A stretch of 64,000 bases of DNA. Origin: an uncultured Bacteroidia bacterium. Its GTDB lineage: Bacteria > Bacteroidota > Bacteroidia > Bacteroidales > Prolixibacteraceae. Positions 1-64,000 of the stretch are shown piece by piece (position 1 is the stretch's first letter; each line of letters starts with the position of its first letter). The stretch spans positions 62,001 through 126,000 of the forward strand of contig CAIXZH010000024.1 of the NCBI GenBank assembly GCA_903923905.1, in the 5' to 3' direction. Under the pieces are notes generated by a model, which made no database searches, was not told where the DNA came from, and saw only the letters and a program-made list of their open reading frames with translations. The translations under genes and the position numbers were made by a program.

Positions 1-2
1 CA

Positions 3-1049
3 GATCCACAAAACAAAAATCTGGCTGCTCACATTAAGCTTGTCCCTATTGATAAAAACGGAAATGGCCGGATTGATTATGCCGAAGCTATCTATTACAA
101 TCTCCAGGAGTTTTCACGCGGGGTATGGATCGGAAGATACCCCCAGCCATTATCCGGAAAAATTTACTCCGTTTCTTCAGTCAAGCCAAAAGGTGCAATC
201 CAACTCTCATTTTTAAATTGGGTACTGACTGATGGACAGCGATTTTTAAGCAGTAATGGTTATAATGATTTGGTTCTCAATGAAAGACAATCTCAGCTTG
301 ATAAAATTATTGAACCTCAGGTATATGCAAGTGCACCAACTGAAACCAATCCGTTTTTAATCATTAGGATTTTAATCATTCTGGCTATCGGAGTTATTGT
401 TGTAGCATTAGAATTCGTATTTCGTCGTGTCAGGACGCAGGAAAAAGTCGGAGCCAGGTTTACTTCGACTCTGTTAGAAGTGGTTAATGAGGAAAATATT
501 GCAATTCCACGGGGACTCTACTTTGATCAAACTCATACATGGGCATTTATGAAAAAAGATGGCCTTGTAAAAATCGGAATAGACGACTTTCTGCAACATG
601 TTACAGGTCCGCTTACCCGGGTTGTGATGAAAAATACGGGTGATAAAATTAAAAAAGGAGATCATCTGCTCACAATCATTCAAAATGGGAAACATTTGAG
701 AATCTATTCCCCGGTTACCGGAACAATAACCGCTCAAAACAAGGAATTATTCGATAATTCAAGTTTGCTTAATTCCGCTCCTTTTACAGATGGATGGATC
801 TATACGGTTGAGCCTACAAACTGGTTACTCGAAATCCAGTTCATGAATATGGCCGAAAAGTACTCAACCTGGTTAAAAGACGAATATTTAAGATTAAGGG
901 ATTTCTTTGAAGCGGCAGTCAGGTTTCATGTTCCTGCATTTATCATGGTTTTACAGGATGGGGGAGTGCTGAGAGATGGAATACTCGGAGAACTTGGCCC
1001 GGAAATCTGGGAAGATTTCCAGACAAAATTCATGGATGTCAAAAAATAG
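3..1049 (+). CDS. PstS-like / GcvH-like membrane fusion protein (5' end missing)
   Basis: The reading frame is open from base 3 of the window, so this is the C-terminal part of a larger protein; the TTG at 270 is internal. Three parts are visible. Up to about base 340 the sequence resembles the C-terminus of a PstS phosphate-binding protein (YPLSGKIY-like stretch, then LNWVLTDGQRFL and a GYNDL end). A hydrophobic segment follows at about 354-420, then basic RRVR. The rest resembles a glycine cleavage H protein: IPRGLYFDQTHTWAF, then IYSPVTGTI. The usual ESVKA lipoylation motif is replaced by QNGKHLR, with the lysine one residue out of register. Inferred topology is a periplasmic binding domain and a cytoplasmic lipoyl-like domain. 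A hairpin terminator follows, then the two-component genes. Function unknown. Confidence 0.75.
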   Translation, partial: DPQNKNLAAHIKLVPIDKNGNGRIDYAEAIYYNLQEFSRGVWIGRYPQPLSGKIYSVSSVKPKGAIQLSFLNWVLTDGQRFLSSNGYNDLVLNERQSQLDKIIEPQVYASAPTETNPFLIIRILIILAIGVIVVALEFVFRRVRTQEKVGARFTSTLLEVVNEENIAIPRGLYFDQTHTWAFMKKDGLVKIGIDDFLQHVTGPLTRVVMKNTGDKIKKGDHLLTIIQNGKHLRIYSPVTGTITAQNKELFDNSSLLNSAPFTDGWIYTVEPTNWLLEIQFMNMAEKYSTWLKDEYLRLRDFFEAAVRFHVPAFIMVLQDGGVLRDGILGELGPEIWEDFQTKFMDVKK

Positions 1050-1139
1050 TTGAAGACAATCCGTATAATCTGTAAAAGTGGGAATTACTCCTTTTTACAA
1101 TCAGATAAATGGACTTTTCTTTGGAATTTGTTAATTTTA

Positions 1140-1170
1140 AAAACTGTTGTCAAGGCAACAGTTTTTTTTT
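1140..1170 (+). terminator. Rho-independent terminator
   Basis: A perfect 10-bp stem (AAAACTGTTG at 1140-1149, CAACAGTTTT at 1156-1165) with a 6-base loop is followed by a run of T up to 1170. It lies between the PstS/GcvH-like gene and the kinase gene, so the two are probably separate transcripts, or only partly coupled. Confidence 0.8.
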
Positions 1171-1214
1171 GTAATTTGCAGGTGAATGGAAACACTTGCT
1201 AACAAGCTGAACAG

Positions 1215-2888
1215 ATGTTCTTCAGAAAAAAAAACACCACCAAAACAGGAAACGTAATACTTAATAATTACGTTAAATTCAGGTCTTCCATTTACGGCAG
1301 AGTCGTATTGATAATCACCTACCTGTCTGTATTTCTCTTCGTCTCATTCAGCCTTATTTTTAAGTCGGTGAATGAGCATTACCTGAATACCCTCATCCGC
1401 CAGAATGGCAACAATATCGGTTCAATCGTTGAGGGGGCATTATATCATTCGATGCTCGAGAATGATAAAAGTTCATTGCGAAACACACTCGACATTATCA
1501 ATACCTTGCCCGGAATAGATGAGGTGAACATGTATGACAGCGACGAAGACCTCGTCTATTCATCATTTGGATCAGATACGGATACGAGCAGCAAACACAG
1601 CGATCCGAATTGCAAAAGTTGCCATCCCAATATCAAATCGATGTTCTCCCAAAAAGAGAAAACATATAAAATAATCAATGTCAACAGCGATTGCGAGATG
1701 AATGTCAATGATAACGGAAGCAGGCATTTACTGATAAAATCGCCGATTTTAAATGAAAAATCCTGTTCTGTGAGTTCCTGTCACGCTCATAAGGAATCGG
1801 AGGAATTACTGGGATCATTAGTGATTAAAATCCCACTGGAGGCTCAGGATGCAGCTATTCAGAAATCCTCCATCGAGTTCTTCCTTCTGGCCATCTTTGC
1901 AACTGGAGTTTTCGTGCTGGTATTGCTGTTTTTTACCAGGAGAAAGATAAAAGATCCACTCAATGCATTAATAGAAGTGAGTATAGCTGTCGCCAACGGG
2001 GATAAAAGTACCCGTGTCGAAATCAAACCGAATCAGCTGGATGATATGAGAATGGTATCCCAGGCGTTTAATGATATGTTGGACAACCTCCATACCGCTT
2101 CAATTGAATTGGAAAACTGGTCACAACAGCTTGAATATAAGGTTCAGAAAAAATCAGAGGAACTTGGGGCTGCGCAACATGAATTGATGCATGTTGAAAG
2201 GCTCGCCTCACTGGGAAAATTATCCTCTTCAGTGGCTCATGAAATAAATAACCCGCTGTCCGGAATCCTGATTTATGCCAAGCTATTGCAAAAACAGGTC
2301 AGCAATCCTGAATTATATGCCTCCAAGCGGGAATCGATGCTCAAACACCTGAAACTAATTGAAAATGAAACGAAACGTTGCGGCGATATCGTCAAGGGTC
2401 TGCTGGATTTTTCAAGAAAGGACCAGAATGATTTTGAGCCAAAGCATTTGCATGAAATTCTGGAGGATACCTATGAACTGATGTCGCATCCAATCAAAAT
2501 TGCCAATATCAAGTTTTTAACTGAACTTACTGCCGCATCCGATTTAATTTATTGCAGTCCCAACCAGATCAAACAGGCTTGCATAGCCATGCTTGTGAAT
2601 GCTTCTGAGGCTGTGACCGAAAATGGTGAGATCACGATCAAAACTAAAAATCAGGATGAAGAAAACGTTACTTTTGAAATCATTGATAACGGGCAGGGAA
2701 TCGATCCAAGCGATATTGAGCATATTTTTGAACCTTTCTTTTCCACCAAGACAAATGTTAGTGGCATAGGGCTGGGACTCGCTATTGTTCATGGAATAAT
2801 TCAAAACCACAAAGGGAAGATTCAGGTGAAATCAGAACCCGGACATGGTACTACCTTTTCTGTAACTTTACCCTTGATTAAAACTTAA
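1215..2888 (+). CDS. Membrane histidine kinase with heme-motif periplasmic sensor
   Basis: Sensor kinase of 557 residues with membrane segments at about 29-49 and 220-240 and a periplasmic loop of about 170 residues between them. The loop contains CKSCH at 133-137, a classical c-type heme attachment motif, and CSVSSCH at 184-190, a CX4CH variant. Then come HAMP, a HisKA box (VAHEINNP, phosphoacceptor His) and a HATPase_c domain (NASEAV N box, DNGQGI, GIGLGLAIV). The heme reading is inference; heme-bearing sensor kinases are known in Geobacter and related bacteria. The response regulator gene starts 14 bases downstream, so the pair is an operon. Probable role is sensing periplasmic redox state or a gaseous ligand. 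The kinase call is secure and the ligand unknown. Confidence 0.92.
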   Translation: MFFRKKNTTKTGNVILNNYVKFRSSIYGRVVLIITYLSVFLFVSFSLIFKSVNEHYLNTLIRQNGNNIGSIVEGALYHSMLENDKSSLRNTLDIINTLPGIDEVNMYDSDEDLVYSSFGSDTDTSSKHSDPNCKSCHPNIKSMFSQKEKTYKIINVNSDCEMNVNDNGSRHLLIKSPILNEKSCSVSSCHAHKESEELLGSLVIKIPLEAQDAAIQKSSIEFFLLAIFATGVFVLVLLFFTRRKIKDPLNALIEVSIAVANGDKSTRVEIKPNQLDDMRMVSQAFNDMLDNLHTASIELENWSQQLEYKVQKKSEELGAAQHELMHVERLASLGKLSSSVAHEINNPLSGILIYAKLLQKQVSNPELYASKRESMLKHLKLIENETKRCGDIVKGLLDFSRKDQNDFEPKHLHEILEDTYELMSHPIKIANIKFLTELTAASDLIYCSPNQIKQACIAMLVNASEAVTENGEITIKTKNQDEENVTFEIIDNGQGIDPSDIEHIFEPFFSTKTNVSGIGLGLAIVHGIIQNHKGKIQVKSEPGHGTTFSVTLPLIKT

Positions 2889-2902
2889 TGAGAAAATAGT
2901 TC

Positions 2903-4246
2903 ATGGCGAAAAAAATTTCCATCTTAATCGTCGACGACGAAGAATCTGTTCGTGACTCGCTCTATAACTGGTTTATTGAAGACGGATACCGGGTTGAAAC
3001 GGCAGAAAATGCCCGAAAAGCGCTCACCCTTCTCGAATCTGACCAGTTTGACATTATCCTGGCAGATATTAAAATGCCCGGTATGGACGGGCTTGAGATG
3101 CTCCGAAGGATAAAATCGATTAAACCCGTATCCATCATCATCATAATGACCGCTTTTGCTACAGTCGACACTGCAGTTAAGGCCCTTAAAGACGGTGCCT
3201 ATGATTATGTGACCAAACCCTTTGATCCGGATGACCTCACACATCTGATCCGAAATGCCACCAAACAAATATCACTCGAAGACGAAAATGAAACCCTGAA
3301 GAAAAAAGTAATCACCCTTGAGAATGTTGAAGATCTGATTGGTGAGAGTGATGCCATGAAAAACCTGCTCAGGGAGGTTGAAAGTGTCGCTCAAACCAAT
3401 TCTTCGGTGATCATCAGTGGGGAAAGCGGAACAGGAAAAGAGTTGGTGGCTAGGGCAATTCATACTAATTCGCCGCGAAAATTTTTCCCCTTTGTCAGTG
3501 TTCATTGCGGCGCACTGACCGAGAGTCTGCTGGAAAGCGAATTATTTGGTCACGAAAAGGGGGCTTTTACCGGGGCCATGTACAATCGCAAGGGGCGGTT
3601 TGAGATGGCAGACAGCGGATCTATTTTCCTTGATGAAATTGCCACTATCTCAACTAAAATGCAGGTGGAGTTGTTACGCGTTTTGGAATCAAAAACCTTT
3701 ATGCGTGTCGGTGGGAACAAGGAGATCTATTCCGATTTCAGGGTGATTTGCGCAACCAACAAAGACCTTAAAAGTATGGTTGAACAAGGGACTTTCAGGG
3801 AAGATCTCTTCTATAGGCTGAACGTAGTAAATATTCACATCCCGCCATTGCGTGATCGTATTGCAGATATTCCTCTCCTGGTCGACTATTTCATCAAAAA
3901 ATATTGCCTGTCAATGAACAAACCACCTGCAGCTATTGATCCAACAGCATTGAAAAGGCTACAAGAGTTTAACTATCCCGGAAATATCCGTGAGCTTGAA
4001 AATATGATTGAACGAGCCATTGTTGTTGGCGACGGAAAACGGATCTCACTAAAAGATCTCCCGCTGGAAAAATCTATCGTAAATAGTTCAACTGAAAGTC
4101 TCGATGATTTTGAACGGGCCTTTATTCTGCAGATTCTTCATAAATACAGCTGGAATATTTCACGTACTGCAAAAGCGTTGAAGGTTGACAGGGTGACGTT
4201 GTACAATAAAATTAAGAAATACGATTTAAAACCCACAGATCAGTAA
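2903..4246 (+). CDS. Sigma-54-dependent response regulator (NtrC family)
   Basis: A 447-residue regulator with the three canonical domains. The receiver domain (about 5-120) has the DD pair near the N-terminus and phosphoacceptor Asp55 in ADIKMPG. The AAA+ domain has Walker A GESGTGKE, the sigma-54 contact loop GAFTGA and FLDEI. A Fis-type helix-turn-helix (ISRTAKALKVDRVTLYNKI) lies at the C-terminus. It should activate RpoN promoters when phosphorylated by the adjacent kinase. Its targets are not obvious; I did not identify a convincing GG-N10-GC -24/-12 promoter in the surrounding spacers by eye. Confidence 0.95.
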   Translation: MAKKISILIVDDEESVRDSLYNWFIEDGYRVETAENARKALTLLESDQFDIILADIKMPGMDGLEMLRRIKSIKPVSIIIIMTAFATVDTAVKALKDGAYDYVTKPFDPDDLTHLIRNATKQISLEDENETLKKKVITLENVEDLIGESDAMKNLLREVESVAQTNSSVIISGESGTGKELVARAIHTNSPRKFFPFVSVHCGALTESLLESELFGHEKGAFTGAMYNRKGRFEMADSGSIFLDEIATISTKMQVELLRVLESKTFMRVGGNKEIYSDFRVICATNKDLKSMVEQGTFREDLFYRLNVVNIHIPPLRDRIADIPLLVDYFIKKYCLSMNKPPAAIDPTALKRLQEFNYPGNIRELENMIERAIVVGDGKRISLKDLPLEKSIVNSSTESLDDFERAFILQILHKYSWNISRTAKALKVDRVTLYNKIKKYDLKPTDQ

Positions 4247-4335
4247 GATTTCAGTATAATACCACATTTGAGTGGTCCGGGTATAGATCAACTTGATTGT
4301 TTTTTTCCGTCTCCTTAAAAACAAACTATTCACCA

Positions 4336-4866
4336 ATGAGTCTGCCAACCATTACGTTACTCTCTTTTGGTTTTCCCCAGCAGGATTTTCTGGACCAAAT
4401 CGCCAGGGCAGTTCAATTGGAATTTGGTTATGCGGTGAATCTCAGAGAAGGACGGATTGATCTGGGCGAGTATTATGATCCGGCAAGAAACCAGTACAAT
4501 GGTAATAATCTTCTAAATCTTGTTGATTCACTACATGTTACAGATTCATTTAAAACTCTTGGAATATTTAATGTAGACCTTTTTATTCCTATCCTTACCT
4601 TCATTTTTGGCCAGGCATTCCTAAACGGGAACAGCGGAATTGCATCTTTTTACCGTCTGAATAATGAACGGTATGGCATGCCGGAAAACGATCTGTTATT
4701 CATTGAACGTGCAAAAAAAGAGGTCATCCATGAAATAGGTCACACTTTTGGCTTAATTCATTGCCAAAACCCCGTTTGTGTCATGAGATCAAGCACCTAT
4801 CTGGAAGATGTGGACCAAAAAAAACTGCACCTCTGCCACAATTGCAGGGAAAAGCTTGTTGGATAA
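4336..4866 (+). CDS. amzA: Archaemetzincin-type zinc metalloprotease
   Basis: Carries the family signature HEIGHTFGLIHC: zinc ligands at about His132, His136 and His142 with catalytic Glu133, followed by VMRSS (metzincin Met-turn) and a C-terminal LCHNC cysteine motif that binds a second zinc. The length of 176 residues is typical of M54 peptidases. I chose the ATG at 4336 rather than the TTG at 4297 because MSLPTITLLSFG matches the usual start of the family core. No signal peptide, so cytosolic. Physiological substrates of this family are poorly known. Confidence 0.88.
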   Translation: MSLPTITLLSFGFPQQDFLDQIARAVQLEFGYAVNLREGRIDLGEYYDPARNQYNGNNLLNLVDSLHVTDSFKTLGIFNVDLFIPILTFIFGQAFLNGNSGIASFYRLNNERYGMPENDLLFIERAKKEVIHEIGHTFGLIHCQNPVCVMRSSTYLEDVDQKKLHLCHNCREKLVG

Positions 4867-4938
4867 CTCATGGAACGCTAAAACAGAGATTAATAAAATT
4901 CTAAACATAAATAATTACTTTAGTCCAAAATTTAACTG

Positions 4939-5967
4939 ATGAAGCCGGGACGGATTAAATACAATATATTAAACATCCTGTTTCCCGTTTGTGCTTTCAT
5001 GCTAACCTGCTCATTTGTCCATCCGGATCAGGTACCATTCATTTACCGTCCCGTTTATTTCCCAATTTACCCGTATTCTACCTATCAGTCGACTAACTAT
5101 TCGCCAGATTTCAGTTTAAGTTCAGATTCGGTGGTCATACCACTTAAAAGGGCCGGCCGATTGTTCCTGATTGAAGCAAAAGTAGATGATCAGATTGGAA
5201 ATCTGGTCTTTGACACCGGTGCCAACGGACTGGTTCTCAATAGCACCTATTTCAGGAATTATCTTAAATCCGGCGAAGCTGTTTCTAACGGAATCACTGG
5301 TTCGGTTGGGGTTGTCGGGCAAATTTCAATCGGGAAGCTGGAATTTTCGGAGATAGCCTATAAAAACATCAAGGCAGATGTCACAGATCTGGGGCATATC
5401 GAAAACCGGCGGGGTTTTAAAATATTGGGATTGCTTGGATTTAGTATGATGAGAAACCTTGAAATTGTAATTGATGCAAGGAATAATGAGCTGGTTCTTA
5501 TACGAATAGATAAGGATGGCAAAAGGAAGAATAAAGCAAACTCTGAATTTAAGGCCAGCTATTTCCAGAAGTTCGAAACAAACAGCAATATTCTTTTTTT
5601 AAAAGGGAAAATAGCTGGTAAAAATCTTAATTTCTGCTTCGATACCGGTGCCGAAACAAATGCAATCAGCAGTGATTCAAATAAAAACATTCTGAATACA
5701 CTAACAATCACACGCCGCTCCACCCTCAAAGGAGCCGGATCAGCACGATCTGAGGTTTTGTTTGGACACATGAACGATTTTTCGATCGGCGAAAGACACA
5801 TCAGCGAAATGGAGACGATCGTTTCTAACCTTGATGCCTTAAGTGAGGCCTACAACACAAAGATTAACGGAATCCTGGGCTACAATTTTCTCGTACAGGG
5901 TACTATTTGTATTAATTTTGTAAAGAAACAGTTTGGTATTCGTTTTACTAAAAAAGAAGAAAAATGA
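4939..5967 (+). CDS. Secreted retropepsin-like aspartyl protease
   Basis: A 342-residue protein with an N-terminal hydrophobic export signal and two aspartyl protease active-site motifs, FDTGANG (Asp92) and FDTGAET (Asp235). The two halves therefore form a pepsin-like pseudo-dimer in one chain, as in bacterial retropepsin-like and PDZ-associated periplasmic proteases. No PDZ domain is visible. The stop codon overlaps the start of the next gene (ATGA at 5964-5967), which indicates translational coupling to the four-module glycogen-binding protein. A joint extracytoplasmic role is inferred; substrate unknown. Confidence 0.8.
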   Translation: MKPGRIKYNILNILFPVCAFMLTCSFVHPDQVPFIYRPVYFPIYPYSTYQSTNYSPDFSLSSDSVVIPLKRAGRLFLIEAKVDDQIGNLVFDTGANGLVLNSTYFRNYLKSGEAVSNGITGSVGVVGQISIGKLEFSEIAYKNIKADVTDLGHIENRRGFKILGLLGFSMMRNLEIVIDARNNELVLIRIDKDGKRKNKANSEFKASYFQKFETNSNILFLKGKIAGKNLNFCFDTGAETNAISSDSNKNILNTLTITRRSTLKGAGSARSEVLFGHMNDFSIGERHISEMETIVSNLDALSEAYNTKINGILGYNFLVQGTICINFVKKQFGIRFTKKEEK

Positions 5968-7409
5968 AGACAATCGTACGTTTTACCCTGCTGTTTATTG
6001 GACTTTTTTATATTACTTCCACACAGGCTCAATTCAGTCCGGATAAAATTTGCCGGATCGAAAACGGTCATCTTGTCTTTGCAATCAATTTGAAATGGAG
6101 TTTAAGGGATCAAAAGGAGCTTATGCAACTTTTTGATCTTGACAGTACCCTTATTGCTCAGGTTTTCAGCGGCAAATCCATTATTACAGGGGAATATGGA
6201 GGATGGAAAGTTAAAAAGGTAAAACCAAATATCGTTGAATTATCCAAGCCGGTTGATTCAAAGAATGATAAAAACATTAAAATCAATGATCTCTTTCTGG
6301 AAATTGATGAATGGAGGAATTTTGGAGGTAATACTGAGGACGTTTCAGTCGTTTACGGAGTGAATGATTTTAAACTTTCCTACGTTTTCACTTACAACAA
6401 AATCAAGGCACAATTTTATCTGCCCGCATTTAAAACGGCAGGTAAAATCTTTCTTTCAGGCAGTTTCAATGGTTGGAGCACTGCCTTGAATCCAATGAAA
6501 AGAGTAAAAGACAGCTGGATAACAGATATCAATCTTAAACCCGGGAAATACACCTACAAGTTCATTATTGACGGTAAATGGACTGAAGATCCCAACAACA
6601 ATCTCAGGGAAGACGATGGCGCAGACGGACATAATTCAGTCGTTTATTGTTGCAATCATCTGTTTAAACTCAATGGCTACAAGGGCGCCCGAAATGTGGT
6701 TGTAACCGGCAATTTCTGCAACTGGAATCCGGATGGAATAAGCATGCATAAAACCGACGATGGGTGGTCTGTGCCAGTTTATTTGCGCAACGGAACCTAT
6801 GCCTATAAATTTATCACAGATGAGCAATGGATAACTGACCCGGGTAATCCGATCGTACGAAAAGATGGAGACGGGAATCTCAATTCTCTAATTGGAATCG
6901 GAGAACCCTATTTGTTTAAACTTGACGGGTATTCCAAAGCCAGGGAAGTTGTTCTGACGGGAAGTTTTAACGGATGGAATCATGCAGAACTGGTAATGGA
7001 CAAAACTGAAAAGGGCTGGCAGCTACCCTACGTGATCGCACCGGGAAATTACGAATACAAATTCATTGTCGACGGAGATTGGATTACCGACCCGGCGAAT
7101 CCAATTACTACTCAATCAGGTGATCAAATAAATTCATTCATAGCCTTGAAAGCCAACCATCTTTTCGAGCTCAACAAATTTCAGAAAGCAAAGTCAGTAA
7201 TCGTATCCGGAAGCTTCAACGGCTGGAATACTCAAGGTTATAAAATGACCAGACAAGGAGAGAAATGGATTCTGCCTCTCTTCCTTGCTCCGGGGAAATA
7301 CACCTATAAATTCATCGTTGACGGAACATGGATTCTTGACCCGGACAATTCGCTTTATGAGCAAAACGAATACAACACCAACAATTCAGTACTTTGGATT
7401 GAACCCTGA
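5964..7409 (+). CDS. Secreted protein with four AMPK/CBM48-like glycogen-binding modules
   Basis: Signal peptide (about 1-22, ending TQAQ), then a region of about 120 residues that I do not recognise, then four tandem modules. Each has the pattern GSFNGW, a hydrophobic strand, YxYKFIxDGxW and a DP motif. The GSFNGW-type motifs begin at residues 166, 249, 333 and 416, a regular period of 83-84 residues; the second copy is altered to GNFCNW. This is the fold of AMPK beta-subunit glycogen-binding domains and CBM48. No catalytic domain is present, so the protein probably binds alpha-glucan or acts as a multivalent scaffold. It is translationally coupled to the upstream aspartyl protease. Confidence 0.85.
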   Translation: MKTIVRFTLLFIGLFYITSTQAQFSPDKICRIENGHLVFAINLKWSLRDQKELMQLFDLDSTLIAQVFSGKSIITGEYGGWKVKKVKPNIVELSKPVDSKNDKNIKINDLFLEIDEWRNFGGNTEDVSVVYGVNDFKLSYVFTYNKIKAQFYLPAFKTAGKIFLSGSFNGWSTALNPMKRVKDSWITDINLKPGKYTYKFIIDGKWTEDPNNNLREDDGADGHNSVVYCCNHLFKLNGYKGARNVVVTGNFCNWNPDGISMHKTDDGWSVPVYLRNGTYAYKFITDEQWITDPGNPIVRKDGDGNLNSLIGIGEPYLFKLDGYSKAREVVLTGSFNGWNHAELVMDKTEKGWQLPYVIAPGNYEYKFIVDGDWITDPANPITTQSGDQINSFIALKANHLFELNKFQKAKSVIVSGSFNGWNTQGYKMTRQGEKWILPLFLAPGKYTYKFIVDGTWILDPDNSLYEQNEYNTNNSVLWIEP

Positions 7410-7421
7410 ATTCAGGGTTCA
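7400..7421. repeat. 22-bp perfect palindrome over the stop codon
   Basis: The half-site TGAACCCTGAA is followed directly by its exact reverse complement, with no spacer. The palindrome covers the TGA of the glycogen-binding protein (7407-7409). No T run follows, so it is not a standard terminator. A smaller hairpin (TTCACT at 7439-7444, AGTGAA at 7448-7453) lies just downstream, about 150 bases before the LytS-type kinase gene. Confidence 0.7.
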
Positions 7422-7599
7422 GATTGAATAGTGATAGTTTCACTTTGAGTGAAGCGATCACTAATCGATCTACTTTCTTATAAATTCACCTGAAAACTTA
7501 CCGCAGAATAGGTCAACTCCACCGTTCAATAGTTCACCCATTATGGTTATAATTGTAATCACCATTTTTGGGGTATTAAATCACTGAAGATATCCGTTT

Positions 7600-10485
7600 A
7601 TGAAGAAAGTTCTCTTTCTCTGTTTTGCCCTGTTTGTTGGAAGTTATCTTAAAGCCGATGATCATACTCCAATAAATCCTGAAATAGGCAGAAAATATAC
7701 GGTAGAGACCATCTATCATCAGGATACCTCAAAAACCAACCCGCGCAGGGAATACGACAAAAGAACCTATGAATGGACCGCAACAAATTATGACCCTAAA
7801 GAAAACCGCTATACGGTAAGATTAAATGTCAGTTATTTAATGCATGTAGTTCAGGAAATTAACCAAAACGGAGAATGGCAGGAAAAGGAGGTCTTTGAGA
7901 CCGGCTATTTGACCTCTTACCGAAATCCCCTCGTTTTTATAAACCGATACTATATTCCGGTAACCTTTAAGCTATCAAAAGAGGGCAAAGCTTCCGAATT
8001 TGACTTTAGCGAATATGGGAAAACCAAAAATTCAGGAAGTCTCGATCCAGATCTGGGCGAATTGGACCAGAAGGATATCGAGTCTGAAATTGGCATTTTA
8101 TTTGAAGATACTAATTCAACATTGGACACCAAACAGACCATTAGCACCCGTTTTCATAACTTCTTCTCACCACTTCCTTACCGGGTGATCTGGCAAAATA
8201 TGTCCGGGGATTCCCATTTAACTGAAAGTGACAATAAGGAACACACTTACCGCAAATTAGTAGTTGATAAATCGTCTGGACTGATCCTTGAAAAGGTATT
8301 AAGCAATCTTCGGGATAGATCGGGGCAAAGAAATCTAACCTATTACCAGAAAATGATTCCCGAATTTTCGAAAAAAGGTGAAGTGAAGGAAAGAACTGAA
8401 AAGGGGACTTATGAGAAAAGCGAAGTACAAAATTCAAATACTGCACTCAGGATTACCAATCACGATCCGGTTAACAATCAAAAGTTTATCTATCTGACCT
8501 GGTTTGATCGGTTTTCCGGTGATTTTAAATCCGTTCAACTGGAAAGAGATGAGCACGGCATTTTCAATTTTCAGTCACATTTGGACCAATCCCAGGGGTG
8601 CTATATCAGTTTTAGTGCTGAATTGCCGAATTTTACCAACCCATTTAATCTGAATTTAAATCCCGGGGATGACCTGGAAGTTGAAATCAACAATTCATCC
8701 GACTCAGGCAAGACCACTTTCCGTGGAGTTGGGGCTGATGAAAACCGGGTATCCCGGCAGATTGGAAAATTAATAATGTCTGAAACAAAGGGAATGAAAG
8801 CCCGCCCCTTTCAACCTCTAAAAGCCAGTTTTGACAGTGCATGCAGGATACTGAATGAGTCTAAATTGACGATTTGTCCTGAAACCTATCTTGACCTATC
8901 CAACACCCTTTTATACCTAAGCGAAATCCTGAAAACACATAATGATACCACTTATACCGATAAGCTGAAAATCCCGGTTTGTAATACAATTGCCAAAAAT
9001 AATGCATATTATCAGCTGTTTCTGAAAAGTTATGTCGCTTCGTTTATGGAAAAGATAAGCCACTCCTCCACGAATCTGATTTCATCAGCAGATCTTTACG
9101 AGCGGGAATACAGTTTCGGGCAGGTGCTCTTCCCTGAACCCATTCTTTCCGAATATCTGTCCATGGTGGTTGAGAATGCGATCGAAAGGGGAAGATGGGA
9201 AAATGCCAAAATCCTCTATGAGCGTCATAAACTAGCTTATTCAAACAATCCCAGGTTTTTAAAAACCTCACGTATTTTTCAGCTTCAGACTCAGCTTTCT
9301 CCCGGATCTATATTCCCCCTGGATGTATTGACCGATAATCAAGGGAAAACCATTAAATTCAGGAATATTACAGATAAATTGGTAATTATCAGGATGCATC
9401 AGATTCTGACTGCCGGGAATCTGGCAAAAGAAATTGCCGATTTAAAGAATGCTTCTACTCATCAAAAGGAGATTAGCGAGGTTTGGTTTTTCACCGGCAA
9501 AAACAACCAAAATACAGATTTAAAAGCAGTAGCGGATTCATTACCCGATATTCACATTGTCTTTGACAGCATGGACACTCTTTTTAAGAACCATAATAGG
9601 CTGCGGACTATGTCTAACAGGACAGAATACGTATTGGGGAGAAAGGGGGTCATCCTTTTTAACCGGATTCCAGGTTCTGCTGAATTGCAAAATGCAGTTG
9701 CAGATCTTAGTAGGCCTCATTTCATAGGGACTCCTTCGGACCTTATCCTGAAAATAATTGCAATCGTTCTTCTGGTGATCCTAATCCTGACTGGGATCGG
9801 GTTTATGGTATACCGCCGCATTTCGGGACGAAAGCTTAAACTGGCAGAGATAAATCGCCGGATGCGGGAGCTTGAACTCACAGTGATCAGGACCCAGATG
9901 AATCCCCATTTTATGTACAACTGCCTGAATTCCATTCAAAACCTGGTGCTAAAAAACCGGAATGATGAGGCTCACCTTTATCTTTCCAGGTTTGCTTCAC
10001 TTGTAAGACAGGTATTGAATAACAGCAAAAAGGAGGAAATTGCATTGAGTAAAGAGCTTGATTCGGTGAAGGATTACATTGAATTGGAGCAACTAAGGTT
10101 CGGTTTTGAATATACTATTGAGCTTCAGAATGGAATCGATCCTAACGATATTTTTATCCCTCCGATGTTGCTTCAGCCTTTTGTCGAGAATGCTATCCTG
10201 CACGGACTTCTCCTTAAAAAGGACAACCGGATATTGAAAATCTTTGTTCAGACAGAGCAGGATAAAATTATACTGGTGATCGAAGACAACGGTGTGGGCC
10301 GCGAAGCTGCCGGTAAAATGGAACTCAAAGGTAACGGCCAAGGAATCCGGCTGTGCCAGGACCGTCTCCTGCTCCTTTCCGTGAAGACAGGAATTCAATA
10401 CGAATTAAAGATTGAGGATTTAACAGATGGAAATAATCAACCATCCGGCACCCGTGTTTCTATCGGATTTATTGAGGAAGAATAA
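7600..10485 (+). CDS. LytS/YehU-type histidine kinase with large exported sensor region
   Basis: A 961-residue kinase. After the signal peptide (1-19) come about 690 exported residues. The part at about 566-705 (SIFPLDVLTDNQGKTIKF onward) reads like a thioredoxin/TlpA fold but has no CXXC and no recognisable cis-proline loop. One membrane helix follows at about 711-741. The cytoplasmic part is a His_kinase (PF06580-type) domain with phosphoacceptor His770 in MNPHFMYN and an N box near 861 (ENAILHG), then DNGVGR. The LytTR regulator starts 33 bases downstream. The sensor shares its overall plan with the TlpA-like gene after the regulator, suggesting cell-envelope or thiol stress sensing (inference). 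Confidence 0.9.
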   Translation: MKKVLFLCFALFVGSYLKADDHTPINPEIGRKYTVETIYHQDTSKTNPRREYDKRTYEWTATNYDPKENRYTVRLNVSYLMHVVQEINQNGEWQEKEVFETGYLTSYRNPLVFINRYYIPVTFKLSKEGKASEFDFSEYGKTKNSGSLDPDLGELDQKDIESEIGILFEDTNSTLDTKQTISTRFHNFFSPLPYRVIWQNMSGDSHLTESDNKEHTYRKLVVDKSSGLILEKVLSNLRDRSGQRNLTYYQKMIPEFSKKGEVKERTEKGTYEKSEVQNSNTALRITNHDPVNNQKFIYLTWFDRFSGDFKSVQLERDEHGIFNFQSHLDQSQGCYISFSAELPNFTNPFNLNLNPGDDLEVEINNSSDSGKTTFRGVGADENRVSRQIGKLIMSETKGMKARPFQPLKASFDSACRILNESKLTICPETYLDLSNTLLYLSEILKTHNDTTYTDKLKIPVCNTIAKNNAYYQLFLKSYVASFMEKISHSSTNLISSADLYEREYSFGQVLFPEPILSEYLSMVVENAIERGRWENAKILYERHKLAYSNNPRFLKTSRIFQLQTQLSPGSIFPLDVLTDNQGKTIKFRNITDKLVIIRMHQILTAGNLAKEIADLKNASTHQKEISEVWFFTGKNNQNTDLKAVADSLPDIHIVFDSMDTLFKNHNRLRTMSNRTEYVLGRKGVILFNRIPGSAELQNAVADLSRPHFIGTPSDLILKIIAIVLLVILILTGIGFMVYRRISGRKLKLAEINRRMRELELTVIRTQMNPHFMYNCLNSIQNLVLKNRNDEAHLYLSRFASLVRQVLNNSKKEEIALSKELDSVKDYIELEQLRFGFEYTIELQNGIDPNDIFIPPMLLQPFVENAILHGLLLKKDNRILKIFVQTEQDKIILVIEDNGVGREAAGKMELKGNGQGIRLCQDRLLLLSVKTGIQYELKIEDLTDGNNQPSGTRVSIGFIEEE

Positions 10486-10518
10486 CATTTGTGAACAATA
10501 TGTTTAGAGCAAAAAAGA

Positions 10519-11262
10519 ATGGGACCAATCAAAGCAATCGTAATTGATGACGAACAAAACGGGCGAGAGAACCTATGCAGTACCTTGGAAAAATACTTTC
10601 CCGGGATTGTGTTGGTTGCCGAAGCCGATTCGGTGCTCTCGGGCATTGAGGCCATCCAGAAATATTCTCCCGATCTCCTCTTTCTCGATATTGAAATGCC
10701 TGGCGGGAACGGATTTAAAGTACTTGAATTCTTCACCGATCAACCATTTAATGTTATTTTCGTGACCGCTTACGACCATTATGCAATCCAGGCAATCCGG
10801 TTCTCTGCGCTCGATTATATCCTTAAACCCATAAATCTCCTTGATTTGCGCTCAGCAGTAAACAGGTACATGCAGCGGAAAGACAGGGATCAACGCGTAC
10901 TGGACCAATTTTTAAAAAATGCCGGGTCGGCCCTGCCAGAAAAAAAGATTGCCCTGGCAACAGGCGACAAAATTGAGTTTTGCAAAATCGGACAAATCAT
11001 TCGTTGCCAGAGCGACGGGAATTATACAAATTTTCATTTTGCAAATCGCACCACCCTCCTGGTTTCGAAAACGCTCAATGATTTCGAGGAGATCCTCGAC
11101 GGTTATGGCTTTATCAGAACTCATAAGGCCCACCTTGTCAACCTAATGTTTGTTCGTTCGTTTCATAAAAACGATGGCGGATACCTGAAAATGACCGATG
11201 ACACTTCCGTACCTGTTTCACGCCGTAAAAAGGAGGAGATCCTGAACCGGTTAAAATTCTGA
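10519..11262 (+). CDS. LytTR-family response regulator
   Basis: A 247-residue cognate of the preceding LytS-type kinase. The receiver domain has the acidic pair IDDEQ near the N-terminus, phosphoacceptor Asp in FLDIEMPGG and a conserved lysine in YILKPI. The C-terminal LytTR DNA-binding domain includes IIRCQSDGNYTNFHF and RTHKAHLVNL. Kinase and regulator are 33 bases apart on the same strand, so they are co-transcribed. LytTR proteins normally bind pairs of direct repeats of about 9 bp. Confidence 0.94.
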   Translation: MGPIKAIVIDDEQNGRENLCSTLEKYFPGIVLVAEADSVLSGIEAIQKYSPDLLFLDIEMPGGNGFKVLEFFTDQPFNVIFVTAYDHYAIQAIRFSALDYILKPINLLDLRSAVNRYMQRKDRDQRVLDQFLKNAGSALPEKKIALATGDKIEFCKIGQIIRCQSDGNYTNFHFANRTTLLVSKTLNDFEEILDGYGFIRTHKAHLVNLMFVRSFHKNDGGYLKMTDDTSVPVSRRKKEEILNRLKF

Positions 11263-11337
11263 TCCCTTTATTCTAACTGAACCTATTGGACTAAGAAAAG
11301 CTATAACTTATTGAAGAAGAGTATTTTTTTAATGCAA

Positions 11338-11367
11338 TTTGGAATTTCAAAATCCTTAGTACATTGA
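11338..11367 (+). promoter_or_regulatory. Possible Bacteroidota-type promoter for the TlpA-like gene
   Basis: TTTG at 11338-11341 is followed after 18 bases by TACATTGA, an imperfect match to the TAnnTTTG -7 box known in Bacteroidetes. The start codon is about 40 bases further on. Weak evidence based on two short motifs. Confidence 0.3.
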
Positions 11368-11403
11368 ATTTCGAAGATAATCACATCAATAAATTAACTC
11401 AAA

Positions 11404-12606
11404 ATGAAAAAATCAATCCTTCTTATCGTGTGCTTGATGATTATGACCAACGCCTTTTCTGCGCCGGGTCAATTTGTTTTAAACGGAAAAATCCAGGGTA
11501 TTGCCTCTGGAATGGCGATTTTATCCTATTCAGTTTTTAAGGTCGATCGATGGCATCAAGTAAAAGATTCTGCCCAAATTATTCAGGGAAATTTTCTGAT
11601 TAAGGGGATGATTGACGAACCTTTGAAAGCAGATATAAAAATTGGTGACCATGTAACCTCCTTTTATATCGAACCTGCTACAATGAATTTGTATTTTCCG
11701 ACTAAAGACCTAAGTGAATTTACCTTAAATGGATCCAAAACTCAGGACGAATCCGAATTGTATGTCCATAACACTATGGAATTAGACAAACTGGATAACC
11801 AACTCTGGAAACAGTACCCCAAAGTTAACTTGGATACTATCCCTGAAGACAATCCACTTCGTAAAAAATTCTTGGATAAAATAGAATCAATTGATAATCA
11901 AAGGGATTCTCTATGTGAACTTATAAATAATGCAAAGATTGATTTTATCAGGACAAATCAGAATTCCTTTCTTCCGGTTATTGGTGATGAAATAACTCGG
12001 TTATTATATCAAAGGGTGGATCCGATATCAGTTGGGCAAGCACGAAAACTCTTCAATAACTTGTCAGAAAAAGTCAGACATAGCACCTATGGTATTCGGA
12101 CCAATAATAGAATCAAAGTAAAAGAAAATGTAGTTGTTGGAAGGCTTGCACCTGAATTCAGTACACCTGACAAAAATGGCAAAACAGTGAAATTGTCCGG
12201 ATTTCGGGGAAGAAGTTATGTAATGCTGGACTTTTGGGCAAGTTGGTGCTCCCCATGCTTGAAAGGCGTTCCCCATTTAAAGCAACTATTTGCCAGGTAT
12301 CATGATAAAGGGTTAGAGGTCATATGTGTTTCAGTGGACTACAAAAAAGACAAATGGCTGTCTGCGATTGATAAATACGATCTCTCCTCATGGCATCATG
12401 TTTTGAGTGTACAGGATCTGGACAAATCATTTCAATACATTGAAAATAAGGATGATATCAGAGAAAAATATCCTTTAGGCAATGGAGTTCCACAATATAT
12501 TTTAATTGACAAAACCGGGAAAATAATCGGGAAATGGGATTCCTATTCAGAACAAAATGAACAAGAACAGGATAAAATGCTGGCAGAAATTTTCGGCGAA
12601 AAATAA
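11404..12606 (+). CDS. TlpA-family thiol-disulfide oxidoreductase with DUF4369-like N-terminus
   Basis: A 400-residue exported protein with a signal peptide (about 1-19). The N-terminal beta-rich part (FVLNGKIQGIASGMAILSY) matches the DUF4369-type domain common in Bacteroidetes. After a helical linker, the C-terminal thioredoxin domain (about 245-400) has the active-site motif WCSPC with Cys282 and Cys285 and a VPQYILID cis-proline loop. Expected role is reduction of periplasmic disulfides or cytochrome c maturation. It lies 141 bases after the LytTR regulator and may be under its control. The GH42 gene ends convergently 8 bases beyond. Confidence 0.9.
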   Translation: MKKSILLIVCLMIMTNAFSAPGQFVLNGKIQGIASGMAILSYSVFKVDRWHQVKDSAQIIQGNFLIKGMIDEPLKADIKIGDHVTSFYIEPATMNLYFPTKDLSEFTLNGSKTQDESELYVHNTMELDKLDNQLWKQYPKVNLDTIPEDNPLRKKFLDKIESIDNQRDSLCELINNAKIDFIRTNQNSFLPVIGDEITRLLYQRVDPISVGQARKLFNNLSEKVRHSTYGIRTNNRIKVKENVVVGRLAPEFSTPDKNGKTVKLSGFRGRSYVMLDFWASWCSPCLKGVPHLKQLFARYHDKGLEVICVSVDYKKDKWLSAIDKYDLSSWHHVLSVQDLDKSFQYIENKDDIREKYPLGNGVPQYILIDKTGKIIGKWDSYSEQNEQEQDKMLAEIFGEK

Positions 12607-12614
12607 CGTCTATT

Positions 12615-14693
12615 TCATTCTCCTTCAATAATCTTCATGCCCCACGGCTCTAATTGAACTTCGCTGTTGGTATTTATCGTCTGTCCAAGCAGTAACTCCT
12701 TTCCGTTTCCAAAGGGATAAGTAACAGAAGTCGGTTTGGCAGAATAATTAAAGAGATAACAGATTGTTTTTCCTTTTTTATTCACCCCTTGCTTCAGGAC
12801 AATAGGGAAGGTTAGCTTTTGTGCCTCTCCCCACAACCCGGCCTTCTTCACAACATCTGTCAGAATTTTCCCGGTTATGGCATTGCTGGTCATGCAGCCA
12901 ATATAGGTAGCTAACCCTGTACCATAACTGTTCTGCGTAACAGCTGCATACTTCCCCCACACCGGATGATCATAGGAAGCAAGGACCTTTGCAGTAGTCG
13001 GTGTGATTAGTTCCATCCAGGTATTCACCTTGTTGTTTTCACTTCCAACCTGGAATGGATCACCTTTTAACGTGACATTTTGAGGAGTTGTGAACTGATT
13101 GTAATATATACCACAGGCTTCCGCGATGATTCCGGGTTGACGAGTTGTCCGAACTTTCACGTATTGATCTGAGAATCCACTTTTAAAGGTATAAACGATA
13201 TGGCCTCCGTTTTTCACAAAGAGGTTTAATCTTTCCAGCAAACTGTCAGGTGCAGCGTACAATGCAGGAACTATCAGCAGCTTGTAGGCTGCCAGGTTGG
13301 TATTGGAAGGATCGACAAAATCTACACCGATATTCATTCGGTATAACGCATCATACATAGGCCGGAGAATATCATTGTAGCTTTCGCGGCTACCCCAGCC
13401 AAACTTGAAGCAATTAAAGGCGGTTAGCGCTTCATTGCTGAACAGAATCGCAACTTTATTGGTTATTTTCAGGTTGATTAAATCGGGGCTCAGCCGCTCG
13501 AAATCATGACCGATACTCTTTGCCTCATCGTAGGTGGGATTGGGCTCGAAATCGTGGCTTAACAGCCCTTTCCAGTAGGTCTCAGCGGAATTATGGATTG
13601 AATGCCAGTGCCAGTACTCCACCATATTGGCGCCTGAAGCCAGATGACTGAACGCCTGTAACCTCAACTGGCCGGGATAGGGAATCCACTGTGGAAAACC
13701 TTGTGCCTCTGTCTCGATTACCAAATAGTTTTTGCCCCCCTTCATTGAACGGGCAACATCACCACCAAATGAAATTTCAGTTCCTGTCAATGCATCCTGC
13801 GACGGATGATAAATATCCACCCCTGCAATATCGAGGGCTTTGGCCGCGGCAAAATGATCTACATCCGGCTGAATACCGTAGGAGAATCCACGCCAGTCAA
13901 AATCAAAATTTTGGGTAACAAACTGTCCGGGTCGTTTATATTCATTGATAATGGACGCCTGCCATGCCAGATAGTCAGTCACCAGAGTACGCTGAAACCT
14001 CGCAAATTCAGCCACTTCACTGGCATTGATCGAACCAGTCATGGAAGGAAAGTCTTCCCAGCTGTTGATCCTGTTGCTCCAGTAATCAAGTCCGAATGCC
14101 CTGTTGATGCTGTCCAACGTGACAAACTTACGCTTCATATATTCGACAAAAAGCTTTTGCACACCGGGCCCTGCCGTGTTATAGGCTTTGGTTTCATTAT
14201 CTGCCTGGTAGCCAATGATAGCCGGATAATCCTTTACATGCTCCATTATCTTTCGGATCACCCGCTCGGCATGAAAACGGAAGTTTTTGTTGGTAATATC
14301 CATGCTTTGCCTGACTCCATACTGGTTCTGACCTTGTGGCGTAATCGCCAGAACATCGTGATATTTTCTGGCGAGCCAGGTCGGGACAGCATAGGTGGGC
14401 GTTCCAACGATCACTTTTATTCCCGCCTTATGCATGGCATTAAGAACCCTGTCAATGTGGGTAAAATCAAATACCCCATCCTGTGGCTCCACCGTACTCC
14501 AGGTTGATTCCGCAATGCGAACCACATTAATGCCTGCCGCCTTCATCATTTGGATATCCTTATCGAGTCGGTCATAGGGCATGTATTCATCATAATAAGC
14601 TACTCCGTACAACAACTGGTCCTTGTGAGAATTTTGCCCGTGAATAGTTTGAATACTAATAAGAAGAAGAAATAAAAAGAGAAGTTTTTTCAT
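12615..14693 (-). CDS. Exported GH42 beta-galactosidase
   Basis: A 692-residue protein with a signal peptide (1-19) and the GH42 TIM barrel starting LLYGVAYYDEYMP. The likely acid/base is Glu167 in ADNETKAYN and the likely nucleophile Glu327 in LVIETEAQG. A trimerisation-like middle domain (about 395-600) and a small beta C-terminal domain follow. GH42 enzymes release galactose from beta-galactosides; a secreted form suggests action on galactan side chains or oligosaccharides. It begins 12 bases after the stop of the GT4 gene, so the two are probably co-transcribed, an odd pairing of a transferase with a hydrolase. Confidence 0.92.
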   Translation of the reverse strand: MKKLLFLFLLLISIQTIHGQNSHKDQLLYGVAYYDEYMPYDRLDKDIQMMKAAGINVVRIAESTWSTVEPQDGVFDFTHIDRVLNAMHKAGIKVIVGTPTYAVPTWLARKYHDVLAITPQGQNQYGVRQSMDITNKNFRFHAERVIRKIMEHVKDYPAIIGYQADNETKAYNTAGPGVQKLFVEYMKRKFVTLDSINRAFGLDYWSNRINSWEDFPSMTGSINASEVAEFARFQRTLVTDYLAWQASIINEYKRPGQFVTQNFDFDWRGFSYGIQPDVDHFAAAKALDIAGVDIYHPSQDALTGTEISFGGDVARSMKGGKNYLVIETEAQGFPQWIPYPGQLRLQAFSHLASGANMVEYWHWHSIHNSAETYWKGLLSHDFEPNPTYDEAKSIGHDFERLSPDLINLKITNKVAILFSNEALTAFNCFKFGWGSRESYNDILRPMYDALYRMNIGVDFVDPSNTNLAAYKLLIVPALYAAPDSLLERLNLFVKNGGHIVYTFKSGFSDQYVKVRTTRQPGIIAEACGIYYNQFTTPQNVTLKGDPFQVGSENNKVNTWMELITPTTAKVLASYDHPVWGKYAAVTQNSYGTGLATYIGCMTSNAITGKILTDVVKKAGLWGEAQKLTFPIVLKQGVNKKGKTICYLFNYSAKPTSVTYPFGNGKELLLGQTINTNSEVQLEPWGMKIIEGE

Positions 14694-14705
14694 GTTTAAT
14701 TACAA

Positions 14706-15767
14706 TTAGATCTGCAATATTTTCCTGTAAAGCTTAATATATTCTCCAACATTCTTCTCCCAAGTAAATTGATCAGCATATTGTTTCATTTCCAATTGTT
14801 TTTCTGTATTTCGTGAGAATTCTGTCATTTTTTCAAGAAAAACATCGCTCATATATTTGCTCTCAAAATTCTCCCAATAAAACGCGTATTTATCGCCTAT
14901 TTCAGGCAAACTACTGTAGGTTGACAAAAATACAGGTTTTCCAAAATTCATAGCCTCAATTACCGGTAACCCAAAACCTTCATGCAAGGAAGGAAACACA
15001 AAAGCCTCACAATTTTTAAAAAGCCAATATTTATCTTCTGCATTTATTTCTCCCGGCAACACAATCTTAGATTGCAATCCTTTAGCCCGGATGCTTGCTT
15101 CTAATTCTTTAGCATATTTACCCGATTTATTTCCTGCAATAATAAGGTTATAATCCTTCAAATCCTTAATGAAATCAACCAGAACCTTGAAATTCTTTTT
15201 TTGCTTAACCACACTGATTGTAAAAAGGAATTTACCATCAGGCAAAAAAACTGGTTTGTGACTCATAATACTAGTCTGGTGTTCCACTCCATTGTAAATA
15301 ACTGTTACAATCTTATTATCAAGTCTTAGATTTTGAAGGATTACTTCTTTGGTAAACTTAGAAATTGCTATTACTTCAATGGCTCGATTCACTTTGAATT
15401 GCAATAATTTTATACGTTTTCGGGCTTTAGAGATTGTTTTTTCGCCTAAGAAATTTAAATCGTGAATTGTCAATAAGTAAGAAATACTTCGATCTCCTGG
15501 AAAATAAGCTGAATCCTGGTGAATGGCATGCCACAAATCGTATTTTTTGCACAAGAATGGAAAGTATCTTCTTATTAATGAGGTTGTTTCATAATCTACA
15601 TTATTTCCAAATTCGCCTTTAAATTTAGGGGGTACCAGAAATGTAAATCTCAGTCGGGGGTCATTTAATTTACTTAACTCTTTACCAAATAAATAGGCAA
15701 CTTGTCCAAGTCCGGTATTTAAAACTTTCAGCCGATCTAAATCAATGAGAACATTAAATTTTTTCAT
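14706..15767 (-). CDS. GT4 glycosyltransferase
   Basis: A 353-residue cytoplasmic or membrane-associated glycosyltransferase of GT-B fold. The C-terminal donor-binding half has FVFPSLHEGFGLPVIEAMNFGKPV, which contains the EX7E-type motif of GT4 retaining enzymes. The N-terminal half has LTIHDLNFLG. The acceptor is unknown. It is first in a pair with the GH42 gene and is transcribed away from another GT4 gene 500 bases upstream, suggesting an exopolysaccharide or glycoconjugate locus. Confidence 0.88.
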   Translation of the reverse strand: MKKFNVLIDLDRLKVLNTGLGQVAYLFGKELSKLNDPRLRFTFLVPPKFKGEFGNNVDYETTSLIRRYFPFLCKKYDLWHAIHQDSAYFPGDRSISYLLTIHDLNFLGEKTISKARKRIKLLQFKVNRAIEVIAISKFTKEVILQNLRLDNKIVTVIYNGVEHQTSIMSHKPVFLPDGKFLFTISVVKQKKNFKVLVDFIKDLKDYNLIIAGNKSGKYAKELEASIRAKGLQSKIVLPGEINAEDKYWLFKNCEAFVFPSLHEGFGLPVIEAMNFGKPVFLSTYSSLPEIGDKYAFYWENFESKYMSDVFLEKMTEFSRNTEKQLEMKQYADQFTWEKNVGEYIKLYRKILQI

Positions 15768-16267
15768 AGTGCAAATTACATAGTTTAATTCAATTAAAAT
15801 ATGTGCATGACAAAAACTTACAATATTCTATTTGTTAATATGATTACCTTCGTTCGTTGAAAAAGTAGATATACTTAAGCGGTTTAAGGTGAGGAAATTC
15901 AATTGGTCCTTAAAATGCTTTGATTTTTGATTATGTTCGGGTTATGGGCAACAGGCGGAAAAAATCAATAACATCAATTAGTACTTGTTCTCCATTTGAG
16001 AAGAATAAGAGTCGGATAAAAGGTTCGAATTAACTTTTAACAAGGAATATCCTAAAGAATACTATTTTTGCCGGGGAGTCTGGTAAGAAATCACATAATG
16101 AAGATATCATACCGGAATAAAGATTTGTAAGATTAATAAATCATCATAGATTATGTTATATTAATTTCAGGAATTACGCTTATGCCTGGTATTGAGTCTG
16201 GAATTATTAATTCAAATGTCAAATAACATAGGATGCTTACAATTATTCATTTTTTAAATTATACCTT
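15768..16267. other. AT-rich 500-bp spacer between divergent GT4 genes
   Basis: No ORF with recognisable protein features, no tRNA and no strong hairpin. It must hold the promoters for the two divergent glycosyltransferase genes, but I could not pick out a convincing TTTG / TAnnTTTG pair. Confidence 0.5.
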
Positions 16268-17386
16268 ATGAATATTGGCTTTGAAGCAAAACGTATATTC
16301 CAAAACCGTTCAGGTTTAGGCAACTACAGTCGAAATACCATCAATTTATTATCCAGTTACTATCCTGAAAATAAGTACATTCTTTTTGCACCTAAAGTTA
16401 CTGACCTATATACAATCCCTGATTCAGCTAAAATTATCACACCAAAATCGTTATTTTCTCAATTTTTTAAATCGTTCTGGAGATTACATCAAGTTGCGAA
16501 ATTGCTTTCAAAAAATAATGTGGACATCTTTCACGGATTAAGTCACTCATTACCATACGGTATCGAAAAGACAGGTATTGTCTCCGTTGTAACAATGCAC
16601 GATCTTATTTTCTTAAGGTATCCACAATACTATAAGAAAATTGACCGGAATATGTATAAATCAATATATCTGAGTTCGTGCCAAAGGGCTACCAAAATCA
16701 TTGCAATAAGTAATCAAACGAAGAGTGATTTGATAAATTATTTCGGAATAGACCCCGGTAAAATTAGTGTGATCTACCAGTCATGTGACCACCGTTTTTA
16801 CGATAGAGTTAGTGAAGAACAAAAAAGTTCAATCAGACTAAAATTCAAATTACCTGCAAAATTTATTCTGAGTGTCGGCACGATTGAACAACGGAAAAAT
16901 CAGCTCTCCATTTTAAGAGCTCTTGCAACTGGAAATATCGACACAACTCTTGTAATTTTAGGAAGGCCAACAGAATACATTGACCAGCTTAATAAGTTTA
17001 TACTTGAATCTGGGATTCAAAAGAAGGTGATATTTCTCCATGATACGACCACGGATGAATTACAAGGAATATATCAGATGGCAGAAATAATGGTTTATCC
17101 ATCCTTTTTTGAAGGGTTTGGACTCCCTGTCCTTGAAGCACAGGCTTCAGGATGCCCTGTTATCACCTCAAATATAAGCAGTTTACCTGAAGCTGGAGGA
17201 GAAGGGGCATTCTATATTAACCCTGCAGACATTTTGGAAATAAGCCATGCAATAATCAATCTGTTAACCGATTCTAAAATGAGAGATTCCTTAATAAAAA
17301 AAGGAAATGCTAATGCAGAATTGTTTAGTGAAAAATTGGTAGCCGAAAGATTAATGAATCTTTATAACGGGTTAAAACAATCCTGA
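16268..17386 (+). CDS. GT4 glycosyltransferase
   Basis: A 372-residue protein of the GT4 family with VTMHDLIFLRYP in the N-terminal half, LSVGTIEQRKNQ at the start of the donor domain, and MVYPSFFEGFGLPVLEAQASGCPVI with the two conserved glutamates. It resembles mannosyl- and rhamnosyl-transferases acting on surface polysaccharides, but the sugar cannot be read from the sequence. It is divergent from the first GT4 gene and convergent with the GH-A lipoprotein gene downstream. Confidence 0.9.
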   Translation: MNIGFEAKRIFQNRSGLGNYSRNTINLLSSYYPENKYILFAPKVTDLYTIPDSAKIITPKSLFSQFFKSFWRLHQVAKLLSKNNVDIFHGLSHSLPYGIEKTGIVSVVTMHDLIFLRYPQYYKKIDRNMYKSIYLSSCQRATKIIAISNQTKSDLINYFGIDPGKISVIYQSCDHRFYDRVSEEQKSSIRLKFKLPAKFILSVGTIEQRKNQLSILRALATGNIDTTLVILGRPTEYIDQLNKFILESGIQKKVIFLHDTTTDELQGIYQMAEIMVYPSFFEGFGLPVLEAQASGCPVITSNISSLPEAGGEGAFYINPADILEISHAIINLLTDSKMRDSLIKKGNANAELFSEKLVAERLMNLYNGLKQS

Positions 17387-17449
17387 GAACCCGTTCAATC
17401 CGTGTTCACTGATTTTCCCAAAATTGATTGCAATGTTTAATTAATATGA

Positions 17450-18913
17450 TTATTTGGAAATAGGTGAATTATCCATTGAGGTTAGGAGTATTCCTCCTGA
17501 GGGAGGTATTTTTAGCAAAAAACCGTCATTGAGAGACGAAATAGTTATATTTTCCTTTGGCAGGAATAATAACGTCCCGTCTCCAAATGAATTTACAGAT
17601 AACTGGATTTTCGAGAAATCTCCGCCCTTGAAAAAAGGGACTGATACTTTTGTTTCAACCTCCAACTCTCCCCAGTTAACAAAAGCAAATGTCCAATGTG
17701 ATTTATCCTGGATTCTCAGTTCCAAAGCTACCCCATGTATCGATAAGGATTTAAAATTGATAGGATAAATGATGCCTTCTGAAGGAAAATACCTGCAGAG
17801 CAAGGACCATGAATAATACCATGGTCTAAGTTTTATGCCACCATTATTCCCGGATATATTCCACATCCCAGGATCTTTCCCATAATCAAACCCGTCAAGT
17901 GACCAGGCCAATGCTCCAGACTCTCCTGAACGTGCCACCTGAATGCCATAATCAAATGCCAAAAGTGCGTATCTCCCTGAGGTTGGGTTTATTTCCGGTA
18001 TTGGATCATGTGTATACCAATAATCAATACCTCCACTGTCAGTTGCAGACATAAAACCGGACTCACTCAAAAAGACAGGCTTATTCGAATTGTCAATATT
18101 TCTGATTGTATTAAGTTCATTTTTAAAATTTTGCTCCAGGTTATCATTAATAAGCTCGCCAATACCCAAATTTAAATAATAGTGATGGTCATATCCGCTC
18201 AATTCATATTTATTATAAGTGGCTGCAGATGTGTTCCATTCATCCCAGGAGTCTGCACCACAAAAAAAACTTAATGGCAGTACCGCATCTGAAAAACCCA
18301 AATACGTATTTTTCATCATCAAAGACCATTTTGAGAAATCCATGCCCGTTCCTTTCGGTTCGTTTGTTGGTGTGTACCACTTAATATTGGTATATCCCTT
18401 AATGGAAAATAATTGCTGGAACATATCAACTTGTAGTTTTTGAAAACTGTTATCCCCAACACTGGTGTAATAGGGAGAATTATCGATACCGTCTAGGGTG
18501 GATTGCCAAAGTCCGGTCATTACCGGAATATTTTTGGATTTATAGTAATCGAGAACCTTATACAGTGAAATCATTCTTGGTGAGCTCCAATCATAATCAC
18601 CGACTATCCCTGAGGGATTAAACCAAAACCTGTATAAATTGATCCGTACCAGAGATGCCTTTAAATAGTCTACCCGCTCAGTCATTAAGTCCCAGTGAGA
18701 ATTGTCCCAGATATCCATGTCAACTCCTGCACTGTTGCGGTCAATAGGATACTGATTATAGCCAAACCCAAGCCAAATAGTTGTTCCAGGACTTGAAATA
18801 GTTGAATTAATTATTTGATTTATTCCAGATTCATTTTTTTTACACGAAACAAAAAGAAATGAAAATAACAGTAATACCTCATAAAAAGGTCTTGGCAAGA
18901 ATCTATTTCCCAT
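17450..18913 (-). CDS. Lipoprotein glycoside hydrolase, clan GH-A
   Basis: A 487-residue protein with a lipoprotein signal: hydrophobic stretch then FVSC with Cys24. The TIM-barrel part has a likely acid/base Glu185 in TPTNEPKG and a likely nucleophile Glu284 in FLSESGF, the arrangement of clan GH-A (GH5, GH39 and relatives). The C-terminus from about 395 looks like a beta-sandwich common in GH30/GH39-like enzymes. Exact family and substrate uncertain. It is probably anchored at the cell surface and faces the GT4 gene convergently. Confidence 0.8.
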   Translation of the reverse strand: MGNRFLPRPFYEVLLLFSFLFVSCKKNESGINQIINSTISSPGTTIWLGFGYNQYPIDRNSAGVDMDIWDNSHWDLMTERVDYLKASLVRINLYRFWFNPSGIVGDYDWSSPRMISLYKVLDYYKSKNIPVMTGLWQSTLDGIDNSPYYTSVGDNSFQKLQVDMFQQLFSIKGYTNIKWYTPTNEPKGTGMDFSKWSLMMKNTYLGFSDAVLPLSFFCGADSWDEWNTSAATYNKYELSGYDHHYYLNLGIGELINDNLEQNFKNELNTIRNIDNSNKPVFLSESGFMSATDSGGIDYWYTHDPIPEINPTSGRYALLAFDYGIQVARSGESGALAWSLDGFDYGKDPGMWNISGNNGGIKLRPWYYSWSLLCRYFPSEGIIYPINFKSLSIHGVALELRIQDKSHWTFAFVNWGELEVETKVSVPFFKGGDFSKIQLSVNSFGDGTLLFLPKENITISSLNDGFLLKIPPSGGILLTSMDNSPISK

Positions 18914-19086
18914 GCTCGAAAAATGATATAGATTAATTCTTTATATCCCCGGTTAAATTATAAAAAAGCTAACTCCTATAGTTATATCAATCGGCGAAGT
19001 GGGGGATTTAAAAACACTTCACTTTCATCAAACTTTAAATTTTGACTACTTAAATTTCAATATTATTTGAACACGTATTGCACTAA

Positions 19087-19104
19087 ATCCGCTAAAAAGC
19101 GGAT
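19087..19104. repeat. Small hairpin upstream of the IS91-type remnant
   Basis: ATCCGCT at 19087-19093 and AGCGGAT at 19098-19104 form a perfect 7-bp stem with an AAAA loop. It lies about 90 bases before the recombinase and may be part of the element end or a terminator. No long T run follows. Confidence 0.5.
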
Positions 19105-19130
19105 AGCTTTTCTGAGCAAATATAGATAAA

Positions 19131-19196
19131 ATGGTACTGAACGGGAGGACAAACTCCCTAAAAACTAATTTCTTAATTTTTAAAGTTCAGTACCAT
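19131..19196 (+). promoter_or_regulatory. Nested hairpins sequestering the recombinase start codon
   Basis: A perfect 12-bp inverted repeat, ATGGTACTGAAC at 19131-19142 and its complement at 19185-19196, encloses a second stem (GGGAG at 19143-19147, CTCCC at 19154-19158). The right arm of the outer stem includes the first two bases of the recombinase ATG (19195). In RNA this would hide the start codon; in DNA it could be a terminal structure of the element. GAAC, the known IS91 target tetranucleotide, is in the left arm. Confidence 0.7.
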
Positions 19197-20082
19197 GAGA
19201 AAGAAGAGCGAATTTACGATTATGGAACGAGCCCTGCAAACCATTGATGGTTTCGGCCCGATGTGTCAGAAGCTGAAACAGCAAACTATTCTGGGTGGCA
19301 GGAGCCAGAGTACGCTTGATAATTACTTGCGCCGTATAGCTTTAGTGTGCCAGGAGTTTAAACGTCTTCCGGAAGATATTTCGGAAGACGAGATCAACGA
19401 ATACCTGACTGGCCTGGCTCAAATGCCCAAATCTCCATCACGAAGCAGTTTTAAACATGCTGTATATGGCTTACGTTACTATTTCCGCCATATTGGTCAG
19501 AATAAGCGGGCCATCGGATTGCCATCCATGAAAAAAGAGGCCAAACTTCCGGCTATTTTCAACCGCAGTGAGCTTCGTCAATTGTTTAAGGCGCCAACTC
19601 TTTTGATGCACCGTATCGTCCTCACTCTTATTTATTCTGCCGGATTGCGTTCGCAGGAGGCCATCAACCTGAAACTACCGGCCATCGATTTTGAGCGCAA
19701 AACGATCCACATCCGACAGAGCAAATACAAGAAAGACCGGATTGTTCCGCTGTCCGATTACATTGCCATAGGACTTAGAAAATACATCTCAGCTGAACAC
19801 CCGCATATCTGGTTGTTTAATGGCAAAGAGCCGGACGGACGTTACAGTGTGAAAGGGCTGAGCTGGATCCTGCGCGAAAACCTGAAAAAAACAGACATTA
19901 GAAAAGACGTTTCCCTCCACTCCCTGCAACATAGTTATGCTACCCATTTACTCGAAGACGGAGTAAATATCGTCACCATCAAGGAGTTGTTGGGTCATGC
20001 CCATATTAACACAACGATGATCTATTTGCATGTTGCCCGTCAAGCAAGACAACCAATTGACGCACTATCAATCGTTGCTTGA
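19195..20082 (+). CDS. Tyrosine recombinase of an IS91-type element
   Basis: A 295-residue XerC/D-like recombinase. The N-terminal SAM-like core-binding domain is at about 20-105. The catalytic domain has Arg in YSAGLRSQEAINL, Lys in SKYKKDRIVPL, then HSLQHSYATHLLEDG (usually HxLRH; Gln replaces Arg in the second box), HINTTMIYLHV with the Tyr nucleophile, and GHAH. The Gln substitution in the HxxR box is unusual and could reduce activity. It overlaps the transposase remnant frame by 53 bases. The start codon lies in the hairpin described at 19131-19196. Confidence 0.9.
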   Translation: MRKKSEFTIMERALQTIDGFGPMCQKLKQQTILGGRSQSTLDNYLRRIALVCQEFKRLPEDISEDEINEYLTGLAQMPKSPSRSSFKHAVYGLRYYFRHIGQNKRAIGLPSMKKEAKLPAIFNRSELRQLFKAPTLLMHRIVLTLIYSAGLRSQEAINLKLPAIDFERKTIHIRQSKYKKDRIVPLSDYIAIGLRKYISAEHPHIWLFNGKEPDGRYSVKGLSWILRENLKKTDIRKDVSLHSLQHSYATHLLEDGVNIVTIKELLGHAHINTTMIYLHVARQARQPIDALSIVA

Positions 20083-20578
20083 TGAACTGTGGAAGAAACC
20101 CTGGGTGGTGTATTGTGAGCCTCCTTTGGGCAATGCACGGCAAATTGTAAAATATCTGGGGTTGTACACCCATTGGGTAGCGATCAGCAATCACCGGATA
20201 GAAAACATCGATGGTTCGGGGGTATCTTTCTTTTATAAAGACTACAAAGACAATAGCAAAAAAAAGCTCACAAAGTTATCCGGGGTTGAGTTCCTCCGCC
20301 GGTTTTGCCTGCACATATTGCCATACCGGTTTGTAAAGATGAGGTATTATGGCCTGTTGAGTAGCAAACAGAAAGATGTGCTTAAACCGTTGCAGCCTAA
20401 AAAGCCGGAGACGAAGGCGGGAGAAAATACTCAGCAACGGATTGTCCGACTTACAGGATTCAACCGGTTTGAGTGTCCTTTCTGCAAAGCAGGGGTTATG
20501 CATACCGTAGAATTACTGCCCAGAATACGTTCGCCGGATAAGGTACTTTATAACAAACCAGTCCGGTTAGCGATTTGA
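20030..20578 (+). pseudogene. IS91-family Y2 transposase, C-terminal fragment
   Basis: A 182-codon frame matching the C-terminal domain of IS91/IS801 transposases: WKKPWVVYCEPPLGNARQIV, then KYLGLYTHWVAISNHRI, with both catalytic tyrosines (Tyr42 and Tyr46 of the fragment) in the Y-x3-Y arrangement, and FYKDYKDN. The ATG at 20030 is inside the recombinase gene, and real homology begins only around codon 15-20. About half the normal protein is missing with no separate start. An internal deletion joining recombinase and transposase is the simplest explanation. The C-terminal CPFCKAG cysteines are kept. Confidence 0.8.
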
Positions 20579-20873
20579 ATTTTAGAAACTCGCAGACCTT
20601 GACCTTCCATAAATAGCTTGACAGGATTGATGCTAATTTGAAGAATAAAAAACAAACATAGTGACCTTCCCGAAACCGTTTTTCGTAATTGGAGTTTAAT
20701 TCGTCGCTTATATCTCCATGAATTATCCTAATGTCAAAAATTGCGTGTTCAGAATTGCCATTCCAGTGTTTGTGACGGACCAGCCGGGTTAAACGACAGG
20801 AGACAGAAATTAGTTATAGGTAGCGGGAACTAAATTAGTGAATCTAATTATGAAAATGGCATTTAGCTTTTTT

Positions 20874-21416
20874 TTATTTTACCAGTTTTGAAACAGCTTT
20901 GAACTCTCCGGCCCCGGAGGATTGGATCAGTTCAAAAAGTATCGATTCCCAGGTTGAAGTCATAATGTTTTCAAAGCGGAATCGTTCTAAAGCACCCAAT
21001 TTGTTGATTTCTGTCCGGGAAGATATACAATCAGATATCACCACAGGAAAATAGCCTGCCCCCTTCAGGTCAACGGCTGTCTGCATTACACAAACATGTG
21101 CCTCAATTCCGCAGATAATAATGGTTTTGGATTTGTGGAGCTCCAGAAAATTCATATATTCCTGGGCTCCAAAACAGCTGAAATCTGTTTTTTCTATGGG
21201 TGAAAACTCAGGAACACTTGAGCTCAGCGATTCCAGAGTTTCGCCCAATCCCCTGGTGTATTGCTGTGTAAAGGAGATTGGAATGCCCAAAAGGGTTAAC
21301 CCTTCCAGAAGTAATGTGCTGTTTTTCAATAATGTCTCTTTTGCATTCATAGCCGGAAAGAGTTTTTCCTGGAAATCGATAAAGAGTGCTGTGGTACCGG
21401 CTTTCGTAATTCGCAT
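20874..21416 (-). CDS. Isochorismatase-family cysteine hydrolase
   Basis: A 180-residue protein with the catalytic triad of the family: Asp14 in LFIDFQEK, Lys76 in IEKTDFS and Cys109 in GIEAHVCV, preceded by the usual cis-peptide region. It resembles YcaC/nicotinamidase-like hydrolases; substrate unknown. Cytosolic, no signal peptide. Standalone gene on the minus strand beside the IS91-type remnant. Confidence 0.88.
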   Translation of the reverse strand: MRITKAGTTALFIDFQEKLFPAMNAKETLLKNSTLLLEGLTLLGIPISFTQQYTRGLGETLESLSSSVPEFSPIEKTDFSCFGAQEYMNFLELHKSKTIIICGIEAHVCVMQTAVDLKGAGYFPVVISDCISSRTEINKLGALERFRFENIMTSTWESILFELIQSSGAGEFKAVSKLVK

Positions 21417-21492
21417 AGCTAATTTGTAAATGAAATAGTTATAAATTATGGGCGGAGTTATGAGTTATGAATTAAACATTAAGTATTAACCA

Positions 21493-22551
21493 TTACTTTA
21501 CTTTAAAAAGTTGTCCGTGTATATCATATGTCGGAAAACTCAATGACGAAAACTTCTTCTTTTTAGCAATAAAGAAATCAAAGATTATGCTCCCTTGATA
21601 AATTTCGGGATGAGTGGTTCTTAAGGTTTTTACAAGTAATTCCTCTCTTTTGCTTTTGAGTTTATTCAGGCTTTTGTAAAAATCCCAGTGTGCGCGAAGA
21701 ACACTGACAAAGGATTTGAATTGCCCAGTTGTCAGAAATTGAAATGCCGCAACCCCATCGAGGATCATCCGAAAAAAAAGTGTTTTGTAAAGCTCTCCTT
21801 TGGGTAAATTTTTATAAAGCAGGAACAGATTATTTCTGAAATTAAGGTAAATCTTCTGTGGTGATCCGTATGCAAGGGTGCCTCCACCCAGGTGAAAAAC
21901 TTTGGATTCCGGGTTGATGACAACCTTGTATCCCTGGTTTTTCATTCTCCAACAGAGATCTATCTCTTCCATGTGGGCCCAGAAATCGGAATCAAACCCC
22001 CCGTATTCGTGCCAAACCTTTCCTCTGACCATCATTGCAGCTCCGCTGGTCCAGAAAACAGATGTGGGCATATTATATTGCTCCCGGTCGTTTTCCTGAA
22101 CATTAATAATTCTTCCCCGACAAAAAGGGTAGCCTAATTTGTCGATAAATCCTCCTGAGGCACCCGCATATTCAAACTTATCCGGTTGATTAAGCGATAA
22201 GATCTTGGGTTGACAGGAGCCAATTAGTGGATCGCTATCCATTATTTTAATCAGAGGTTCCAACCAGTTTTGGGTTACTTCGACATCTGAATTTAGAAGC
22301 AGGATATATTCTGAAAAATTATTCTTCAATGCCTGATTATATCCTTCAGCAAAACCGTAGTTTCGGCGGAGCTTTAATAATTTAATTTCAGGAAAATTAT
22401 TTTCTATGCAGCTGCAACTATCATCGTCTGAGTGGTTGTCTGCCACAATTATTTCGGTCCAATCGTAAGAGGAAAACCTGATTAGAGCTGGTAAAAACCG
22501 TTTCAGGTGGTGGCTACCGTTCCAATTTAGGATTACGATTGAAAGCTTCAT
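21493..22551 (-). CDS. GT2 family glycosyltransferase
   Basis: A 352-residue GT-A fold enzyme. It starts LSIVILNWNGSHHLKRF, has VADNHSDDDS for nucleotide binding, LLLNSDVEV with the acidic metal-binding motif, and the WTSGAAMMVRGKVWHEYGGFD-MEEIDLCWRM region typical of WbbL-like rhamnosyltransferases. A weakly hydrophobic stretch near the C-terminus may attach it to the membrane. Likely role is polysaccharide or lipopolysaccharide assembly. It is upstream of nothing obvious but lies next to two lipid A acyltransferase-like genes on the same strand. Confidence 0.9.
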   Translation of the reverse strand: MKLSIVILNWNGSHHLKRFLPALIRFSSYDWTEIIVADNHSDDDSCSCIENNFPEIKLLKLRRNYGFAEGYNQALKNNFSEYILLLNSDVEVTQNWLEPLIKIMDSDPLIGSCQPKILSLNQPDKFEYAGASGGFIDKLGYPFCRGRIINVQENDREQYNMPTSVFWTSGAAMMVRGKVWHEYGGFDSDFWAHMEEIDLCWRMKNQGYKVVINPESKVFHLGGGTLAYGSPQKIYLNFRNNLFLLYKNLPKGELYKTLFFRMILDGVAAFQFLTTGQFKSFVSVLRAHWDFYKSLNKLKSKREELLVKTLRTTHPEIYQGSIIFDFFIAKKKKFSSLSFPTYDIHGQLFKVK

Positions 22552-22713
22552 AAATATTCAGATTTGACCAATAATGACGAAAAATACTTTTAAAAAGTTG
22601 AATTTTACTAATCCAGAGTTACTATTTAAATAAGTGGAATGATTTAATGTCGTAATTATATCTTTCTATATTCCAGATAATCAATTCGTAATACATTGAA
22701 AATTGAACATTAT

Positions 22714-23610
22714 TCATTGACAATTACTTAATTCCCGGGCTATTTCTGATCGTTTATGCTTCCATTTCCGATGTGACCATAACCAGTATTCAGGGTTTTC
22801 TACGATTAGCTGTTCCATTAGACGTGTGCTTTTTTCGGTGATTTCAAATTTTGGACATGCTTGCGCATTATCTGTAATCAATTCAAATTCAACCTCGTAA
22901 AATCCCCGTTTTATTTTTTTTGTCTTCCCAAATAAAACTGCCGTATTTAATTTGACCGCAATTTTTTCAGGACCGATCAAAACAGCTGTTTCCTGATTTA
23001 AAAAGGTAGTCCAATACTGAATATCGTGCACCCGGGGAGATTGATCGATCAGGAAAAGGGCCAGGCCAGCAGCTTTATTCCTGTGATCATCAGATAATTG
23101 TCTGAATGTAAGTGCTCTTTCAAGAGGAATAGATCCAAACCGGCTTCGCAGATGAATATAAAATTTTTCGAATGCATTGTTGCGGAGTTTTTTGTAGATG
23201 GCATATGACTTGTGTTTGGAATGTAATCCCCAATTGTTAAAGCATTCCCAATTGTTGTAATGCCCCATTAAAATAATTACGGTTTTCCCCTTATCCATAA
23301 TTTCATTGGCCATTTCGGGGTTGAGAAATTTAACCCGTTCCAGCACTTTTTTATCTGAAATCCAATCAAAATAAAAGGTTTCCAGGAAGCAATCGCAAAG
23401 ATGGTGATAAAATCTTATTGCAATTTGATTACGTTCCGTTTCAGATTTCTCAGGAAAGGAGTTTGAAAGATTAGTGGATACCACATCACGTCTGTAACGG
23501 ATGAGATAAAAGAGTACAATAAAAAAAAGGTCGGATAACAGATAGAGGAGGCGTATTGGCATTTTATAGATCAGCCATGACAAGGTCCGCAGGAGGTAGT
23601 ATCCAATCAT
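22714..23610 (-). CDS. LpxL/HtrB-family lipid A acyltransferase-like protein (copy 2)
   Basis: A 298-residue membrane-associated acyltransferase with an N-terminal hydrophobic anchor and the HX4E catalytic motif in GHYNNWE, then SRFGSIPLERA and IDQSPR. The family adds secondary acyl chains to lipid A or transfers acyl groups to aminolipids. It is a tandem paralogue of the gene at 23724-24614; in the catalytic core more than half the residues are identical by eye. Same strand, spacing 113 bases. Confidence 0.9.
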   Translation of the reverse strand: MIGYYLLRTLSWLIYKMPIRLLYLLSDLFFIVLFYLIRYRRDVVSTNLSNSFPEKSETERNQIAIRFYHHLCDCFLETFYFDWISDKKVLERVKFLNPEMANEIMDKGKTVIILMGHYNNWECFNNWGLHSKHKSYAIYKKLRNNAFEKFYIHLRSRFGSIPLERALTFRQLSDDHRNKAAGLALFLIDQSPRVHDIQYWTTFLNQETAVLIGPEKIAVKLNTAVLFGKTKKIKRGFYEVEFELITDNAQACPKFEITEKSTRLMEQLIVENPEYWLWSHRKWKHKRSEIARELSNCQ

Positions 23611-23723
23611 TCTGGTATGTAATTTGACGATAGATTCATAAGGGGAATTTTAATGGATATACTAATGGTTAACCGGTTATTCATTATTGATTAGATACTT
23701 TATTCAATTCAAAATTAATAAAT

Positions 23724-24614
23724 TTAGCCATTCCTGGCAATTTTTTCCCGAATATGTTTCCATCTTTTGTGAGACCAAAGCCAGAATTCCGGTTGATCGA
23801 TAATTTGATTCTCCAATAATTGAAGGCATTTTTCGGTAATTTCAAATTTTGGACAATCTGCCGCATGATCAGTTACTAATTGATATTTCACTTCATACCG
23901 TCCGCGTTTTATTTTCCGTGAGTGGGCAAAAAGTACTACTCCATTAATTTTCCGGGCAACTTTTTCAGCGCCAAGAATCACGGGTGTATCCTGATTCAGG
24001 AATCTCACCCAATGTTGAATTTCGTAAATCCGGGGGGTCTGGTCAAACAGGAAGGCAGAGGTTGAAGGGATCCCTTTTTGATGATCGTTCATAAGGCGTC
24101 TGTAAGTATCCGCCCGCTCAACAGGTATTGCTCCAAACCTACTTCTTACATTGAAGTAAAAGCTCTCAAATACAATGTTTTTAAGCTTTTTATAAATTGG
24201 GTAAAAAGGGTATTTTGTATATAACGGCCAATTGCAAAACCATTCCCAGTTGTTATAATGTCCGAGAATTACAATGACTTGCCTGCCCTTGTCCAGATAG
24301 CTGTTCGGCAACTCGGGATTCAGGTATTTTACCACACCCTCTGCCCTGGAAACTGACATCCGGTCGAAATACAAGGTTTCAATTGCAGTATCGCAGAAGT
24401 GATGATAAAATCCTTTGGTAATGCGATTTCTTTCACCTTGAGATTTCTCTGGGAAAGAGTTGGCAAGATTTCTTTCCACAACCTTTCGACGATACCGGAC
24501 CATGCTAAAGGTGATGAAAAAGAAGAAATCTGAAATCAGGTAATGAACCCGAAGTGGAAATAAATGCATGGTCCAGGTAAGAGTCCGAAGTAATAAGTAT
24601 CCAGCTTTTTTCAT
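23724..24614 (-). CDS. LpxL/HtrB-family lipid A acyltransferase-like protein (copy 1)
   Basis: A 296-residue protein with an N-terminal membrane anchor, the catalytic motif GHYNNWE (HX4E), SRFGAIPVERA and FDQTPR, matching its downstream neighbour in length and motif order. The two copies probably arose by tandem duplication and may differ in acyl donor or acceptor. The IMPase gene lies just upstream on the same strand with a 52-base gap. Confidence 0.9.
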   Translation of the reverse strand: MKKAGYLLLRTLTWTMHLFPLRVHYLISDFFFFITFSMVRYRRKVVERNLANSFPEKSQGERNRITKGFYHHFCDTAIETLYFDRMSVSRAEGVVKYLNPELPNSYLDKGRQVIVILGHYNNWEWFCNWPLYTKYPFYPIYKKLKNIVFESFYFNVRSRFGAIPVERADTYRRLMNDHQKGIPSTSAFLFDQTPRIYEIQHWVRFLNQDTPVILGAEKVARKINGVVLFAHSRKIKRGRYEVKYQLVTDHAADCPKFEITEKCLQLLENQIIDQPEFWLWSHKRWKHIREKIARNG

Positions 24615-24666
24615 TTCCGGTAATCGTAATTGTGAAAATGATCAACGTAAATATGAGGTGATCGGT

Positions 24667-25488
24667 TTAAATAATCTCTTTGTTCTTTTCAGCGTTCTCA
24701 CCAAGGAATTTATTAACAATTCCGGAAAATTCTTCGAAGTATGCACTATTTGAGGCGACAAGTTCACCATTGAACAAAAATTGGTTGGTTCCACTGAAAT
24801 CAGAAACCTTTCCACCAGCCTGCATGAGGATTAATGCTCCAGCAGCAACGTCCCAGGGTTTAAGCCCATGTTCATAGAATGCTTCAAACCGACCGGCTGC
24901 AACATATGCCAGGTCTGTTGCAGCAGAACCCAACCTTCTTAAACCATGTGAATGAATCATGAAATAACGCATAGATGCAATGAACGGATTAAGCATATCC
25001 ATCGCAGAATAAGGGAAACCGGTAGCTACCAATGAATCTGATGTTCTAGCGGCTGTTGTGACCTGAATTTCCTTCCCGTTCAGAAAAGCTTTGCTTCCTT
25101 TCCAGGCATAGAAACATTCGTCCTGAGTAATTTCATACACTACACCGAGGACTAATTCATCATCTTCCATGAGCGCAATACTTACTGCAAACGGAGGAAG
25201 ACTATGGATGAAATTAGTGGTGCCGTCGAGTGGGTCGATGATCCAGCGGTATTTCTCATTGGAACTTGTGGCGGTCCCCTCTTCGGCAATAAACCCTGAT
25301 CCGGGTAATAGTTGTCGTAGATTATCAACAATCAGCTCTTCGGCCTGTTTGTCAACATAGGATACAAAATTAGCCTTTCCTTTAACCTCAATCGCCTCAA
25401 GGTCAAATTTTTCCCGTTCTCCAGCTATAAATGCTCCGGCATTTTTGGCTATATCCCGGACCTCAAGGCAAAGTTTTTCGAAATTCAT
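24667..25488 (-). CDS. suhB: Inositol monophosphatase family protein
   Basis: A 273-residue Mg-dependent phosphatase. Metal ligands appear as EEG, then DPLDGTTNF, with WDVAAGALIL at the C-terminal signature. The length fits SuhB/IMPase. Substrate could be inositol phosphate, a related sugar phosphate or a nucleotide (3'-phosphoadenosine); the sequence alone does not decide. Same strand as the two acyltransferase genes. Confidence 0.9.
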   Translation of the reverse strand: MNFEKLCLEVRDIAKNAGAFIAGEREKFDLEAIEVKGKANFVSYVDKQAEELIVDNLRQLLPGSGFIAEEGTATSSNEKYRWIIDPLDGTTNFIHSLPPFAVSIALMEDDELVLGVVYEITQDECFYAWKGSKAFLNGKEIQVTTAARTSDSLVATGFPYSAMDMLNPFIASMRYFMIHSHGLRRLGSAATDLAYVAAGRFEAFYEHGLKPWDVAAGALILMQAGGKVSDFSGTNQFLFNGELVASNSAYFEEFSGIVNKFLGENAEKNKEII

Positions 25489-25542
25489 GTTTTTGTGGCA
25501 AAATTAGTGATAAATAAAATAGTTCTGGTTTTTCTGCACTGA

Positions 25543-25863
25543 TCAGGCCACGTCTAAACAGGGAGTTAATATCTTTTTATCGTAATAAAAGAACATAAGT
25601 CCATAATAATGAGTGGATCTAAATATAATCTGAGACAACAAAGCTTTAAATTCCTTATCCTCCTGATTGTAAAAATGAATTGGGGTTATAGCTATCAGAT
25701 TTGTCTCCAGATCATTAAATTTAGAAAAGAGCTCTTCATCAGGTGATTCGGGAAGCGGGGTATAATCTTTCAGGATTGAGCTTTCTGGCTCTTTGACAAG
25801 CACTTTTCCCCGGAAAAAATTGGGAAGGATCATTCTGTAAATCGGCAATGTAAATGCGCTCAT
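25543..25863 (-). CDS. Hypothetical protein, 106 residues
   Basis: A short soluble protein without signal peptide, membrane helix or recognised domain. It has a Pro-rich middle (YTPLPESPDEE) and an aromatic C-terminal half (HYYGLMFFYYDKK). Codon use and clean start (ATG) look like a genuine gene. It lies between the IMPase gene on the same strand and a divergent SRPBCC gene. Confidence 0.6.
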   Translation of the reverse strand: MSAFTLPIYRMILPNFFRGKVLVKEPESSILKDYTPLPESPDEELFSKFNDLETNLIAITPIHFYNQEDKEFKALLSQIIFRSTHYYGLMFFYYDKKILTPCLDVA

Positions 25864-25999
25864 ATCTCGTAAAATTGTATTTTTCGATTCTGTAAATGTA
25901 CAAATTAATGGTGATTACAACTTAAGGGGCAGGTAAATGGCTAAACTTTTCTGAGCAGATAAACGTTTTATAGTGTATAATCCACTAAATTTTAATCGT

Positions 26000-26539
26000 A
26001 TGGAAATCTTGAAATTCGTTTTGATGGGGTTGGCCATTCCGGTTTGCCTTTTATTGATCGTACCCATTTTTACCAAAAGGAAGTTGAGAGTTGAACGTGA
26101 AATAATCATTAATAAACCATGTCTGCAGGTGTTCGGGTTTGTGAAAATTCTGAAGAACCAGGATCATTTCAGTGTATGGGCCCAAAAAGATCCGGAGATG
26201 CTTAAGGAATACCGGGGCATTGATGGAACTGTTGGCTTTGTATCAGGCTGGGACAGCAAAATGAAGGATGTCGGCAAAGGGGAACAAGAGATAAAAAAGA
26301 TAGCCGATGGTAAGCGGATCGATTATGAGCTCAGGTTTATTAAGCCATTTGCAGCAACAAATTATGCTGATATTGTTTTCACAGCTCTCTCTGAAACACA
26401 GACCAAGGTTTCATGGGGTTTCGCCGGCGAGATGAAATATCCGATGAACCTCTTCCTGCTTCTGCGGGATATGGATAGTTTATTAGGAAAGGATTTACAG
26501 GAAGGATTAGCAAACCTCAAAGAGTTACTCGAAAAGTGA
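26000..26539 (+). CDS. SRPBCC (START-like) protein with N-terminal membrane helix
   Basis: A 179-residue protein: an N-terminal hydrophobic segment (about 5-23) and a polyketide-cyclase/START-like domain (EREIIINKPCLQVFGFVKILKNQDHFSVW onward). I chose the ATG at 26000 because the upstream GTG at 25973 adds residues that do not look like the family. Members bind hydrophobic ligands; the ligand is unknown. Confidence 0.8.
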   Translation: MEILKFVLMGLAIPVCLLLIVPIFTKRKLRVEREIIINKPCLQVFGFVKILKNQDHFSVWAQKDPEMLKEYRGIDGTVGFVSGWDSKMKDVGKGEQEIKKIADGKRIDYELRFIKPFAATNYADIVFTALSETQTKVSWGFAGEMKYPMNLFLLLRDMDSLLGKDLQEGLANLKELLEK

Positions 26540-26563
26540 ATAGGTTTCCTCAAAAACATTCCA

Positions 26564-26600
26564 GCGAAATCTGCAAGGAAAATTAAATTGCAGATTTCGC
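26564..26600. terminator. Bidirectional hairpin terminator
   Basis: A perfect 13-bp stem, GCGAAATCTGCAA at 26564-26576 and its complement at 26588-26600, with an 11-base AT-rich loop, sits between the convergent SRPBCC and PpnP genes. T-rich sequence is limited, but the position supports a two-way terminator. Confidence 0.7.
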
Positions 26601-26623
26601 CGAGAAAAAGACTTGTATATTTT

Positions 26624-26905
26624 TTAGATATACTGACAATGATAGGCTACCGGAGAAGCCGCTTTTACACTGAATTTCACATGTTGTTCAACCCTGAAAT
26701 TCTCCCCTTTTAAAAAGGTTTTCCATAGTTTTTCACCGGGAAGAAGAACGTCAAGGGTTCCTCCAGTGATCGTCATAATCTCTATTGTAGAGGTTCCAAA
26801 TTCATATTTACCTGCCTCCATAACTCCCACTGTTGCGACTCCTTCTTCATTTTCGACAGCAATCGATTTTACACTTCCTCCAAAATACTCGTTTACTTTT
26901 AACAT
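26624..26905 (-). CDS. ppnP: Pyrimidine/purine nucleoside phosphorylase
   Basis: A 93-residue cupin-like protein of the PpnP (formerly YaiE, DUF1255) family. It has the typical start MLKVNEYFGGSVKSIAVENEEG, the ATVGVMEAGKYEFGTS segment and the end PVAYHCQYI. PpnP phosphorolyses several nucleosides to bases and ribose-1-phosphate. Cytosolic. Full length for the family. Confidence 0.93.
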   Translation of the reverse strand: MLKVNEYFGGSVKSIAVENEEGVATVGVMEAGKYEFGTSTIEIMTITGGTLDVLLPGEKLWKTFLKGENFRVEQHVKFSVKAASPVAYHCQYI

Positions 26906-26940
26906 ATTATTGAAATTTAATTATTTAATTCTTTCATTCC

Positions 26941-28263
26941 TCAAAGCAGGTCACTTGCCAATTCGGCAAGGTAGCTCCGCTCACCCTTCACAAGATTAAT
27001 GTGGGCGAAAATATCCTGACCTTTCATCCTATCAGTCAGATATGCCAGTCCGTTTGACTGCATATCGAGATAGGGAGAATCAATTTGCTGAATATCCCCT
27101 GTAAAGACCATTTTAGTCCCTTCTCCCGCTCTGGTAATTATGGTTTTAACTTCATGCGGGGTAAGATTTTGCGCCTCGTCGATGATGAAAAAACAATTGG
27201 ATAGACTGCGTCCTCGGATAAAAGCCAATGGGCTAATTACCAAACGCTCGTCCTTTTTCAACTCCTCGATCAGCCGGTATTCCTGGCTGACCGGACTAAA
27301 ACACCGTTTAATGACCGCCAGATTATCGAAAAGAGGTTGCATATACGGGGACACTTTTTCCTCGGCATCACCTGGCAGGAAACCGATGTCCCTGTTGCTT
27401 AATGCTACAATCGGTCTGGCAAGAAGAATCTGTTCGTAAATGCCATGTTGGGCAATGGCGGCAGCAAGAGCCAGTAACGTCTTTCCGGTTCCTGCCTTGC
27501 CTGTGAGACTTACCAGTTTAATTTCAGGATCGAGTAAAGCGTGGATCGAAAAAGTTTGCTCTGCATTCCGGGGCTTAATCCCATAGGCGATTTTTTTGTC
27601 TACTCGTTCAAATCGCTGGCGAAAAGGGGTATAGTGTGCCAATACGCTTGACCGGCTACTTTTAAGGATAAAAAATTCGTTGGCAAAAGGTGGTTTCTCT
27701 ATGCCGGCTTCTTCGATAGTCAGGTAATTATTCTCGTATAACAAGGCTATCATTTGATCATTATAGGCTTTATTTTCGCGAATCCCCTGGTATAATACGT
27801 TAATATCCTGAACTTTATCATTTTTGTAATCTTCTGATTCGATATGCAACGATTTTGCCTTCATTCGAAGATTCACATCTTTTGTAACCAGGATAACTTT
27901 ACGGTCTTTATATTTCTCCCTCAGATATTCGGTAATCGCCAGGATACGGTGATCCGGAATATCTTCGCGAAAGGACTCTTTCAGTTTTTCAGAGAATGGC
28001 TTTCCCGTTTCAATCGTTAGTTTACCCTTATTGACACCTAATGAAATACCTCCATTGAATAGTTCATTTCCTACAATTTCATCGAGTATCCGGACGAATT
28101 GCCTTGCCTGGAAGTTGATCTGGTCATTTCCCCGTTTAAAACGATCGAGTTCTTCCAATACAGTGATAGGAAGCACTACATCGTTATCGTTGAAATGATA
28201 GATGCACTCATGATCATGAAGAATGACATTGGTATCAATTACGAATACTTTTGACTTTGTCAT
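26941..28263 (-). CDS. PIN domain-PhoH ATPase fusion
   Basis: A 440-residue protein of the PhoH2/YlaK type. The N-terminal PIN nuclease domain (about 1-150) starts VFVIDTNVILHD with the first catalytic Asp. The C-terminal PhoH domain has Walker A LTGKAGTGKT and Walker B FFIIDEAQNLTPHE. Such proteins are RNA helicase/RNases. The PIN active site appears intact. It is 35 bases upstream of ppnP on the same strand. Confidence 0.93.
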   Translation of the reverse strand: MTKSKVFVIDTNVILHDHECIYHFNDNDVVLPITVLEELDRFKRGNDQINFQARQFVRILDEIVGNELFNGGISLGVNKGKLTIETGKPFSEKLKESFREDIPDHRILAITEYLREKYKDRKVILVTKDVNLRMKAKSLHIESEDYKNDKVQDINVLYQGIRENKAYNDQMIALLYENNYLTIEEAGIEKPPFANEFFILKSSRSSVLAHYTPFRQRFERVDKKIAYGIKPRNAEQTFSIHALLDPEIKLVSLTGKAGTGKTLLALAAAIAQHGIYEQILLARPIVALSNRDIGFLPGDAEEKVSPYMQPLFDNLAVIKRCFSPVSQEYRLIEELKKDERLVISPLAFIRGRSLSNCFFIIDEAQNLTPHEVKTIITRAGEGTKMVFTGDIQQIDSPYLDMQSNGLAYLTDRMKGQDIFAHINLVKGERSYLAELASDLL

Positions 28264-28377
28264 TATTTTTTCAGCTTATATTTCACCCTAAAATTAGAAA
28301 AAAAATGGGCCTAATCGCCTTTTACCTGTCGGAATTTGTCATCTTTGTTTACGATTTTGTCAATTAAGTCCGTTACA

Positions 28378-29679
28378 ATGCAAACCTACGAAGAAGTAAT
28401 AAACTATTTATACGATCATCTTCCTTATTATCAGCGATCAGGACAGGCGGCTTATAAGGATAGCCTGGATAATACAATTGCTCTGGATGTTATGTTTGAT
28501 CATCCGCACCAGAATTTCAAATCCGTTCATGTCGCAGGGACCAATGGCAAGGGGTCTGTGTCGCATATGCTGGCAAGTATCCTGATGGAATCAGGCTATA
28601 AAACAGGACTTTACACCTCGCCCCATCTGAAAGATTTTCGGGAACGGATTCAGATAAATGGTAAAAAAATTGAAAAAGAATTTATTGTTGAATTTGTTTC
28701 TGAGTTCCTTAGTCTGAATTCTGCCAGAGGGGTTGAACCCTCTTTTTTTGAACTGACCGTCATGATGGCCTTTGATTATTTTTCCAAAAATAGCATAGAT
28801 ATTGCAATCATAGAGGTTGGGCTTGGAGGAAGGCTTGATTCCACCAATATTATAACCCCTGAGTTGTCGGTCATCACAAACATTAGTCTCGATCATACTT
28901 ATTTGCTTGGTGATACGTTGGGGAAAATTGCCCTGGAAAAGGCCGGAATCATAAAGAGAAAAATTCCGGTCATTATTGGGGAGAGCCATCCTCAAACTAG
29001 CCTGATATTTAAGGGTGTGGCAACAGAGCTTTCAGCACCGCTGAGTTTTGCCGATCAAAATTTCAAGGTTGGTGTTGGGTTATTGTCGAAAGATAACCGA
29101 CAAATATTTACTGTCAGGAAGGGAGAGAACGTAGTTTACCATAATTTAAAACTTGATTTATTAGGTATTTACCAGGCAAAAAATATTTGTACGGTGATTG
29201 CTGCTGTGGAGCAACTACGCGGGCAGGGTTGGAATATTCCGGAAAGTGCTCTTAGGACCGGATTAGACAAGGTTTGTGAAAATACGGGGTTAATGGGACG
29301 GTGGCAGGTTATCGGAGCAAATCCCGGAATTATTTGTGATACAGGACATAACGAAGGAGGCATACGTGAAGTTGTGACCCAGATCAGTCAGACTCCTTAT
29401 AAAAAGCTCCACTTCATTATTGGAATGGTCAATGATAAGGATATCCCCGGAGTGCTGAATTTATTGCCCAGGGATGCGATTTATTATTTTACAAAGGCGG
29501 CTATTCCCCGAGCGTTCGACGAAAACCAGCTTTTGAAAATGGCGGCCTTTTTCAATCTCCACGGAAACAGTTTCCCGTCAGTAGCCCAGGCAATCGAATC
29601 TGCGAAGCTGAATGCAGATAAGGATGATCTGATATTTATTGGTGGCAGTACATTTATCGTTGCAGAAGCCATTCCATGA
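28378..29679 (+). CDS. folC: Folylpolyglutamate/dihydrofolate synthase
   Basis: A 433-residue Mur-ligase-type enzyme: P-loop VAGTNGKGSVSHML, LYTSPHLKDFRERIQING, GLGGRLDSTN and DHTYLLGDTLGKIALEKAGI are all FolC signatures. It adds glutamate to dihydropteroate and folates. I chose the ATG at 28378 over the TTG at 28336 because MQTYEEVINYLYDHLP matches the family start. The next gene overlaps its stop (ATGA). Confidence 0.95.
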   Translation: MQTYEEVINYLYDHLPYYQRSGQAAYKDSLDNTIALDVMFDHPHQNFKSVHVAGTNGKGSVSHMLASILMESGYKTGLYTSPHLKDFRERIQINGKKIEKEFIVEFVSEFLSLNSARGVEPSFFELTVMMAFDYFSKNSIDIAIIEVGLGGRLDSTNIITPELSVITNISLDHTYLLGDTLGKIALEKAGIIKRKIPVIIGESHPQTSLIFKGVATELSAPLSFADQNFKVGVGLLSKDNRQIFTVRKGENVVYHNLKLDLLGIYQAKNICTVIAAVEQLRGQGWNIPESALRTGLDKVCENTGLMGRWQVIGANPGIICDTGHNEGGIREVVTQISQTPYKKLHFIIGMVNDKDIPGVLNLLPRDAIYYFTKAAIPRAFDENQLLKMAAFFNLHGNSFPSVAQAIESAKLNADKDDLIFIGGSTFIVAEAIP

Positions 29680-30581
29680 TATTTAATTTTGTCTCCTTTA
29701 TGCTGTTTATGATGGAAAAACATCTCAATCAAATTATCGACTATCTTATCAATGTTATTCAATTATCATTTAATCAACTACTTATGATTTTCGGTCCACT
29801 GCTAGTCTTAGTATTGATTTTGAATTTTTCGGCCATCCTGACAGCCCGGTTGAGTCTCCGATTCTGGGGCAGGAATATCTTTCTTTATGGTTTTGGTTGG
29901 TTGGGTTGTTCCGTTCATGAATTAAGTCATGCATTTTTCGCCTTGATCTTTGGGCACAAGATTAAGGAAATGGTCTTGTTTGAGCCTAACAGCAAGGGAG
30001 AGTCTCTTGGACATGTAAGCCACACCTTCAATAAAAAAAGTATTTATCAAAAAATCGGCAATTTTTTTATTGGAATCGGACCACTTCTTGCCGGCGGACT
30101 TGTTTTGCTCCTGATCAATCTGATTCTTTACAGGATCAATATCAGTGAATTCAGTAAATTCAGGATTTCCGCTGAAACCTTATTTAATTTTCAGATTTTC
30201 AAACAAATAGCTATTTCCACGTGGTCGGGTTTAATAGTTTATAAGAACCTCGTAACATTTGGAAATTCAGAAGTATGGTGGAAGTCTGCCCTATTAATAT
30301 ATGTTCTTTATTCGATTGGAAGTTCGATGACACTGAGTAAACCGGATGTGAAAGGGGCGCTGGCAGGCTTTATGTGGATGGTGATTTTTATACTGATATT
30401 CAACATGTTAACTCTTTGGGCAGGAGATTTTTCAACCAGATTTTTAATCCAGGGGAAGACAATGACCTATATCTCCGTATTTTATTTTTTCCTGATCCTC
30501 TCCTTTTTAGCTAATCTGATTTTTATTTTACTTTTTTTTGTATTGAATCTCCTTAAAAGTCTATTATTTCACCAAAAATAA
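29676..30581 (+). CDS. Polytopic membrane protein with HELSH motif (M50-like?)
   Basis: A 301-residue protein with about seven hydrophobic segments. The third or so carries HELSH (81-85) in VHELSHAFFALIFGH, the HExxH zinc motif seen in intramembrane M50 proteases, with IGIGPLLAGG and SKPDVKG further on that could supply a GP motif and a third ligand. The protease call is inference from motif and topology. The ATG overlaps the folC stop, implying translational coupling, though no functional link with folate is obvious. Confidence 0.6.
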   Translation: MIFNFVSFMLFMMEKHLNQIIDYLINVIQLSFNQLLMIFGPLLVLVLILNFSAILTARLSLRFWGRNIFLYGFGWLGCSVHELSHAFFALIFGHKIKEMVLFEPNSKGESLGHVSHTFNKKSIYQKIGNFFIGIGPLLAGGLVLLLINLILYRINISEFSKFRISAETLFNFQIFKQIAISTWSGLIVYKNLVTFGNSEVWWKSALLIYVLYSIGSSMTLSKPDVKGALAGFMWMVIFILIFNMLTLWAGDFSTRFLIQGKTMTYISVFYFFLILSFLANLIFILLFFVLNLLKSLLFHQK

Positions 30582-30673
30582 ATTAATATTGCTTCTTCAA
30601 GGCATACTTTGAATTATTTGAAAGCCAAACTGAGAGTCTATTTGCCGCACATGGTATTAATTGAATTTCTTTT

Positions 30674-30711
30674 AACCTGTTGTAACCGAATTAAACCTGT
30701 TAAAACCGAAT
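30674..30711. repeat. Tandem direct repeat upstream of elbB with 10-bp AACC phasing
   Basis: Two 18-bp copies, 30674-30691 (AACCTGTTGTAACCGAAT) and 30694-30711 (AACCTGTTAAAACCGAAT), agree at 16 of 18 positions. AACC occurs at 30674, 30684, 30694 and 30704, exactly 10 bases apart, so all four would face the same side of the helix. The start codon is at 30718. It looks like an operator for a multimeric regulator (inference). Confidence 0.65.
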
Positions 30712-30717
30712 AAATTT

Positions 30718-31374
30718 ATGAATAAACAAAAACGTTTTGCTGTAATTCTGGCTGGTTGCGGAGTATTGGATGGTGCTGAGATTCACGAGGCTACTCTTAC
30801 CCTACTGGCTATTGCCAAAGCTGGAGCAAGTTATGAGTGTTTTGCCCCTGACAAGGAACAAGCACAGGTCATTAATCATTTGACCGGGGAGCCGACGAAT
30901 GAAGTTCGGAATGTATTGGTGGAATCTGCCAGGATCGCAAGAGGTAAAATTAAACCGCTCTATCTTTATGAACCTGAAGCATTTGATGCGGTTATCTTTC
31001 CCGGTGGATTTGGAGTTGCCAAGAACTTGTGTTCGCTCGCTTTTGAAGGGAGCGATTGTACGGTAGATCCCGAAGTTGAATTGGCTGTAATTGCCTCTGT
31101 TGAGGCTTCAATTCCGATTGGGGCTTTGTGCATTGCTCCGGCACTGATCGTAAAGATACTTCCCGGGGCAGATGTCACAATTGGAAATGATCCCAAAACG
31201 GTTAAGGTAATTGAAAAAATGGGAGGGAATCACTACGAAACAGATCTTTCACAAGTGATTATTGACAAAAAATATAAGCTGGTGACCTCTCCCTGTTATA
31301 TGCTTGATGCCCACATTCTTCAGATTGCTGAGGGGACGCAGAGGGTAGTTGATGAGTTGATTAAACTGATGTAA
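30718..31374 (+). CDS. elbB: ElbB-type isoprenoid biosynthesis glyoxalase
   Basis: A 218-residue protein of the DJ-1/PfpI superfamily, with FAVILAGCGVLDGAEIHEA at the start, VIFPGGFGVAKNLCSLAF in the middle and nucleophile Cys in GALCIAPA. This is the ElbB/YhbL type, named for an effect on isoprenoid synthesis and shown to have glyoxalase activity. Full length, cytosolic. Preceded by a phased direct repeat and followed by a perfect hairpin at the stop codon. Confidence 0.93.
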   Translation: MNKQKRFAVILAGCGVLDGAEIHEATLTLLAIAKAGASYECFAPDKEQAQVINHLTGEPTNEVRNVLVESARIARGKIKPLYLYEPEAFDAVIFPGGFGVAKNLCSLAFEGSDCTVDPEVELAVIASVEASIPIGALCIAPALIVKILPGADVTIGNDPKTVKVIEKMGGNHYETDLSQVIIDKKYKLVTSPCYMLDAHILQIAEGTQRVVDELIKLM

Positions 31375-31403
31375 ACAGGAGTGTACGAAATACACTCCTG
31401 TTT
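31373..31403. terminator. Hairpin at the elbB stop codon
   Basis: A perfect 13-bp stem (AAACAGGAGTGTA at 31373-31385, complement at 31391-31403) with a CGAAA loop overlaps the last bases of the elbB stop. It ends in TTT but no long T run. Convergent with the outer-membrane protein gene, so probably a two-way terminator. Confidence 0.7.
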
Positions 31404-31441
31404 AGAAGGGTCTATTGAAAAACTCAATTAAGGTTCGTAAT

Positions 31442-31456
31442 GACCTCAGAGAGGTC
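31442..31456. repeat. Short hairpin GACCTC-AGA-GAGGTC
   Basis: A perfect 6-bp stem with a 3-base loop in the spacer between elbB and the outer-membrane protein gene. One of three inverted repeats clustered in about 140 bases. Confidence 0.5.
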
Positions 31457-31488
31457 GCATATTTATAGAAATGGTGATTAGTAAGCTG

Positions 31489-31510
31489 TTCGACCCTGGC
31501 CAGGGTCGAA
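31489..31510. repeat. 22-bp perfect palindrome
   Basis: Half-site TTCGACCCTGG followed immediately by its reverse complement. It shares the ACCCTG / CAGGGT core with the palindrome at 7400-7421, though the central spacing differs. It lies in the convergent spacer after elbB, more GC-rich than its surroundings. Confidence 0.7.
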
Positions 31511-31640
31511 TATCCATATGTTTGATCCTTTTTCTATAAACATTTTATCCTCTGGGATAATATTTAGAATAACCGGAAATTTCAAGTGTACGCTTTATAC
31601 ACTTATCCATTAAAAATACTTGCATTTCTTTCTGTTGTGT

Positions 31641-32135
31641 TTAAAACCGGTAACGCACGCTTAGCGCGATATTATTCCCGAAAGCATCTCCATGATTGAT
31701 AATCTTAATTTCGGGTCTGTAATCTAGTCCAAGTTGTATTCTCATCGGGAAGGTGTACTCTAAACCTACATTCCCGGCAGCTGCAAGCAGGATTCCACTA
31801 CCACCAGTCCCATTAGGAAATTGATTACTGTAATCCCCACTCCAACTATAACTACCGATTCTGCCGCCAAAACCCGCAAACCAGTCAAACCCGTCATCAA
31901 TTTTCCAGACCCACTGATAAATTCCTGCCAGACTCCATGCCGAATAATTAGTTCTGGAAAACATGCCAAGATCGAGTTCCAGACGGTTTAGATCAGTAAG
32001 AGCATGTTGAAAAGATATTTCAGTCCCGAATCCGTTTCCTCCGCCAAATCTCAGACCGATAGCGTTATCTGAGGATTGGGCACTAACCAAATTTACCGAT
32101 AAAAGCAGTAAAAGAACAAAATATACTCTTCTCAT
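31641..32135 (-). CDS. Small outer-membrane beta-barrel protein
   Basis: A 164-residue exported protein with a clear signal peptide (1-20, ending SAQ). The mature part alternates polar and hydrophobic residues, is rich in Gly and aromatics, and ends in RYRF, the terminal aromatic typical of outer-membrane barrels. It resembles OmpW/OmpX-sized eight-strand barrels. Function unknown. Confidence 0.75.
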   Translation of the reverse strand: MRRVYFVLLLLLSVNLVSAQSSDNAIGLRFGGGNGFGTEISFQHALTDLNRLELDLGMFSRTNYSAWSLAGIYQWVWKIDDGFDWFAGFGGRIGSYSWSGDYSNQFPNGTGGSGILLAAAGNVGLEYTFPMRIQLGLDYRPEIKIINHGDAFGNNIALSVRYRF

Positions 32136-32226
32136 AATTTTCGTTTTTTATTAATTAATGAATAACAATGCTCAATTGTTCAATTATTGTGCCATAGAAA
32201 GTTACAAAAAATCTGGAATTACTCCA

Positions 32227-33702
32227 CTAATTAGTACAAATATTTTTAAATCGCTGATATTGAACGTTCCAGCTATCCGCATTCTGAGGATAAAAAATCT
32301 TTGTTTCGAAGGAGTCGAATATCATCTTGCGAATCTCTTCAAGTGATGAAACAGCTCCTAATGCTTTGGCTTGCAACATTATATTCCCAATGGCAGTTGC
32401 TTCTGCCGGACCCGCATAAACCGGAAGATTTGTCGCATTCGCGGCATATTGGCACAACAATTCATTATTGGAACCTCCTCCAATGATATGAATTTTCTCA
32501 ATTTCAAAAGGGGAGACAGCTCTGAGTTCATCCAGGGTTTTACGGTATTTTAAGGCCAGACTTTCAAAAATGGTCCTGATAATCCCGCCATGGTTTTGAG
32601 GTATTATTTGACCCGTTTTTAGGCAGAATGCAGCTATGGCGGCAGGCATATCACCCGGATTCAGGAATTCACGGGCATCAGGATCGATCAGGCACTGAAA
32701 AGGTTGCGCTTTTAGGCTCATTTCAACCATTTCAGGCCAGGTATAATTCCTTTCTGAGGACCAGGTACGGCGGCACTCCTGCAGCAACCAAAGTCCCATA
32801 ATATTCTTTAAAAAACGGGTTGTTCCCTCTACCCCACCTTCGTTTGTAAAGTTCAGGTTTTGGATCTCCTCTGATATCAGCGGCCGATCACTTTCAATAC
32901 CCATCAGGGACCAGGTTCCGGAACTAATGTACGCCCAATTTCTCCCTGTTGCGGGGACAGAGGCAATGGCTGAGGCTGTGTCATGCGCCGCTACCGCAAC
33001 AACCGGGATGGCCGAACTTCCGGTCTCTTTCTGAATTTCAGCTTTAAGCGGGCCCAGGATTGTGCCGGGTAAAACAAGCTCCTGCATCAGGCTGATGTCA
33101 ACACCGATTGCATCAAACAATTGTTGCTCATATACAAGTTTCCCGGGCTTTAAAAACTGGGAGGTTGAAGCGATTGAAAATTCATTTTTCTTTATTCCAC
33201 TGAACAGATAGCATAAGGCGTCAGGCATAAAAAGGATATCTTTAGCGGTTTCCAATTGCGGTGATTGGTCCCGTTTATAGGCATGAAGCTGAAAAAGGGT
33301 ATTGAATTGCATGAATTGAATACCAGTCATCCGGTACAACTCTTTTTTTGGTACGACTTTAAAAACCTCTTCCATTGCCTGGTCTGTTCTTGGATCCCGG
33401 TAAGCATAGGGCAATCCAACAATCATGCCATTCCTGTCGAGTAAGACAATATCAACTCCCCATGTATCTACACCCAAAGACTCAGGTTGAATTCCAAAAT
33501 CATGTATGCACTTCTTCAATCCGGTTTTAAGTTCCCCAAAAAGACTAAAGATATTCCAAAAAAACGAACCATTGATTTCAACCATTTGATTATCAAATCT
33601 ATGAATTTCCCGAAGACTTAGTTTATCTTCAGAGATAGTTCCCAAAATCGCACGTCCGCTGGATGCTCCCAAATCAAAAGCCAGAAAATTTCTTGTTGTC
33701 AT
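32227..33702 (-). CDS. rhaB: Rhamnulokinase
   Basis: A 491-residue FGGY-family kinase. The start LAFDLGASSGRAILG, the GVDTWGVDIVLLD segment, HDTASAIASVP, YISSGTWSLMGIE and the C-terminal HIIGGGSNNELLCQ are characteristic of RhaB rather than xylulokinase or glycerol kinase. It phosphorylates L-rhamnulose to rhamnulose-1-phosphate. No rhamnose isomerase (RhaA) or aldolase (RhaD) gene is adjacent, so the rest of the pathway must lie elsewhere. Fits the rhamnosidase-type genes at the right end of the window. Confidence 0.92.
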   Translation of the reverse strand: MTTRNFLAFDLGASSGRAILGTISEDKLSLREIHRFDNQMVEINGSFFWNIFSLFGELKTGLKKCIHDFGIQPESLGVDTWGVDIVLLDRNGMIVGLPYAYRDPRTDQAMEEVFKVVPKKELYRMTGIQFMQFNTLFQLHAYKRDQSPQLETAKDILFMPDALCYLFSGIKKNEFSIASTSQFLKPGKLVYEQQLFDAIGVDISLMQELVLPGTILGPLKAEIQKETGSSAIPVVAVAAHDTASAIASVPATGRNWAYISSGTWSLMGIESDRPLISEEIQNLNFTNEGGVEGTTRFLKNIMGLWLLQECRRTWSSERNYTWPEMVEMSLKAQPFQCLIDPDAREFLNPGDMPAAIAAFCLKTGQIIPQNHGGIIRTIFESLALKYRKTLDELRAVSPFEIEKIHIIGGGSNNELLCQYAANATNLPVYAGPAEATAIGNIMLQAKALGAVSSLEEIRKMIFDSFETKIFYPQNADSWNVQYQRFKNICTN

Positions 33703-33880
33703 TTTATTAAATCAGATTAGTTAAGGCATATAAATTTGCCCTAAAATTTGTCGTGTCAAAATTAAATGAATTATAGTAGCACCCTAAATTTAAATGGAAT
33801 TATTAGTAGTGAAAAATGATGATTAATAGTGATTCCGGTTACCGAAAGTTGCCAGTTAGGCAGTCAGTAGCCGGAAAAAG

Positions 33881-34837
33881 TCAAATAATACTCCAAACTG
33901 CCATCCAAACAGGTATTACGATCACACATGCCAAATAGGATATAAGCATCAGGCTTCCGCTTTTCTGGGCATCGCCACCATAGTTCCTGATCTGGATTAA
34001 AATTGCTATCGCTGGTGGAGAGACTGCCTGAATCAATATCACGTCGCTCATTAGGGAGTTGGCTTCCCTGACATGGAGAGCCAGCATAATCAGAACGGTT
34101 ATCAGGGGAATAATTAAAAATTTTACTCCTAAAACCCGAATGGTATCCGCAAAAGATGGCCATACTTTTAGGGAGATTCCTCCCAAAACTGCTCCCAGAA
34201 TAAAATTGGCAATTGGAACAGTTGCAGTACCCGTGAGTTCAATGGCATTGAATACAATTTTAGGAATGGAGTGATTCAGCCCAGACAAAACAAAAGCAAT
34301 TCCTAATAAATTGGCAATAAAAGGTGGTGTAATAAATTGTTTCCAGGAGAATTCAAGGAGTTGGCTTCCAGTACTGAGGAACTTCCCTACACTCCAGAGA
34401 ATCGGGTTAAGTCCCATGATAATTAAAAAGGTATAAAGTGCATATAGATCAAAATGTTGTGGGTAAATAGCCTGACCAAGTGGAAGTGCCAGATATCCTG
34501 CATTTTGCATGCTAGCGATTGGTAATAAACTTCTTTTTACAGAGAGATCCCGTAGAAAGAAAAGAACAGCGAAACCAACTCCAATAAGAATCAGTCCAAC
34601 TCCAACTAAGGGAAGAACCCACCATAATGGAAATGCCTGTGTATTAAGTGAACTAACGATCTTCGAGAAGATCATTGAAGGGAGTAAAACATTGATAACA
34701 ATCATAGTTAGCCCCTTTACGTCAGCTGGTTTAAAAACACGTGTGCGAACCAATAAAGCTCCGATAAGGGCGATAAGCAATACCTGTATCAAGGCCAGAG
34801 TATTACTGGATAATGTTGTAAAGAATATTTCAGTCAT
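33881..34837 (-). CDS. AEC-family transporter
   Basis: A 318-residue inner-membrane protein with about ten hydrophobic helices arranged as two sets of five. It resembles auxin efflux carrier (AEC) family transporters, e.g. the VLLPSMIFSKIV segment in the first half and the SPPAIAILIQ segment in the second. Substrate is unknown; bacterial members carry malate or other organic acids. Same strand as rhaB, 178 bases upstream, but no direct link is shown. Confidence 0.85.
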   Translation of the reverse strand: MTEIFFTTLSSNTLALIQVLLIALIGALLVRTRVFKPADVKGLTMIVINVLLPSMIFSKIVSSLNTQAFPLWWVLPLVGVGLILIGVGFAVLFFLRDLSVKRSLLPIASMQNAGYLALPLGQAIYPQHFDLYALYTFLIIMGLNPILWSVGKFLSTGSQLLEFSWKQFITPPFIANLLGIAFVLSGLNHSIPKIVFNAIELTGTATVPIANFILGAVLGGISLKVWPSFADTIRVLGVKFLIIPLITVLIMLALHVREANSLMSDVILIQAVSPPAIAILIQIRNYGGDAQKSGSLMLISYLACVIVIPVWMAVWSII

Positions 34838-34938
34838 TAAAAATCAGATTCCAAGAACAAAAGTATAAATGAATTGTTAGATTGTATAATTTAAAAGGCA
34901 ACTTTGTCAAATCATTCAATTAAACCTTAAAGTAGAAA

Positions 34939-36468
34939 ATGTCGCAACAACAATCAAAAGAAAATCAACATATTAATTATCAGACAAATCAAGAAGCATT
35001 CCGGCAATTTCTGGAAGATTTTAAGGCCAGTATGAAGCGTGCCTTTCACCAGAATGACAAAATTGATCAGTTTTGCAGTACCCGCGGTCTTCCTCCTGCT
35101 GTATTATCCGAATTAATGTCATTAAATCCCATGTCACTTTGCATCCCTATGGAATATGGAGGTTTTAACGGGAATGTCAAAGAGAATATTGCATTAGTCT
35201 CGGCAGCCTCATACGAATCACTGGCTCTTTCACTGACCCTGGGAATTAATAACGGTCTGTTTATTCAACCTTTTGCAAAATATGGACAGGAATCAGCTAA
35301 AGCGAAAGTTTTTGAACAGTTTGTGAATAGTCGCAGGATGGGGGGATTAATGATTACTGAGCCCGATTTTGGGAGCGATGCCCTGAATATGAACACTTCA
35401 TGTGCTGAAAAAGAGGGGATTTTTCATCTTAAAGGGAAAAAGCATTGGGCAGGATTAACCGGGATGGCCGATTTTTGGATACTTACTGCGAGAAGAAGAA
35501 CCGAAACCGGGGGGTTAATGCGTGATATTGAAATGTTTGTTTGTGATATTCATGCCAAGGGACAAAATATTGTTGTAGAAGAGTACTTTGAGAATCTGGG
35601 GCTGTATCAAATTCCCTATGGAAGAAATAATATTGATGTATATATTCCTGAAGAGAAAAAGCTAATTCCCAAGTCAAATGGGATACAAATGATGCTTGAT
35701 CTGCTGCACAGAAGCCGTTTTCAGTTTCCCGGAATGGGACTCGGTATAATCAAGCGGATACTGGATGAAGCAATCACTCATACCAGGATGCGACTGGTGA
35801 GCAACAAACATCTTTTTGATTATGATCAGGTTCAGCATCGTTTATCACGGTTACAAGCCAATTTCACAATCTGCTCTGCATTTTGTCTCAAATCGGGAGA
35901 GATCGCGGGTGTGGAGAATGATTTGTCTACACTTGGGCTTGAGGCCAATATCACCAAAAGTGTAACCTCCGATATGATGCAGGAATCTGCTCAATCATTA
36001 CTTCAATTAGTCGGTGCTAAAGGATATAAATTGAATCATATAGCTGGAAGATCTGTAGTTGATAGTCGTCCTTTTCAGATCTTTGAGGGTTCGAATGATA
36101 TCCTCTACAATCAGATTGCCGAATCAGTCCTTAAACTGATGAAAACCGCCAAGGAGAAGAGCCTGTTTCAGTTTTTGAAAGGTTATGCAGGAAGAGCTGC
36201 AGATCGGATTCAGGAAATGGTTAGCTTTGATCTGGAGACTCCATTTGCCCAACGCAAACTTGTGGAATTCGGTCAGGTTATAAGTCGGATAGTTTCAATG
36301 GATCTGGTACTTTACCTTGAAGAGAAGGGATTCCGTAAAGATCTAATTGACAATGCACTCACAGTTTTAAGACAGGAGATTTCCACGATGTTGAATACTT
36401 TCAAGTTTGCAAATAATGCATTGGTAGTAACAGAATATGAAGAGAATAGTTTCTGGCTTGATTTTTAG
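34939..36468 (+). CDS. Acyl-CoA dehydrogenase family protein
   Basis: A 509-residue flavoenzyme. The middle has MITEPDFGSDALNMNTSCAEKEGIFHLKGKKHWAGLTGMADFWIL, a typical FAD/substrate-binding region, and the C-terminal domain has QIFEGSNDILYNQIAE, the usual C-terminal signature. It is longer than standard acyl-CoA dehydrogenases by about 120 residues, mostly at the C-terminus. No partner ETF gene or thiolase is adjacent. Substrate unknown. Confidence 0.88.
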   Translation: MSQQQSKENQHINYQTNQEAFRQFLEDFKASMKRAFHQNDKIDQFCSTRGLPPAVLSELMSLNPMSLCIPMEYGGFNGNVKENIALVSAASYESLALSLTLGINNGLFIQPFAKYGQESAKAKVFEQFVNSRRMGGLMITEPDFGSDALNMNTSCAEKEGIFHLKGKKHWAGLTGMADFWILTARRRTETGGLMRDIEMFVCDIHAKGQNIVVEEYFENLGLYQIPYGRNNIDVYIPEEKKLIPKSNGIQMMLDLLHRSRFQFPGMGLGIIKRILDEAITHTRMRLVSNKHLFDYDQVQHRLSRLQANFTICSAFCLKSGEIAGVENDLSTLGLEANITKSVTSDMMQESAQSLLQLVGAKGYKLNHIAGRSVVDSRPFQIFEGSNDILYNQIAESVLKLMKTAKEKSLFQFLKGYAGRAADRIQEMVSFDLETPFAQRKLVEFGQVISRIVSMDLVLYLEEKGFRKDLIDNALTVLRQEISTMLNTFKFANNALVVTEYEENSFWLDF

Positions 36469-36535
36469 ACGCTAAATATAATTCCTTTGTAACAAGAATA
36501 TTTCTGTACAGAAGGTCAGGAATCTTTTTAACTTT

Positions 36536-36581
36536 AGAACCTTAGGTTGCCTGCTTTTTGCTGACTATCTAAGGTTTTTTT
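36536..36581 (+). terminator. Rho-independent terminator
   Basis: AACCTTAG at 36538-36545 pairs with CTAAGGTT at 36569-36576, extendable by two pairs, followed by a T run to about 36581. The loop is long (23 bases). It lies about 70 bases after the acyl-CoA dehydrogenase stop. Confidence 0.65.
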
Positions 36582-36739
36582 ATACCTGAGATTTTGAACG
36601 TCGATTAACGGACAAATGGTAAACCAGATATGTTTTTAAACATCTTTCTGCTCCGGAAGTTTTTAATTACATTCGTTGCGTTATCGTACACGGCAGAAGA
36701 ATCCAGAAAAATTACTTATAAATACTTAAGTTTCAAACT

Positions 36740-38089
36740 ATGTCAAACAGGAGAGAATTTGTTCAAAAATCGGCTATTGGTGCTGTAGGCTTGACTTTAG
36801 GAGGAGTAGGAATGAGCTCAAAGAGCTATGGTCGCATTGTGGGCGCCAATGATCGTGTTCAGGTTGGAATTTTAGGCTTCTCAGGTCGGTTTCAGGGAGC
36901 TTTGGGACCAGCCTTTCAGAAATATGCAAAAGAGATGAATTTTGAATTTGCATCTGTTTGTGATCTCTGGAGCAAACGTCGCGAAGAGGGAATTGAATGG
37001 GTAAAGAAACACAATGGGACCACACCTCTTGAAGCCAGGAACACTGATGAGTTTTATACTCAGAAAATGGATGCTGTGATCATTTCAACAGCCGACTTTC
37101 AACATGCTGTTTTATGTGGCCGTTCAGTTCAGGCAGGTTTGGATGTTTACTGCGAGAAACCATTTGCCGAGACTATGGACGATGCCATTTTTGCAAAAAA
37201 TGCTGTTCAAAAGAGCGGGAAGGTCGTACAAATTGGTTCCCAACGTAGGTCAGGTCTCAATTATCAGGCAGCCCATGATTTTATTCATTCGGGAAAGTTC
37301 GGCAAAATTTGTGCGGTTGAAATGACATGGAATGTAAACCAGCCAGGACGATGGCGCCGTGTTAAAGAAGTGGCATCGATTAAGGAATCGGATACCGACT
37401 GGAAGCGGTTTTTACTGAACCGCCCGCATGACAATTGGGACCCGCGCAAATATTTGGAATTTAGGTTATTCTGGCCTTATTCTTCCGGGATTCCGGGACA
37501 ATGGATGTCACATCAGATTGATACCGTTCACTGGTTTTCCCATTTGCCTCATCCAAGATCGGTTGCTGCCAATGGTGGAATATATGTCTGGAAAGATGGC
37601 AGGAAGAATGTCGATACCATGACCGCCGTATTTGATTACGGCCCACTTGATAATAAGGATGAAGGGTTCCAGGTCATTTACTCTTCGCGTCAGACCAATG
37701 AATCAGGCGGTACAAAGGAATGGTATTTTTCTAATGGAGGAAAGCTTGATTTGGATACCAATAAAGTTACCTCAGAAGGGGGGCTAAAGGAAAAATATGC
37801 CAAAGAGATGGGGATGAAGGAGAATCTATTGGCCGAATATGTCCTTCCCCAGGAAAAAGTGGAAACCAACTCAAATACAGGTGCAGATAGTCTAACCAAT
37901 GCCCATATGAAGAACTGGATGGAGTGTGTCAGGACTAACAACCTTAAAACCAATGCTCCTGTCGAAGCTGGATACAGCCATTCCATTGCAAATATTATGA
38001 CAACCGCCGCACTCCGTACAGGACAAAAAGCTACATTTGATGAAAAAACACAACAGGTCATAGCCGGAGGTAAGGTATTTAAATATTAA
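36740..38089 (+). CDS. Tat-exported Gfo/Idh/MocA-family oxidoreductase
   Basis: A 449-residue protein with a twin-arginine-type start (SNRREFVQKSAIGAVGLTLGG), then a Rossmann domain (RVQVGILGFSGRFQGALG) and the catalytic-region signature DVYCEKPFAETMDD, followed by a C-terminal alpha/beta domain (WNVNQPGRW). Secreted members are very common in Bacteroidetes and Planctomycetes with sugar-degradation genes and often oxidise or deglycosylate sugars; the substrate is unknown here. It ends at a strong hairpin shared with the convergent kinase gene. Confidence 0.9.
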   Translation: MSNRREFVQKSAIGAVGLTLGGVGMSSKSYGRIVGANDRVQVGILGFSGRFQGALGPAFQKYAKEMNFEFASVCDLWSKRREEGIEWVKKHNGTTPLEARNTDEFYTQKMDAVIISTADFQHAVLCGRSVQAGLDVYCEKPFAETMDDAIFAKNAVQKSGKVVQIGSQRRSGLNYQAAHDFIHSGKFGKICAVEMTWNVNQPGRWRRVKEVASIKESDTDWKRFLLNRPHDNWDPRKYLEFRLFWPYSSGIPGQWMSHQIDTVHWFSHLPHPRSVAANGGIYVWKDGRKNVDTMTAVFDYGPLDNKDEGFQVIYSSRQTNESGGTKEWYFSNGGKLDLDTNKVTSEGGLKEKYAKEMGMKENLLAEYVLPQEKVETNSNTGADSLTNAHMKNWMECVRTNNLKTNAPVEAGYSHSIANIMTTAALRTGQKATFDEKTQQVIAGGKVFKY

Positions 38090-38100
38090 TCAATGATTCA

Positions 38101-38138
38101 ACATGTCGAGCCGCACGTGTCGGTGCGGCTCGACATGT
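38101..38138. terminator. Strong bidirectional hairpin terminator
   Basis: A perfect 16-bp GC-rich stem (ACATGTCGAGCCGCAC at 38101-38116, complement at 38123-38138) with a GTGTCG loop separates two convergent genes. The right arm reaches the first base of the stop codon of the hybrid kinase gene. T-rich sequence follows in the plus direction. Confidence 0.8.
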
Positions 38139-40921
38139 CAAACATATTTTTTAATTATCCTGATCAATTCGTTAATCTTATATGGCTTTGAGATATAATC
38201 ATTACATCCGGCTTCAATTGCCTTCCTTCTGTCCTCTGGAAGTGAAAAAGTTGTCTGTGCTATTATGACTACAAGGGGATTAAATTCCCTGATCCTACGG
38301 GTTGCTTCATACCCATTAATTTCTGGCATCGCAATATCCATCAAAATAAGATCTATGTCAGGATTTTTGCTGCTTATTTCAATTGCTTCCCTACCCGTTC
38401 TTCCAATTACAATCTCCCTGCAATAATCCCGGATCATCGCCGAAATAACCCGAATAGTTAATTCATCGTCATCAGCAACCAATACTTTAAGACCATTTAA
38501 TTTATAGTTCAACACATTTCCGTTTGGTAGCTCATTACGCATGCCAACCTCTTTCTCCGGATCGTAGTTGGGAATTGTAAAACTAAATACAGATCCTTTT
38601 TCCTCTTCGCTTTCAACTACGATTTTACCTCCATGTTTTTCAATAAAATCCTTGCAAAGCAACAAACCAAGGCCTGTACTGGGTTCTCCTTTAGTCCCTG
38701 GTCGCCCTGCATGACCATCAGTACGAAACAGGTTCTCTAAAATCTCCCGGTTCATACCAATGCCCGTATCCTTAACCGAAATTAGGGTTGTACCTTCTTT
38801 CCCCTGCTGGCCTGAAATAGTTACTTCTCCACCTTCACGGGTAAACTTTACGGAATTTGAAACCAAATTCCGAATAATTGTTTGCAGCATATTCTGATCA
38901 GCAAAAACCATGGTTTCAGGGGGAATATTGACCCTTATTTCAATGGATTTTACCTTGGCAGTTTCGATAACTAAATTCAAACTATCAATTATTGTTTTCT
39001 TTAAATCCAAAGTCTGAGGTTGAAATTCCGTTAGTCCACGTTCCATTCTTGACCACTCAAGCAACTGTTCGAGTAAATTAAAGGTATTACGCGCTGAATT
39101 ACTTAATTCCACCATCAGGTCATATCTATCTGTTTCAGGGATATTTGTAGTCTTATTGGCCAACATTTCTGTAATTCCCATGATTCCACCCAGAGGACCT
39201 CGCAGATCGTGAGCAATAACAGAAAAGAATTTATCTTTCTCCGCATTTACTTTATTAAGTTCCTCGTTTTTTATCTTTAATTCGTTTTCAGTCTGCTTCC
39301 TCAGGGTTATATCGCGTGCCGCTGCATACTGATACATCATTCCACCCAGAAGAACGCCGGAGGTGTGTATTTCAACATCTATTATTGTACCATCCTTACG
39401 GCGATGTCTGGTTTCAAATATTGATGGATTACGCGTCTGTTCTTCCATTTTGGACATTAATTCCGTCCCCTCCCATTGTGCATCCCAATCAGCGATATTG
39501 AGTTGGAGCATCTCTTCCCTGGTATAGCCCAGCATCACACAAAATGCATCATTGGTTTCGATCAGCTTGCCCTTCAAATCCAGAACATGAATCCCGTCAG
39601 ACGCCGCATGAAGCAAGGTCTGATATCGAAATGCAAGAGAGGCCACTTCTGACTCTGCCTTCTTTAGTGCTGTGATGTCACGAAACGACCATATTCTTCC
39701 ATAATTCTCCCCGTTTTTTCCCAAAACCGGAGCGCAATATCTGTCGAGTACCTGACCATTTTTAAGTTCAATTTCATCCCGGCTTATTTCGTTGGAATGT
39801 TGGAATATATATCTTACCTTTCCCATAAAAGCATCCGGATTCTTTGTTAATCCGACAATATGATTCAACATAATCGAACTGTCCTCATTTTCAACAATCG
39901 ATTGTGGAACTTTGAACAGATCGATTATCTGCGGATTAACAAGAACCCTTTTCATATCCTTATCAACAACTACAATACCTTCAATGGTTGAGTTGATTTG
40001 AGCTTCCAGGAGCAAGGATTTTGATTTTAACTGTTCCTCGAGCTGCTGACGCTCAGTAATGTTATTTATGATGGAGAACAGTATCTTTTTCCCTTTATAT
40101 TCAATTGGTGATGAATGTACTTCAACAAGGCGTTCTTCCCCGTTTGACAATTGGTGAGGGAAAACAAAATAATTTTTCTGCTGGTCTGCTGCATGTTTAT
40201 ATTCATTTTGAATCTGTCCGGGCAATAACTTATTTATACTATCGATATTCATGGAGCATAACTCCGCTACTGAATATCCATAGAATTTAGAAGCAGAGGC
40301 ATTTGCGTCAATAATCCGGCCTGTATCCGAATCAATTAACAACATGATCGAATCGTGCCCGGCAAACATATTTTTAAAACGTGATTCGCTCTCTACCAAT
40401 TTTAGTTGGTCTGTTTTAAATTCTGAAATATCCTCAAAAATAGTGGCAAACATTTTGAATTGTGGAGAGAAAACCCGGACCCTAAAATGCCGGTTAAAGG
40501 TTTTTGAAAAATATTCAAACAATAATGGTTCCCCTGTGAGGGCAACTTTGCCATATTTTTTTATTTGTTCACTATCAGCACCTGGCATCACCTGGAGGAT
40601 CGTTTTGCCAATACAATCGGATGGTTTCATCCCAGTATGGCGTTCATAGGCTGCATTCACTTCAAGAAAGCGGAAATCAATAGGCTCCTCCTTTTCATCC
40701 GTGATGATCTCTTGCAATGCAAATCCTTCCTCCATATTTTCAAATAGCAAGCGATACCTGGATTCTCTCTTCCAGAGTTCTTCTGTATTATCTGAATCAT
40801 TACAGGCACTTTTATTACCAATCAAGGGTAAAGTGCTTGCAGATTTGGATAACTCAAGTTGATTCCTCAAGTCCAAAATCTCATGAATTAGCTCTGCTTT
40901 AGTTAAATCATTATAATTCAT
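38138..40921 (-). CDS. Soluble hybrid histidine kinase with four PAS domains
   Basis: A 927-residue kinase without membrane segments. A coiled N-terminus (1-50) precedes four PAS domains at about 53-170, 178-292, 301-420 and 430-545. Then HisKA (FFSVIAHDLRGPLGGI, with the phosphoacceptor His), HATPase_c (RNLVSNSVKF N box, DTGIGM, GLGLLLCKDF) and a C-terminal receiver (LVADDDE, Asp in LILMDIAMPEINGYE). It has no separate output domain, so it probably passes phosphate onward through another protein. Cytosolic signals such as redox or small molecules are likely. Confidence 0.93.
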   Translation of the reverse strand: MNYNDLTKAELIHEILDLRNQLELSKSASTLPLIGNKSACNDSDNTEELWKRESRYRLLFENMEEGFALQEIITDEKEEPIDFRFLEVNAAYERHTGMKPSDCIGKTILQVMPGADSEQIKKYGKVALTGEPLLFEYFSKTFNRHFRVRVFSPQFKMFATIFEDISEFKTDQLKLVESESRFKNMFAGHDSIMLLIDSDTGRIIDANASASKFYGYSVAELCSMNIDSINKLLPGQIQNEYKHAADQQKNYFVFPHQLSNGEERLVEVHSSPIEYKGKKILFSIINNITERQQLEEQLKSKSLLLEAQINSTIEGIVVVDKDMKRVLVNPQIIDLFKVPQSIVENEDSSIMLNHIVGLTKNPDAFMGKVRYIFQHSNEISRDEIELKNGQVLDRYCAPVLGKNGENYGRIWSFRDITALKKAESEVASLAFRYQTLLHAASDGIHVLDLKGKLIETNDAFCVMLGYTREEMLQLNIADWDAQWEGTELMSKMEEQTRNPSIFETRHRRKDGTIIDVEIHTSGVLLGGMMYQYAAARDITLRKQTENELKIKNEELNKVNAEKDKFFSVIAHDLRGPLGGIMGITEMLANKTTNIPETDRYDLMVELSNSARNTFNLLEQLLEWSRMERGLTEFQPQTLDLKKTIIDSLNLVIETAKVKSIEIRVNIPPETMVFADQNMLQTIIRNLVSNSVKFTREGGEVTISGQQGKEGTTLISVKDTGIGMNREILENLFRTDGHAGRPGTKGEPSTGLGLLLCKDFIEKHGGKIVVESEEEKGSVFSFTIPNYDPEKEVGMRNELPNGNVLNYKLNGLKVLVADDDELTIRVISAMIRDYCREIVIGRTGREAIEISSKNPDIDLILMDIAMPEINGYEATRRIREFNPLVVIIAQTTFSLPEDRRKAIEAGCNDYISKPYKINELIRIIKKYV

Positions 40922-41274
40922 CCTTATGAATGATATTGTTAATATGAAAATTTCACAGAATATTAAAATACTTAGTGATCAATTAACCAAAATCCATGGT
41001 ATCATTCAGTATCAGAGACTGGTAATGGTTGAAAAAATCCAAAAGTAATCATAAATAATCGTAAAGATTAAATATACAACTTTTAATTATTTTAAAATAA
41101 TTTTCCGTTTCCTTGATTTTTATACGATTTAATATGCGATTTTTGACTTTTTGTGAAAAAGCGGCTAATTTATTTTACTTTTGAATATGGCCTCAGCTGT
41201 ATTTCTTGCTCGTTTATTTATTATATGGAATCTCAACAGATAAAATTAAACCATTTCAATGATATAAAATAAAA
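40922..41274. other. 353-bp divergent promoter region
   Basis: AT-rich, no ORF or RNA gene recognised. It separates the hybrid kinase (minus) from the amidohydrolase (plus) and contains the promoter-like boxes reported at 41150-41183. Confidence 0.5.
41150..41183 (+). promoter_or_regulatory. Possible promoter of the amidohydrolase gene
   Basis: TACTTTTG at 41176-41183 matches the Bacteroidetes -7 consensus TAnnTTTG. A TTTG at 41150-41153 could be the -33 box, though the 22-base spacer is longer than usual. The predicted leader is about 85 bases. Confidence 0.35.
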
Positions 41275-42774
41275 ATGATAACACCGACTATCTACAAATC
41301 TGCAATCTGCTTTTTTTTATTGATAATTTGCTTTACGTTTCATTCAAAGGCCCAAACCGGTGTTAAATATGATATTGTTTTGACAAGTGGCCGTGTCATT
41401 GATCCGGAAACAAATTTAGATACCGTCAAAAATATAGGGATCCTTGACCACACTATTGCCCGGATTTCATCGGAACCCTTAGACGGGAAAGAGGTAATAA
41501 ATGTAACGGGATTAGTTGTGGCTCCCGGCTTTATTGATATGCATGTACACGGCAGAACCAATAAGGAGCAGGAATACCAGCTACATGACGGAATAACCAC
41601 TGCATTGGAATTGGAATGGGGAATTGCATTTTTAGATAAATGGTACGAATTCCGTCAGGGAAAAGCATTGATTAATTATGGTGCGAGTGTTTGTTGGCCA
41701 TTTGAACGATTTAAGGCCATTGAGAAATACAAGGCAGGGGTAAATTCTTTATATCTGGCAACAATAGGAGGAGATTCGCAATTTGAAACCCTTTTTAACG
41801 CTATCAATCCTGCCAGCACTGAGTCAGTAACTCAGGAGGAGATGAATAAAACGCTTGACAACATAAAAAATTCGTTGAGCCAGGGGGGAATTGGGATTGG
41901 CATACCAATTGGCTACCTTAAAAAGTCCAAACCTGAAGAGATGTTTGAGGTATTTAAACTGGCGGGTGAATTGAAGGCTTTGGTTTTTACCCATGTGCGG
42001 GAGCCTAATATAATTTCTATTCAGGAAGTCATAACGGATGCGATGCTCACTGGCGCTCCTTTGCATATTGTCCATCTCAACAGTGTGGCATTTGGTCATA
42101 TTCAGTTTGCATTGGACATGATTCAGTCGGCAAACCGAAAAGGAATTGACATTACTACAGAGTTATATCCTTACGCAGCAAGTTCAACAACCCTGCAAAG
42201 TCCCATTTTTAGTGAAGGGTGGCAGGAAATCCAGGGCATCAGTTACGGCGATTTGGAATGGGTAGCAACCGGGGAGCGGCTGACAAAGGAAACGTTTGAA
42301 AAATACCGCAAAATTGGCGGAGTGGTTATCAATTACAATATGAAACCAGAGTGGATCAAAGCAGGCATTTCGGCACCCGGAGTAATGATCGCTTCTGACG
42401 GAATGCCTTATGCTCCGAAGGCCCACCCGCGTACTGCAGGAACTTTTTCAAGAGTCCTGGGGAAATATGTCAGGGAAGAAAAGGTGATCGATTTAAATAC
42501 TGCCATCGAAAAAATGACCCTGCTTCCTGCCCGGCGCCTGGAGGGGATCGCTCCAATGATGAGGTTAAAAGGGAGAATTCAGGCGGGTGCGGACGCTGAT
42601 ATAACGATCTTCAATCCCAAAACAATCATTGATAAAGCAACATTTGAAAATGGATTGGAATTTTCGGCCGGCATTGAATATGTAATAGTCAATGGGATAT
42701 TCATTCTGAAAAATGGGAAAACGGTTGCAGGAATTTATCCCGGACAAGCTGTATTTGGAAAATACAAAAAGTAA
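41275..42774 (+). CDS. Exported amidohydrolase, D-aminoacylase-like
   Basis: A 499-residue protein with a signal peptide (about 1-27). The amidohydrolase barrel begins YDIVLTSGRVIDPETNLDT; metal-binding HxH is in GFIDMHVHG, further histidines in FTHVREPN and HIVHLNSVAFGH, and the catalytic Asp in IASDGMPYAP. The order resembles N-acyl-D-amino-acid deacylases and dihydroorotase-like proteins. Substrate uncertain. The broken acetyltransferase gene begins 19 bases after its stop, so the two were probably co-transcribed. Confidence 0.83.
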   Translation: MITPTIYKSAICFFLLIICFTFHSKAQTGVKYDIVLTSGRVIDPETNLDTVKNIGILDHTIARISSEPLDGKEVINVTGLVVAPGFIDMHVHGRTNKEQEYQLHDGITTALELEWGIAFLDKWYEFRQGKALINYGASVCWPFERFKAIEKYKAGVNSLYLATIGGDSQFETLFNAINPASTESVTQEEMNKTLDNIKNSLSQGGIGIGIPIGYLKKSKPEEMFEVFKLAGELKALVFTHVREPNIISIQEVITDAMLTGAPLHIVHLNSVAFGHIQFALDMIQSANRKGIDITTELYPYAASSTTLQSPIFSEGWQEIQGISYGDLEWVATGERLTKETFEKYRKIGGVVINYNMKPEWIKAGISAPGVMIASDGMPYAPKAHPRTAGTFSRVLGKYVREEKVIDLNTAIEKMTLLPARRLEGIAPMMRLKGRIQAGADADITIFNPKTIIDKATFENGLEFSAGIEYVIVNGIFILKNGKTVAGIYPGQAVFGKYKK

Positions 42775-42793
42775 AATTACAATAGGTTAAACT

Positions 42794-43297
42794 ATGACTC
42801 ATTTAAGATACCGGGGTGCTGTGCAGGAAGATCTAGTGAAAATTGTGGAGATTTATAACTCTACAGTAGCCTCAAGAATGGTGACTGCGGATACCGAACC
42901 GGTATCCGTCAGCAGCAAACAAAGGTGGTTTGACGAACACAGTTCCGACAGAAGACCACTTTGGATCGTTGAAAACGAATCAGGACAGGTAATTGGATAG
43001 GCAAGTTTTCAATCCTTTTACGGCAGACCGGCGTATAACGCTACCGTTGAATTAAGTATTTATCTTGACAAAAACCACCGTAGTAAGGGGTTTGGCAAAC
43101 AGATTTTACGGTATTGCATTGAAAATGCTCCTGCATACGGAATAAAAACATTGCTTGGATTTATTTTCTCACACAATCTACCGAGCCTGAATCTTTTCCA
43201 AAAGTTTGGCTTTGAAGATTGGGCAACACTTCCAAATATTGCCGTACTCGATGGACAAGAACGGGGGTTGAAAATTCTTGGAAAGAGAATCGGATAG
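42794..43297 (+). pseudogene. GNAT acetyltransferase (Pat-like), broken by TAG
   Basis: The frame is open from ATG 42794 to 43297 except for one TAG at 42998-43000. Before it: LRYRGAVQEDLVKIVEIYN-WIVENESGQVIG; after it: ASFQSFYGRPAYNATVELSIYLD-HRSKGFGKQILRYCI and GFIFSHNLPSLNLFQKFGF. Together these form one phosphinothricin/methionine-sulfoximine-type N-acetyltransferase of 167 codons. Related proteins have Trp at the stop (GWASF), so TGG has become TAG. Without readthrough the product lacks the acetyl-CoA site. Confidence 0.85.
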
Positions 43298-43406
43298 AAA
43301 GGTGCAGAAGAAGACTATATCATTTGCTGATTAATGAGTAAAACGATTCAATTACTTATCGACTGAAATCTGGCACCTACACTAAATAAAATAAATTGGA
43401 AAGGGT

Positions 43407-43835
43407 ATGAAGATCCGGGAAATCAAAGAATATCAATCTGACATAGGGGATGCTATCAGCAAATTATCCACCCAGTTGGTTGGAAAGGAATGTAAAATCG
43501 GGAGAGAGCAGGTTGAAGCGATCATTTCAGACAATAACAGCCATCTGTTTCTTGCATTGAATGATGACCGGTTCGTGCTTGGGATGGTAACGGTTGGAAT
43601 ATATACCTCTCCTACCGGGAAAAAGGGATGGATAGAGGATGTTGTTGTCGATGAAAAATACAGGGGAGAAGGTATTGGTGAGAAACTGACCAGGTTTGCA
43701 ATTCAGTTTGCAAAAAATCAACAGGCCGATACGTTGATGCTCACGTCAAAACCTGAAAGAATAATTGCGAATAGTTTGTATAAAAAGCTAGGGTTTCATT
43801 TGAAAGAAACTAATGTTTACCGGATTTTTCTATAA
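43407..43835 (+). CDS. GNAT-family N-acetyltransferase
   Basis: A 142-residue acetyltransferase. The core strand is GKKGWIEDVVVDEKYRGEGIGEKL, with the acetyl-CoA-binding RGxGxG-type loop, and the C-terminus is LYKKLGFHLKETNVYRIFL. Complete for the family. Acceptor unknown. It lies 110 bases after the broken Pat-like gene but is only distantly related to it. Confidence 0.88.
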   Translation: MKIREIKEYQSDIGDAISKLSTQLVGKECKIGREQVEAIISDNNSHLFLALNDDRFVLGMVTVGIYTSPTGKKGWIEDVVVDEKYRGEGIGEKLTRFAIQFAKNQQADTLMLTSKPERIIANSLYKKLGFHLKETNVYRIFL

Positions 43836-43946
43836 GAATAGTTAGAATTATGATTTCATATTCTGGAAATGGGATGAACAAGAATTACAGATTGTCCAAA
43901 CCGGAAAATATTAGGGTATTTTAACGACCCTGAGTTTAAAACTTTA

Positions 43947-43978
43947 TTGACTTGCCGTCACCCAAAAAATTAATTTTG
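43947..43978 (+). promoter_or_regulatory. Possible promoter directly before the RsmH-like gene
   Basis: TAATTTTG at 43971-43978 matches the TAnnTTTG -7 consensus; TTG at 43947-43949 is a candidate -33 element. Only four bases separate the box from the ATG at 43983, which would make the mRNA leaderless or nearly so. Confidence 0.35.
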
Positions 43979-43982
43979 CAGT

Positions 43983-45032
43983 ATGGATGATCAGACCTCA
44001 AAACCTCAGCGCCGCGCACGATACAAGGGGACACACCCCAAATCGTTTAAGGAAAAATATAAGGAACTCCAGCCCGGGCAGTACACCGGGGATATTGAAA
44101 AAGTGATGTTGCAGGGGCGAACACCCGCAGGGATGCACCGGTCGATTTGTGTTAAGGAGATCATCGATTTCCTTAAAATACTTCCCGGACAAACCGGATT
44201 AGATGCAACCCTTGGATACGGAGGGCACAGCCTGGAAATGCTCAAATATCTGGCTCCGGGCGGTAAGCTTTATGCCACTGATGTAGACCCCTTTGAGTTG
44301 CCGAGAACCAAAGAGCGTCTGGAATCTTACGGATATGGTCCGGATATCCTGATTATAAAAAAAATGAATTTCTCGCAGATCGATCAAATAGCAGCCGAGG
44401 CAGGACCTTTAAATTTTGTATTGGCCGATTTAGGAGTATCGTCGATGCAAATAGATAATCCGGAAAGGGGGTTTTCATTCAAAGTTGAAGGTCCGTTAGA
44501 CCTAAGGCTGAACCCTAAAACAGGAAAATCGGCAGCAGCTCTCGTAAAAACCTTATCACAGGATGAATTGGAATGGTTGTTTCATGAATATTCTGATGAA
44601 CCTTACCATAAACAGATTGCCAAAACTATTTTTACAGCGATTTCAGCGGGTGCAGACATTTCAACCACGACCCAATTGAAAGAGCTTATTGCAGAGGCAT
44701 TGGAATTTCTTTCGCCAAATGAAAGAAAAGACGAGGTTAAGAAATCCTGTCAACGCTGTTTTCAGGCATTGCGCATTGAGGTCAATGATGAATTCGAAGC
44801 GTTGGAAAAATTCCTATGGAAACTTCCCGACGCTCTCGCAGAGGGCGGACGGGTGGCCATCCTGTCATTCCATTCGGGTGAAGACCGGCGTGTCAAGAAA
44901 TCTTTTCAGCAATTATTCCGCGAAGGTATTTACCGCGAAGTAGCTCCCGATCCAATCAGGCCCACACCCGAAGAGTGTAATGCTAATCCCCGTGCCCGTT
45001 CTGCCAAGCTGCGCTGGGCCATAAAAGCCTGA
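43983..45032 (+). CDS. RsmH/MraW-like methyltransferase, divergent paralogue
   Basis: A 349-residue SAM-dependent methyltransferase of the RsmH type (16S rRNA m4C1402). Conserved blocks are DATLGYGGHSLEML (SAM loop), LADLGVSSMQIDNPERGFSF, GPLDLRLN, CFQALRIEVNDEFEALE and SFHSGEDRRVKKSF. Several are altered: DLRLN for the usual DMRMD, SFHSGEDR for SFHSLEDR. A basic N-terminal extension of about 45 residues (RRARYKGTHPKSFKEKY) precedes the domain. It lies alone rather than in the mra/dcw cell-division cluster, so it is probably a second, diverged copy with another or modified target. Confidence 0.8.
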   Translation: MDDQTSKPQRRARYKGTHPKSFKEKYKELQPGQYTGDIEKVMLQGRTPAGMHRSICVKEIIDFLKILPGQTGLDATLGYGGHSLEMLKYLAPGGKLYATDVDPFELPRTKERLESYGYGPDILIIKKMNFSQIDQIAAEAGPLNFVLADLGVSSMQIDNPERGFSFKVEGPLDLRLNPKTGKSAAALVKTLSQDELEWLFHEYSDEPYHKQIAKTIFTAISAGADISTTTQLKELIAEALEFLSPNERKDEVKKSCQRCFQALRIEVNDEFEALEKFLWKLPDALAEGGRVAILSFHSGEDRRVKKSFQQLFREGIYREVAPDPIRPTPEECNANPRARSAKLRWAIKA

Positions 45033-45257
45033 TTGATCATTTGTATGCCAGCTATCCCGGCCAAATACCATAAAATAAACTACTAAATTGAAAAATAAAC
45101 TCAATTATTTAATCGTGCAGAGCTGGAAATATCAATCGATGAGGTTTCAATCCCGGTGATTTTCTTATTCTCACTAAATTCCTGTTCCCTCTATAAAATA
45201 GCAAAGTTGTACCAGATTACCCTAAATTCAAGTCTTTAACCAGATTAATTTTTAATT

Positions 45258-47528
45258 TTATTGAGCATCTACGACAGCAATGGTAGTCATGTGAACGATT
45301 TCACGCACTGAACATTCGGTTGGAACAATGTGTATCGGTTTTTTCATTCCCATCAGAATTGGGCCCACAACTTCTGCTCCGCCAATTTCGTACATCATCT
45401 TGTATGCAATATTACCCGCCGTAAGATTGGGAAATATGATAGTATTCACATCCCTGTTTTCCAAAAGGGTAAACGGGAATTTTTGACTTCTCAGTTCTTT
45501 ATTCAGTGCGAAGTTCATCTGAATTTCCCCGTCGACAATTAGTTCCGGATGGTTTTCATGCAAAAAAGCTACAGTTTGTCGTACTCTATCAAGAGTCCTT
45601 GTATGTTCCGATGATTTAACGGAACCAAAATTTGAATAAGATACCATGGCAATTACCGGTTCAATATTGAATTTTTTTACCTCATCTGCTGTAAGTAAAG
45701 TGGTTTCAATAAGTGTCTGAACGTCGGGGTCAAGGTTGACAGTTGTATCGGCAAAGAAGAGCGGGCCGCGTTTAGTCATAACTATATACATGCTGGAAAT
45801 GCGGTTAAGGTTTGGTTTTGGACCGATCAGACTAAGAGCAGGCCCCATCACGTCTCCATAATGGGTGGTAACACCCGATATCATTCCGTCTGCTAAACCT
45901 GTTTCAACCATCATTATTCCATAATAATTGCGATTGAAAGTCAATTCGTAAGCCTCCTCAAGTGTAATACCTTTGCGCTGACGTTTCTTCCAAATTAATT
46001 CCGCAAAAGATTTTCTTATCTCTTCGCTTCCGGTAAAGCGCGGATCAAAAATTGCAGCTTTCTCTAAATCGAAATGATTTTCAGTAATTAATTGTTTGAT
46101 TTCCTCAATATTACCCAACAAAATAGGAAGAGCGATTCCTTCATGCAATACTTCATTTGCAGTCCTCAAAATCTTTAAATTGTTTCCCTCTGCAAACACA
46201 ATTTTCCGTGGATTTTGTTTTGCCTTTACCACAATGCCATGAAAAAGCTGATTGTCAAGTCCAAGCCGCTGGCTTAATTCAAGTTTATATTGCTCCCAAT
46301 CGCTAATTGGACTGCGGGCTACCCCGCTCTCCATTGCAGCTCTAGCCACTGCCGGTGCCACTGTTATAATCAGTCTTGGATCGAGAGGTTTTGGAATGAT
46401 ATATTCTTTCCCGAATACTAAGTTACTATCATTATAAGCCTTACTGACACTTTCAGGAACAACTTCCCTGGCAAGCCCTGCAAGAGCATAGACTGCAGCC
46501 AGTTTCATATCTTCATTGATACATGTGGCCCGAACATCAAGTGCACCGCGGAATATATAAGGAAAACCAAGAACATTGTTTACCTGGTTTGGGTAATCTG
46601 ACCGTCCTGTTGCCATTATCAGATCCTTACGCGACGCCATGGCCTCGTCGTATGAAATTTCCGGATCAGGATTAGCCATTGCAAAAACGATAGGGTTTTG
46701 GGCCATAGATTGCACCATCTCTCTGGAAACTATATTCGCCTGTGACAAACCAAGGAAAATATCAGCCCCTTTCATGGCCTCTCCTAAGTTATTTACATCC
46801 CGATCAGTTGCAAATTTAACTTTATATTTATTGAGATCGGTACGGTCTTTCCGAAGAGCACCTTTTGAATCCAGCATTACAATATTTTCCACCTTAGCTC
46901 CCAACGAGATTATCAGTTTCGTACAAGCTATGGCAGCAGCTCCTGCACCACTAATGACAATTTTGGCCTCAGTAAGTTTTTTCCCGACAAGTTCAAGGGC
47001 ATTAATTATCCCGGCTGAACAAATGATCGCTGTTCCATGCTGATCATCATGCATCAGAGGAATTTGGATTTCTCGTTTTAACCTTTCTTCTATTTCAAAA
47101 CATTCTGGCGCTTTGATATCTTCAAGATTAATACCACCAAAAGTAACCGCAATATTCCGGACGGTCTCCACAAACTTTTCAATATCCTTTGTCTCAATTT
47201 CGATATCGAAAACATCAATATCGGCAAATATCTTGAAAAGCAACCCTTTACCTTCCATCACAGGTTTACCAGCCCCTGCTCCGATGTCGCCTAATCCAAG
47301 TACCGCAGTGCCATTGGATATTACTGCGACAAGATTCCCTTTCGAGGTATATTTATAGATATCGTCAAAGTTTTTATTTATTTCCAGGCATGGAAATGCT
47401 ACTCCGGGAGAATAGGCCAATGAAAGATCACGCTGGGTGGTATGCGGTTTTGTGGGGATTACTTCCAGTTTCCCTGGCCGCCCTTCAGAATGATATCGAA
47501 GGGCGTCCTCTTTAGTTATTTTAGCCAT
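45258..47528 (-). CDS. maeB: NADP-dependent malic enzyme with phosphotransacetylase-like domain
   Basis: A 756-residue MaeB-type enzyme. The malic enzyme half (about 1-420) has [23 protein letters not shown] and the NAD(P)-binding [13 protein letters not shown]. The C-terminal half (about 430-756) is a PTA-like domain ([22 protein letters not shown]) that acts as a regulatory module in this type. It decarboxylates malate to pyruvate. Normal length, single gene. Confidence 0.96.
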
Positions 47529-47832
47529 AATATTAAAGACTTTAAAGTGTAATAAATAATTGGTTTTGACAGGAAAATGTATAATAAAGTTAACTATAAT
47601 AATCCGGGAATTCAGGAATTAACCAGACTTTTCTTTTTCTCAGATTTTAATATTGAAAATGAATGAACCTGTTTTTGATTGGATTGTTATAACACGGTGA
47701 AGGGTTAGCAGTTTGTTAATTTCATTATTACGAACCACTACTTTCAAATGAGGTGGAGACCAGCAACCATTTTAAAAACGGGGCGAAATCGAAAAGCCAT
47801 ACGAGTAGAATTAAAATATAAAACCTTTAAAA
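47529..47832. other. 304-bp spacer, no gene recognised
   Basis: AT-rich region between maeB (minus) and the ABM-like gene (plus). Only very short ORFs; no tRNA or strong hairpin. It presumably holds both promoters. Confidence 0.5.
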
Positions 47833-48096
47833 ATGTTTAAAATCTTTGTCAGGCACACACTCGAAGATTATTCTAAATGGAAGCCACTCTTCGACGAGCA
47901 CGCAGATGTTCGGAAAAAATATGGCTCAACCGGGTATTCGGTATTTGCAAGTGTAGAGAATCCTAACGATGTACTCGTGGAAATTGTATGGGAGAACAAA
48001 GAAGGAGCAATGGAATTTCTACATGATCCGAGCTTAAAAGCTACTATGGGAAAAGCGGGAGTAATTGGTGTTCCCGAATTTTCATTTACTGAATAA
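47833..48096 (+). CDS. Small ABM-like (dimeric alpha/beta barrel) protein
   Basis: An 87-residue cytosolic protein, FKIFVRHTLEDYSKWKPLFDEHADVRKKYG onward, with an alternating strand-helix pattern like antibiotic-biosynthesis monooxygenase/cyclase-type ferredoxin folds. No catalytic residues can be assigned. First gene of a plus-strand run of small enzymes, followed by its own terminator. Confidence 0.65.
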   Translation: MFKIFVRHTLEDYSKWKPLFDEHADVRKKYGSTGYSVFASVENPNDVLVEIVWENKEGAMEFLHDPSLKATMGKAGVIGVPEFSFTE

Positions 48097-48110
48097 TCAT
48101 AAAAAATTAG

Positions 48111-48145
48111 ACCGTGTCTGGTTCATACCTCCAGATACGGTTTTT
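48111..48145 (+). terminator. Rho-independent terminator
   Basis: ACCGTGTCTGG at 48111-48121 pairs with CCAGATACGGT at 48131-48141 (one G-U pair) around a 9-base loop, followed by TTTTT. It lies 15 bases after the ABM-like gene. Confidence 0.8.
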
Positions 48146-48165
48146 ACAAAAAAAAAAGGAAACCA

Positions 48166-48558
48166 ATGAATCCAGTTGTACATTTTGAATTGCCATCTGA
48201 CGACAGACAAAGGATGGCCGATTTTTACACTACCGCTTTTGGTTGGCAGATGCAGATGTATGGAGAAGAAATGGGTAACTATGTGGTGGTTACAGCCTGT
48301 GAGACTGATGAAAATGGGAGACCTAAAATGGCCGGAACCATAAATGGCGGATTTTATCCAAGGCAAAAGGATGCGCCGGCTCAATATCCGTCAGTGGTTA
48401 TTGCGGTCGATGATATCAGTGAAGCCATGCAAAAGGTGACTGATGCAGGCGGTAATGTTCAGGGTGAACCGTCACAGATTCCTAATGTCGGATGGTATGT
48501 CTCCTTTATCGATACCGAAGGGAACCGGCTAAGTTTACTTCAGCCAGTAATGGGTTGA
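48166..48558 (+). CDS. VOC-family (glyoxalase-like) protein
   Basis: A 130-residue protein with two beta-alpha-beta-beta-beta halves: NPVVHFELPSDDRQRMADFYTTAFGW and YPSVVIAVDDISEAMQKVTDAGG, ending VSFIDTEGNRLSLLQP with the metal-ligand-type Glu. Resembles YdeA/PhnB-type glyoxalase-resistance proteins. Substrate unknown. Confidence 0.88.
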   Translation: MNPVVHFELPSDDRQRMADFYTTAFGWQMQMYGEEMGNYVVVTACETDENGRPKMAGTINGGFYPRQKDAPAQYPSVVIAVDDISEAMQKVTDAGGNVQGEPSQIPNVGWYVSFIDTEGNRLSLLQPVMG

Positions 48559-48731
48559 TAACTTTCGCAACTCATTTTAGGACCAAAAATAGCGGGTAAA
48601 CTAACACCTCGCTTGTCTTTTGTTTATTACGCTTAAACGAATCAAAATGGCAAAAGTCAACACTTTGGCAGTTGCACCGATAAATTCGGGATTCTTTGGA
48701 TGGTTAGTTGTAATGAAAAGTAACACAATCG

Positions 48732-49181
48732 ATGGAATCAAGCATTAAATCAATTATTACGGTAGAAACTGAAATCAATGCCCCTGTTGAGGTCGTCTGG
48801 AAGTTCTGGACTACCCCGGACGACATAATTCAGTGGAATAACGCATCAGTTGACTGGTGTACCACACGTGCCGCCAACGAATTGAAAACAGGTGGCAAAT
48901 TCAGTTATCGGATGGAGGCTAAAGACGGAAGTTTTGGTTTTGATTTTGAAGGAACCTATACGAAAATTATACTCAATCACCTGATCAGTTATATTCTTGG
49001 GGATGAGAGAAATGTAAATCTTATTTTTTCAGCTAATCAGGGCAACACTCGTATCGTCGAGGAATTTGAAGCGGAAAACACCAACCCGGTTGATCTCCAA
49101 AAGCATGGATGGCAGTCGATATTAAATAACTTCAAAAGCTATGTTGAAACCAGTTTAAAATCCGAAAAACAGAATAAATGA
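48732..49181 (+). CDS. SRPBCC/AHSA1-like protein
   Basis: A 149-residue protein starting ITVETEINAPVEVVWKFWTTPDDIIQWNNAS, the hallmark of the AHSA1/START-like family, which often binds hydrophobic ligands or assists chaperones. Its stop overlaps the start of the next VOC gene (ATGA), so they are co-translated. Confidence 0.88.
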   Translation: MESSIKSIITVETEINAPVEVVWKFWTTPDDIIQWNNASVDWCTTRAANELKTGGKFSYRMEAKDGSFGFDFEGTYTKIILNHLISYILGDERNVNLIFSANQGNTRIVEEFEAENTNPVDLQKHGWQSILNNFKSYVETSLKSEKQNK

Positions 49182-49648
49182 CCAATCAAATTACTCCATG
49201 CCTTTGGTTCAACAATCAGGCCGAAGAGGCAGCCATTTTCTATACTTCCATTTTCAAAAATTCAAAGATCGAAAATATCAGCAGATACGGAAAAGAGGGT
49301 TATGAAGTTCATGGACAAAAAGAGGGGACTGCTCTAACGGTGGCATTTCAGATTAACGGACAATCGTTCACTGCCTTAAACGGCGGTCCTGTGTTCCGGA
49401 TTAATGAAGCCATCTCATTTCAGATATTCTGCGAGACACAGGAAGAGATCGATGACTACTGGGATAAACTCACTGAAGGCGGAGAAGAAGGGAGATGCGG
49501 ATGGCTAAAGGATAAATTTGGAGTTTCATGGCAGATCATACCGACGATACTCCCCGAATTAATGGTTGATCCGGATAAAGCAGGCAGAGTGATGCAGGCA
49601 TTCCTGCAAATGAGTAAGTTTGACATCGAAAAATTAAAACAGGCCTGA
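49178..49648 (+). CDS. PhnB/3-demethylubiquinone-methyltransferase-like VOC protein
   Basis: A 156-residue VOC-fold protein: TPCLWFNNQAEEAAIFYTSIFKNSKI, GQSFTALNGGPVF, and the C-terminal GWLKDKFGVSWQIIPTILPELM are signatures of the family named after 3-demethylubiquinone-9 3-methyltransferase, whose members are mostly not methyltransferases. Coupled to the preceding SRPBCC gene by a 4-base overlap. Confidence 0.9.
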   Translation: MTNQITPCLWFNNQAEEAAIFYTSIFKNSKIENISRYGKEGYEVHGQKEGTALTVAFQINGQSFTALNGGPVFRINEAISFQIFCETQEEIDDYWDKLTEGGEEGRCGWLKDKFGVSWQIIPTILPELMVDPDKAGRVMQAFLQMSKFDIEKLKQA

Positions 49649-49666
49649 ATTTGATCACTTAAACTT

Positions 49667-50152
49667 ATGGAGCCGGAAATCAGAATATTACCCAAAAAGA
49701 AATTAATCGGCAAGCGGATGATCATGAATCTCGCTGAGAATAAAACTTCAGAATTGTGGAGAAGTTTTATGCCGCAACGAAAAGAGATCACGAATTTCCT
49801 GTCGACGGATCTGTTTTCAATGCAGGTTTATGATCAGAGATTGAACTTTGGGGATTTTAATGAAAATACCCGTTTTGAAAAGTGGGCTGCAGTTGAAGTT
49901 GCTGATTTTGACAATATTCCCGAAAGTATGGAATCCTTTATATTACCCGAGGGACTTTATGCCGTTTTTCTGCACAAAGGAGCAGCTGCTGAAGGAGCCG
50001 GAACATTCAGTTATATTTTCGGAACCTGGTTGCCCTGTTCTGAATTTCAGCTGGATAACAGGCCACATTTTGAAATTTTGGGTGAAAAATATAAAAATGA
50101 CGATCCAACATCCGAAGAGGAGGTCTGGATACCGGTTAAGCTTAAAGATTAA
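49667..50152 (+). CDS. GyrI-like effector-binding domain protein
   Basis: A 161-residue protein: IRILPKKKLIGKRMIMNLAENKTSELWRSFMPQRKEI and YAVFLHKGAAAEGAGTFSYIFGTWLPCSEFQLDNRPHFEILGEKY match the GyrI-like small-molecule-binding domain found alone or at the C-terminus of AraC/MerR regulators. No DNA-binding domain here. Probably binds toxic or hydrophobic small molecules. 18 bases after the VOC gene, same operon. Confidence 0.88.
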   Translation: MEPEIRILPKKKLIGKRMIMNLAENKTSELWRSFMPQRKEITNFLSTDLFSMQVYDQRLNFGDFNENTRFEKWAAVEVADFDNIPESMESFILPEGLYAVFLHKGAAAEGAGTFSYIFGTWLPCSEFQLDNRPHFEILGEKYKNDDPTSEEEVWIPVKLKD

Positions 50153-50228
50153 TAGCGGACTAAGGCCATACAATGGATTAAATCGATTAGATTTGTAATA
50201 TCCTGAAAGAACCCCTAAAATTTAAAAT

Positions 50229-51176
50229 TTGAGATTTACTAAGAGGAACATTCTTTTGTTGGGATTCCTTTTGATGGGATGTTCAAAACCCAAAGGTGGC
50301 GAGACAATTCCGTTCCCCAATACAAATGGTTATTACACAGAAGGTTCAAAACTGATGAAAAACGGAAGCTTCCGGGAGCTCAGGGGAACAGATAAGATGA
50401 GCCTGTGGGACTGGAACTATGATGTGATTTCATCCTGGGGAATGGATATTACCCGTGAATGCATCGATATGAAATGCACCAGTGATGAGGATCTTCAGTC
50501 TCTTGTACGCCTCGCGAGAACCAAAGGGTTTGTGATTATTCTTACTGCCTTCTGGTATGACTCTGATGCTTTTCCGAACGGGTCAACCCCCTATCCCGAT
50601 TGTCAGCTGCTCGGCACAACTCCAACGTTGGATCCAAGGTACCCTGTAATTATGAAAAGATGGAAGCAAATCGCGAGACTGTTTGCAAACCAATCGGATG
50701 TTTGGTTTGGAATCTGGAATGAGCCTTATGACTGGAATAAAGCAAATACCGCAAGCAGCGAACAGTGGCTTTATGATGCATCAGCAATTACCGACAGTAT
50801 CCGTCAGACATCGGCAAATAATATCCTTGTTGTTTGCGGGAATGCCATGGGGCAGGGTCATGAGCCTTTTCTGGAAAAAGGGGCTCAACTATTAAGCGGA
50901 AGAAAAAATATTGTATTCGACATTCATGCATATAGTACCTTCTGGAACATTCCGGCTTCAGAAATTGAGAGCAGGTTAAATGAACTGAATAATTTGAATG
51001 TTGCACCGGTCATTATTGGTGAATTCGCTGATAACGGCACCCAGCCTTATCAGGATATCATCACTGCATGCCGTAAGACCCATACCTCTTTATTGGCCTG
51101 GCTATGGGGTCAGTACCAGGATCCATTCAGTTCAGTTTTTGAACAATATTGCGGTGAGAAAAGGAATTTAAACTAA
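50229..51176 (+). CDS. Lipoprotein GH5-like glycoside hydrolase
   Basis: A 315-residue protein that starts at TTG 50229; an upstream in-frame stop (TAA at 50223-50225) and the need for the signal peptide exclude other starts. Lipobox LMGC with Cys18. The barrel has FGIWNEPYDW (likely acid/base Glu165) and VIIGEFADNG (likely nucleophile Glu265), as in GH5 cellulase-type enzymes. Surface-attached in all likelihood. Glucan or mannan substrates are possible. It is transcribed towards the minus-strand rhamnosidase-type locus. Confidence 0.86.
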   Translation: MRFTKRNILLLGFLLMGCSKPKGGETIPFPNTNGYYTEGSKLMKNGSFRELRGTDKMSLWDWNYDVISSWGMDITRECIDMKCTSDEDLQSLVRLARTKGFVIILTAFWYDSDAFPNGSTPYPDCQLLGTTPTLDPRYPVIMKRWKQIARLFANQSDVWFGIWNEPYDWNKANTASSEQWLYDASAITDSIRQTSANNILVVCGNAMGQGHEPFLEKGAQLLSGRKNIVFDIHAYSTFWNIPASEIESRLNELNNLNVAPVIIGEFADNGTQPYQDIITACRKTHTSLLAWLWGQYQDPFSSVFEQYCGEKRNLN

Positions 51177-51214
51177 TTACATGCTGCCCCTTGCTCTTTT
51201 CCTGAAATTCATCC

Positions 51215-52531
51215 TTAGAAACGAGCTTTCAGCATATAATAGCCATAAAAAGTCGACATTTTATGGACACCCACTTTTGCAAGAATTTCAGTGTTTGCCT
51301 GATCCTGATCGACTAACCCGGAAAGGGAAAGAAGAGCTGCCGCCTGCTTTGAGCCTGCAGTTGCGGGAATATGCATCCGAAGCTTTCCGATTGCAACGGA
51401 GCAAATTTCAGTAGTTGCGGGGTCACCCAATATCGCGGATAATTCCTTTCCTGCCTCAAAGGTCATTACCATCAGTGATTGAAGGCCAGCGTGGACGGCC
51501 TCTTTGTTTTCACTTGAAGGCCAATCGAGAAAACGGCCGCCATCGAGGGACTCCTTCCCTTCCCGATCTATTTTGGAAACCAACTGTAGCAATAATTTCT
51601 TCAGGTATTACTGTTGTTTTTTCAAATATTCAAGATCACCCTGGTAATTGTACCAATCCCGTTGAATCAGTACCCACCACATCGAATAGGAACTGATTCC
51701 GTTCATCCATCCGGGAAGCGGGGTGAGATTTCGGATCAGATCCAGGCTTTTAGGGACCACATCATTGTATCCGAATACCGAATTGATTGTCATGACCTCC
51801 GGATGCATATCCCCGATCCAGACCAGCCGGTCACGTTTCACACCATCCCATAAATAATCCTGCATATTCAGATGAACGGTATAAGCTCCAGTCATCCAGA
51901 TCTTATTCAACCGCTCATCATTACACTTGAATGAACCGACGTAGGGGATTTCCCGATAGTTTAAAATGGCACTAATCTCTTTAAATTCAATCTTCGAATC
52001 GGGTTCAACCAGATCAATCCGGACAAACCGGAACCCTGAATTCCCCACTTCCAGCCGTCCCAGCCAGGGGAGTGTAACGACAAAATCACGCATGGCATGA
52101 TCGTTTATTGCTCCGTCCTTCCCGATTTCGCTCATTGTCTCACTCACCGATTCACCGAACCGGACGCGGACTTTATTACCCTCCTTCGCGATCCCCCGAG
52201 TCGTCACAAATTCAATTCCCCCCTGAATCTCATGTCCAAAATCAAGGATTATTCCCGGCAAGATATCTTTTCTACTGATTAAGCTGAAGTATCCGCCAGA
52301 ATTTAAATCAGCCTGACCGATGCCGGGAATAAGGATACTCCCGGCATTCACAACATATCGGTCTGAAGAATCAGACATCCAGATCATTCGTTCGGCAGTA
52401 AGGTACTTCCTTGATAAATTGGCAGACCTGACCAATGAACTCTTCGCAGGATTAAATACCGGAGGTAGCTGACCGGATATTTTTGAAAAGGTGAATAGTA
52501 AAATAACCGGAATGATTAAGCGATAAACCAT
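51215..52531 (-). pseudogene. GH78-like alpha-L-rhamnosidase family protein, broken and truncated
   Basis: Start ATG at 52531 (signal peptide LIIPVILLFTFSKISG). The frame is open except for a TAA at 51608-51610, within LEYLKKQQ*YLKKLLL, where a single G-to-T change from GAA would give it. The family features FGHEIQGGIEF, GSFKCNDERLNKIW and LWDGVKRDRLVWIGDMHPE of the six-hairpin rhamnosidase-like group are clear. The frame ends at 51215 after FYGYYMLKARF, about two-thirds through the expected catalytic domain; the rest is missing where the convergent GH5 gene ends. Confidence 0.82.
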
Positions 52532-52535
52532 TTTC

Positions 52536-53285
52536 TTAATTTCTTTTAGCGACCCAGTCAACAGCGCATCCGATGTGCTCCTTGATTTTTGGATTCTCAA
52601 ATTCTCCCGGATGATGGCCGAATACCGTGTAGAATGAGCGGATATTACCCAATTCCTGGTACCAGATCACCGGATGGTCACCCATCTTCCATTTGTCATC
52701 TTTTAAAGTGGCTTCATCAAGTGAATTTTCATCCAGCCTAGCAAGTACGTGAACTTTTGCGCGCGGATTCTCTTTTAAAGAGTACCATTCCCCGATAGTC
52801 CGGTAAGTCGTCATACCTTTAAATGGTGCCATTGCCGGATGGACCGTATTTTCAAGAATCAGAGTTCCTGCCTGACCATTGGGATGGGTTCTGAAGTACC
52901 CTCCGACGAGTCTGCCATACCAGGCCCAGTCATATTCGCAATCAGAGGCGGCGTGGATTCCGACAAATCCTTTCCCCGTATTCATAAAATCCTCAAAAGC
53001 TTTTTGTTGCTGGTCATTGAGCACATCCCCGGTGGTATTTAAAAATACGGCTACATCAAAATTTTTCAGAAATTCAGAGGTAAACAATTCGGCATTTTCA
53101 GTTGCCGTTAAGGTCCACTTACGCTCCAGTGCCAGATCACTCATCATTTTTAATCCTGTGGAGATGGAATTGTGTCTGAACGCAGCAGTTTTAGAGAATA
53201 CCAGCACATTGATTTTCTTATCCTGTGAAAATCCGGAATTCGCAAGAAGAAGGAACAAGCAAAAAAGAGAAACGATTTTTTTCAT
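52536..53285 (-). CDS. Secreted ThuA-like domain protein
   Basis: A 249-residue protein with a signal peptide (KKIVSLFCLFLLLANSGFSQ). The ThuA (trehalose-utilisation-type) domain has INVLVFSKTAAFRHNSI, FVGIHAASDCEYDWAWYGRLVGGYF and HPVIWYQE. I chose the ATG at 53285 over the upstream ATG at 53324. ThuA-like proteins in Bacteroidetes accompany secreted glycan-degradation genes. Same strand and 4 bases before the GH78-like pseudogene. Confidence 0.9.
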   Translation of the reverse strand: MKKIVSLFCLFLLLANSGFSQDKKINVLVFSKTAAFRHNSISTGLKMMSDLALERKWTLTATENAELFTSEFLKNFDVAVFLNTTGDVLNDQQQKAFEDFMNTGKGFVGIHAASDCEYDWAWYGRLVGGYFRTHPNGQAGTLILENTVHPAMAPFKGMTTYRTIGEWYSLKENPRAKVHVLARLDENSLDEATLKDDKWKMGDHPVIWYQELGNIRSFYTVFGHHPGEFENPKIKEHIGCAVDWVAKRN

Positions 53286-53307
53286 GATTTTTTTAATTAA
53301 AATTAAA

Positions 53308-54024
53308 CTATTCATTAAACGCAATAATAGATTTACAAATTGACTTCACAATTTCTGAATCATTTTCCAATCCTTTACGGATTAGCGCAATTGTAATACA
53401 GATCTGTGCCAGGTAATAGGTTGGTAAAATTAAGAAGTCCACGGCGTGGATCGCCAGTAACTCTTTAAAAGCGATGACAGTATCGGAGAATAAGACCAGA
53501 GATATCCCGGTAAAATAAAACCACCTGAACCATTGAAACCCAATTATGCCTGCTGAAGCTCCAAGGGAGACGCACGAAATCAGTAAATAAGCCAGCGATG
53601 CCAGGCAAAGAATCCGGTTATCGAATGCAGGATACAATTTAAAAATAAAGAAAGATAAATAAGCGGCAAGTAGAATAATGGTAAGTCGCCAATTGATCTG
53701 GCCATTCAACAAGCCAAAATACAAATAGCCGGCATGAGCAATGAAAAAGAGTAAAATACCAGTAATAAACATCCATTCATCACCGTTTCTGTTCGACAAA
53801 CACCAGTCTCCGCCTATTGAAAAGATAAAAGCCCCAATAATCAGCCACACATCCATAGTCCGTTTTAATCTCCCGAAGAAAAGGAATAAAATTATTATTA
53901 TTCCCGATCCGGCAACACCCGCTTTAAATCCAAATTCATGGGTCACCAACGCCAGAATAGCCGATACCACAGGGATTAACAGCCATCCATAAATCCATCG
54001 ACTTTTGTAAGGTTGGTTATCCAT
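53308..54024 (-). CDS. YhhN-family membrane protein (lysoplasmalogenase-like)
   Basis: A 238-residue protein with about eight hydrophobic segments and the family motifs SIGGDWCLS and VLFSDTVIAF. The family includes TMEM86 lysoplasmalogenases, which hydrolyse vinyl ether lysophospholipids. ATG at 54024 preferred over a TTG at 54027. It sits among glycan genes without an obvious connection. Confidence 0.85.
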   Translation of the reverse strand: MDNQPYKSRWIYGWLLIPVVSAILALVTHEFGFKAGVAGSGIIIILFLFFGRLKRTMDVWLIIGAFIFSIGGDWCLSNRNGDEWMFITGILLFFIAHAGYLYFGLLNGQINWRLTIILLAAYLSFFIFKLYPAFDNRILCLASLAYLLISCVSLGASAGIIGFQWFRWFYFTGISLVLFSDTVIAFKELLAIHAVDFLILPTYYLAQICITIALIRKGLENDSEIVKSICKSIIAFNE

Positions 54025-54088
54025 CAAATTAATTTCAATTGATTAGTGAGGCGTTTTTTCGCTAATGATGATTATAAAAGCCAGATGG

Positions 54089-55423
54089 TTATAAGGAATA
54101 TGGCCTCCTGTATTGGTAATGATAAAGCCGGTGATTGGCTGCTTCCTGATCGTCGCCAAAACTCAGTGTTGCCGGATCCCATTTAACAGGGCGTTGCAAT
54201 TCGGTCGCGATATTTCCGAGGCAGCAGAGGGTATTGGTGCTGCACCCTACCTCAACAGGAGCAATCGGATTTTTTCGTGACCGCACGGCATCGATAAAAT
54301 TCTGCATATGGGGAGAACTGACTTCATACTGACCAGCGCCAACCTTTTTCTCCTCTTTGGCAATCAGGGAAGGATCCGAACATTCAATATATCCCCGTGC
54401 AACTTTTAACCACCCCTTGGTCCCGTTAAACCTGATGCCATTCCCTGGTTTATCCTGGAAAGGTTGTTCGGTCATCACAATTCCGTTGAGGTATTTCATG
54501 GTTAAATATTGTGTCTCCTGGTAACCTTTGGGAATAAATTCGCAGGGGCCCGAGCTGTCCATACCGATAGCAGCCTGGGCAATATCGAACATGTGTGCAC
54601 CCCAGTCGGCAGTAAACCCATTACCGGTTTCCCGATACCAGCGCCAGGCGCCCCAAAGTTTTTCATTCTGCTCCGGATCGAGTGTGATTGGCGGACAAAG
54701 ATCGGGATGGTAATGAATTTTTGGATCGGTTAGCGGGCCCATCCACTTATTCCAGTTCAAGGTAGCAGGAATTGGCTGTTCGGGAAGATCAAATGGTTTT
54801 GGGGGATCACCCACCTTTGCGTAGATGGTCTCGATATGACCAATTGCACCGCTGCGGACCAAGGCGATGGCCTGCTGAAACTCCTTGTTTGATCGCTGCT
54901 GACTTCCAATTTGTAAAACGCGACTGTTCCCCCGTACCGCCTTGACCATTTCCAGCCCTTCGCGAATGGTAAACGCCAGTGGTTTTTGAACATAAACATC
55001 TTTCCCCAACTTACAGGCATGAATGGTTGTCAGCGCATGCCAATGATCGGGTGTTGCAATCGAAACAGCATCGATGTCCCTGCGTTCAAGAAGATCTTCG
55101 TAGAATTCATACAAGTCGCATCGCGGAGACACATTTTGCTTTATTTGCCAGGCTTCAACTTTCCTCTTGAAACGTTCGCGTTTGAGTTGTTCAACATCAC
55201 AACCTGCAACAACCTGAACTCCAGGGCAACTGGAGAAGCTGTTAAAATCAGAGCCATCCTGATTCCCCAAACCAATAAATCCCATCACTACCCTGTCGCT
55301 CGGAGCAATCCGGTCACCACTGGTTAATGTCCAGCTGGGAAGGATTGTCAATCCGGTAAGACCTAATGCAGAGTAGCCCAAAAATTGGCGTCTGCTTAAT
55401 TCGCTTGTCTCTTTCTTTGTCAT
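54089..55423 (-). CDS. Tat-exported Gfo/Idh/MocA-family oxidoreductase
   Basis: A 444-residue protein with a twin-arginine signal (ELSRRQFLGYSALGLTGL), a Rossmann fold (VVMGFIGLGNQDGSD), the lysine region DVYVQKPLAFTIREG and a C-terminal domain with a WGAHMFDIAQAAIGMD stretch. It differs clearly from the protein at 36740 and lies within the rhamnosidase locus, so a sugar-oxidising role on the same glycan is likely (inference). Confidence 0.9.
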   Translation of the reverse strand: MTKKETSELSRRQFLGYSALGLTGLTILPSWTLTSGDRIAPSDRVVMGFIGLGNQDGSDFNSFSSCPGVQVVAGCDVEQLKRERFKRKVEAWQIKQNVSPRCDLYEFYEDLLERRDIDAVSIATPDHWHALTTIHACKLGKDVYVQKPLAFTIREGLEMVKAVRGNSRVLQIGSQQRSNKEFQQAIALVRSGAIGHIETIYAKVGDPPKPFDLPEQPIPATLNWNKWMGPLTDPKIHYHPDLCPPITLDPEQNEKLWGAWRWYRETGNGFTADWGAHMFDIAQAAIGMDSSGPCEFIPKGYQETQYLTMKYLNGIVMTEQPFQDKPGNGIRFNGTKGWLKVARGYIECSDPSLIAKEEKKVGAGQYEVSSPHMQNFIDAVRSRKNPIAPVEVGCSTNTLCCLGNIATELQRPVKWDPATLSFGDDQEAANHRLYHYQYRRPYSL

Positions 55424-55603
55424 AATTGCGTTTTATTTAACAGATATACAATACATTAATTAACCCACCATTGAAATAAAAAAACTTTAAAATTTTAAAA
55501 TTCGCTGAAATAGAGTAGAATTTTCACTTACATACCCTGGGTAATTTGCTCCTTTAAAAAGAACCACATCTATTTCTAGTCATTTTCCCTGATTTTGATT
55601 CAT

Positions 55604-58213
55604 TCACCTTCTAATGGAGGAGATTGCCGATTTAATTGCCGCAGCAGGATATCTGAACATATATTTTCCGGAACCCAGATTGACCTGAAGGTTATCGTTG
55701 CTTTGGATATTTTCAGCCTTAAGCGGCAACCCGTCCATTTTAACCAAACGAGTAAGGGTATTTGGTAAGGTTATTGAAGCAGAGGTATTTGCGGGGATTT
55801 CAACTTCATAGACAAAGTCATCATTTTCAAACTTCCAGGAGGATGAAACTTTCCCGTAAAGGGTATTCATTTCAGCCTTTGCATAGGATAATCCGCCTCC
55901 CGGGTGAGGAGTCAGAAGGATATGTTTATAGCCCGGATTTTCAGGATCGATATCAATTCCGGCCACATATCTGTAAAGCCATTCTCCGATGGCTCCATAC
56001 GCATAATGATTAAAACTGTTCATCCTTGCATCCTGAAAAGAACCATCAGGTTTCAGACCATCCCATCGTTCCCAGATGGTGGTTGCTCCGTGCAGGACCG
56101 GATAGAGCCAGGAGGGATAATTCCTGTTATTGAGCAATTGATAGGCGAGATCGTCGCGACCCGCTGCTGAAAGCGTTTTACAAAGCAGTGGTGTACCTGC
56201 CAACCCGGTTGTGAGATGGCCAAATTTCTGAATATTTTCAGTCAGATAGACGGCACTCTTTGGGCGTAAGTTTTCTGGAAGCAGATCAAAGGCAAGCACC
56301 AGGGCATAAGCCGTTTGAGTCTGAGAGGTCGGTTTCCCGTTTGGTGTAACAAATTCACGGTTAAATGCCTCTTTGATATCATCGGAGATTTGGTGATATT
56401 TTTCGCCATCCTCTTTTTCCCCTAATGATTAAAGCTATTTTACCCAGCAATCGGATCGAATTATAATAGTATGTCGAAGCAATTAAGTCGTTTTCAGTGA
56501 CTCCGCCCTGTTCAAAGGATAGCCAGTCGCCATAATGCCAGTCGCCCAGCCAAAGATTTTTCGCCCCAGCCCTTCCGGCCACAAAATCAACCCATTTCTT
56601 CATACAGGGATATTGCGTTTCCAGAATCCGTTGGTCACCATAGGCAAGCCAAAGGTTCCAGGGGATGATCACACAAGCATCCGACCAGACCGATGAACCA
56701 CCAAATCCATCCAGGGCATCCGGAATTACGACAGGCACTTTTCCATCAGGTAGCTGGTCAACCGTAAAATCTCCCAGCCATTTGGTATAAAACGCGGCGA
56801 CATCGAAATTGAAAGCGGCAGTCATGCTGAACAGTTGAGCATCGCCAGTCCAACCTAACCGTTCATCCCGCTGCGGGCAATCGGTTGGGACATCCAGAAA
56901 ATTTCCCTTCTGACCCCATTGAATATTGTGTTGCAGTTGGTTAATTAAAGTATCCGAACAACTGAAAGTGCCCGTTGGCTTCATATCAGAGTGGATCACG
57001 ATTCCGGTAATCTGGTCTAATGAAGCCGGGGAGGTTAATCCTTCAATCATTACATATCGGAAACCATGGAAGGTAAAATGGGGCTCAAAAACCTCATGAC
57101 CATTCCCTTTAAGAATATAAACATCCGTAGCTTTTGCCGCCCGAAGATTCTCCATATAAAAATTGCCGGCCTGGTCCAGCACCTCCGCGAATTTGAGTGT
57201 TATCCGGTCACCTTCATTGCCGGTCACCTTTAACCTCGCCCATCCTACCATATTCTGACCCAAGTCGAAAACCGGTTCACCCTTGGGGGTAGTGAGCAAT
57301 TTGACCGGCTTAATCTCCTGAACCGCCCTTACGGGAAGACCCTGAGGAGCAATCAGTATCTCATTGGATTGTTTGAATGGGATAGCCTTACTCCATTTAC
57401 TCGTCTCATATCCGGGCAGGTCCCAGCCTGTTAGTTCGAGACGGGCATCATAAAATTCACCATTATAGATATCCGATTCAATAATCGGGCCATTGGGGGT
57501 TACATTCCAGGTGTCGTCTGAACAAAAACTCTGGCAGGTTCCGTCTTGATAGGTTATTTGCAGTTGGAGCAAGAGTGCGAGATCCTTTCCGTAATAACTG
57601 TTTTGTTTCGAAAATCCCAGGTTCCCCCTGAACCATCCGTCACCAAGGACTACACCCATTGCATTATCCTTCCTAAGTAACGCTGTTATATCATTTTGGA
57701 AAGAGAGAACCCCTTCCTGAAATATTGTGCCGGTTTGGACCCTTTTATCGGCTTCTCCCCATCAAAAGAGATCCAACGGGCTTTCCAATCTGAAGGTTTT
57801 AATATTCCCATCTCCCAAAATGCCGGTTCACTCCAGTGTGACCATTCCTCACCTTTTCCGCGGCAGCGCACCTGCCAGAAAACGCGCTCCATTGATTTCA
57901 AATCAGGGCCACAATAAACAACGTTTACCGATTTCGCAGAGTTTACCTTTCCCGTTGTCCAGATGAGGTCACCGGATCTCAATCCGGCCAATGAGGCAGC
58001 AAATCTGAGTTCATATCCGCTTTGCAGAAACTCCTTTTCAAAGGAAGACAATTGCCAGGTTAAACGCGGATTAAGTACTCCGATCCCGATCGGATTGATT
58101 TGATATTCGCAAAGAAGGTTTTTCACTTCTATACCAGCCATTGTTTTACTGTTAGAGCCTGGGATTAAAAGGAAAACACAAAGTATTTTCAGAAAAAAGG
58201 GATAATACTTCAT
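55604..58213 (-). pseudogene. GH78 alpha-L-rhamnosidase, disrupted by deletion and frameshift
   Basis: Three consecutive segments in changing frames make one GH78 protein. 58213-57686: signal peptide, N-terminal fibronectin-type and bacterial rhamnosidase N domains, ending FRKGFSLSK. 57659-56379: starts MGVVLGDGWFRGNLGF and covers the middle and start of the catalytic domain. 56299-55604: the C-terminal end. At about 57690 the text jumps from FSLSK to NDITALLRKDNAMG, so about 45 residues expected there are missing: a real deletion that also shifts frame. A second shift near 56414-56425 lies at a TTTTTCCCC run and restores GEKEDGEKYHQISDDIKEAFNREF only in another frame. Confidence 0.88.
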
Positions 58214-58289
58214 AAAGAAATGAATTTTAGATCATTGATCGTATTCAAAGAATACCTGGGTGGGGGTAATTTCCTGAACAGTTGTTCTG

Positions 58290-59570
58290 TCAATCGGGAG
58301 ATATTAGGGTACCATCGATGAGTATTTTTCCCACATACCAGTTATTTTCACTGTAATCCGCAGGGTTACTGATTCGTTCGTCATTATTCCTTAATATTGC
58401 CGCCTTATCAAATGGATCCGTAACAACATGAAATACAACCTTATGTGGCTTAAAAGCAAGATTATCGATTAAGAAATAGTTCATCCGCCGATAGGTACAG
58501 AATCGATCGAACCGCGAAATCGTATCCCTGACAAAACCATCGATTTCGACAACAACTTTACCTGCATCGGGTCCCATAATATCATACACTCCGATCGTAT
58601 TCCCCTTGAAACAAACAGTGAGTGTTTCGCCGGTCTGCTCTGCCATCCCGAATTTCTCCATAAACTTTCCAAAGGAATGAAATGCAGGTTGATCAGTAAT
58701 TTGGAGAACCTGCCAGTTTTTACTCAGCTTTACCTGCGTAATATCGACCATTTGGGTATTTGAAAAATAATCCGGAGCCAAAGGTTTTGGCAACAGGTGC
58801 ATTTTAGTTTTTGATTTAGAACCAACATTCATTATTTCGAAGGAACGTTTTAACGCTTCACAATAGATCTGATGGCCGGTTTCGGTAAATGGATGCACAC
58901 CATCACCACTAAACACCTTAATCCCATTGATTTCCTTATTGGGACCCCGCATGATCAGATTTTTGTTTTTAACCATTTTAGTGACTTCAGATCCAAAATT
59001 GATTGAAGGGATCTGATATTTATCGGCTACTTTCTCCATCGTCAGAACTGATGAAGGCAAATGACCGTTGAGTTCAGCCGTAACATCCTGTTCTGTCAGG
59101 GTGTAGACGAAACAAATATCTGTATGGGGATTCTGTTTCCAGATCTGCCTGACAATCCCTTCCATTGAGCGGATGATTTTTTTTGCCGGGGTACTTTCAT
59201 CATTGACTGCAAACTCAATAAAAACGAGATCCGGTTTAAACTTCAGCACATGATCCTTTAACCTGAAGACCCCGAAATCGGAACCGGTCCCTCCAATTGC
59301 GGCATTAATTTCAGAAAAAGCGGCGCCTGGATATCGCTTTTTAAACCAATCAAGCGACAAGACTCTTCAACCTTCCTGAGCTGTTATGCTTCCACCCAGG
59401 TAAGCAACTTTGATCGAGTCACCATGGCGGATTTTGGTGAAAAAATTAGGAAGGCCTCCACGTGCCCTGAATTCCCTAAGTGCTTTCCCAACCTGTTTTG
59501 AGGTCTCAGTTGAAAAGAAGCATTGCGATTGGAACAGGATAACCAGAAACATAAAAAGATTTTTTTTCAT
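58290..59570 (-). pseudogene. SGNH/GDSL hydrolase, broken by TGA
   Basis: The frame runs from 59570 (signal peptide KKNLFMFLVILFQSQCFFS) to 58290 with a single TGA at 59367-59369. Before the stop: IKVAYLGGSITAQEG (block with a serine nucleophile in GGSIT). After it: RVLSLDWFKKRYPGAAF, AAIGGTGSDFG (Gly of the oxyanion hole), FAVNDE (Asn block) and DGVHPFTETGH (catalytic Asp and His). Homologues have Trp at the stop (EGWR), so TGG has become TGA. Probably once a carbohydrate esterase. Confidence 0.85.
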
Positions 59571-59598
59571 ATTTGTATAATTATATTTTTTACTTTTC

Positions 59599-61881
59599 TC
59601 ATTTGTTAGTATAAATATTCAGTTCAAAAATTGACCATGGTTTATCTTTGGTCCCGGTCTGGACTATTTTCACGTACCGTGCAGTTTTTGGATGAAACAG
59701 GATGGTGGTCATTCCCAATTCGCCGGCACCGCTGGATACCGGTCTTCCCCAATTAGTGGTATCATTTGAGACATAAACCTCATAAGTTTTTGGGAAATCA
59801 TAGATCGCCCAGGTATTATCAAGTACTATTTTATGGAAGGTCTGTGCTTTTTTCAGATCAATCATGAACCATTGACCCGGCGTTTGCTGATCTTTATATT
59901 GGCCTGATTCACTCAACGGCTTTTGGGGATCGATGGCGCGCCATCCGGTCCAAAAATCCCCGTCGATGGCACTCGCTGCACCTGCATTTACAGGCCAGAA
60001 TTTTCCGTTCATTGAGCCGCTCATGCAGCCTATCTTATACTCCCGATTTTCAAAAGAAGCTGAAGCTGTCCATAATTTTTTATCCAGTTTTACGTCCGTT
60101 GATGGGATCGGAGCCTGTTTGGGGGTAGTCATCGGCAATATTCCCGATGCTACAAAACTCCACGTACCTGGTTCGACTTTGAATTTGATATAATTTGAAT
60201 CTTCCCCGATCCAGGAAACTCCGTCTACTGCACCTTTAAACGAGCCATCCCATATCTTTTTGCCGTTCACCTTAATGTTGGTAAGGGTGCGAAAAGAGGC
60301 TTTTGGAATACCAACGAGCGCCGAGGTATTTGGAGGAGAAGTCAACCCTATTTGATACAGCTTTTCATTTTTACGGATTTCCACCTGAACCATTCCCTTC
60401 ACGGTTGGCACTTTCACGTTAACTGAAGTGAGAAACGCTTCCTGCGGAAGAACATGATATGTACTCCAGCCCGGTGTTTCGGGCGCCACACCTGCTATAA
60501 ATTTGGAAAGAATCAGGTTGGGCACGTTCCACGCATGGTTAAGAGATAAGTATGTGTCAGAATCGGTTGAATAAGGAGGGGTGTCCGCAAATGACCGCTC
60601 CAAATACTCCCACAATGTCGTAAAACCTGATTGTATCTGGTATTTGTACCGGCTATACATTCTAAGCAAGGCCTGGTCTGGCTTGTTCATGATGCAGAGC
60701 GCCTCCAGGACCCATCGTTCAAAATAAGGGCCGCAATTCATTTTGGTTTCCAGCACCTTACCAATGGTACTCCACCGGGAAGGATCAGCCAGACCGGCAA
60801 CCACCGCCATTGCATTGGCCCGCTCGTCCAAATCGTTGCCGGAACGATATCCATCCCCTTTCCAGAAAACCTTATCGAAGTTGTTTTTAATGCTAATAAT
60901 TTGATTATCAAGAGCCAAAATATCACCATTATGACCTGTAACATTGGCCATTTTCCTTAAGGCATTGATTGCTGTGAAATATTCGGCAACCTGGATCACC
61001 TCCTTGTCTGTGGTTCCAACGCCCCAATCATACCAGTCCCAACCCTCAGTCTGATGAACAGGTAACCCATTCCTACCTGGTTGATATCGGTTGAGGTATT
61101 CTTTTGTTGAGGAATAAATAGCTGAAATTGTCGCCAGGTCGCCGGTGTACATGTAATAAGTCCACTCACCAAATTCGCCGTGTGCAACCAGGTTTGGCCC
61201 GGGTAAATCGTTTATTTGTTTAGAAAGGAGGAGATTTTTACACATTACGTTTGCGGTTGTATCGAATGCATAAAAACTTTCTTCCATCTCAAGTACGGCA
61301 TCGCCCAGCCATTCAGACCGCTCCCTGTCGGGACAGTCCATGTAATGGTCCCGCATGCAGAGGTAGCAGGTTCTTGTTGCTTTCTGCCACAACACGTTAT
61401 AGTCGTTATCATTACACGAGAATGAACCGTTAAAACCGGTATCAAATCCGGTTTCATGATACTTTACGGCTGTAACAGTTACTCCGGCCGGAATGGTGTA
61501 CAGGGCCCCTTCACCGCTAATCCAGTTTGGTACTTCATAGCTTTGCTTCCCTGATTTAGTGATATATTGCTGGGTAACCTGGATGGCCGGGACAAAAGGA
61601 TTTGTGGAATCGAACAAGATCGTTTTACCTGATGGTGCTTCAACTTCAATCCATGGCTGGAATTGAGCATTATGGGGAAGATTGCAAACCAGCAACCATG
61701 GTTTGTTTTCGGAACGGGGTAATGTTTTTGTCTGGCAAACATAGTCCTGCAGTCCATAATCCTTAAGTTTAGGAGGAGTTATTGGCATCGCTTTTTGTTT
61801 TGTTTCCTGAGCACCTACCCCGGAAAAACATGTTAAAAGGCTGACAAACAGACAAAAAATCCAAACAGGAAATGATCTCAT
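59599..61881 (-). CDS. GH78-like six-hairpin glycosidase with C-terminal F5/8 type C domain
   Basis: A 760-residue secreted protein with a signal peptide (about 1-24). The N-terminal beta domains lead to a six-hairpin alpha barrel with FSCNDNDYNVLWQKATRTCYLCMRDHYMDCPDRERSEWLGDA, the GH78-like catalytic-domain motif (Asp/Glu cluster CPDRERSEW). The C-terminus (about 610-760) is an F5/8 type C (discoidin, CBM32-like) domain: AGAASAIDGDFWTGWRA, GQWFMIDLKKAQTFHKIVLDN and ARYVKIVQTG. Likely alpha-L-rhamnosidase or a related enzyme with glycan-binding module. Intact, unlike its two neighbours. Confidence 0.88.
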   Translation of the reverse strand: MRSFPVWIFCLFVSLLTCFSGVGAQETKQKAMPITPPKLKDYGLQDYVCQTKTLPRSENKPWLLVCNLPHNAQFQPWIEVEAPSGKTILFDSTNPFVPAIQVTQQYITKSGKQSYEVPNWISGEGALYTIPAGVTVTAVKYHETGFDTGFNGSFSCNDNDYNVLWQKATRTCYLCMRDHYMDCPDRERSEWLGDAVLEMEESFYAFDTTANVMCKNLLLSKQINDLPGPNLVAHGEFGEWTYYMYTGDLATISAIYSSTKEYLNRYQPGRNGLPVHQTEGWDWYDWGVGTTDKEVIQVAEYFTAINALRKMANVTGHNGDILALDNQIISIKNNFDKVFWKGDGYRSGNDLDERANAMAVVAGLADPSRWSTIGKVLETKMNCGPYFERWVLEALCIMNKPDQALLRMYSRYKYQIQSGFTTLWEYLERSFADTPPYSTDSDTYLSLNHAWNVPNLILSKFIAGVAPETPGWSTYHVLPQEAFLTSVNVKVPTVKGMVQVEIRKNEKLYQIGLTSPPNTSALVGIPKASFRTLTNIKVNGKKIWDGSFKGAVDGVSWIGEDSNYIKFKVEPGTWSFVASGILPMTTPKQAPIPSTDVKLDKKLWTASASFENREYKIGCMSGSMNGKFWPVNAGAASAIDGDFWTGWRAIDPQKPLSESGQYKDQQTPGQWFMIDLKKAQTFHKIVLDNTWAIYDFPKTYEVYVSNDTTNWGRPVSSGAGELGMTTILFHPKTARYVKIVQTGTKDKPWSIFELNIYTNK

Positions 61882-61944
61882 GGTCTAAAATATATTTGAA
61901 TAATCCGGGATTCCCGGTGTAAATTATATTCCGGTTTTTTCGTT

Positions 61945-63585
61945 TCAGAAATAGCCAAACTTTTCGACATCGCCGTACTTCAATGCCAGTTCCGCCCGTT
62001 TAATTGTAAGCTGTTCGCTGCCTAAAGCATGAAAAGTTATCCGATTATCGCCTCGTTTTAAACAGTATACCGGAACGATATATGCATAGACGATTTCGTT
62101 TTTCTTCAGGTTTTGCGCCCTTTGGAACAGGTTTACATATTCAGGTTTTTGAATATTTATCTCTTGATTATTCACAAAAAGTTCAAATTTTCCAGGATGG
62201 TCTGAACGGAGAAAAAGAATTGCCTCTTCAGGTACATCCTTCTTCGGATTATCGCCCACAAAAATGGTTACTGCAGAAATTTTTTCCAATGAAACTTTCA
62301 GTGGAAGTGGTGTTTCGGGCCGGTATCCGTAGGCTGCTGCCCCCCCATCTTCGACACAATAGATTTTATTCCGTTTTTGTAAAGTTTCCAATGAGCCCAT
62401 TTCATTTAAAAGTCCGGGCATGATCACATCACAGACATATCCGCCATCCTGCAAATGCAACTTGCTGTTATATTTTGACTTATACGCGTCAAAAAAATAA
62501 TTGAACAGATAAATGCCATCGCCACCCTGGGCCAGGATATGGGAAGCCATTCCACGAAACATCCCATGAGAATAGAATTGCCGGTCATCATATCCGCCAT
62601 CATCAATTGAAGCGTAGACAGGGATGGATAGATTGCCCAGTCCAGCTTTAAATCCGGCAACCGGAATGGCCGGATTTCCTTTCCAATGGACCCCTATCGA
62701 GATAAAGTCAAGTAATCCAAGCCGATCCCACTCTTTCACATCCAATCCTTTTTTCAGACAAAAATCGAGGTCAACCGGTACACGGGCAGACAAAAGAATT
62801 TTCTTACCGCGCCGGGCAGATAACTCATCAATTTTTGTTTTGACCGCCCTGACAAGCTCTGTGATCAGATGTGCATTCTTTTCTCCTTCATCACTTTTAA
62901 AATAAACGATAAACCGCATAAAATCAAGATCATATCCATCCAATAGTTTTCCGTATTTATCCAGCTGTTCAGTGATCATATTCAATTTTTGCTCCCTGAC
63001 TTCCTTAAATGCATAGTTTAAGGCTCCTTTGCTTTTCCATCCAATGTCTTCATTGATCCAGTATTGAGGATGAGCTCTCCAGAAATCGGTATATTCAACC
63101 GGACAATGGGAGGTGGTATCGTTAAAATGAAGGTCGTTCATCCTGTAGGTGATAAATGATTCCATCTTTTTTTCCTTTGCCCTTTTAAGACATGCATCAA
63201 TAATATCTGTCCCCTCCTTCTCCAGGTTCAGGTGGTTCCGGAAGTAGCTGACCATGTATTTATAGTTTGCCGTATCTTTTCCGCAATCCAATGTACCGTT
63301 GCGGTCATCGCCGAATACCCGGCCGTATTTTGACCGGTAATAGGGATAATCGCTTCCGCTGCAGATCATAAAGGTGGTTACCTGCGTGTTCGCGTAATTG
63401 TCAACATAGGCATTGACATCCGCCAATGACAATGGTCGCTGATTAAACAGGAAATTGCCCAGGACAATGGTGCCGTCACAGTTGTGAATCAGGCGGTGGC
63501 TGAGCTGTTGTTCTTTCGGACTACCGAATGAAAGACTTCCCAAAAGTAAAAAGAGACCCCATAAACTCGTCATTCTGATTTTCAT
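61945..63585 (-). CDS. Secreted GHL10-like TIM-barrel protein
   Basis: A 546-residue protein with a signal peptide (about 1-22). The barrel-like region includes SFITYRMNDLHFNDT, DGYDLDFMRFIVYF, KKILLSARVPVDLDFC and GDGIYLFNYFFDAYK, resembling glycosyl hydrolase-like 10 family proteins of unclear activity. A C-terminal beta domain (about 400-546) follows. Probable role in glycan hydrolysis; catalytic residues not assigned. Confidence 0.7.
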   Translation of the reverse strand: MKIRMTSLWGLFLLLGSLSFGSPKEQQLSHRLIHNCDGTIVLGNFLFNQRPLSLADVNAYVDNYANTQVTTFMICSGSDYPYYRSKYGRVFGDDRNGTLDCGKDTANYKYMVSYFRNHLNLEKEGTDIIDACLKRAKEKKMESFITYRMNDLHFNDTTSHCPVEYTDFWRAHPQYWINEDIGWKSKGALNYAFKEVREQKLNMITEQLDKYGKLLDGYDLDFMRFIVYFKSDEGEKNAHLITELVRAVKTKIDELSARRGKKILLSARVPVDLDFCLKKGLDVKEWDRLGLLDFISIGVHWKGNPAIPVAGFKAGLGNLSIPVYASIDDGGYDDRQFYSHGMFRGMASHILAQGGDGIYLFNYFFDAYKSKYNSKLHLQDGGYVCDVIMPGLLNEMGSLETLQKRNKIYCVEDGGAAAYGYRPETPLPLKVSLEKISAVTIFVGDNPKKDVPEEAILFLRSDHPGKFELFVNNQEINIQKPEYVNLFQRAQNLKKNEIVYAYIVPVYCLKRGDNRITFHALGSEQLTIKRAELALKYGDVEKFGYF

Positions 63586-63595
63586 AACTACAGGA

Positions 63596-64000
63596 CTATT
63601 TATTAATTTTTGATTGGTTAACTGGTTTTCCGTTTTTAAGAATTCCTATTTTATCAAATTGTATCGGCTGAAAACCAGACACTTTTTTGAATACTACCGA
63701 TGAACTTTTTAGTTTGAAGTTTTGGTTCTTTTCACTGACAAACCCCGGATCTTCATTTACGATGAGGTTATTTTCTGAATATTCAACCCGTTTAAAGTTA
63801 TTACACACCACCCCTATCCTGACAAATACGTTTCTGTCGATCACATTGCGTTTGGGAAGACCTGGATTGTCAGTCCAGTATTTGGCCAATTCCGGATATT
63901 TTAGACTATAGGGAGGCTGATTATATCTGATTTCATTCAGATCCTGTTCGAAGAGATTACCCGGGGCGATCCATGGCATTGCCCAATCATACGACTGCAG
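63596..64000 (-). CDS. Right-handed beta-helix protein, C-terminal part (5' end missing)
   Basis: The frame is open to the window edge; the ATG at 63979 is internal because LQSYDWA precedes it in frame. The fragment YNQPPYSLKYPELAKYWTDNPGLPKRNVIDRNVFVRIG and NEDPGFVSEKNQNFKLKSSS, FDKIGILKNG matches the C-terminus of secreted parallel beta-helix proteins (pectate-lyase-like) that act on polygalacturonate or similar chains. It is next to the GHL10-like gene on the same strand. Confidence 0.75.
   Translation of the reverse strand: MQSYDWAMPWIAPGNLFEQDLNEIRYNQPPYSLKYPELAKYWTDNPGLPKRNVIDRNVFVRIGVVCNNFKRVEYSENNLIVNEDPGFVSEKNQNFKLKSSSVVFKKVSGFQPIQFDKIGILKNGKPVNQSKINK

Follow-up and report, generated by a model that had tools for sequence, protein, structure and literature searches.

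The window analysed here, a stretch of 64,000 nucleotides from the genome of an uncultured Prolixibacteraceae bacterium (G000), begins inside a gene for a transmembrane protein, FUS, that joins a PstS-like domain to an H-protein-like domain. A sensor histidine kinase with heme motifs and an NtrC-type sigma-54 response regulator are encoded next on the same strand (Table 1). The three genes had been recognised in the original prediction from the DNA letters, and GCV_H, Foldseek and domain matches establish that they are real. That account did not mention the archaemetzincin gene, which adjoins the regulator and belongs to the same conserved unit; relatives support its later, ATG start. The module had also been expected to continue to the left of the window. 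This holds for the fusion gene, which starts 649 bases before window base 1 and has its first 217 residues outside, and for its promoter, but not for the next gene, a glyoxalase-family gene on the other strand that is a neighbour in only 3/21 loci, all of the window's genus.

Table 1. Features of the fusion gene and its downstream neighbours (window positions unless a contig is named).
Feature	Position	Strand	Remark
FUS (PstS-like/H-protein-like transmembrane fusion), C-terminal 348 aa (residues 218-565)	3..1049	+	open-ended ORF
Complete FUS gene	G000:C24:61352-63049		565 aa
EF-hand-like loop of FUS PstS-like domain (residues 234-245)	51..86	+	
FUS helix 334-363	351..440	+	taken as single transmembrane helix (hydrophobic by reading)
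FUS H-protein-like domain (residues about 385-505)	504..866	+	Gly at lipoyl position
FUS C-terminal tail (residues 506-565)	867..1046	+	common to second H-like protein of relatives
Terminator-like hairpin with T run	1140..1170	+	between FUS and kinase
Sensor histidine kinase	1215..2888	+	Cache-type periplasmic domain with two heme-c motifs, HAMP, HisKA, HATPase_c
First heme motif, CXXCH (kinase residues 133-137)	1611..1625	+	
Second heme motif, CX4CH (kinase residues 184-190)	1764..1784	+	
NtrC-type response regulator	2903..4246	+	receiver, sigma-54 AAA+ domain with GAFTGA, Fis-type HTH
Archaemetzincin (peptidase M54)	4297-4866 (ORF); 4336..4866	+	ORF opens at TTG 4297; probable ATG 4336

The N-terminus of FUS is a helix that reads as a signal peptide. 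The PstS-like domain (residues about 34-319) is predicted to be periplasmic, and the basic residues that come after the transmembrane helix suggest that the H-like domain is cytosolic. The structure model of FUS has a pLDDT of 79.7 and a pTM of 0.53. FUS matches the GCV_H family (82 bits, cut-off 22), and Foldseek aligned its model to H-proteins with a TM-score of 0.94 by target length; the GcvH-related family NF045810 scores 32 bits against a cut-off of 150. The lipoyl position was set by alignment with the GcvH of the window genome itself. Because glycine occupies it, in 59/59 fusions, FUS is most likely not a lipoyl carrier; the original prediction had envisaged a carrier or a ligand receptor. 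The next residue is an invariant lysine (59/59), the preceding one is lysine in 31/59 fusions, and among the other-class H-like proteins listed none keeps a lysine at the lipoyl position itself. GcvH and the GcvH-related proteins (NF045810, LbpA) share the H-protein fold with FUS, whereas FUS lacks the lipoyl lysine, is membrane-anchored and carries an extra C-terminal tail. LbpA is a GcvH-related protein and is likened to FUS by name alone.

The PstS-like half scored weakly with TIGR02136 (17 bits, cut-off 207) and matched no Pfam PBP family. Foldseek of the FUS model, in which the PBP fold is intact, detected phosphate-binding proteins (best E 1e-14), and alignment with the window genome's own PstS-type protein, used as the reference, makes the PstS-like part clear despite the weak profile score. 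Two arginines and glycine residues of this reference protein presumably form the phosphate anion site. The two aligned arginine positions hold Arg in 1/59 and 0/59 fusions, and the glycines of both anion-site loops are replaced in FUS. Since these residues are replaced, FUS is most likely not a phosphate receptor; it might still receive some different ligand. The EF-hand-like loop is kept, with residues 234, 238, 242 and 245 identical in 59/59 fusions and 236 in 58; it was probably inherited, because the PstS-type protein of the same genome has this loop too. FUS thus shares the fold and the loop with PstS of the Bacteroidota type and differs from it in the replaced Arg and Gly of the presumed anion site, in the membrane anchor and in the joined H-protein fold. 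The PstS-like part diverges faster than the H-like part (median identity to the window 42% vs 63%). The reference PstS-type protein is encoded elsewhere in the genome, at G000:C36, where this PBP_like_2 gene is followed by two BPD_transp_1 permease genes, a row that we read as pstS-pstC-pstA. No permease gene lies next to FUS, its downstream neighbours in the window being the kinase, the regulator, the M54 peptidase and others that match no transporter.

The original prediction gave the kinase two heme motifs; two are present, and they are one CXXCH and one CX4CH rather than two CXXCH. Both lie within the first 260 residues in 82/83 kinases, the exception (L152) lacking the second. The model of the sensor domain (pLDDT 77) resembles Cache domains such as WalK, and by profile the domain shows weak similarity to 3b42, a heme sensor of Geobacter (E 0.003), and to PF21563 (21/64 kinase sensor domains at E 0.1 or better); PF11845 was not among the four families matched by the window's kinase domain at E 0.1. 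The sCache_heme/Tll0287-like sensors, including Geobacter GSU0582 and GSU0935, are similar in that a Cache-type sensor with a covalent heme motif feeds a kinase, and differ from our kinase in carrying one heme motif instead of two, according to the available part of PMC12889525.

The GAFTGA motif is present in 75/76 regulator sequences, a set that includes sequences from one contig represented twice. G000 encodes one RpoN (sigma-54) and, in a 1031-aa open frame, a heme-c assembly protein with PF01578, which we take to be CcsBA-like and to serve heme-c attachment. Both proteins were found in 9/9 genomes tested, including three without a detected full-length fusion; they are needed for the system, though not specific to it. 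The archaemetzincin has the zinc site HEXXHXXGXXHC and the C-terminal cysteines (alignment of 16 sequences), Pfam M54 matches the window's protein, and NF033823 is over its cut-off for the protein of relative L037. What links this protease to the locus is its co-conservation.

A full-length fusion was detected in 30/101 related genomes and in 1/395 genomes drawn from the phylum (E 1e-40), the one being the window's own. From a scan of named genomes the best 80 of 225 relatives were kept, all titled Bacteroidota, and gene order was read in 81 loci (80 named loci plus the window), all chosen for holding the fusion; 21 were dropped because the contig ends too soon, leaving 60 assessable loci. The kinase and the regulator follow the fusion in 58/60, so the three genes form a conserved unit, as originally supposed, and their order recurs in other Bacteroidota, where it had been proposed to look for it. 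The set found in the relatives comprises seven genes: the fusion, an HmcB-like ferredoxin, an HmcC/NrfD-like protein, a second H-like protein, the two-heme kinase, the sigma-54 regulator and the archaemetzincin. Fusion, kinase and regulator together with the trio of HmcB-like, HmcC-like and second H-like genes are present in 51/60 loci, 49 of them with the archaemetzincin called; the fusion, kinase and regulator occur without the trio in 7/60, the window included, and two loci are incomplete. The HmcB/HmcC-like genes inside the unit in these 51 loci substantiate the originally suggested link to electron transfer. The HmcB-like protein of L037 scores 334 bits and the HmcC-like one 397, where the NCBI Hmc cut-offs are 420 and 550. 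The HmcB-like proteins, exported ferredoxins, have 16 invariant cysteines and a twin arginine in 11/11 sequences. None of the seven recurrent genes encodes a large multiheme cytochrome; proteins with four CXXCH motifs adjoin the genes in L171 and L176.

The archaemetzincin comes next in all seven trio-less loci, and in the window it lies just beyond the part in which gene order was read. At E 1e-15 the window genome yielded no HmcC relative. A genome-wide search in ten genomes found HmcC absent from G000, G025, G065 and G099, while in G026 it is encoded at a second locus, so that the lack of the trio in the named trio-less genomes refers to the locus. A fusion tree of 67 rows, including 10 trio-less fusions, was built by a quick method; on it six changes are required to account for the trio-less state, and the well-supported branches alone force six. 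The simplest view is that these changes were losses of the trio, with the fusion and the sensor pair retained. Such loci amount to a natural experiment, with at least six changes in trio presence beside a constant fusion and sensor pair. To judge from gene content, they show that the fusion can do without HmcBC-like genes in cis. This speaks against FUS being simply a subunit of an HmcBC complex and argues that it acts by itself or with other partners.

Alignment of eight fusion upstreams from the window's genus revealed an invariant TGGCA element and two TGTTGA-N5-TCAACA palindromes, kept in most of them. A first scan for -24/-12 promoters that demanded GC at -12 was negative, and its 178 'FUS' upstreams also included second H-like genes. 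The promoter survey used 87 non-redundant fusion upstreams and also scanned up to 120 bases inside the ORF, since called starts are often too early. The -24/-12 pattern, which the original prediction had proposed to seek near these genes, is found before the fusion gene in 72/87 upstreams, and its -12 part reads TTGA in 70/72. The distal palindrome is located 178-186 bases before the -24 element in 67/72, the proximal one 88-97 bases before it in 65/72, and both are present in 64/72; a control offset window gave palindrome scores in 0/72. Two-base-block shuffles gave expectations, of 87, of 1.4 for the -24/-12 pattern and 0.3 for an exact palindrome (seen: 71 and 45); each sequence was covered over 60 fewer bases in the shuffles than in the actual search for -24/-12. 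The 15 upstreams without the pattern include L037 and L043, which read TTGG for TTGA, and the trio-less L050 and L053.

In G000 the sites lie outside the window, to its left, at C24:61124 and C24:61304. Exact palindromes number six in G000 and four in the reversed control, with no whole-genome enrichment, and of the six only the fusion site has TGGCA..TTGA at the usual distance. Two others, L243 and L245, have only a looser TGG element downstream and were not taken as promoters. TGGCA-N6-TTGCW occurs at 27 sites over the whole of G000 (6 in the reversed control), and 23/27 lie inside an ORF of at least 100 aa. A site before a radical-SAM gene was dropped, as 12/13 homologues have no such site and one (L224) has a looser one elsewhere. 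Across the 101 genomes, the palindrome with TGGCA gave 96 matches against 21 in a reversed control that is not composition-matched; among the 30 matches annotated, 27 are inside an ORF and one, a fusion promoter, has the -24/-12 pattern, and by position 6/96 matches are fusion promoters; relatives may have further targets among the other matches. The regulator and its probable sites appear to be co-conserved; from this co-conservation we infer the predicted binding, which makes the fusion operon the recognisable target of the regulator.

The terminator-like hairpin is kept in 7/7 loci of the genus; in the six besides the window it separates the kinase gene from that of the second H-like protein. 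Because the kinase and regulator genes come after this conserved hairpin, they are probably transcribed apart from the fusion operon. Rfam gave no match in window positions 1-12000.

In other classes of the phylum the H-like half alone is matched, in 15/395 genomes. All seven genes are present in 11/15 of these loci, with a first gene that lacks the PstS part and encodes 216-292 aa (as called), an N-terminal hydrophobic stretch being joined to the H-like part. Of the remaining loci, L173 is cut by the contig end, L177 has no called HmcB and M54, L183 is partly called, and L180 contains H-like genes without an operon of this kind. In the other classes the second H-like gene matches the Bacteroidales profile weakly (35-57 bits). 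In G099, from the window's own order, the first gene is likewise short, and the genes for kinase, regulator and protease come after it. The upstreams of 14 short first genes (13 of other classes and G099) contain a similar palindrome above 95% of 60 shuffles in 11/14 and the -24/-12 pattern in 5/14, where 0.14 were expected. Because the other-class first gene has the H-like part without the PstS part, the PstS-derived domain is most simply a later addition in Bacteroidales, and the short first gene of G099, in the window's order, makes a secondary loss of this domain possible.

Among known systems, the Hmc/Nhc-type NrfD complexes of sulfate reducers (HmcBC, NhcBC) and HybAB of hydrogenase 2 likewise combine a 16-Cys ferredoxin with an NrfD-like subunit. 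The locus differs in that its pair scores below the NCBI cut-offs in L037, the only relative tested. Further differences from Hmc/Nhc are that the conserved set is without the large multiheme HmcA/NhcA and includes two H-fold proteins, a cognate heme kinase and a sigma-54 regulator, and that the window genome yielded no HmcC. The NrfCD pair Mros1572/Mros1571 of Melioribacter roseus is a quinol:electron acceptor reductase in the part of PMC3534657 available and is likened to the HmcBC-like pair by that description only. GcvH or glycine cleavage is absent from the main text, as available, of a review of NrfD proteins (PMC8076601). No description of the seven-gene set was found in the open-licence full-text literature, which leaves its absence from print unproven, and this system of several Bacteroidota classes is apparently undescribed. 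FUS clearly exemplifies the joining, across a membrane, of an H-protein fold and a PstS fold that have both lost their active residues; the locus also offers a Cache sensor variant with two hemes and a readable promoter code.

We suggest, as a moderately probable reading, that the locus is a self-regulated heme-sensing module (redox or gas) controlling a membrane electron-transfer assembly. A change of heme state, by redox or a bound gas, would lead the kinase to phosphorylate the regulator, which would then bind the two palindromes and switch on the fusion operon through sigma-54. Its products would form one membrane assembly, in which the HmcBC-like subunits would move electrons between menaquinol and the periplasm and the H-fold proteins would be docking or regulatory subunits on the cytosolic face rather than lipoyl carriers. 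In Bacteroidales the first H-like subunit would have gained a periplasmic PstS-derived domain with the phosphate pocket gone. The heme-driven kinase, the palindrome binding by the regulator and the single membrane assembly are steps that we infer. In the window genome, where the HmcB, HmcC and second H-like genes are missing from the locus, the switch would control the fusion alone, and on the best reading the fusion alone remains as recognisable output. Sensor, regulator, probable sites and output are all identified, so that the signal can be sought.

That signal could be nitric oxide, with the operon answering nitrosative stress and not the redox state of quinone, which we consider somewhat unlikely. 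One-heme Cache sensor domains fused to signalling modules act as NO sensors (PMC12889525, in the part available), and the kinase domain is weakly related to Geobacter 3b42 and PF21563; however, two hemes in place of one would presumably suit electron exchange, and a ferredoxin/NrfD-type pair accompanies the kinase in most assessable loci.

It is also rather doubtful that the fusion is an accessory sensor whose PstS-derived periplasmic domain binds a ligand other than phosphate and signals to the kinase directly. Retention of the fusion with kinase, regulator and protease where the trio is missing keeps this explanation alive, and the faster divergence of the PstS-like part and its intact predicted PBP fold point the same way. 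The promoter, however, drives the fusion, which fits an output at least equally well, the short first gene of the other classes has no such periplasmic domain, and the PstS anion-site residues are lost.

We regard as quite unlikely an electron-fed two-component system, in which the HmcBC-like pair would pass menaquinol electrons to the two hemes of the kinase, the H-fold proteins, not lipoylated, would be cytosolic adaptors and the fusion would carry a repurposed PstS domain into the periplasm; if true, the kinase would read the quinone pool via a dedicated membrane conduit. For an H-protein that carries lipoyl or a substrate and serves a redox enzyme, the close H-protein fold and the lysines flanking the lipoyl position could be cited, but the glycine at the position itself and the lack of a lysine there in the other-class proteins listed make it very improbable. 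FUS, homologous to PstS as it may be, can hardly be an ordinary subunit of a phosphate transporter that happens to have unrelated signalling genes as neighbours, given the separate genes read as pstS-pstC-pstA, the missing anion-site residues and the co-conservation with the signalling genes. Returning to the electron-transfer module that we prefer, a plasmid search with its HmcC-like protein detected 15 records at 27-30% identity, two of them annotated hybB.

The second H-like protein of the operon carries an N-terminal cysteine motif, CxWxxAGxxxYKLCxxxxxCxxC, in the other Bacteroidota classes (relatives' loci L172, L174, L175, L178, L181, L184 and others), whereas the Bacteroidales version has a membrane helix instead. 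The other-class proteins of L176 and L182 lack this motif. Proteins with four CXXCH motifs are encoded within or adjoining the operon at the other-class loci L171 and L176, and are a possible electron partner of the HmcBC-like pair (ferredoxin and membrane protein).

We detected two H-like genes of the operon's family at L180 (genome G343), with neither HmcBC nor the kinase close by. Apparently damaged genes at two further loci and some window genes 3' of the archaemetzincin are listed in the table. The heme kinase is doubled in tandem within the row at L044, L118, L150, L153 and L155, of which L044 and L155 are apparently one and the same contig.

Coordinates of features at the relatives' loci and in the window
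Location	Positions	Feature
L171	4527-5057	four-CXXCH protein
L176	10571-11110	four-CXXCH protein
L052	12223-15104	kinase and regulator, apparently frame-broken or truncated
L187	3546-5152	fusion, apparently frame-broken or truncated
Window	4939-5967	retropepsin-like aspartyl protease
Window	5964-7409	gene product matching AMPK1_CBM (glycogen-binding) four times
Window	7600-11262	LytS-type histidine kinase with long N-terminal region, then LytTR response regulator

Follow-up and report, generated by a model that had tools for sequence, protein, structure and literature searches.

Four adjacent genes at the left end of the window, by which we mean the whole 64,000-nucleotide stretch of DNA analyzed, encode a membrane protein that joins a PstS-like domain to a glycine-cleavage H-protein (GcvH)-like domain, a sensor histidine kinase with two heme motifs, its NtrC-type response regulator and an archaemetzincin. 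The reading that we favor, and to which we give close to an even chance of being right, is that a two-component system here senses redox and is equipped with a dedicated transmembrane accessory protein, itself neither lipoylated nor phosphate-binding, and that the unit is the remnant of a seven-gene operon that was once tied to a quinone-linked electron-transfer unit.

Results

Architecture of the four-gene unit

The original prediction described three adjacent genes, namely a PstS-like/H-protein-like membrane fusion, a kinase with two heme motifs and its NtrC-type partner, in a module that runs off the left edge. All three were confirmed, and extension of the contig leftwards showed that the genome holds the whole fusion gene, with its 5' end 649 bases left of the window and a protein of 565 amino acids. 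The features, in window coordinates, are as follows.

3–1049, + strand: 3' part of the PstS–GcvH fusion gene, codons 218–565 and the stop (gene start at G000:C24:61352; PF01597 at residues 389–510; folds from a 90%-identical homologue)
51–86, + strand: EF-hand-like loop, residues 234–245, in the PstS-like domain, common to the cell's own PstS
351–437, + strand: predicted transmembrane helix, residues 334–362, separating the PstS-like domain from the GcvH-like one (hydrophobic sequence; helix in the homologue's modelled secondary structure)
501–884, + strand: GcvH-like domain, residues 384–511 (PF01597 match and homologue fold)
687–692, + strand: G446-K447, Gly at the lipoyl-lysine column, then Lys (alignment)
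885–1046, + strand: C-terminal extension, residues 512–565, conserved and common to the second GcvH-like protein of relatives (alignment)
1050–1131, no strand: putative deletion junction, the site where the Fe-S/NrfD/GcvH2 block of relatives is missing (comparison with relatives)
1132–1231, + strand: matching scar, 80–81% identical to the end of the GcvH2–kinase gap and the kinase start of L005 and L015 (alignment)
1140–1171, + strand: terminator-like hairpin and T run, the same one as 3' of GcvH2 in two relatives (hairpin scan, alignment)
1215–2888, + strand: sensor histidine kinase, with a transmembrane segment, a periplasmic domain with two heme motifs, a second transmembrane segment, HAMP, HisKA and HATPase_c (domain matches, motif scan)
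1611–1625, + strand: first heme motif of the kinase, CXXCH (motif scan)
1764–1784, + strand: second heme motif of the kinase, CX4CH (motif scan)
2903–4246, + strand: NtrC-type response regulator, with a receiver, a sigma-54 AAA+ domain with GAFTGA and a Fis HTH (domain matches, motif)
4297–4866, + strand: archaemetzincin (peptidase M54; open reading frame from TTG 4297, likely start ATG 4336; HExxHxxGxxHC intact; NF033823 156.8 bits against a cut-off of 145; PF07998; syntenic in relatives)

In models of the 90%-identical homologue, the fusion has a PstS fold outside the membrane and an H-protein fold inside. The kinase and the regulator have the full makeup of an NtrC-type pair, with HisKA/HATPase domains in the former, a receiver–sigma-54–HTH arrangement with GAFTGA in the latter, and rpoN present in the genome. 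The last gene belongs to the archaemetzincin family by both family model and motif, and the HExxHxxGxxHC motif is intact in 54 of 59 archaemetzincins, the window's included.

The window's sensor passes a single Pfam model, that of the metal sensor CusS, at 25.2 bits against 24.1 and with matches in 4 of 10 members, so that a metal is a possible signal. The sensor profile had no match among PDB sequences. DUF3365 (PF11845) was absent from the Pfam matches of ten sensor members at E values up to 1, and the heme segments of the predicted model have a pLDDT below 50. In these respects the sensor differs from the sCache_heme sensors (DUF3365/Tll0287, GSU0935; PMC12889525), which have one heme motif rather than the two (CXXCH and CX4CH) found here.

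Both domains of the fusion lack the residues of their namesakes

In the alignment of GcvH-like domains, all 64 fusions with a residue at the lipoyl-lysine column have Gly there (one more row is gapped), followed at +1 by an invariant Lys (64/64), while the genome's true GcvH retains the lipoyl lysine. These two proteins are the only GcvH matches across the genome, and the fusion scores below both NCBIfam GcvH cut-offs. The second GcvH-like protein of relatives (GcvH2, n = 55) has Gly 43 times, Asp 8 times, Asn 3 times and Lys once at the same column, and the canonical lipoyl-site pattern was found in none of the 120 GcvH-type domains scanned. The idea of a carrier, raised in the original prediction, is thus disfavored in its lipoyl form, although the invariant +1 lysine leaves it small room. 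That the H-like domain, which retains the H-protein fold, serves as a carrier through lipoylation or another modification of this shifted lysine is very unlikely, given the glycine column, the missing canonical pattern and the loss of the +1 lysine from 8 of the 55 GcvH2 proteins. To our knowledge, lipoyl domains allow no shift in lysine position.

The PstS half was aligned with three standalone PstS proteins, leaving out fusions of up to 540 amino acids and the standalone PstS of L169, whose motif differs. Neither the Arg of TRSDxCG nor the first Gly of GGAGKG, motifs that we take to be the PstS phosphate site and that the cell's own PstS carries, is retained in any of the 50 fusions. The EF-hand-like loop does persist, with the first Asp in 49 and the final Glu in all 50, and the strict EF-hand pattern matches 35 of 53 fusions, most others being off at one position. 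An ordinary pstSCAB operon, named by gene order and sequences, lies on a separate contig (C36), and no pstC, pstA or pstB transporter genes stand beside the fusion. We therefore rejected an ordinary phosphate transporter, an outcome that would have spoken against the original prediction; the role of ligand receptor that the same prediction had offered, taken as that of a phosphate receptor, is not borne out by the motifs either. An ordinary phosphate-binding receptor subunit that happens to sit beside unrelated signalling genes is, on the lost motifs, the lack of adjacent transporter genes and the pstSCAB operon elsewhere, almost certainly the wrong reading. The fusion looks like two textbook domains joined together, both without their usual ligand or cofactor residues.

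The unit in relatives is part of a seven-gene operon

The conserved operon order in relatives is the fusion, an HmcB/HybA-like Fe-S protein with a TAT signal, an HmcC/HybB-like NrfD protein, a second, membrane-anchored GcvH-like protein, the diheme kinase, the sigma-54 regulator and the archaemetzincin. The census took the fusion or its GcvH half as anchor and comprised 65 regions, 58 of them uncut by a contig end (the seven cut regions are L057, L063, L074, L122, L128, L136 and L137); L075, L076 and L164 held no whole anchor. Of the 58 uncut regions, 56 have the kinase alongside the fusion or GcvH half, a count that, as the regions were picked by fusion match, tells how often the kinase accompanies the fusion and not the reverse. 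All three genes of the electron-transfer block were called in 45 of the 58. Rare co-occurrence of the three genes, which would have told against the original prediction, was thus not observed; its reading of the trio as a redox- or electron-transfer-linked signalling module is partly supported, in that the unit is real and has an electron-transfer link.

Of the two kinase-less uncut regions, L066 comes from a genome with a second, short copy that has the kinase, and L153 has a kinase remnant joined to the Fe-S frame. G026 holds a long copy without an adjacent kinase. Among the kinase-bearing regions, only L058 is without a regulator and only L058 and L148 are without an archaemetzincin, which is present in 54 of 56. 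In L125 (and in the cut L137) the kinase set precedes the fusion, and the GcvH half occurs without the PstS domain in 10 of 65 regions. L134, L135 and L145, each of them short of a single middle gene by a simple gene caller, were classed with the long forms. A short form without the block was found in eight of the 58 uncut regions, six with the full fusion (the window's included) and two with the GcvH half, and in each of them the fusion or GcvH half, the kinase, the regulator and the archaemetzincin remain.

The TAT-type Fe-S and NrfD-like proteins resemble those of the Hmc complex of Desulfovibrio (HmcB/HmcC) and of E. coli hydrogenase 2 (HybA/HybB). The best NCBIfam matches of the L005 pair are HmcB (339.8 against a cut-off of 420) and HmcC (401.4 against 550), both below the equivalog cut-offs. 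The relatives also differ from the Hmc/HybAB systems in carrying two GcvH-fold proteins in place of the Hmc partners, and the window itself, with no Fe-S gene at the locus, has lost the Fe-S/NrfD pair. G637 has a fusion of the second GcvH domain with cytochrome b561, next to multiheme cytochromes; cytochromes of this type were seen at most two genes away from the unit in G637, G585 and G703 only. Fe-S/NrfD pairs outside hydrogenase operons are described in PMC10924467, as modules of a tail-anchored ferredoxin and HybB/NrfD with one or two c-type cytochromes; the gene pair is the same as in the relatives' operon, which has GcvH-fold proteins, a diheme kinase, a sigma-54 regulator and an archaemetzincin instead of the cytochromes.

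The original prediction called for a search for the same gene order in Bacteroidota, and we sampled genomes of the order and of the phylum for the fusion. At E 1e-80, and with three candidates scored per genome in both samples, 49 of 393 genomes of the order match the fusion (ten of the 49 over the GcvH half only), and in the phylum sample the window's own genome is the only match among 395. A wider spread is possible, since the homologue lists were the best 120 of 1471, 2010 and 306, the first of them with 8000 candidates scored.

Two dyads and a promoter-like element before the fusion gene

Left of the window, ahead of the fusion gene, two dyads GTGTTGA-N3-A-N-TCAACA lie 88 bp apart, the nearer one starting 93 bp before TGGCAT-N5-TTGAG, a -24/-12-like element. 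Of 62 fusion upstream regions, that of the window among them, 44 have the proximal dyad together with the element, compared with 9 of 12,400 shuffles, and 37 of 62 have the pair plus a second dyad, compared with 0 of 12,400 (L143 was left out because its upstream region is too short). At the thresholds used, 18 of the 62 regions are without the pair, including three of the eight short forms (L141, L158 and L163), and five of the eight short forms have it. The element alone is present in all 62 regions but also in 965 of 6,200 shuffles. Its -12 part is TTGA in 38, TTGG in 14 and TTGC in 3 of the 62, unlike the GC of the classical sigma-54 form, GG-N10-GC. The search for -24/-12 promoters proposed in the original prediction thus succeeded in part, with the dyads and the element before the fusion, although TTGC at -12 is rare. 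The candidate assignment as a sigma-54 promoter rests on the arrangement, the GAFTGA motif of the regulator and the presence of rpoN.

In the window genome, dyads with at most one mismatch were found only at the two sites before the fusion. Across nine genomes, the window's included, such a dyad always occurs at the fusion promoter, which is its sole place in six of the nine, and the reversed pattern gave none. With two mismatches, the window genome yields 18 rows against 10 in the reversed control, a level at which weak sites cannot be judged; similarly, the genome scan for the element returned 62 sites against 29 in the reversed control and is too noisy to define a regulon. The regulator seems to have one strong target in this genome. 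Autoregulation of the kinase and regulator finds little support, as the 58 kinase upstream regions contain a dyad in 5 cases, the element in none and a terminator-like hairpin in 11.

The electron-transfer block is repeatedly absent while the rest is kept

The window genome lacks the three middle genes (Fe-S, NrfD and GcvH2) at the locus, and no NrfD match was found anywhere in this 97.8%-complete bin. An assembly artefact is disfavored, with the junction inside a 206-kb contig, no NrfD elsewhere in the bin and the same form in other genomes. NrfD is absent genome-wide from seven of the eight short-form genomes, G026 having it at another locus; as a control, the search recovered NrfD from 4 of 4 genomes in which it is known to occur.

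A 57-row tree of kinase and regulator groups the window with four long forms in a starred clade. Seven changes are required for the short form on this tree, and starred branches force every one of them. Shuffled labels need 7.6 changes on average, indicating that the short form is scattered and not clustered. The tree was built by a quick method with SH-aLRT support only and is blind to loss versus gain. Loss of the block rather than gain is favored because the block lies at the same place in relatives and the window carries a matching scar.

One alternative is that the fusion and GcvH2 are mainly structural inner-face docking subunits of an HmcBC/HybAB-type membrane electron-transfer complex, which the kinase and regulator merely switch on, and that the fusion of the short forms serves another redox complex. 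We regard this as somewhat unlikely. It draws on the block's frequency (45 of 58), the HmcB-like and HmcC-like partners, the fusion of GcvH2 to cytochrome b561 in G637 and the mildly relaxed GcvH domain of some short forms. Against it, the block is separately absent on the tree, with seven changes, while the fusion or GcvH half, kinase, regulator and protease stay together, and seven of the eight short-form genomes have no NrfD elsewhere.

We also considered that the window's unit is a decaying remnant left after the deletion, without a function of its own. Three of seven genes are gone, and in G001, of the same genus, the second GcvH-like gene is split over two frames. Retention of the columns conserved among long forms was scored leaving out L074, L143 and L153 (broken or partial), which were also left out of the counts above for the element alone and its -12 part. 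Other short forms keep 0.86–1.0 of these columns, and 0.87–0.97 in the GcvH part, and several of them are somewhat relaxed there: fewer than 0.92 of the GcvH columns are kept in 3 of 8 short rows against at most 2 of 54 long rows, a comparison biased by the choice of columns on long rows. The lower retention may reflect mild relaxation or this bias. In the window, however, all four remaining genes are open, the fusion keeps 26 of 28 PstS, 38 of 38 GcvH and 13 of 13 C-terminal columns, and both dyads and the element are retained; the same four-gene form recurs at five other loci with the full fusion and at two with the GcvH half. Decay is therefore improbable.

Discussion

The gene content, the synteny, the recurrent separate presence and absence of the block, the promoter architecture and the lost residues are computed results; from here on we infer the signal, the docking partners, the feedback, any protease role and the biochemical role of the fusion. 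In the favored reading of a redox-sensing two-component system with a dedicated accessory protein, the periplasmic diheme domain of the kinase would report on redox state or on a ligand of the heme, for instance NO, with the kinase phosphorylating the NtrC-type regulator. The regulator would then bind the two dyads upstream of the fusion gene and drive its sigma-54 transcription; in relatives, the same switch would also turn on the periplasmic Fe-S protein, the NrfD-type membrane quinone protein and the second GcvH-like protein. Because neither of its domains retains the usual ligand or cofactor residues, the fusion is most likely a protein–protein coupler that acts via its inner H-fold. In the long form, it would link the electron-transfer unit to the signalling proteins, its partners probably being the NrfD unit, as suggested by the G637 fusion of the second GcvH domain to cytochrome b561. 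In the short form, it would work with the kinase, the regulator and the archaemetzincin alone, perhaps by feedback on the kinase.

Several observations sit uneasily with the favored reading: the rarity of TTGC in the -12 part, the 18 of 62 upstream regions without the pair, the CusS match, the relaxation in other short forms, the long copy without an adjacent kinase in G026 and the absence of the PstS half from 10 of 65 regions. A stronger version, in which the fusion is a third signalling component, a receptor made of two disarmed domains, appears unlikely to us. In that version it would relay a redox signal from the periplasm or membrane inward, use its H-fold domain to control the diheme kinase, and itself be a protein that the archaemetzincin turns over.

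Each part is of a known kind, and the assembly and the disarmed fusion appear to be new. ZraSR offers a parallel for the favored reading: a sigma-54 response regulator has as its close target an extracytoplasmic accessory protein, ZraP, a small periplasmic zinc protein. The logic of a sigma-54 regulator with a close accessory-protein target is alike, with a membrane-spanning PstS–GcvH fusion and a diheme sensor in the system described here. For the GcvH fold, the comparison is LbpA, a soluble protein. LbpA is a GcvH-like lipoate-binding protein of the Hdr-like sulfur oxidation pathway (PMC6067878); it is likewise a GcvH relative recruited outside glycine cleavage and adjoining redox genes, but it binds lipoate, whereas the fusion has Gly for the lipoyl lysine and a membrane-anchored domain. 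In the open-licence literature, we found no paper joining archaemetzincin with a histidine kinase, archaemetzincin and operon searches returned titles on other subjects (judged by title), and no paper tying GcvH-like proteins or archaemetzincin to such a unit was identified, which does not show absence from print.

Two textbook domains, fused and disarmed, thus form the apparent dedicated partner of a heme-carrying two-component system. The apparent single strong target of the regulator in the window genome makes the circuit easy to test, and the separate cases in which the electron-transfer genes are absent but the other genes remain provide natural experiments that set a redox-complex subunit against a signalling partner. 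The near-constant presence of the archaemetzincin in kinase-bearing regions gives a handle on the role of this protease, and the family would gain a native pathway if the fusion were indeed a third signalling component. The disarmed fusion beside a heme-carrying sensor, together with the electron-transfer genes in relatives, suggests an unstudied redox-sensing system.

The 3' end of the unit and the adjoining genes

The conserved unit ends in an archaemetzincin gene that was missing from the original prediction, which had listed only the fusion, the kinase and the regulator. It is listed here with the window genes that lie beyond it:

4297-4866, archaemetzincin, motif intact
4939-5967, double-domain aspartic-protease-like protein
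5964-7409, protein containing four glycogen-binding repeats of AMPK1_CBM (CBM48-like) type, adjoining the preceding gene
7600-12606, LytS-type histidine kinase (large N-terminal part) and LytTR regulator, then a thioredoxin-like protein (AhpC-TSA/DUF4369)

Joined, split and duplicated genes and loci

In region L153 (genome G552), a single frame (7404-8546) runs from the N-terminal portion of the Fe-S protein into the C-terminal half of the kinase, and NrfD, the second GcvH-like protein and the kinase sensor are all absent; this joined frame reflects either a deletion or an assembly join. Two genes are each broken across two frames, the second GcvH-like gene in L057 (G001; 217-913) and the fusion gene in L074 (G053; 3546-5149), by either a frameshift or an assembly error. 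Two diheme kinases in tandem precede the single regulator in L070 (G058) and L127 (G658). Genome G026 has two fusion loci (L066 and L067): the first type has the electron-transfer genes but lacks a kinase, and the other has just the kinase, regulator and protease.

Multiheme cytochromes

In region L132 (G637), one protein (8955-10187) combines the second GcvH-like domain with a cytochrome b561 domain. It adjoins a 7-CXXCH protein, and a 19-CXXCH and a 4-CXXCH protein are both encoded upstream of the fusion gene. Here, the b561-fused GcvH-like protein and the multiheme proteins stand in for the Fe-S/NrfD pair. Multiheme cytochrome genes also adjoin the unit in L161 (G585) and L162 (G703), both of which lack PstS.

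Outer domain of the fusion

An ordinary PstS is encoded in the pstSCAB operon of the window's own genome (region L165, G000, contig C36, 5228-6175). This PstS and the fusion have the same EF-hand-like loop, which points to the origin of the fusion's outer domain.
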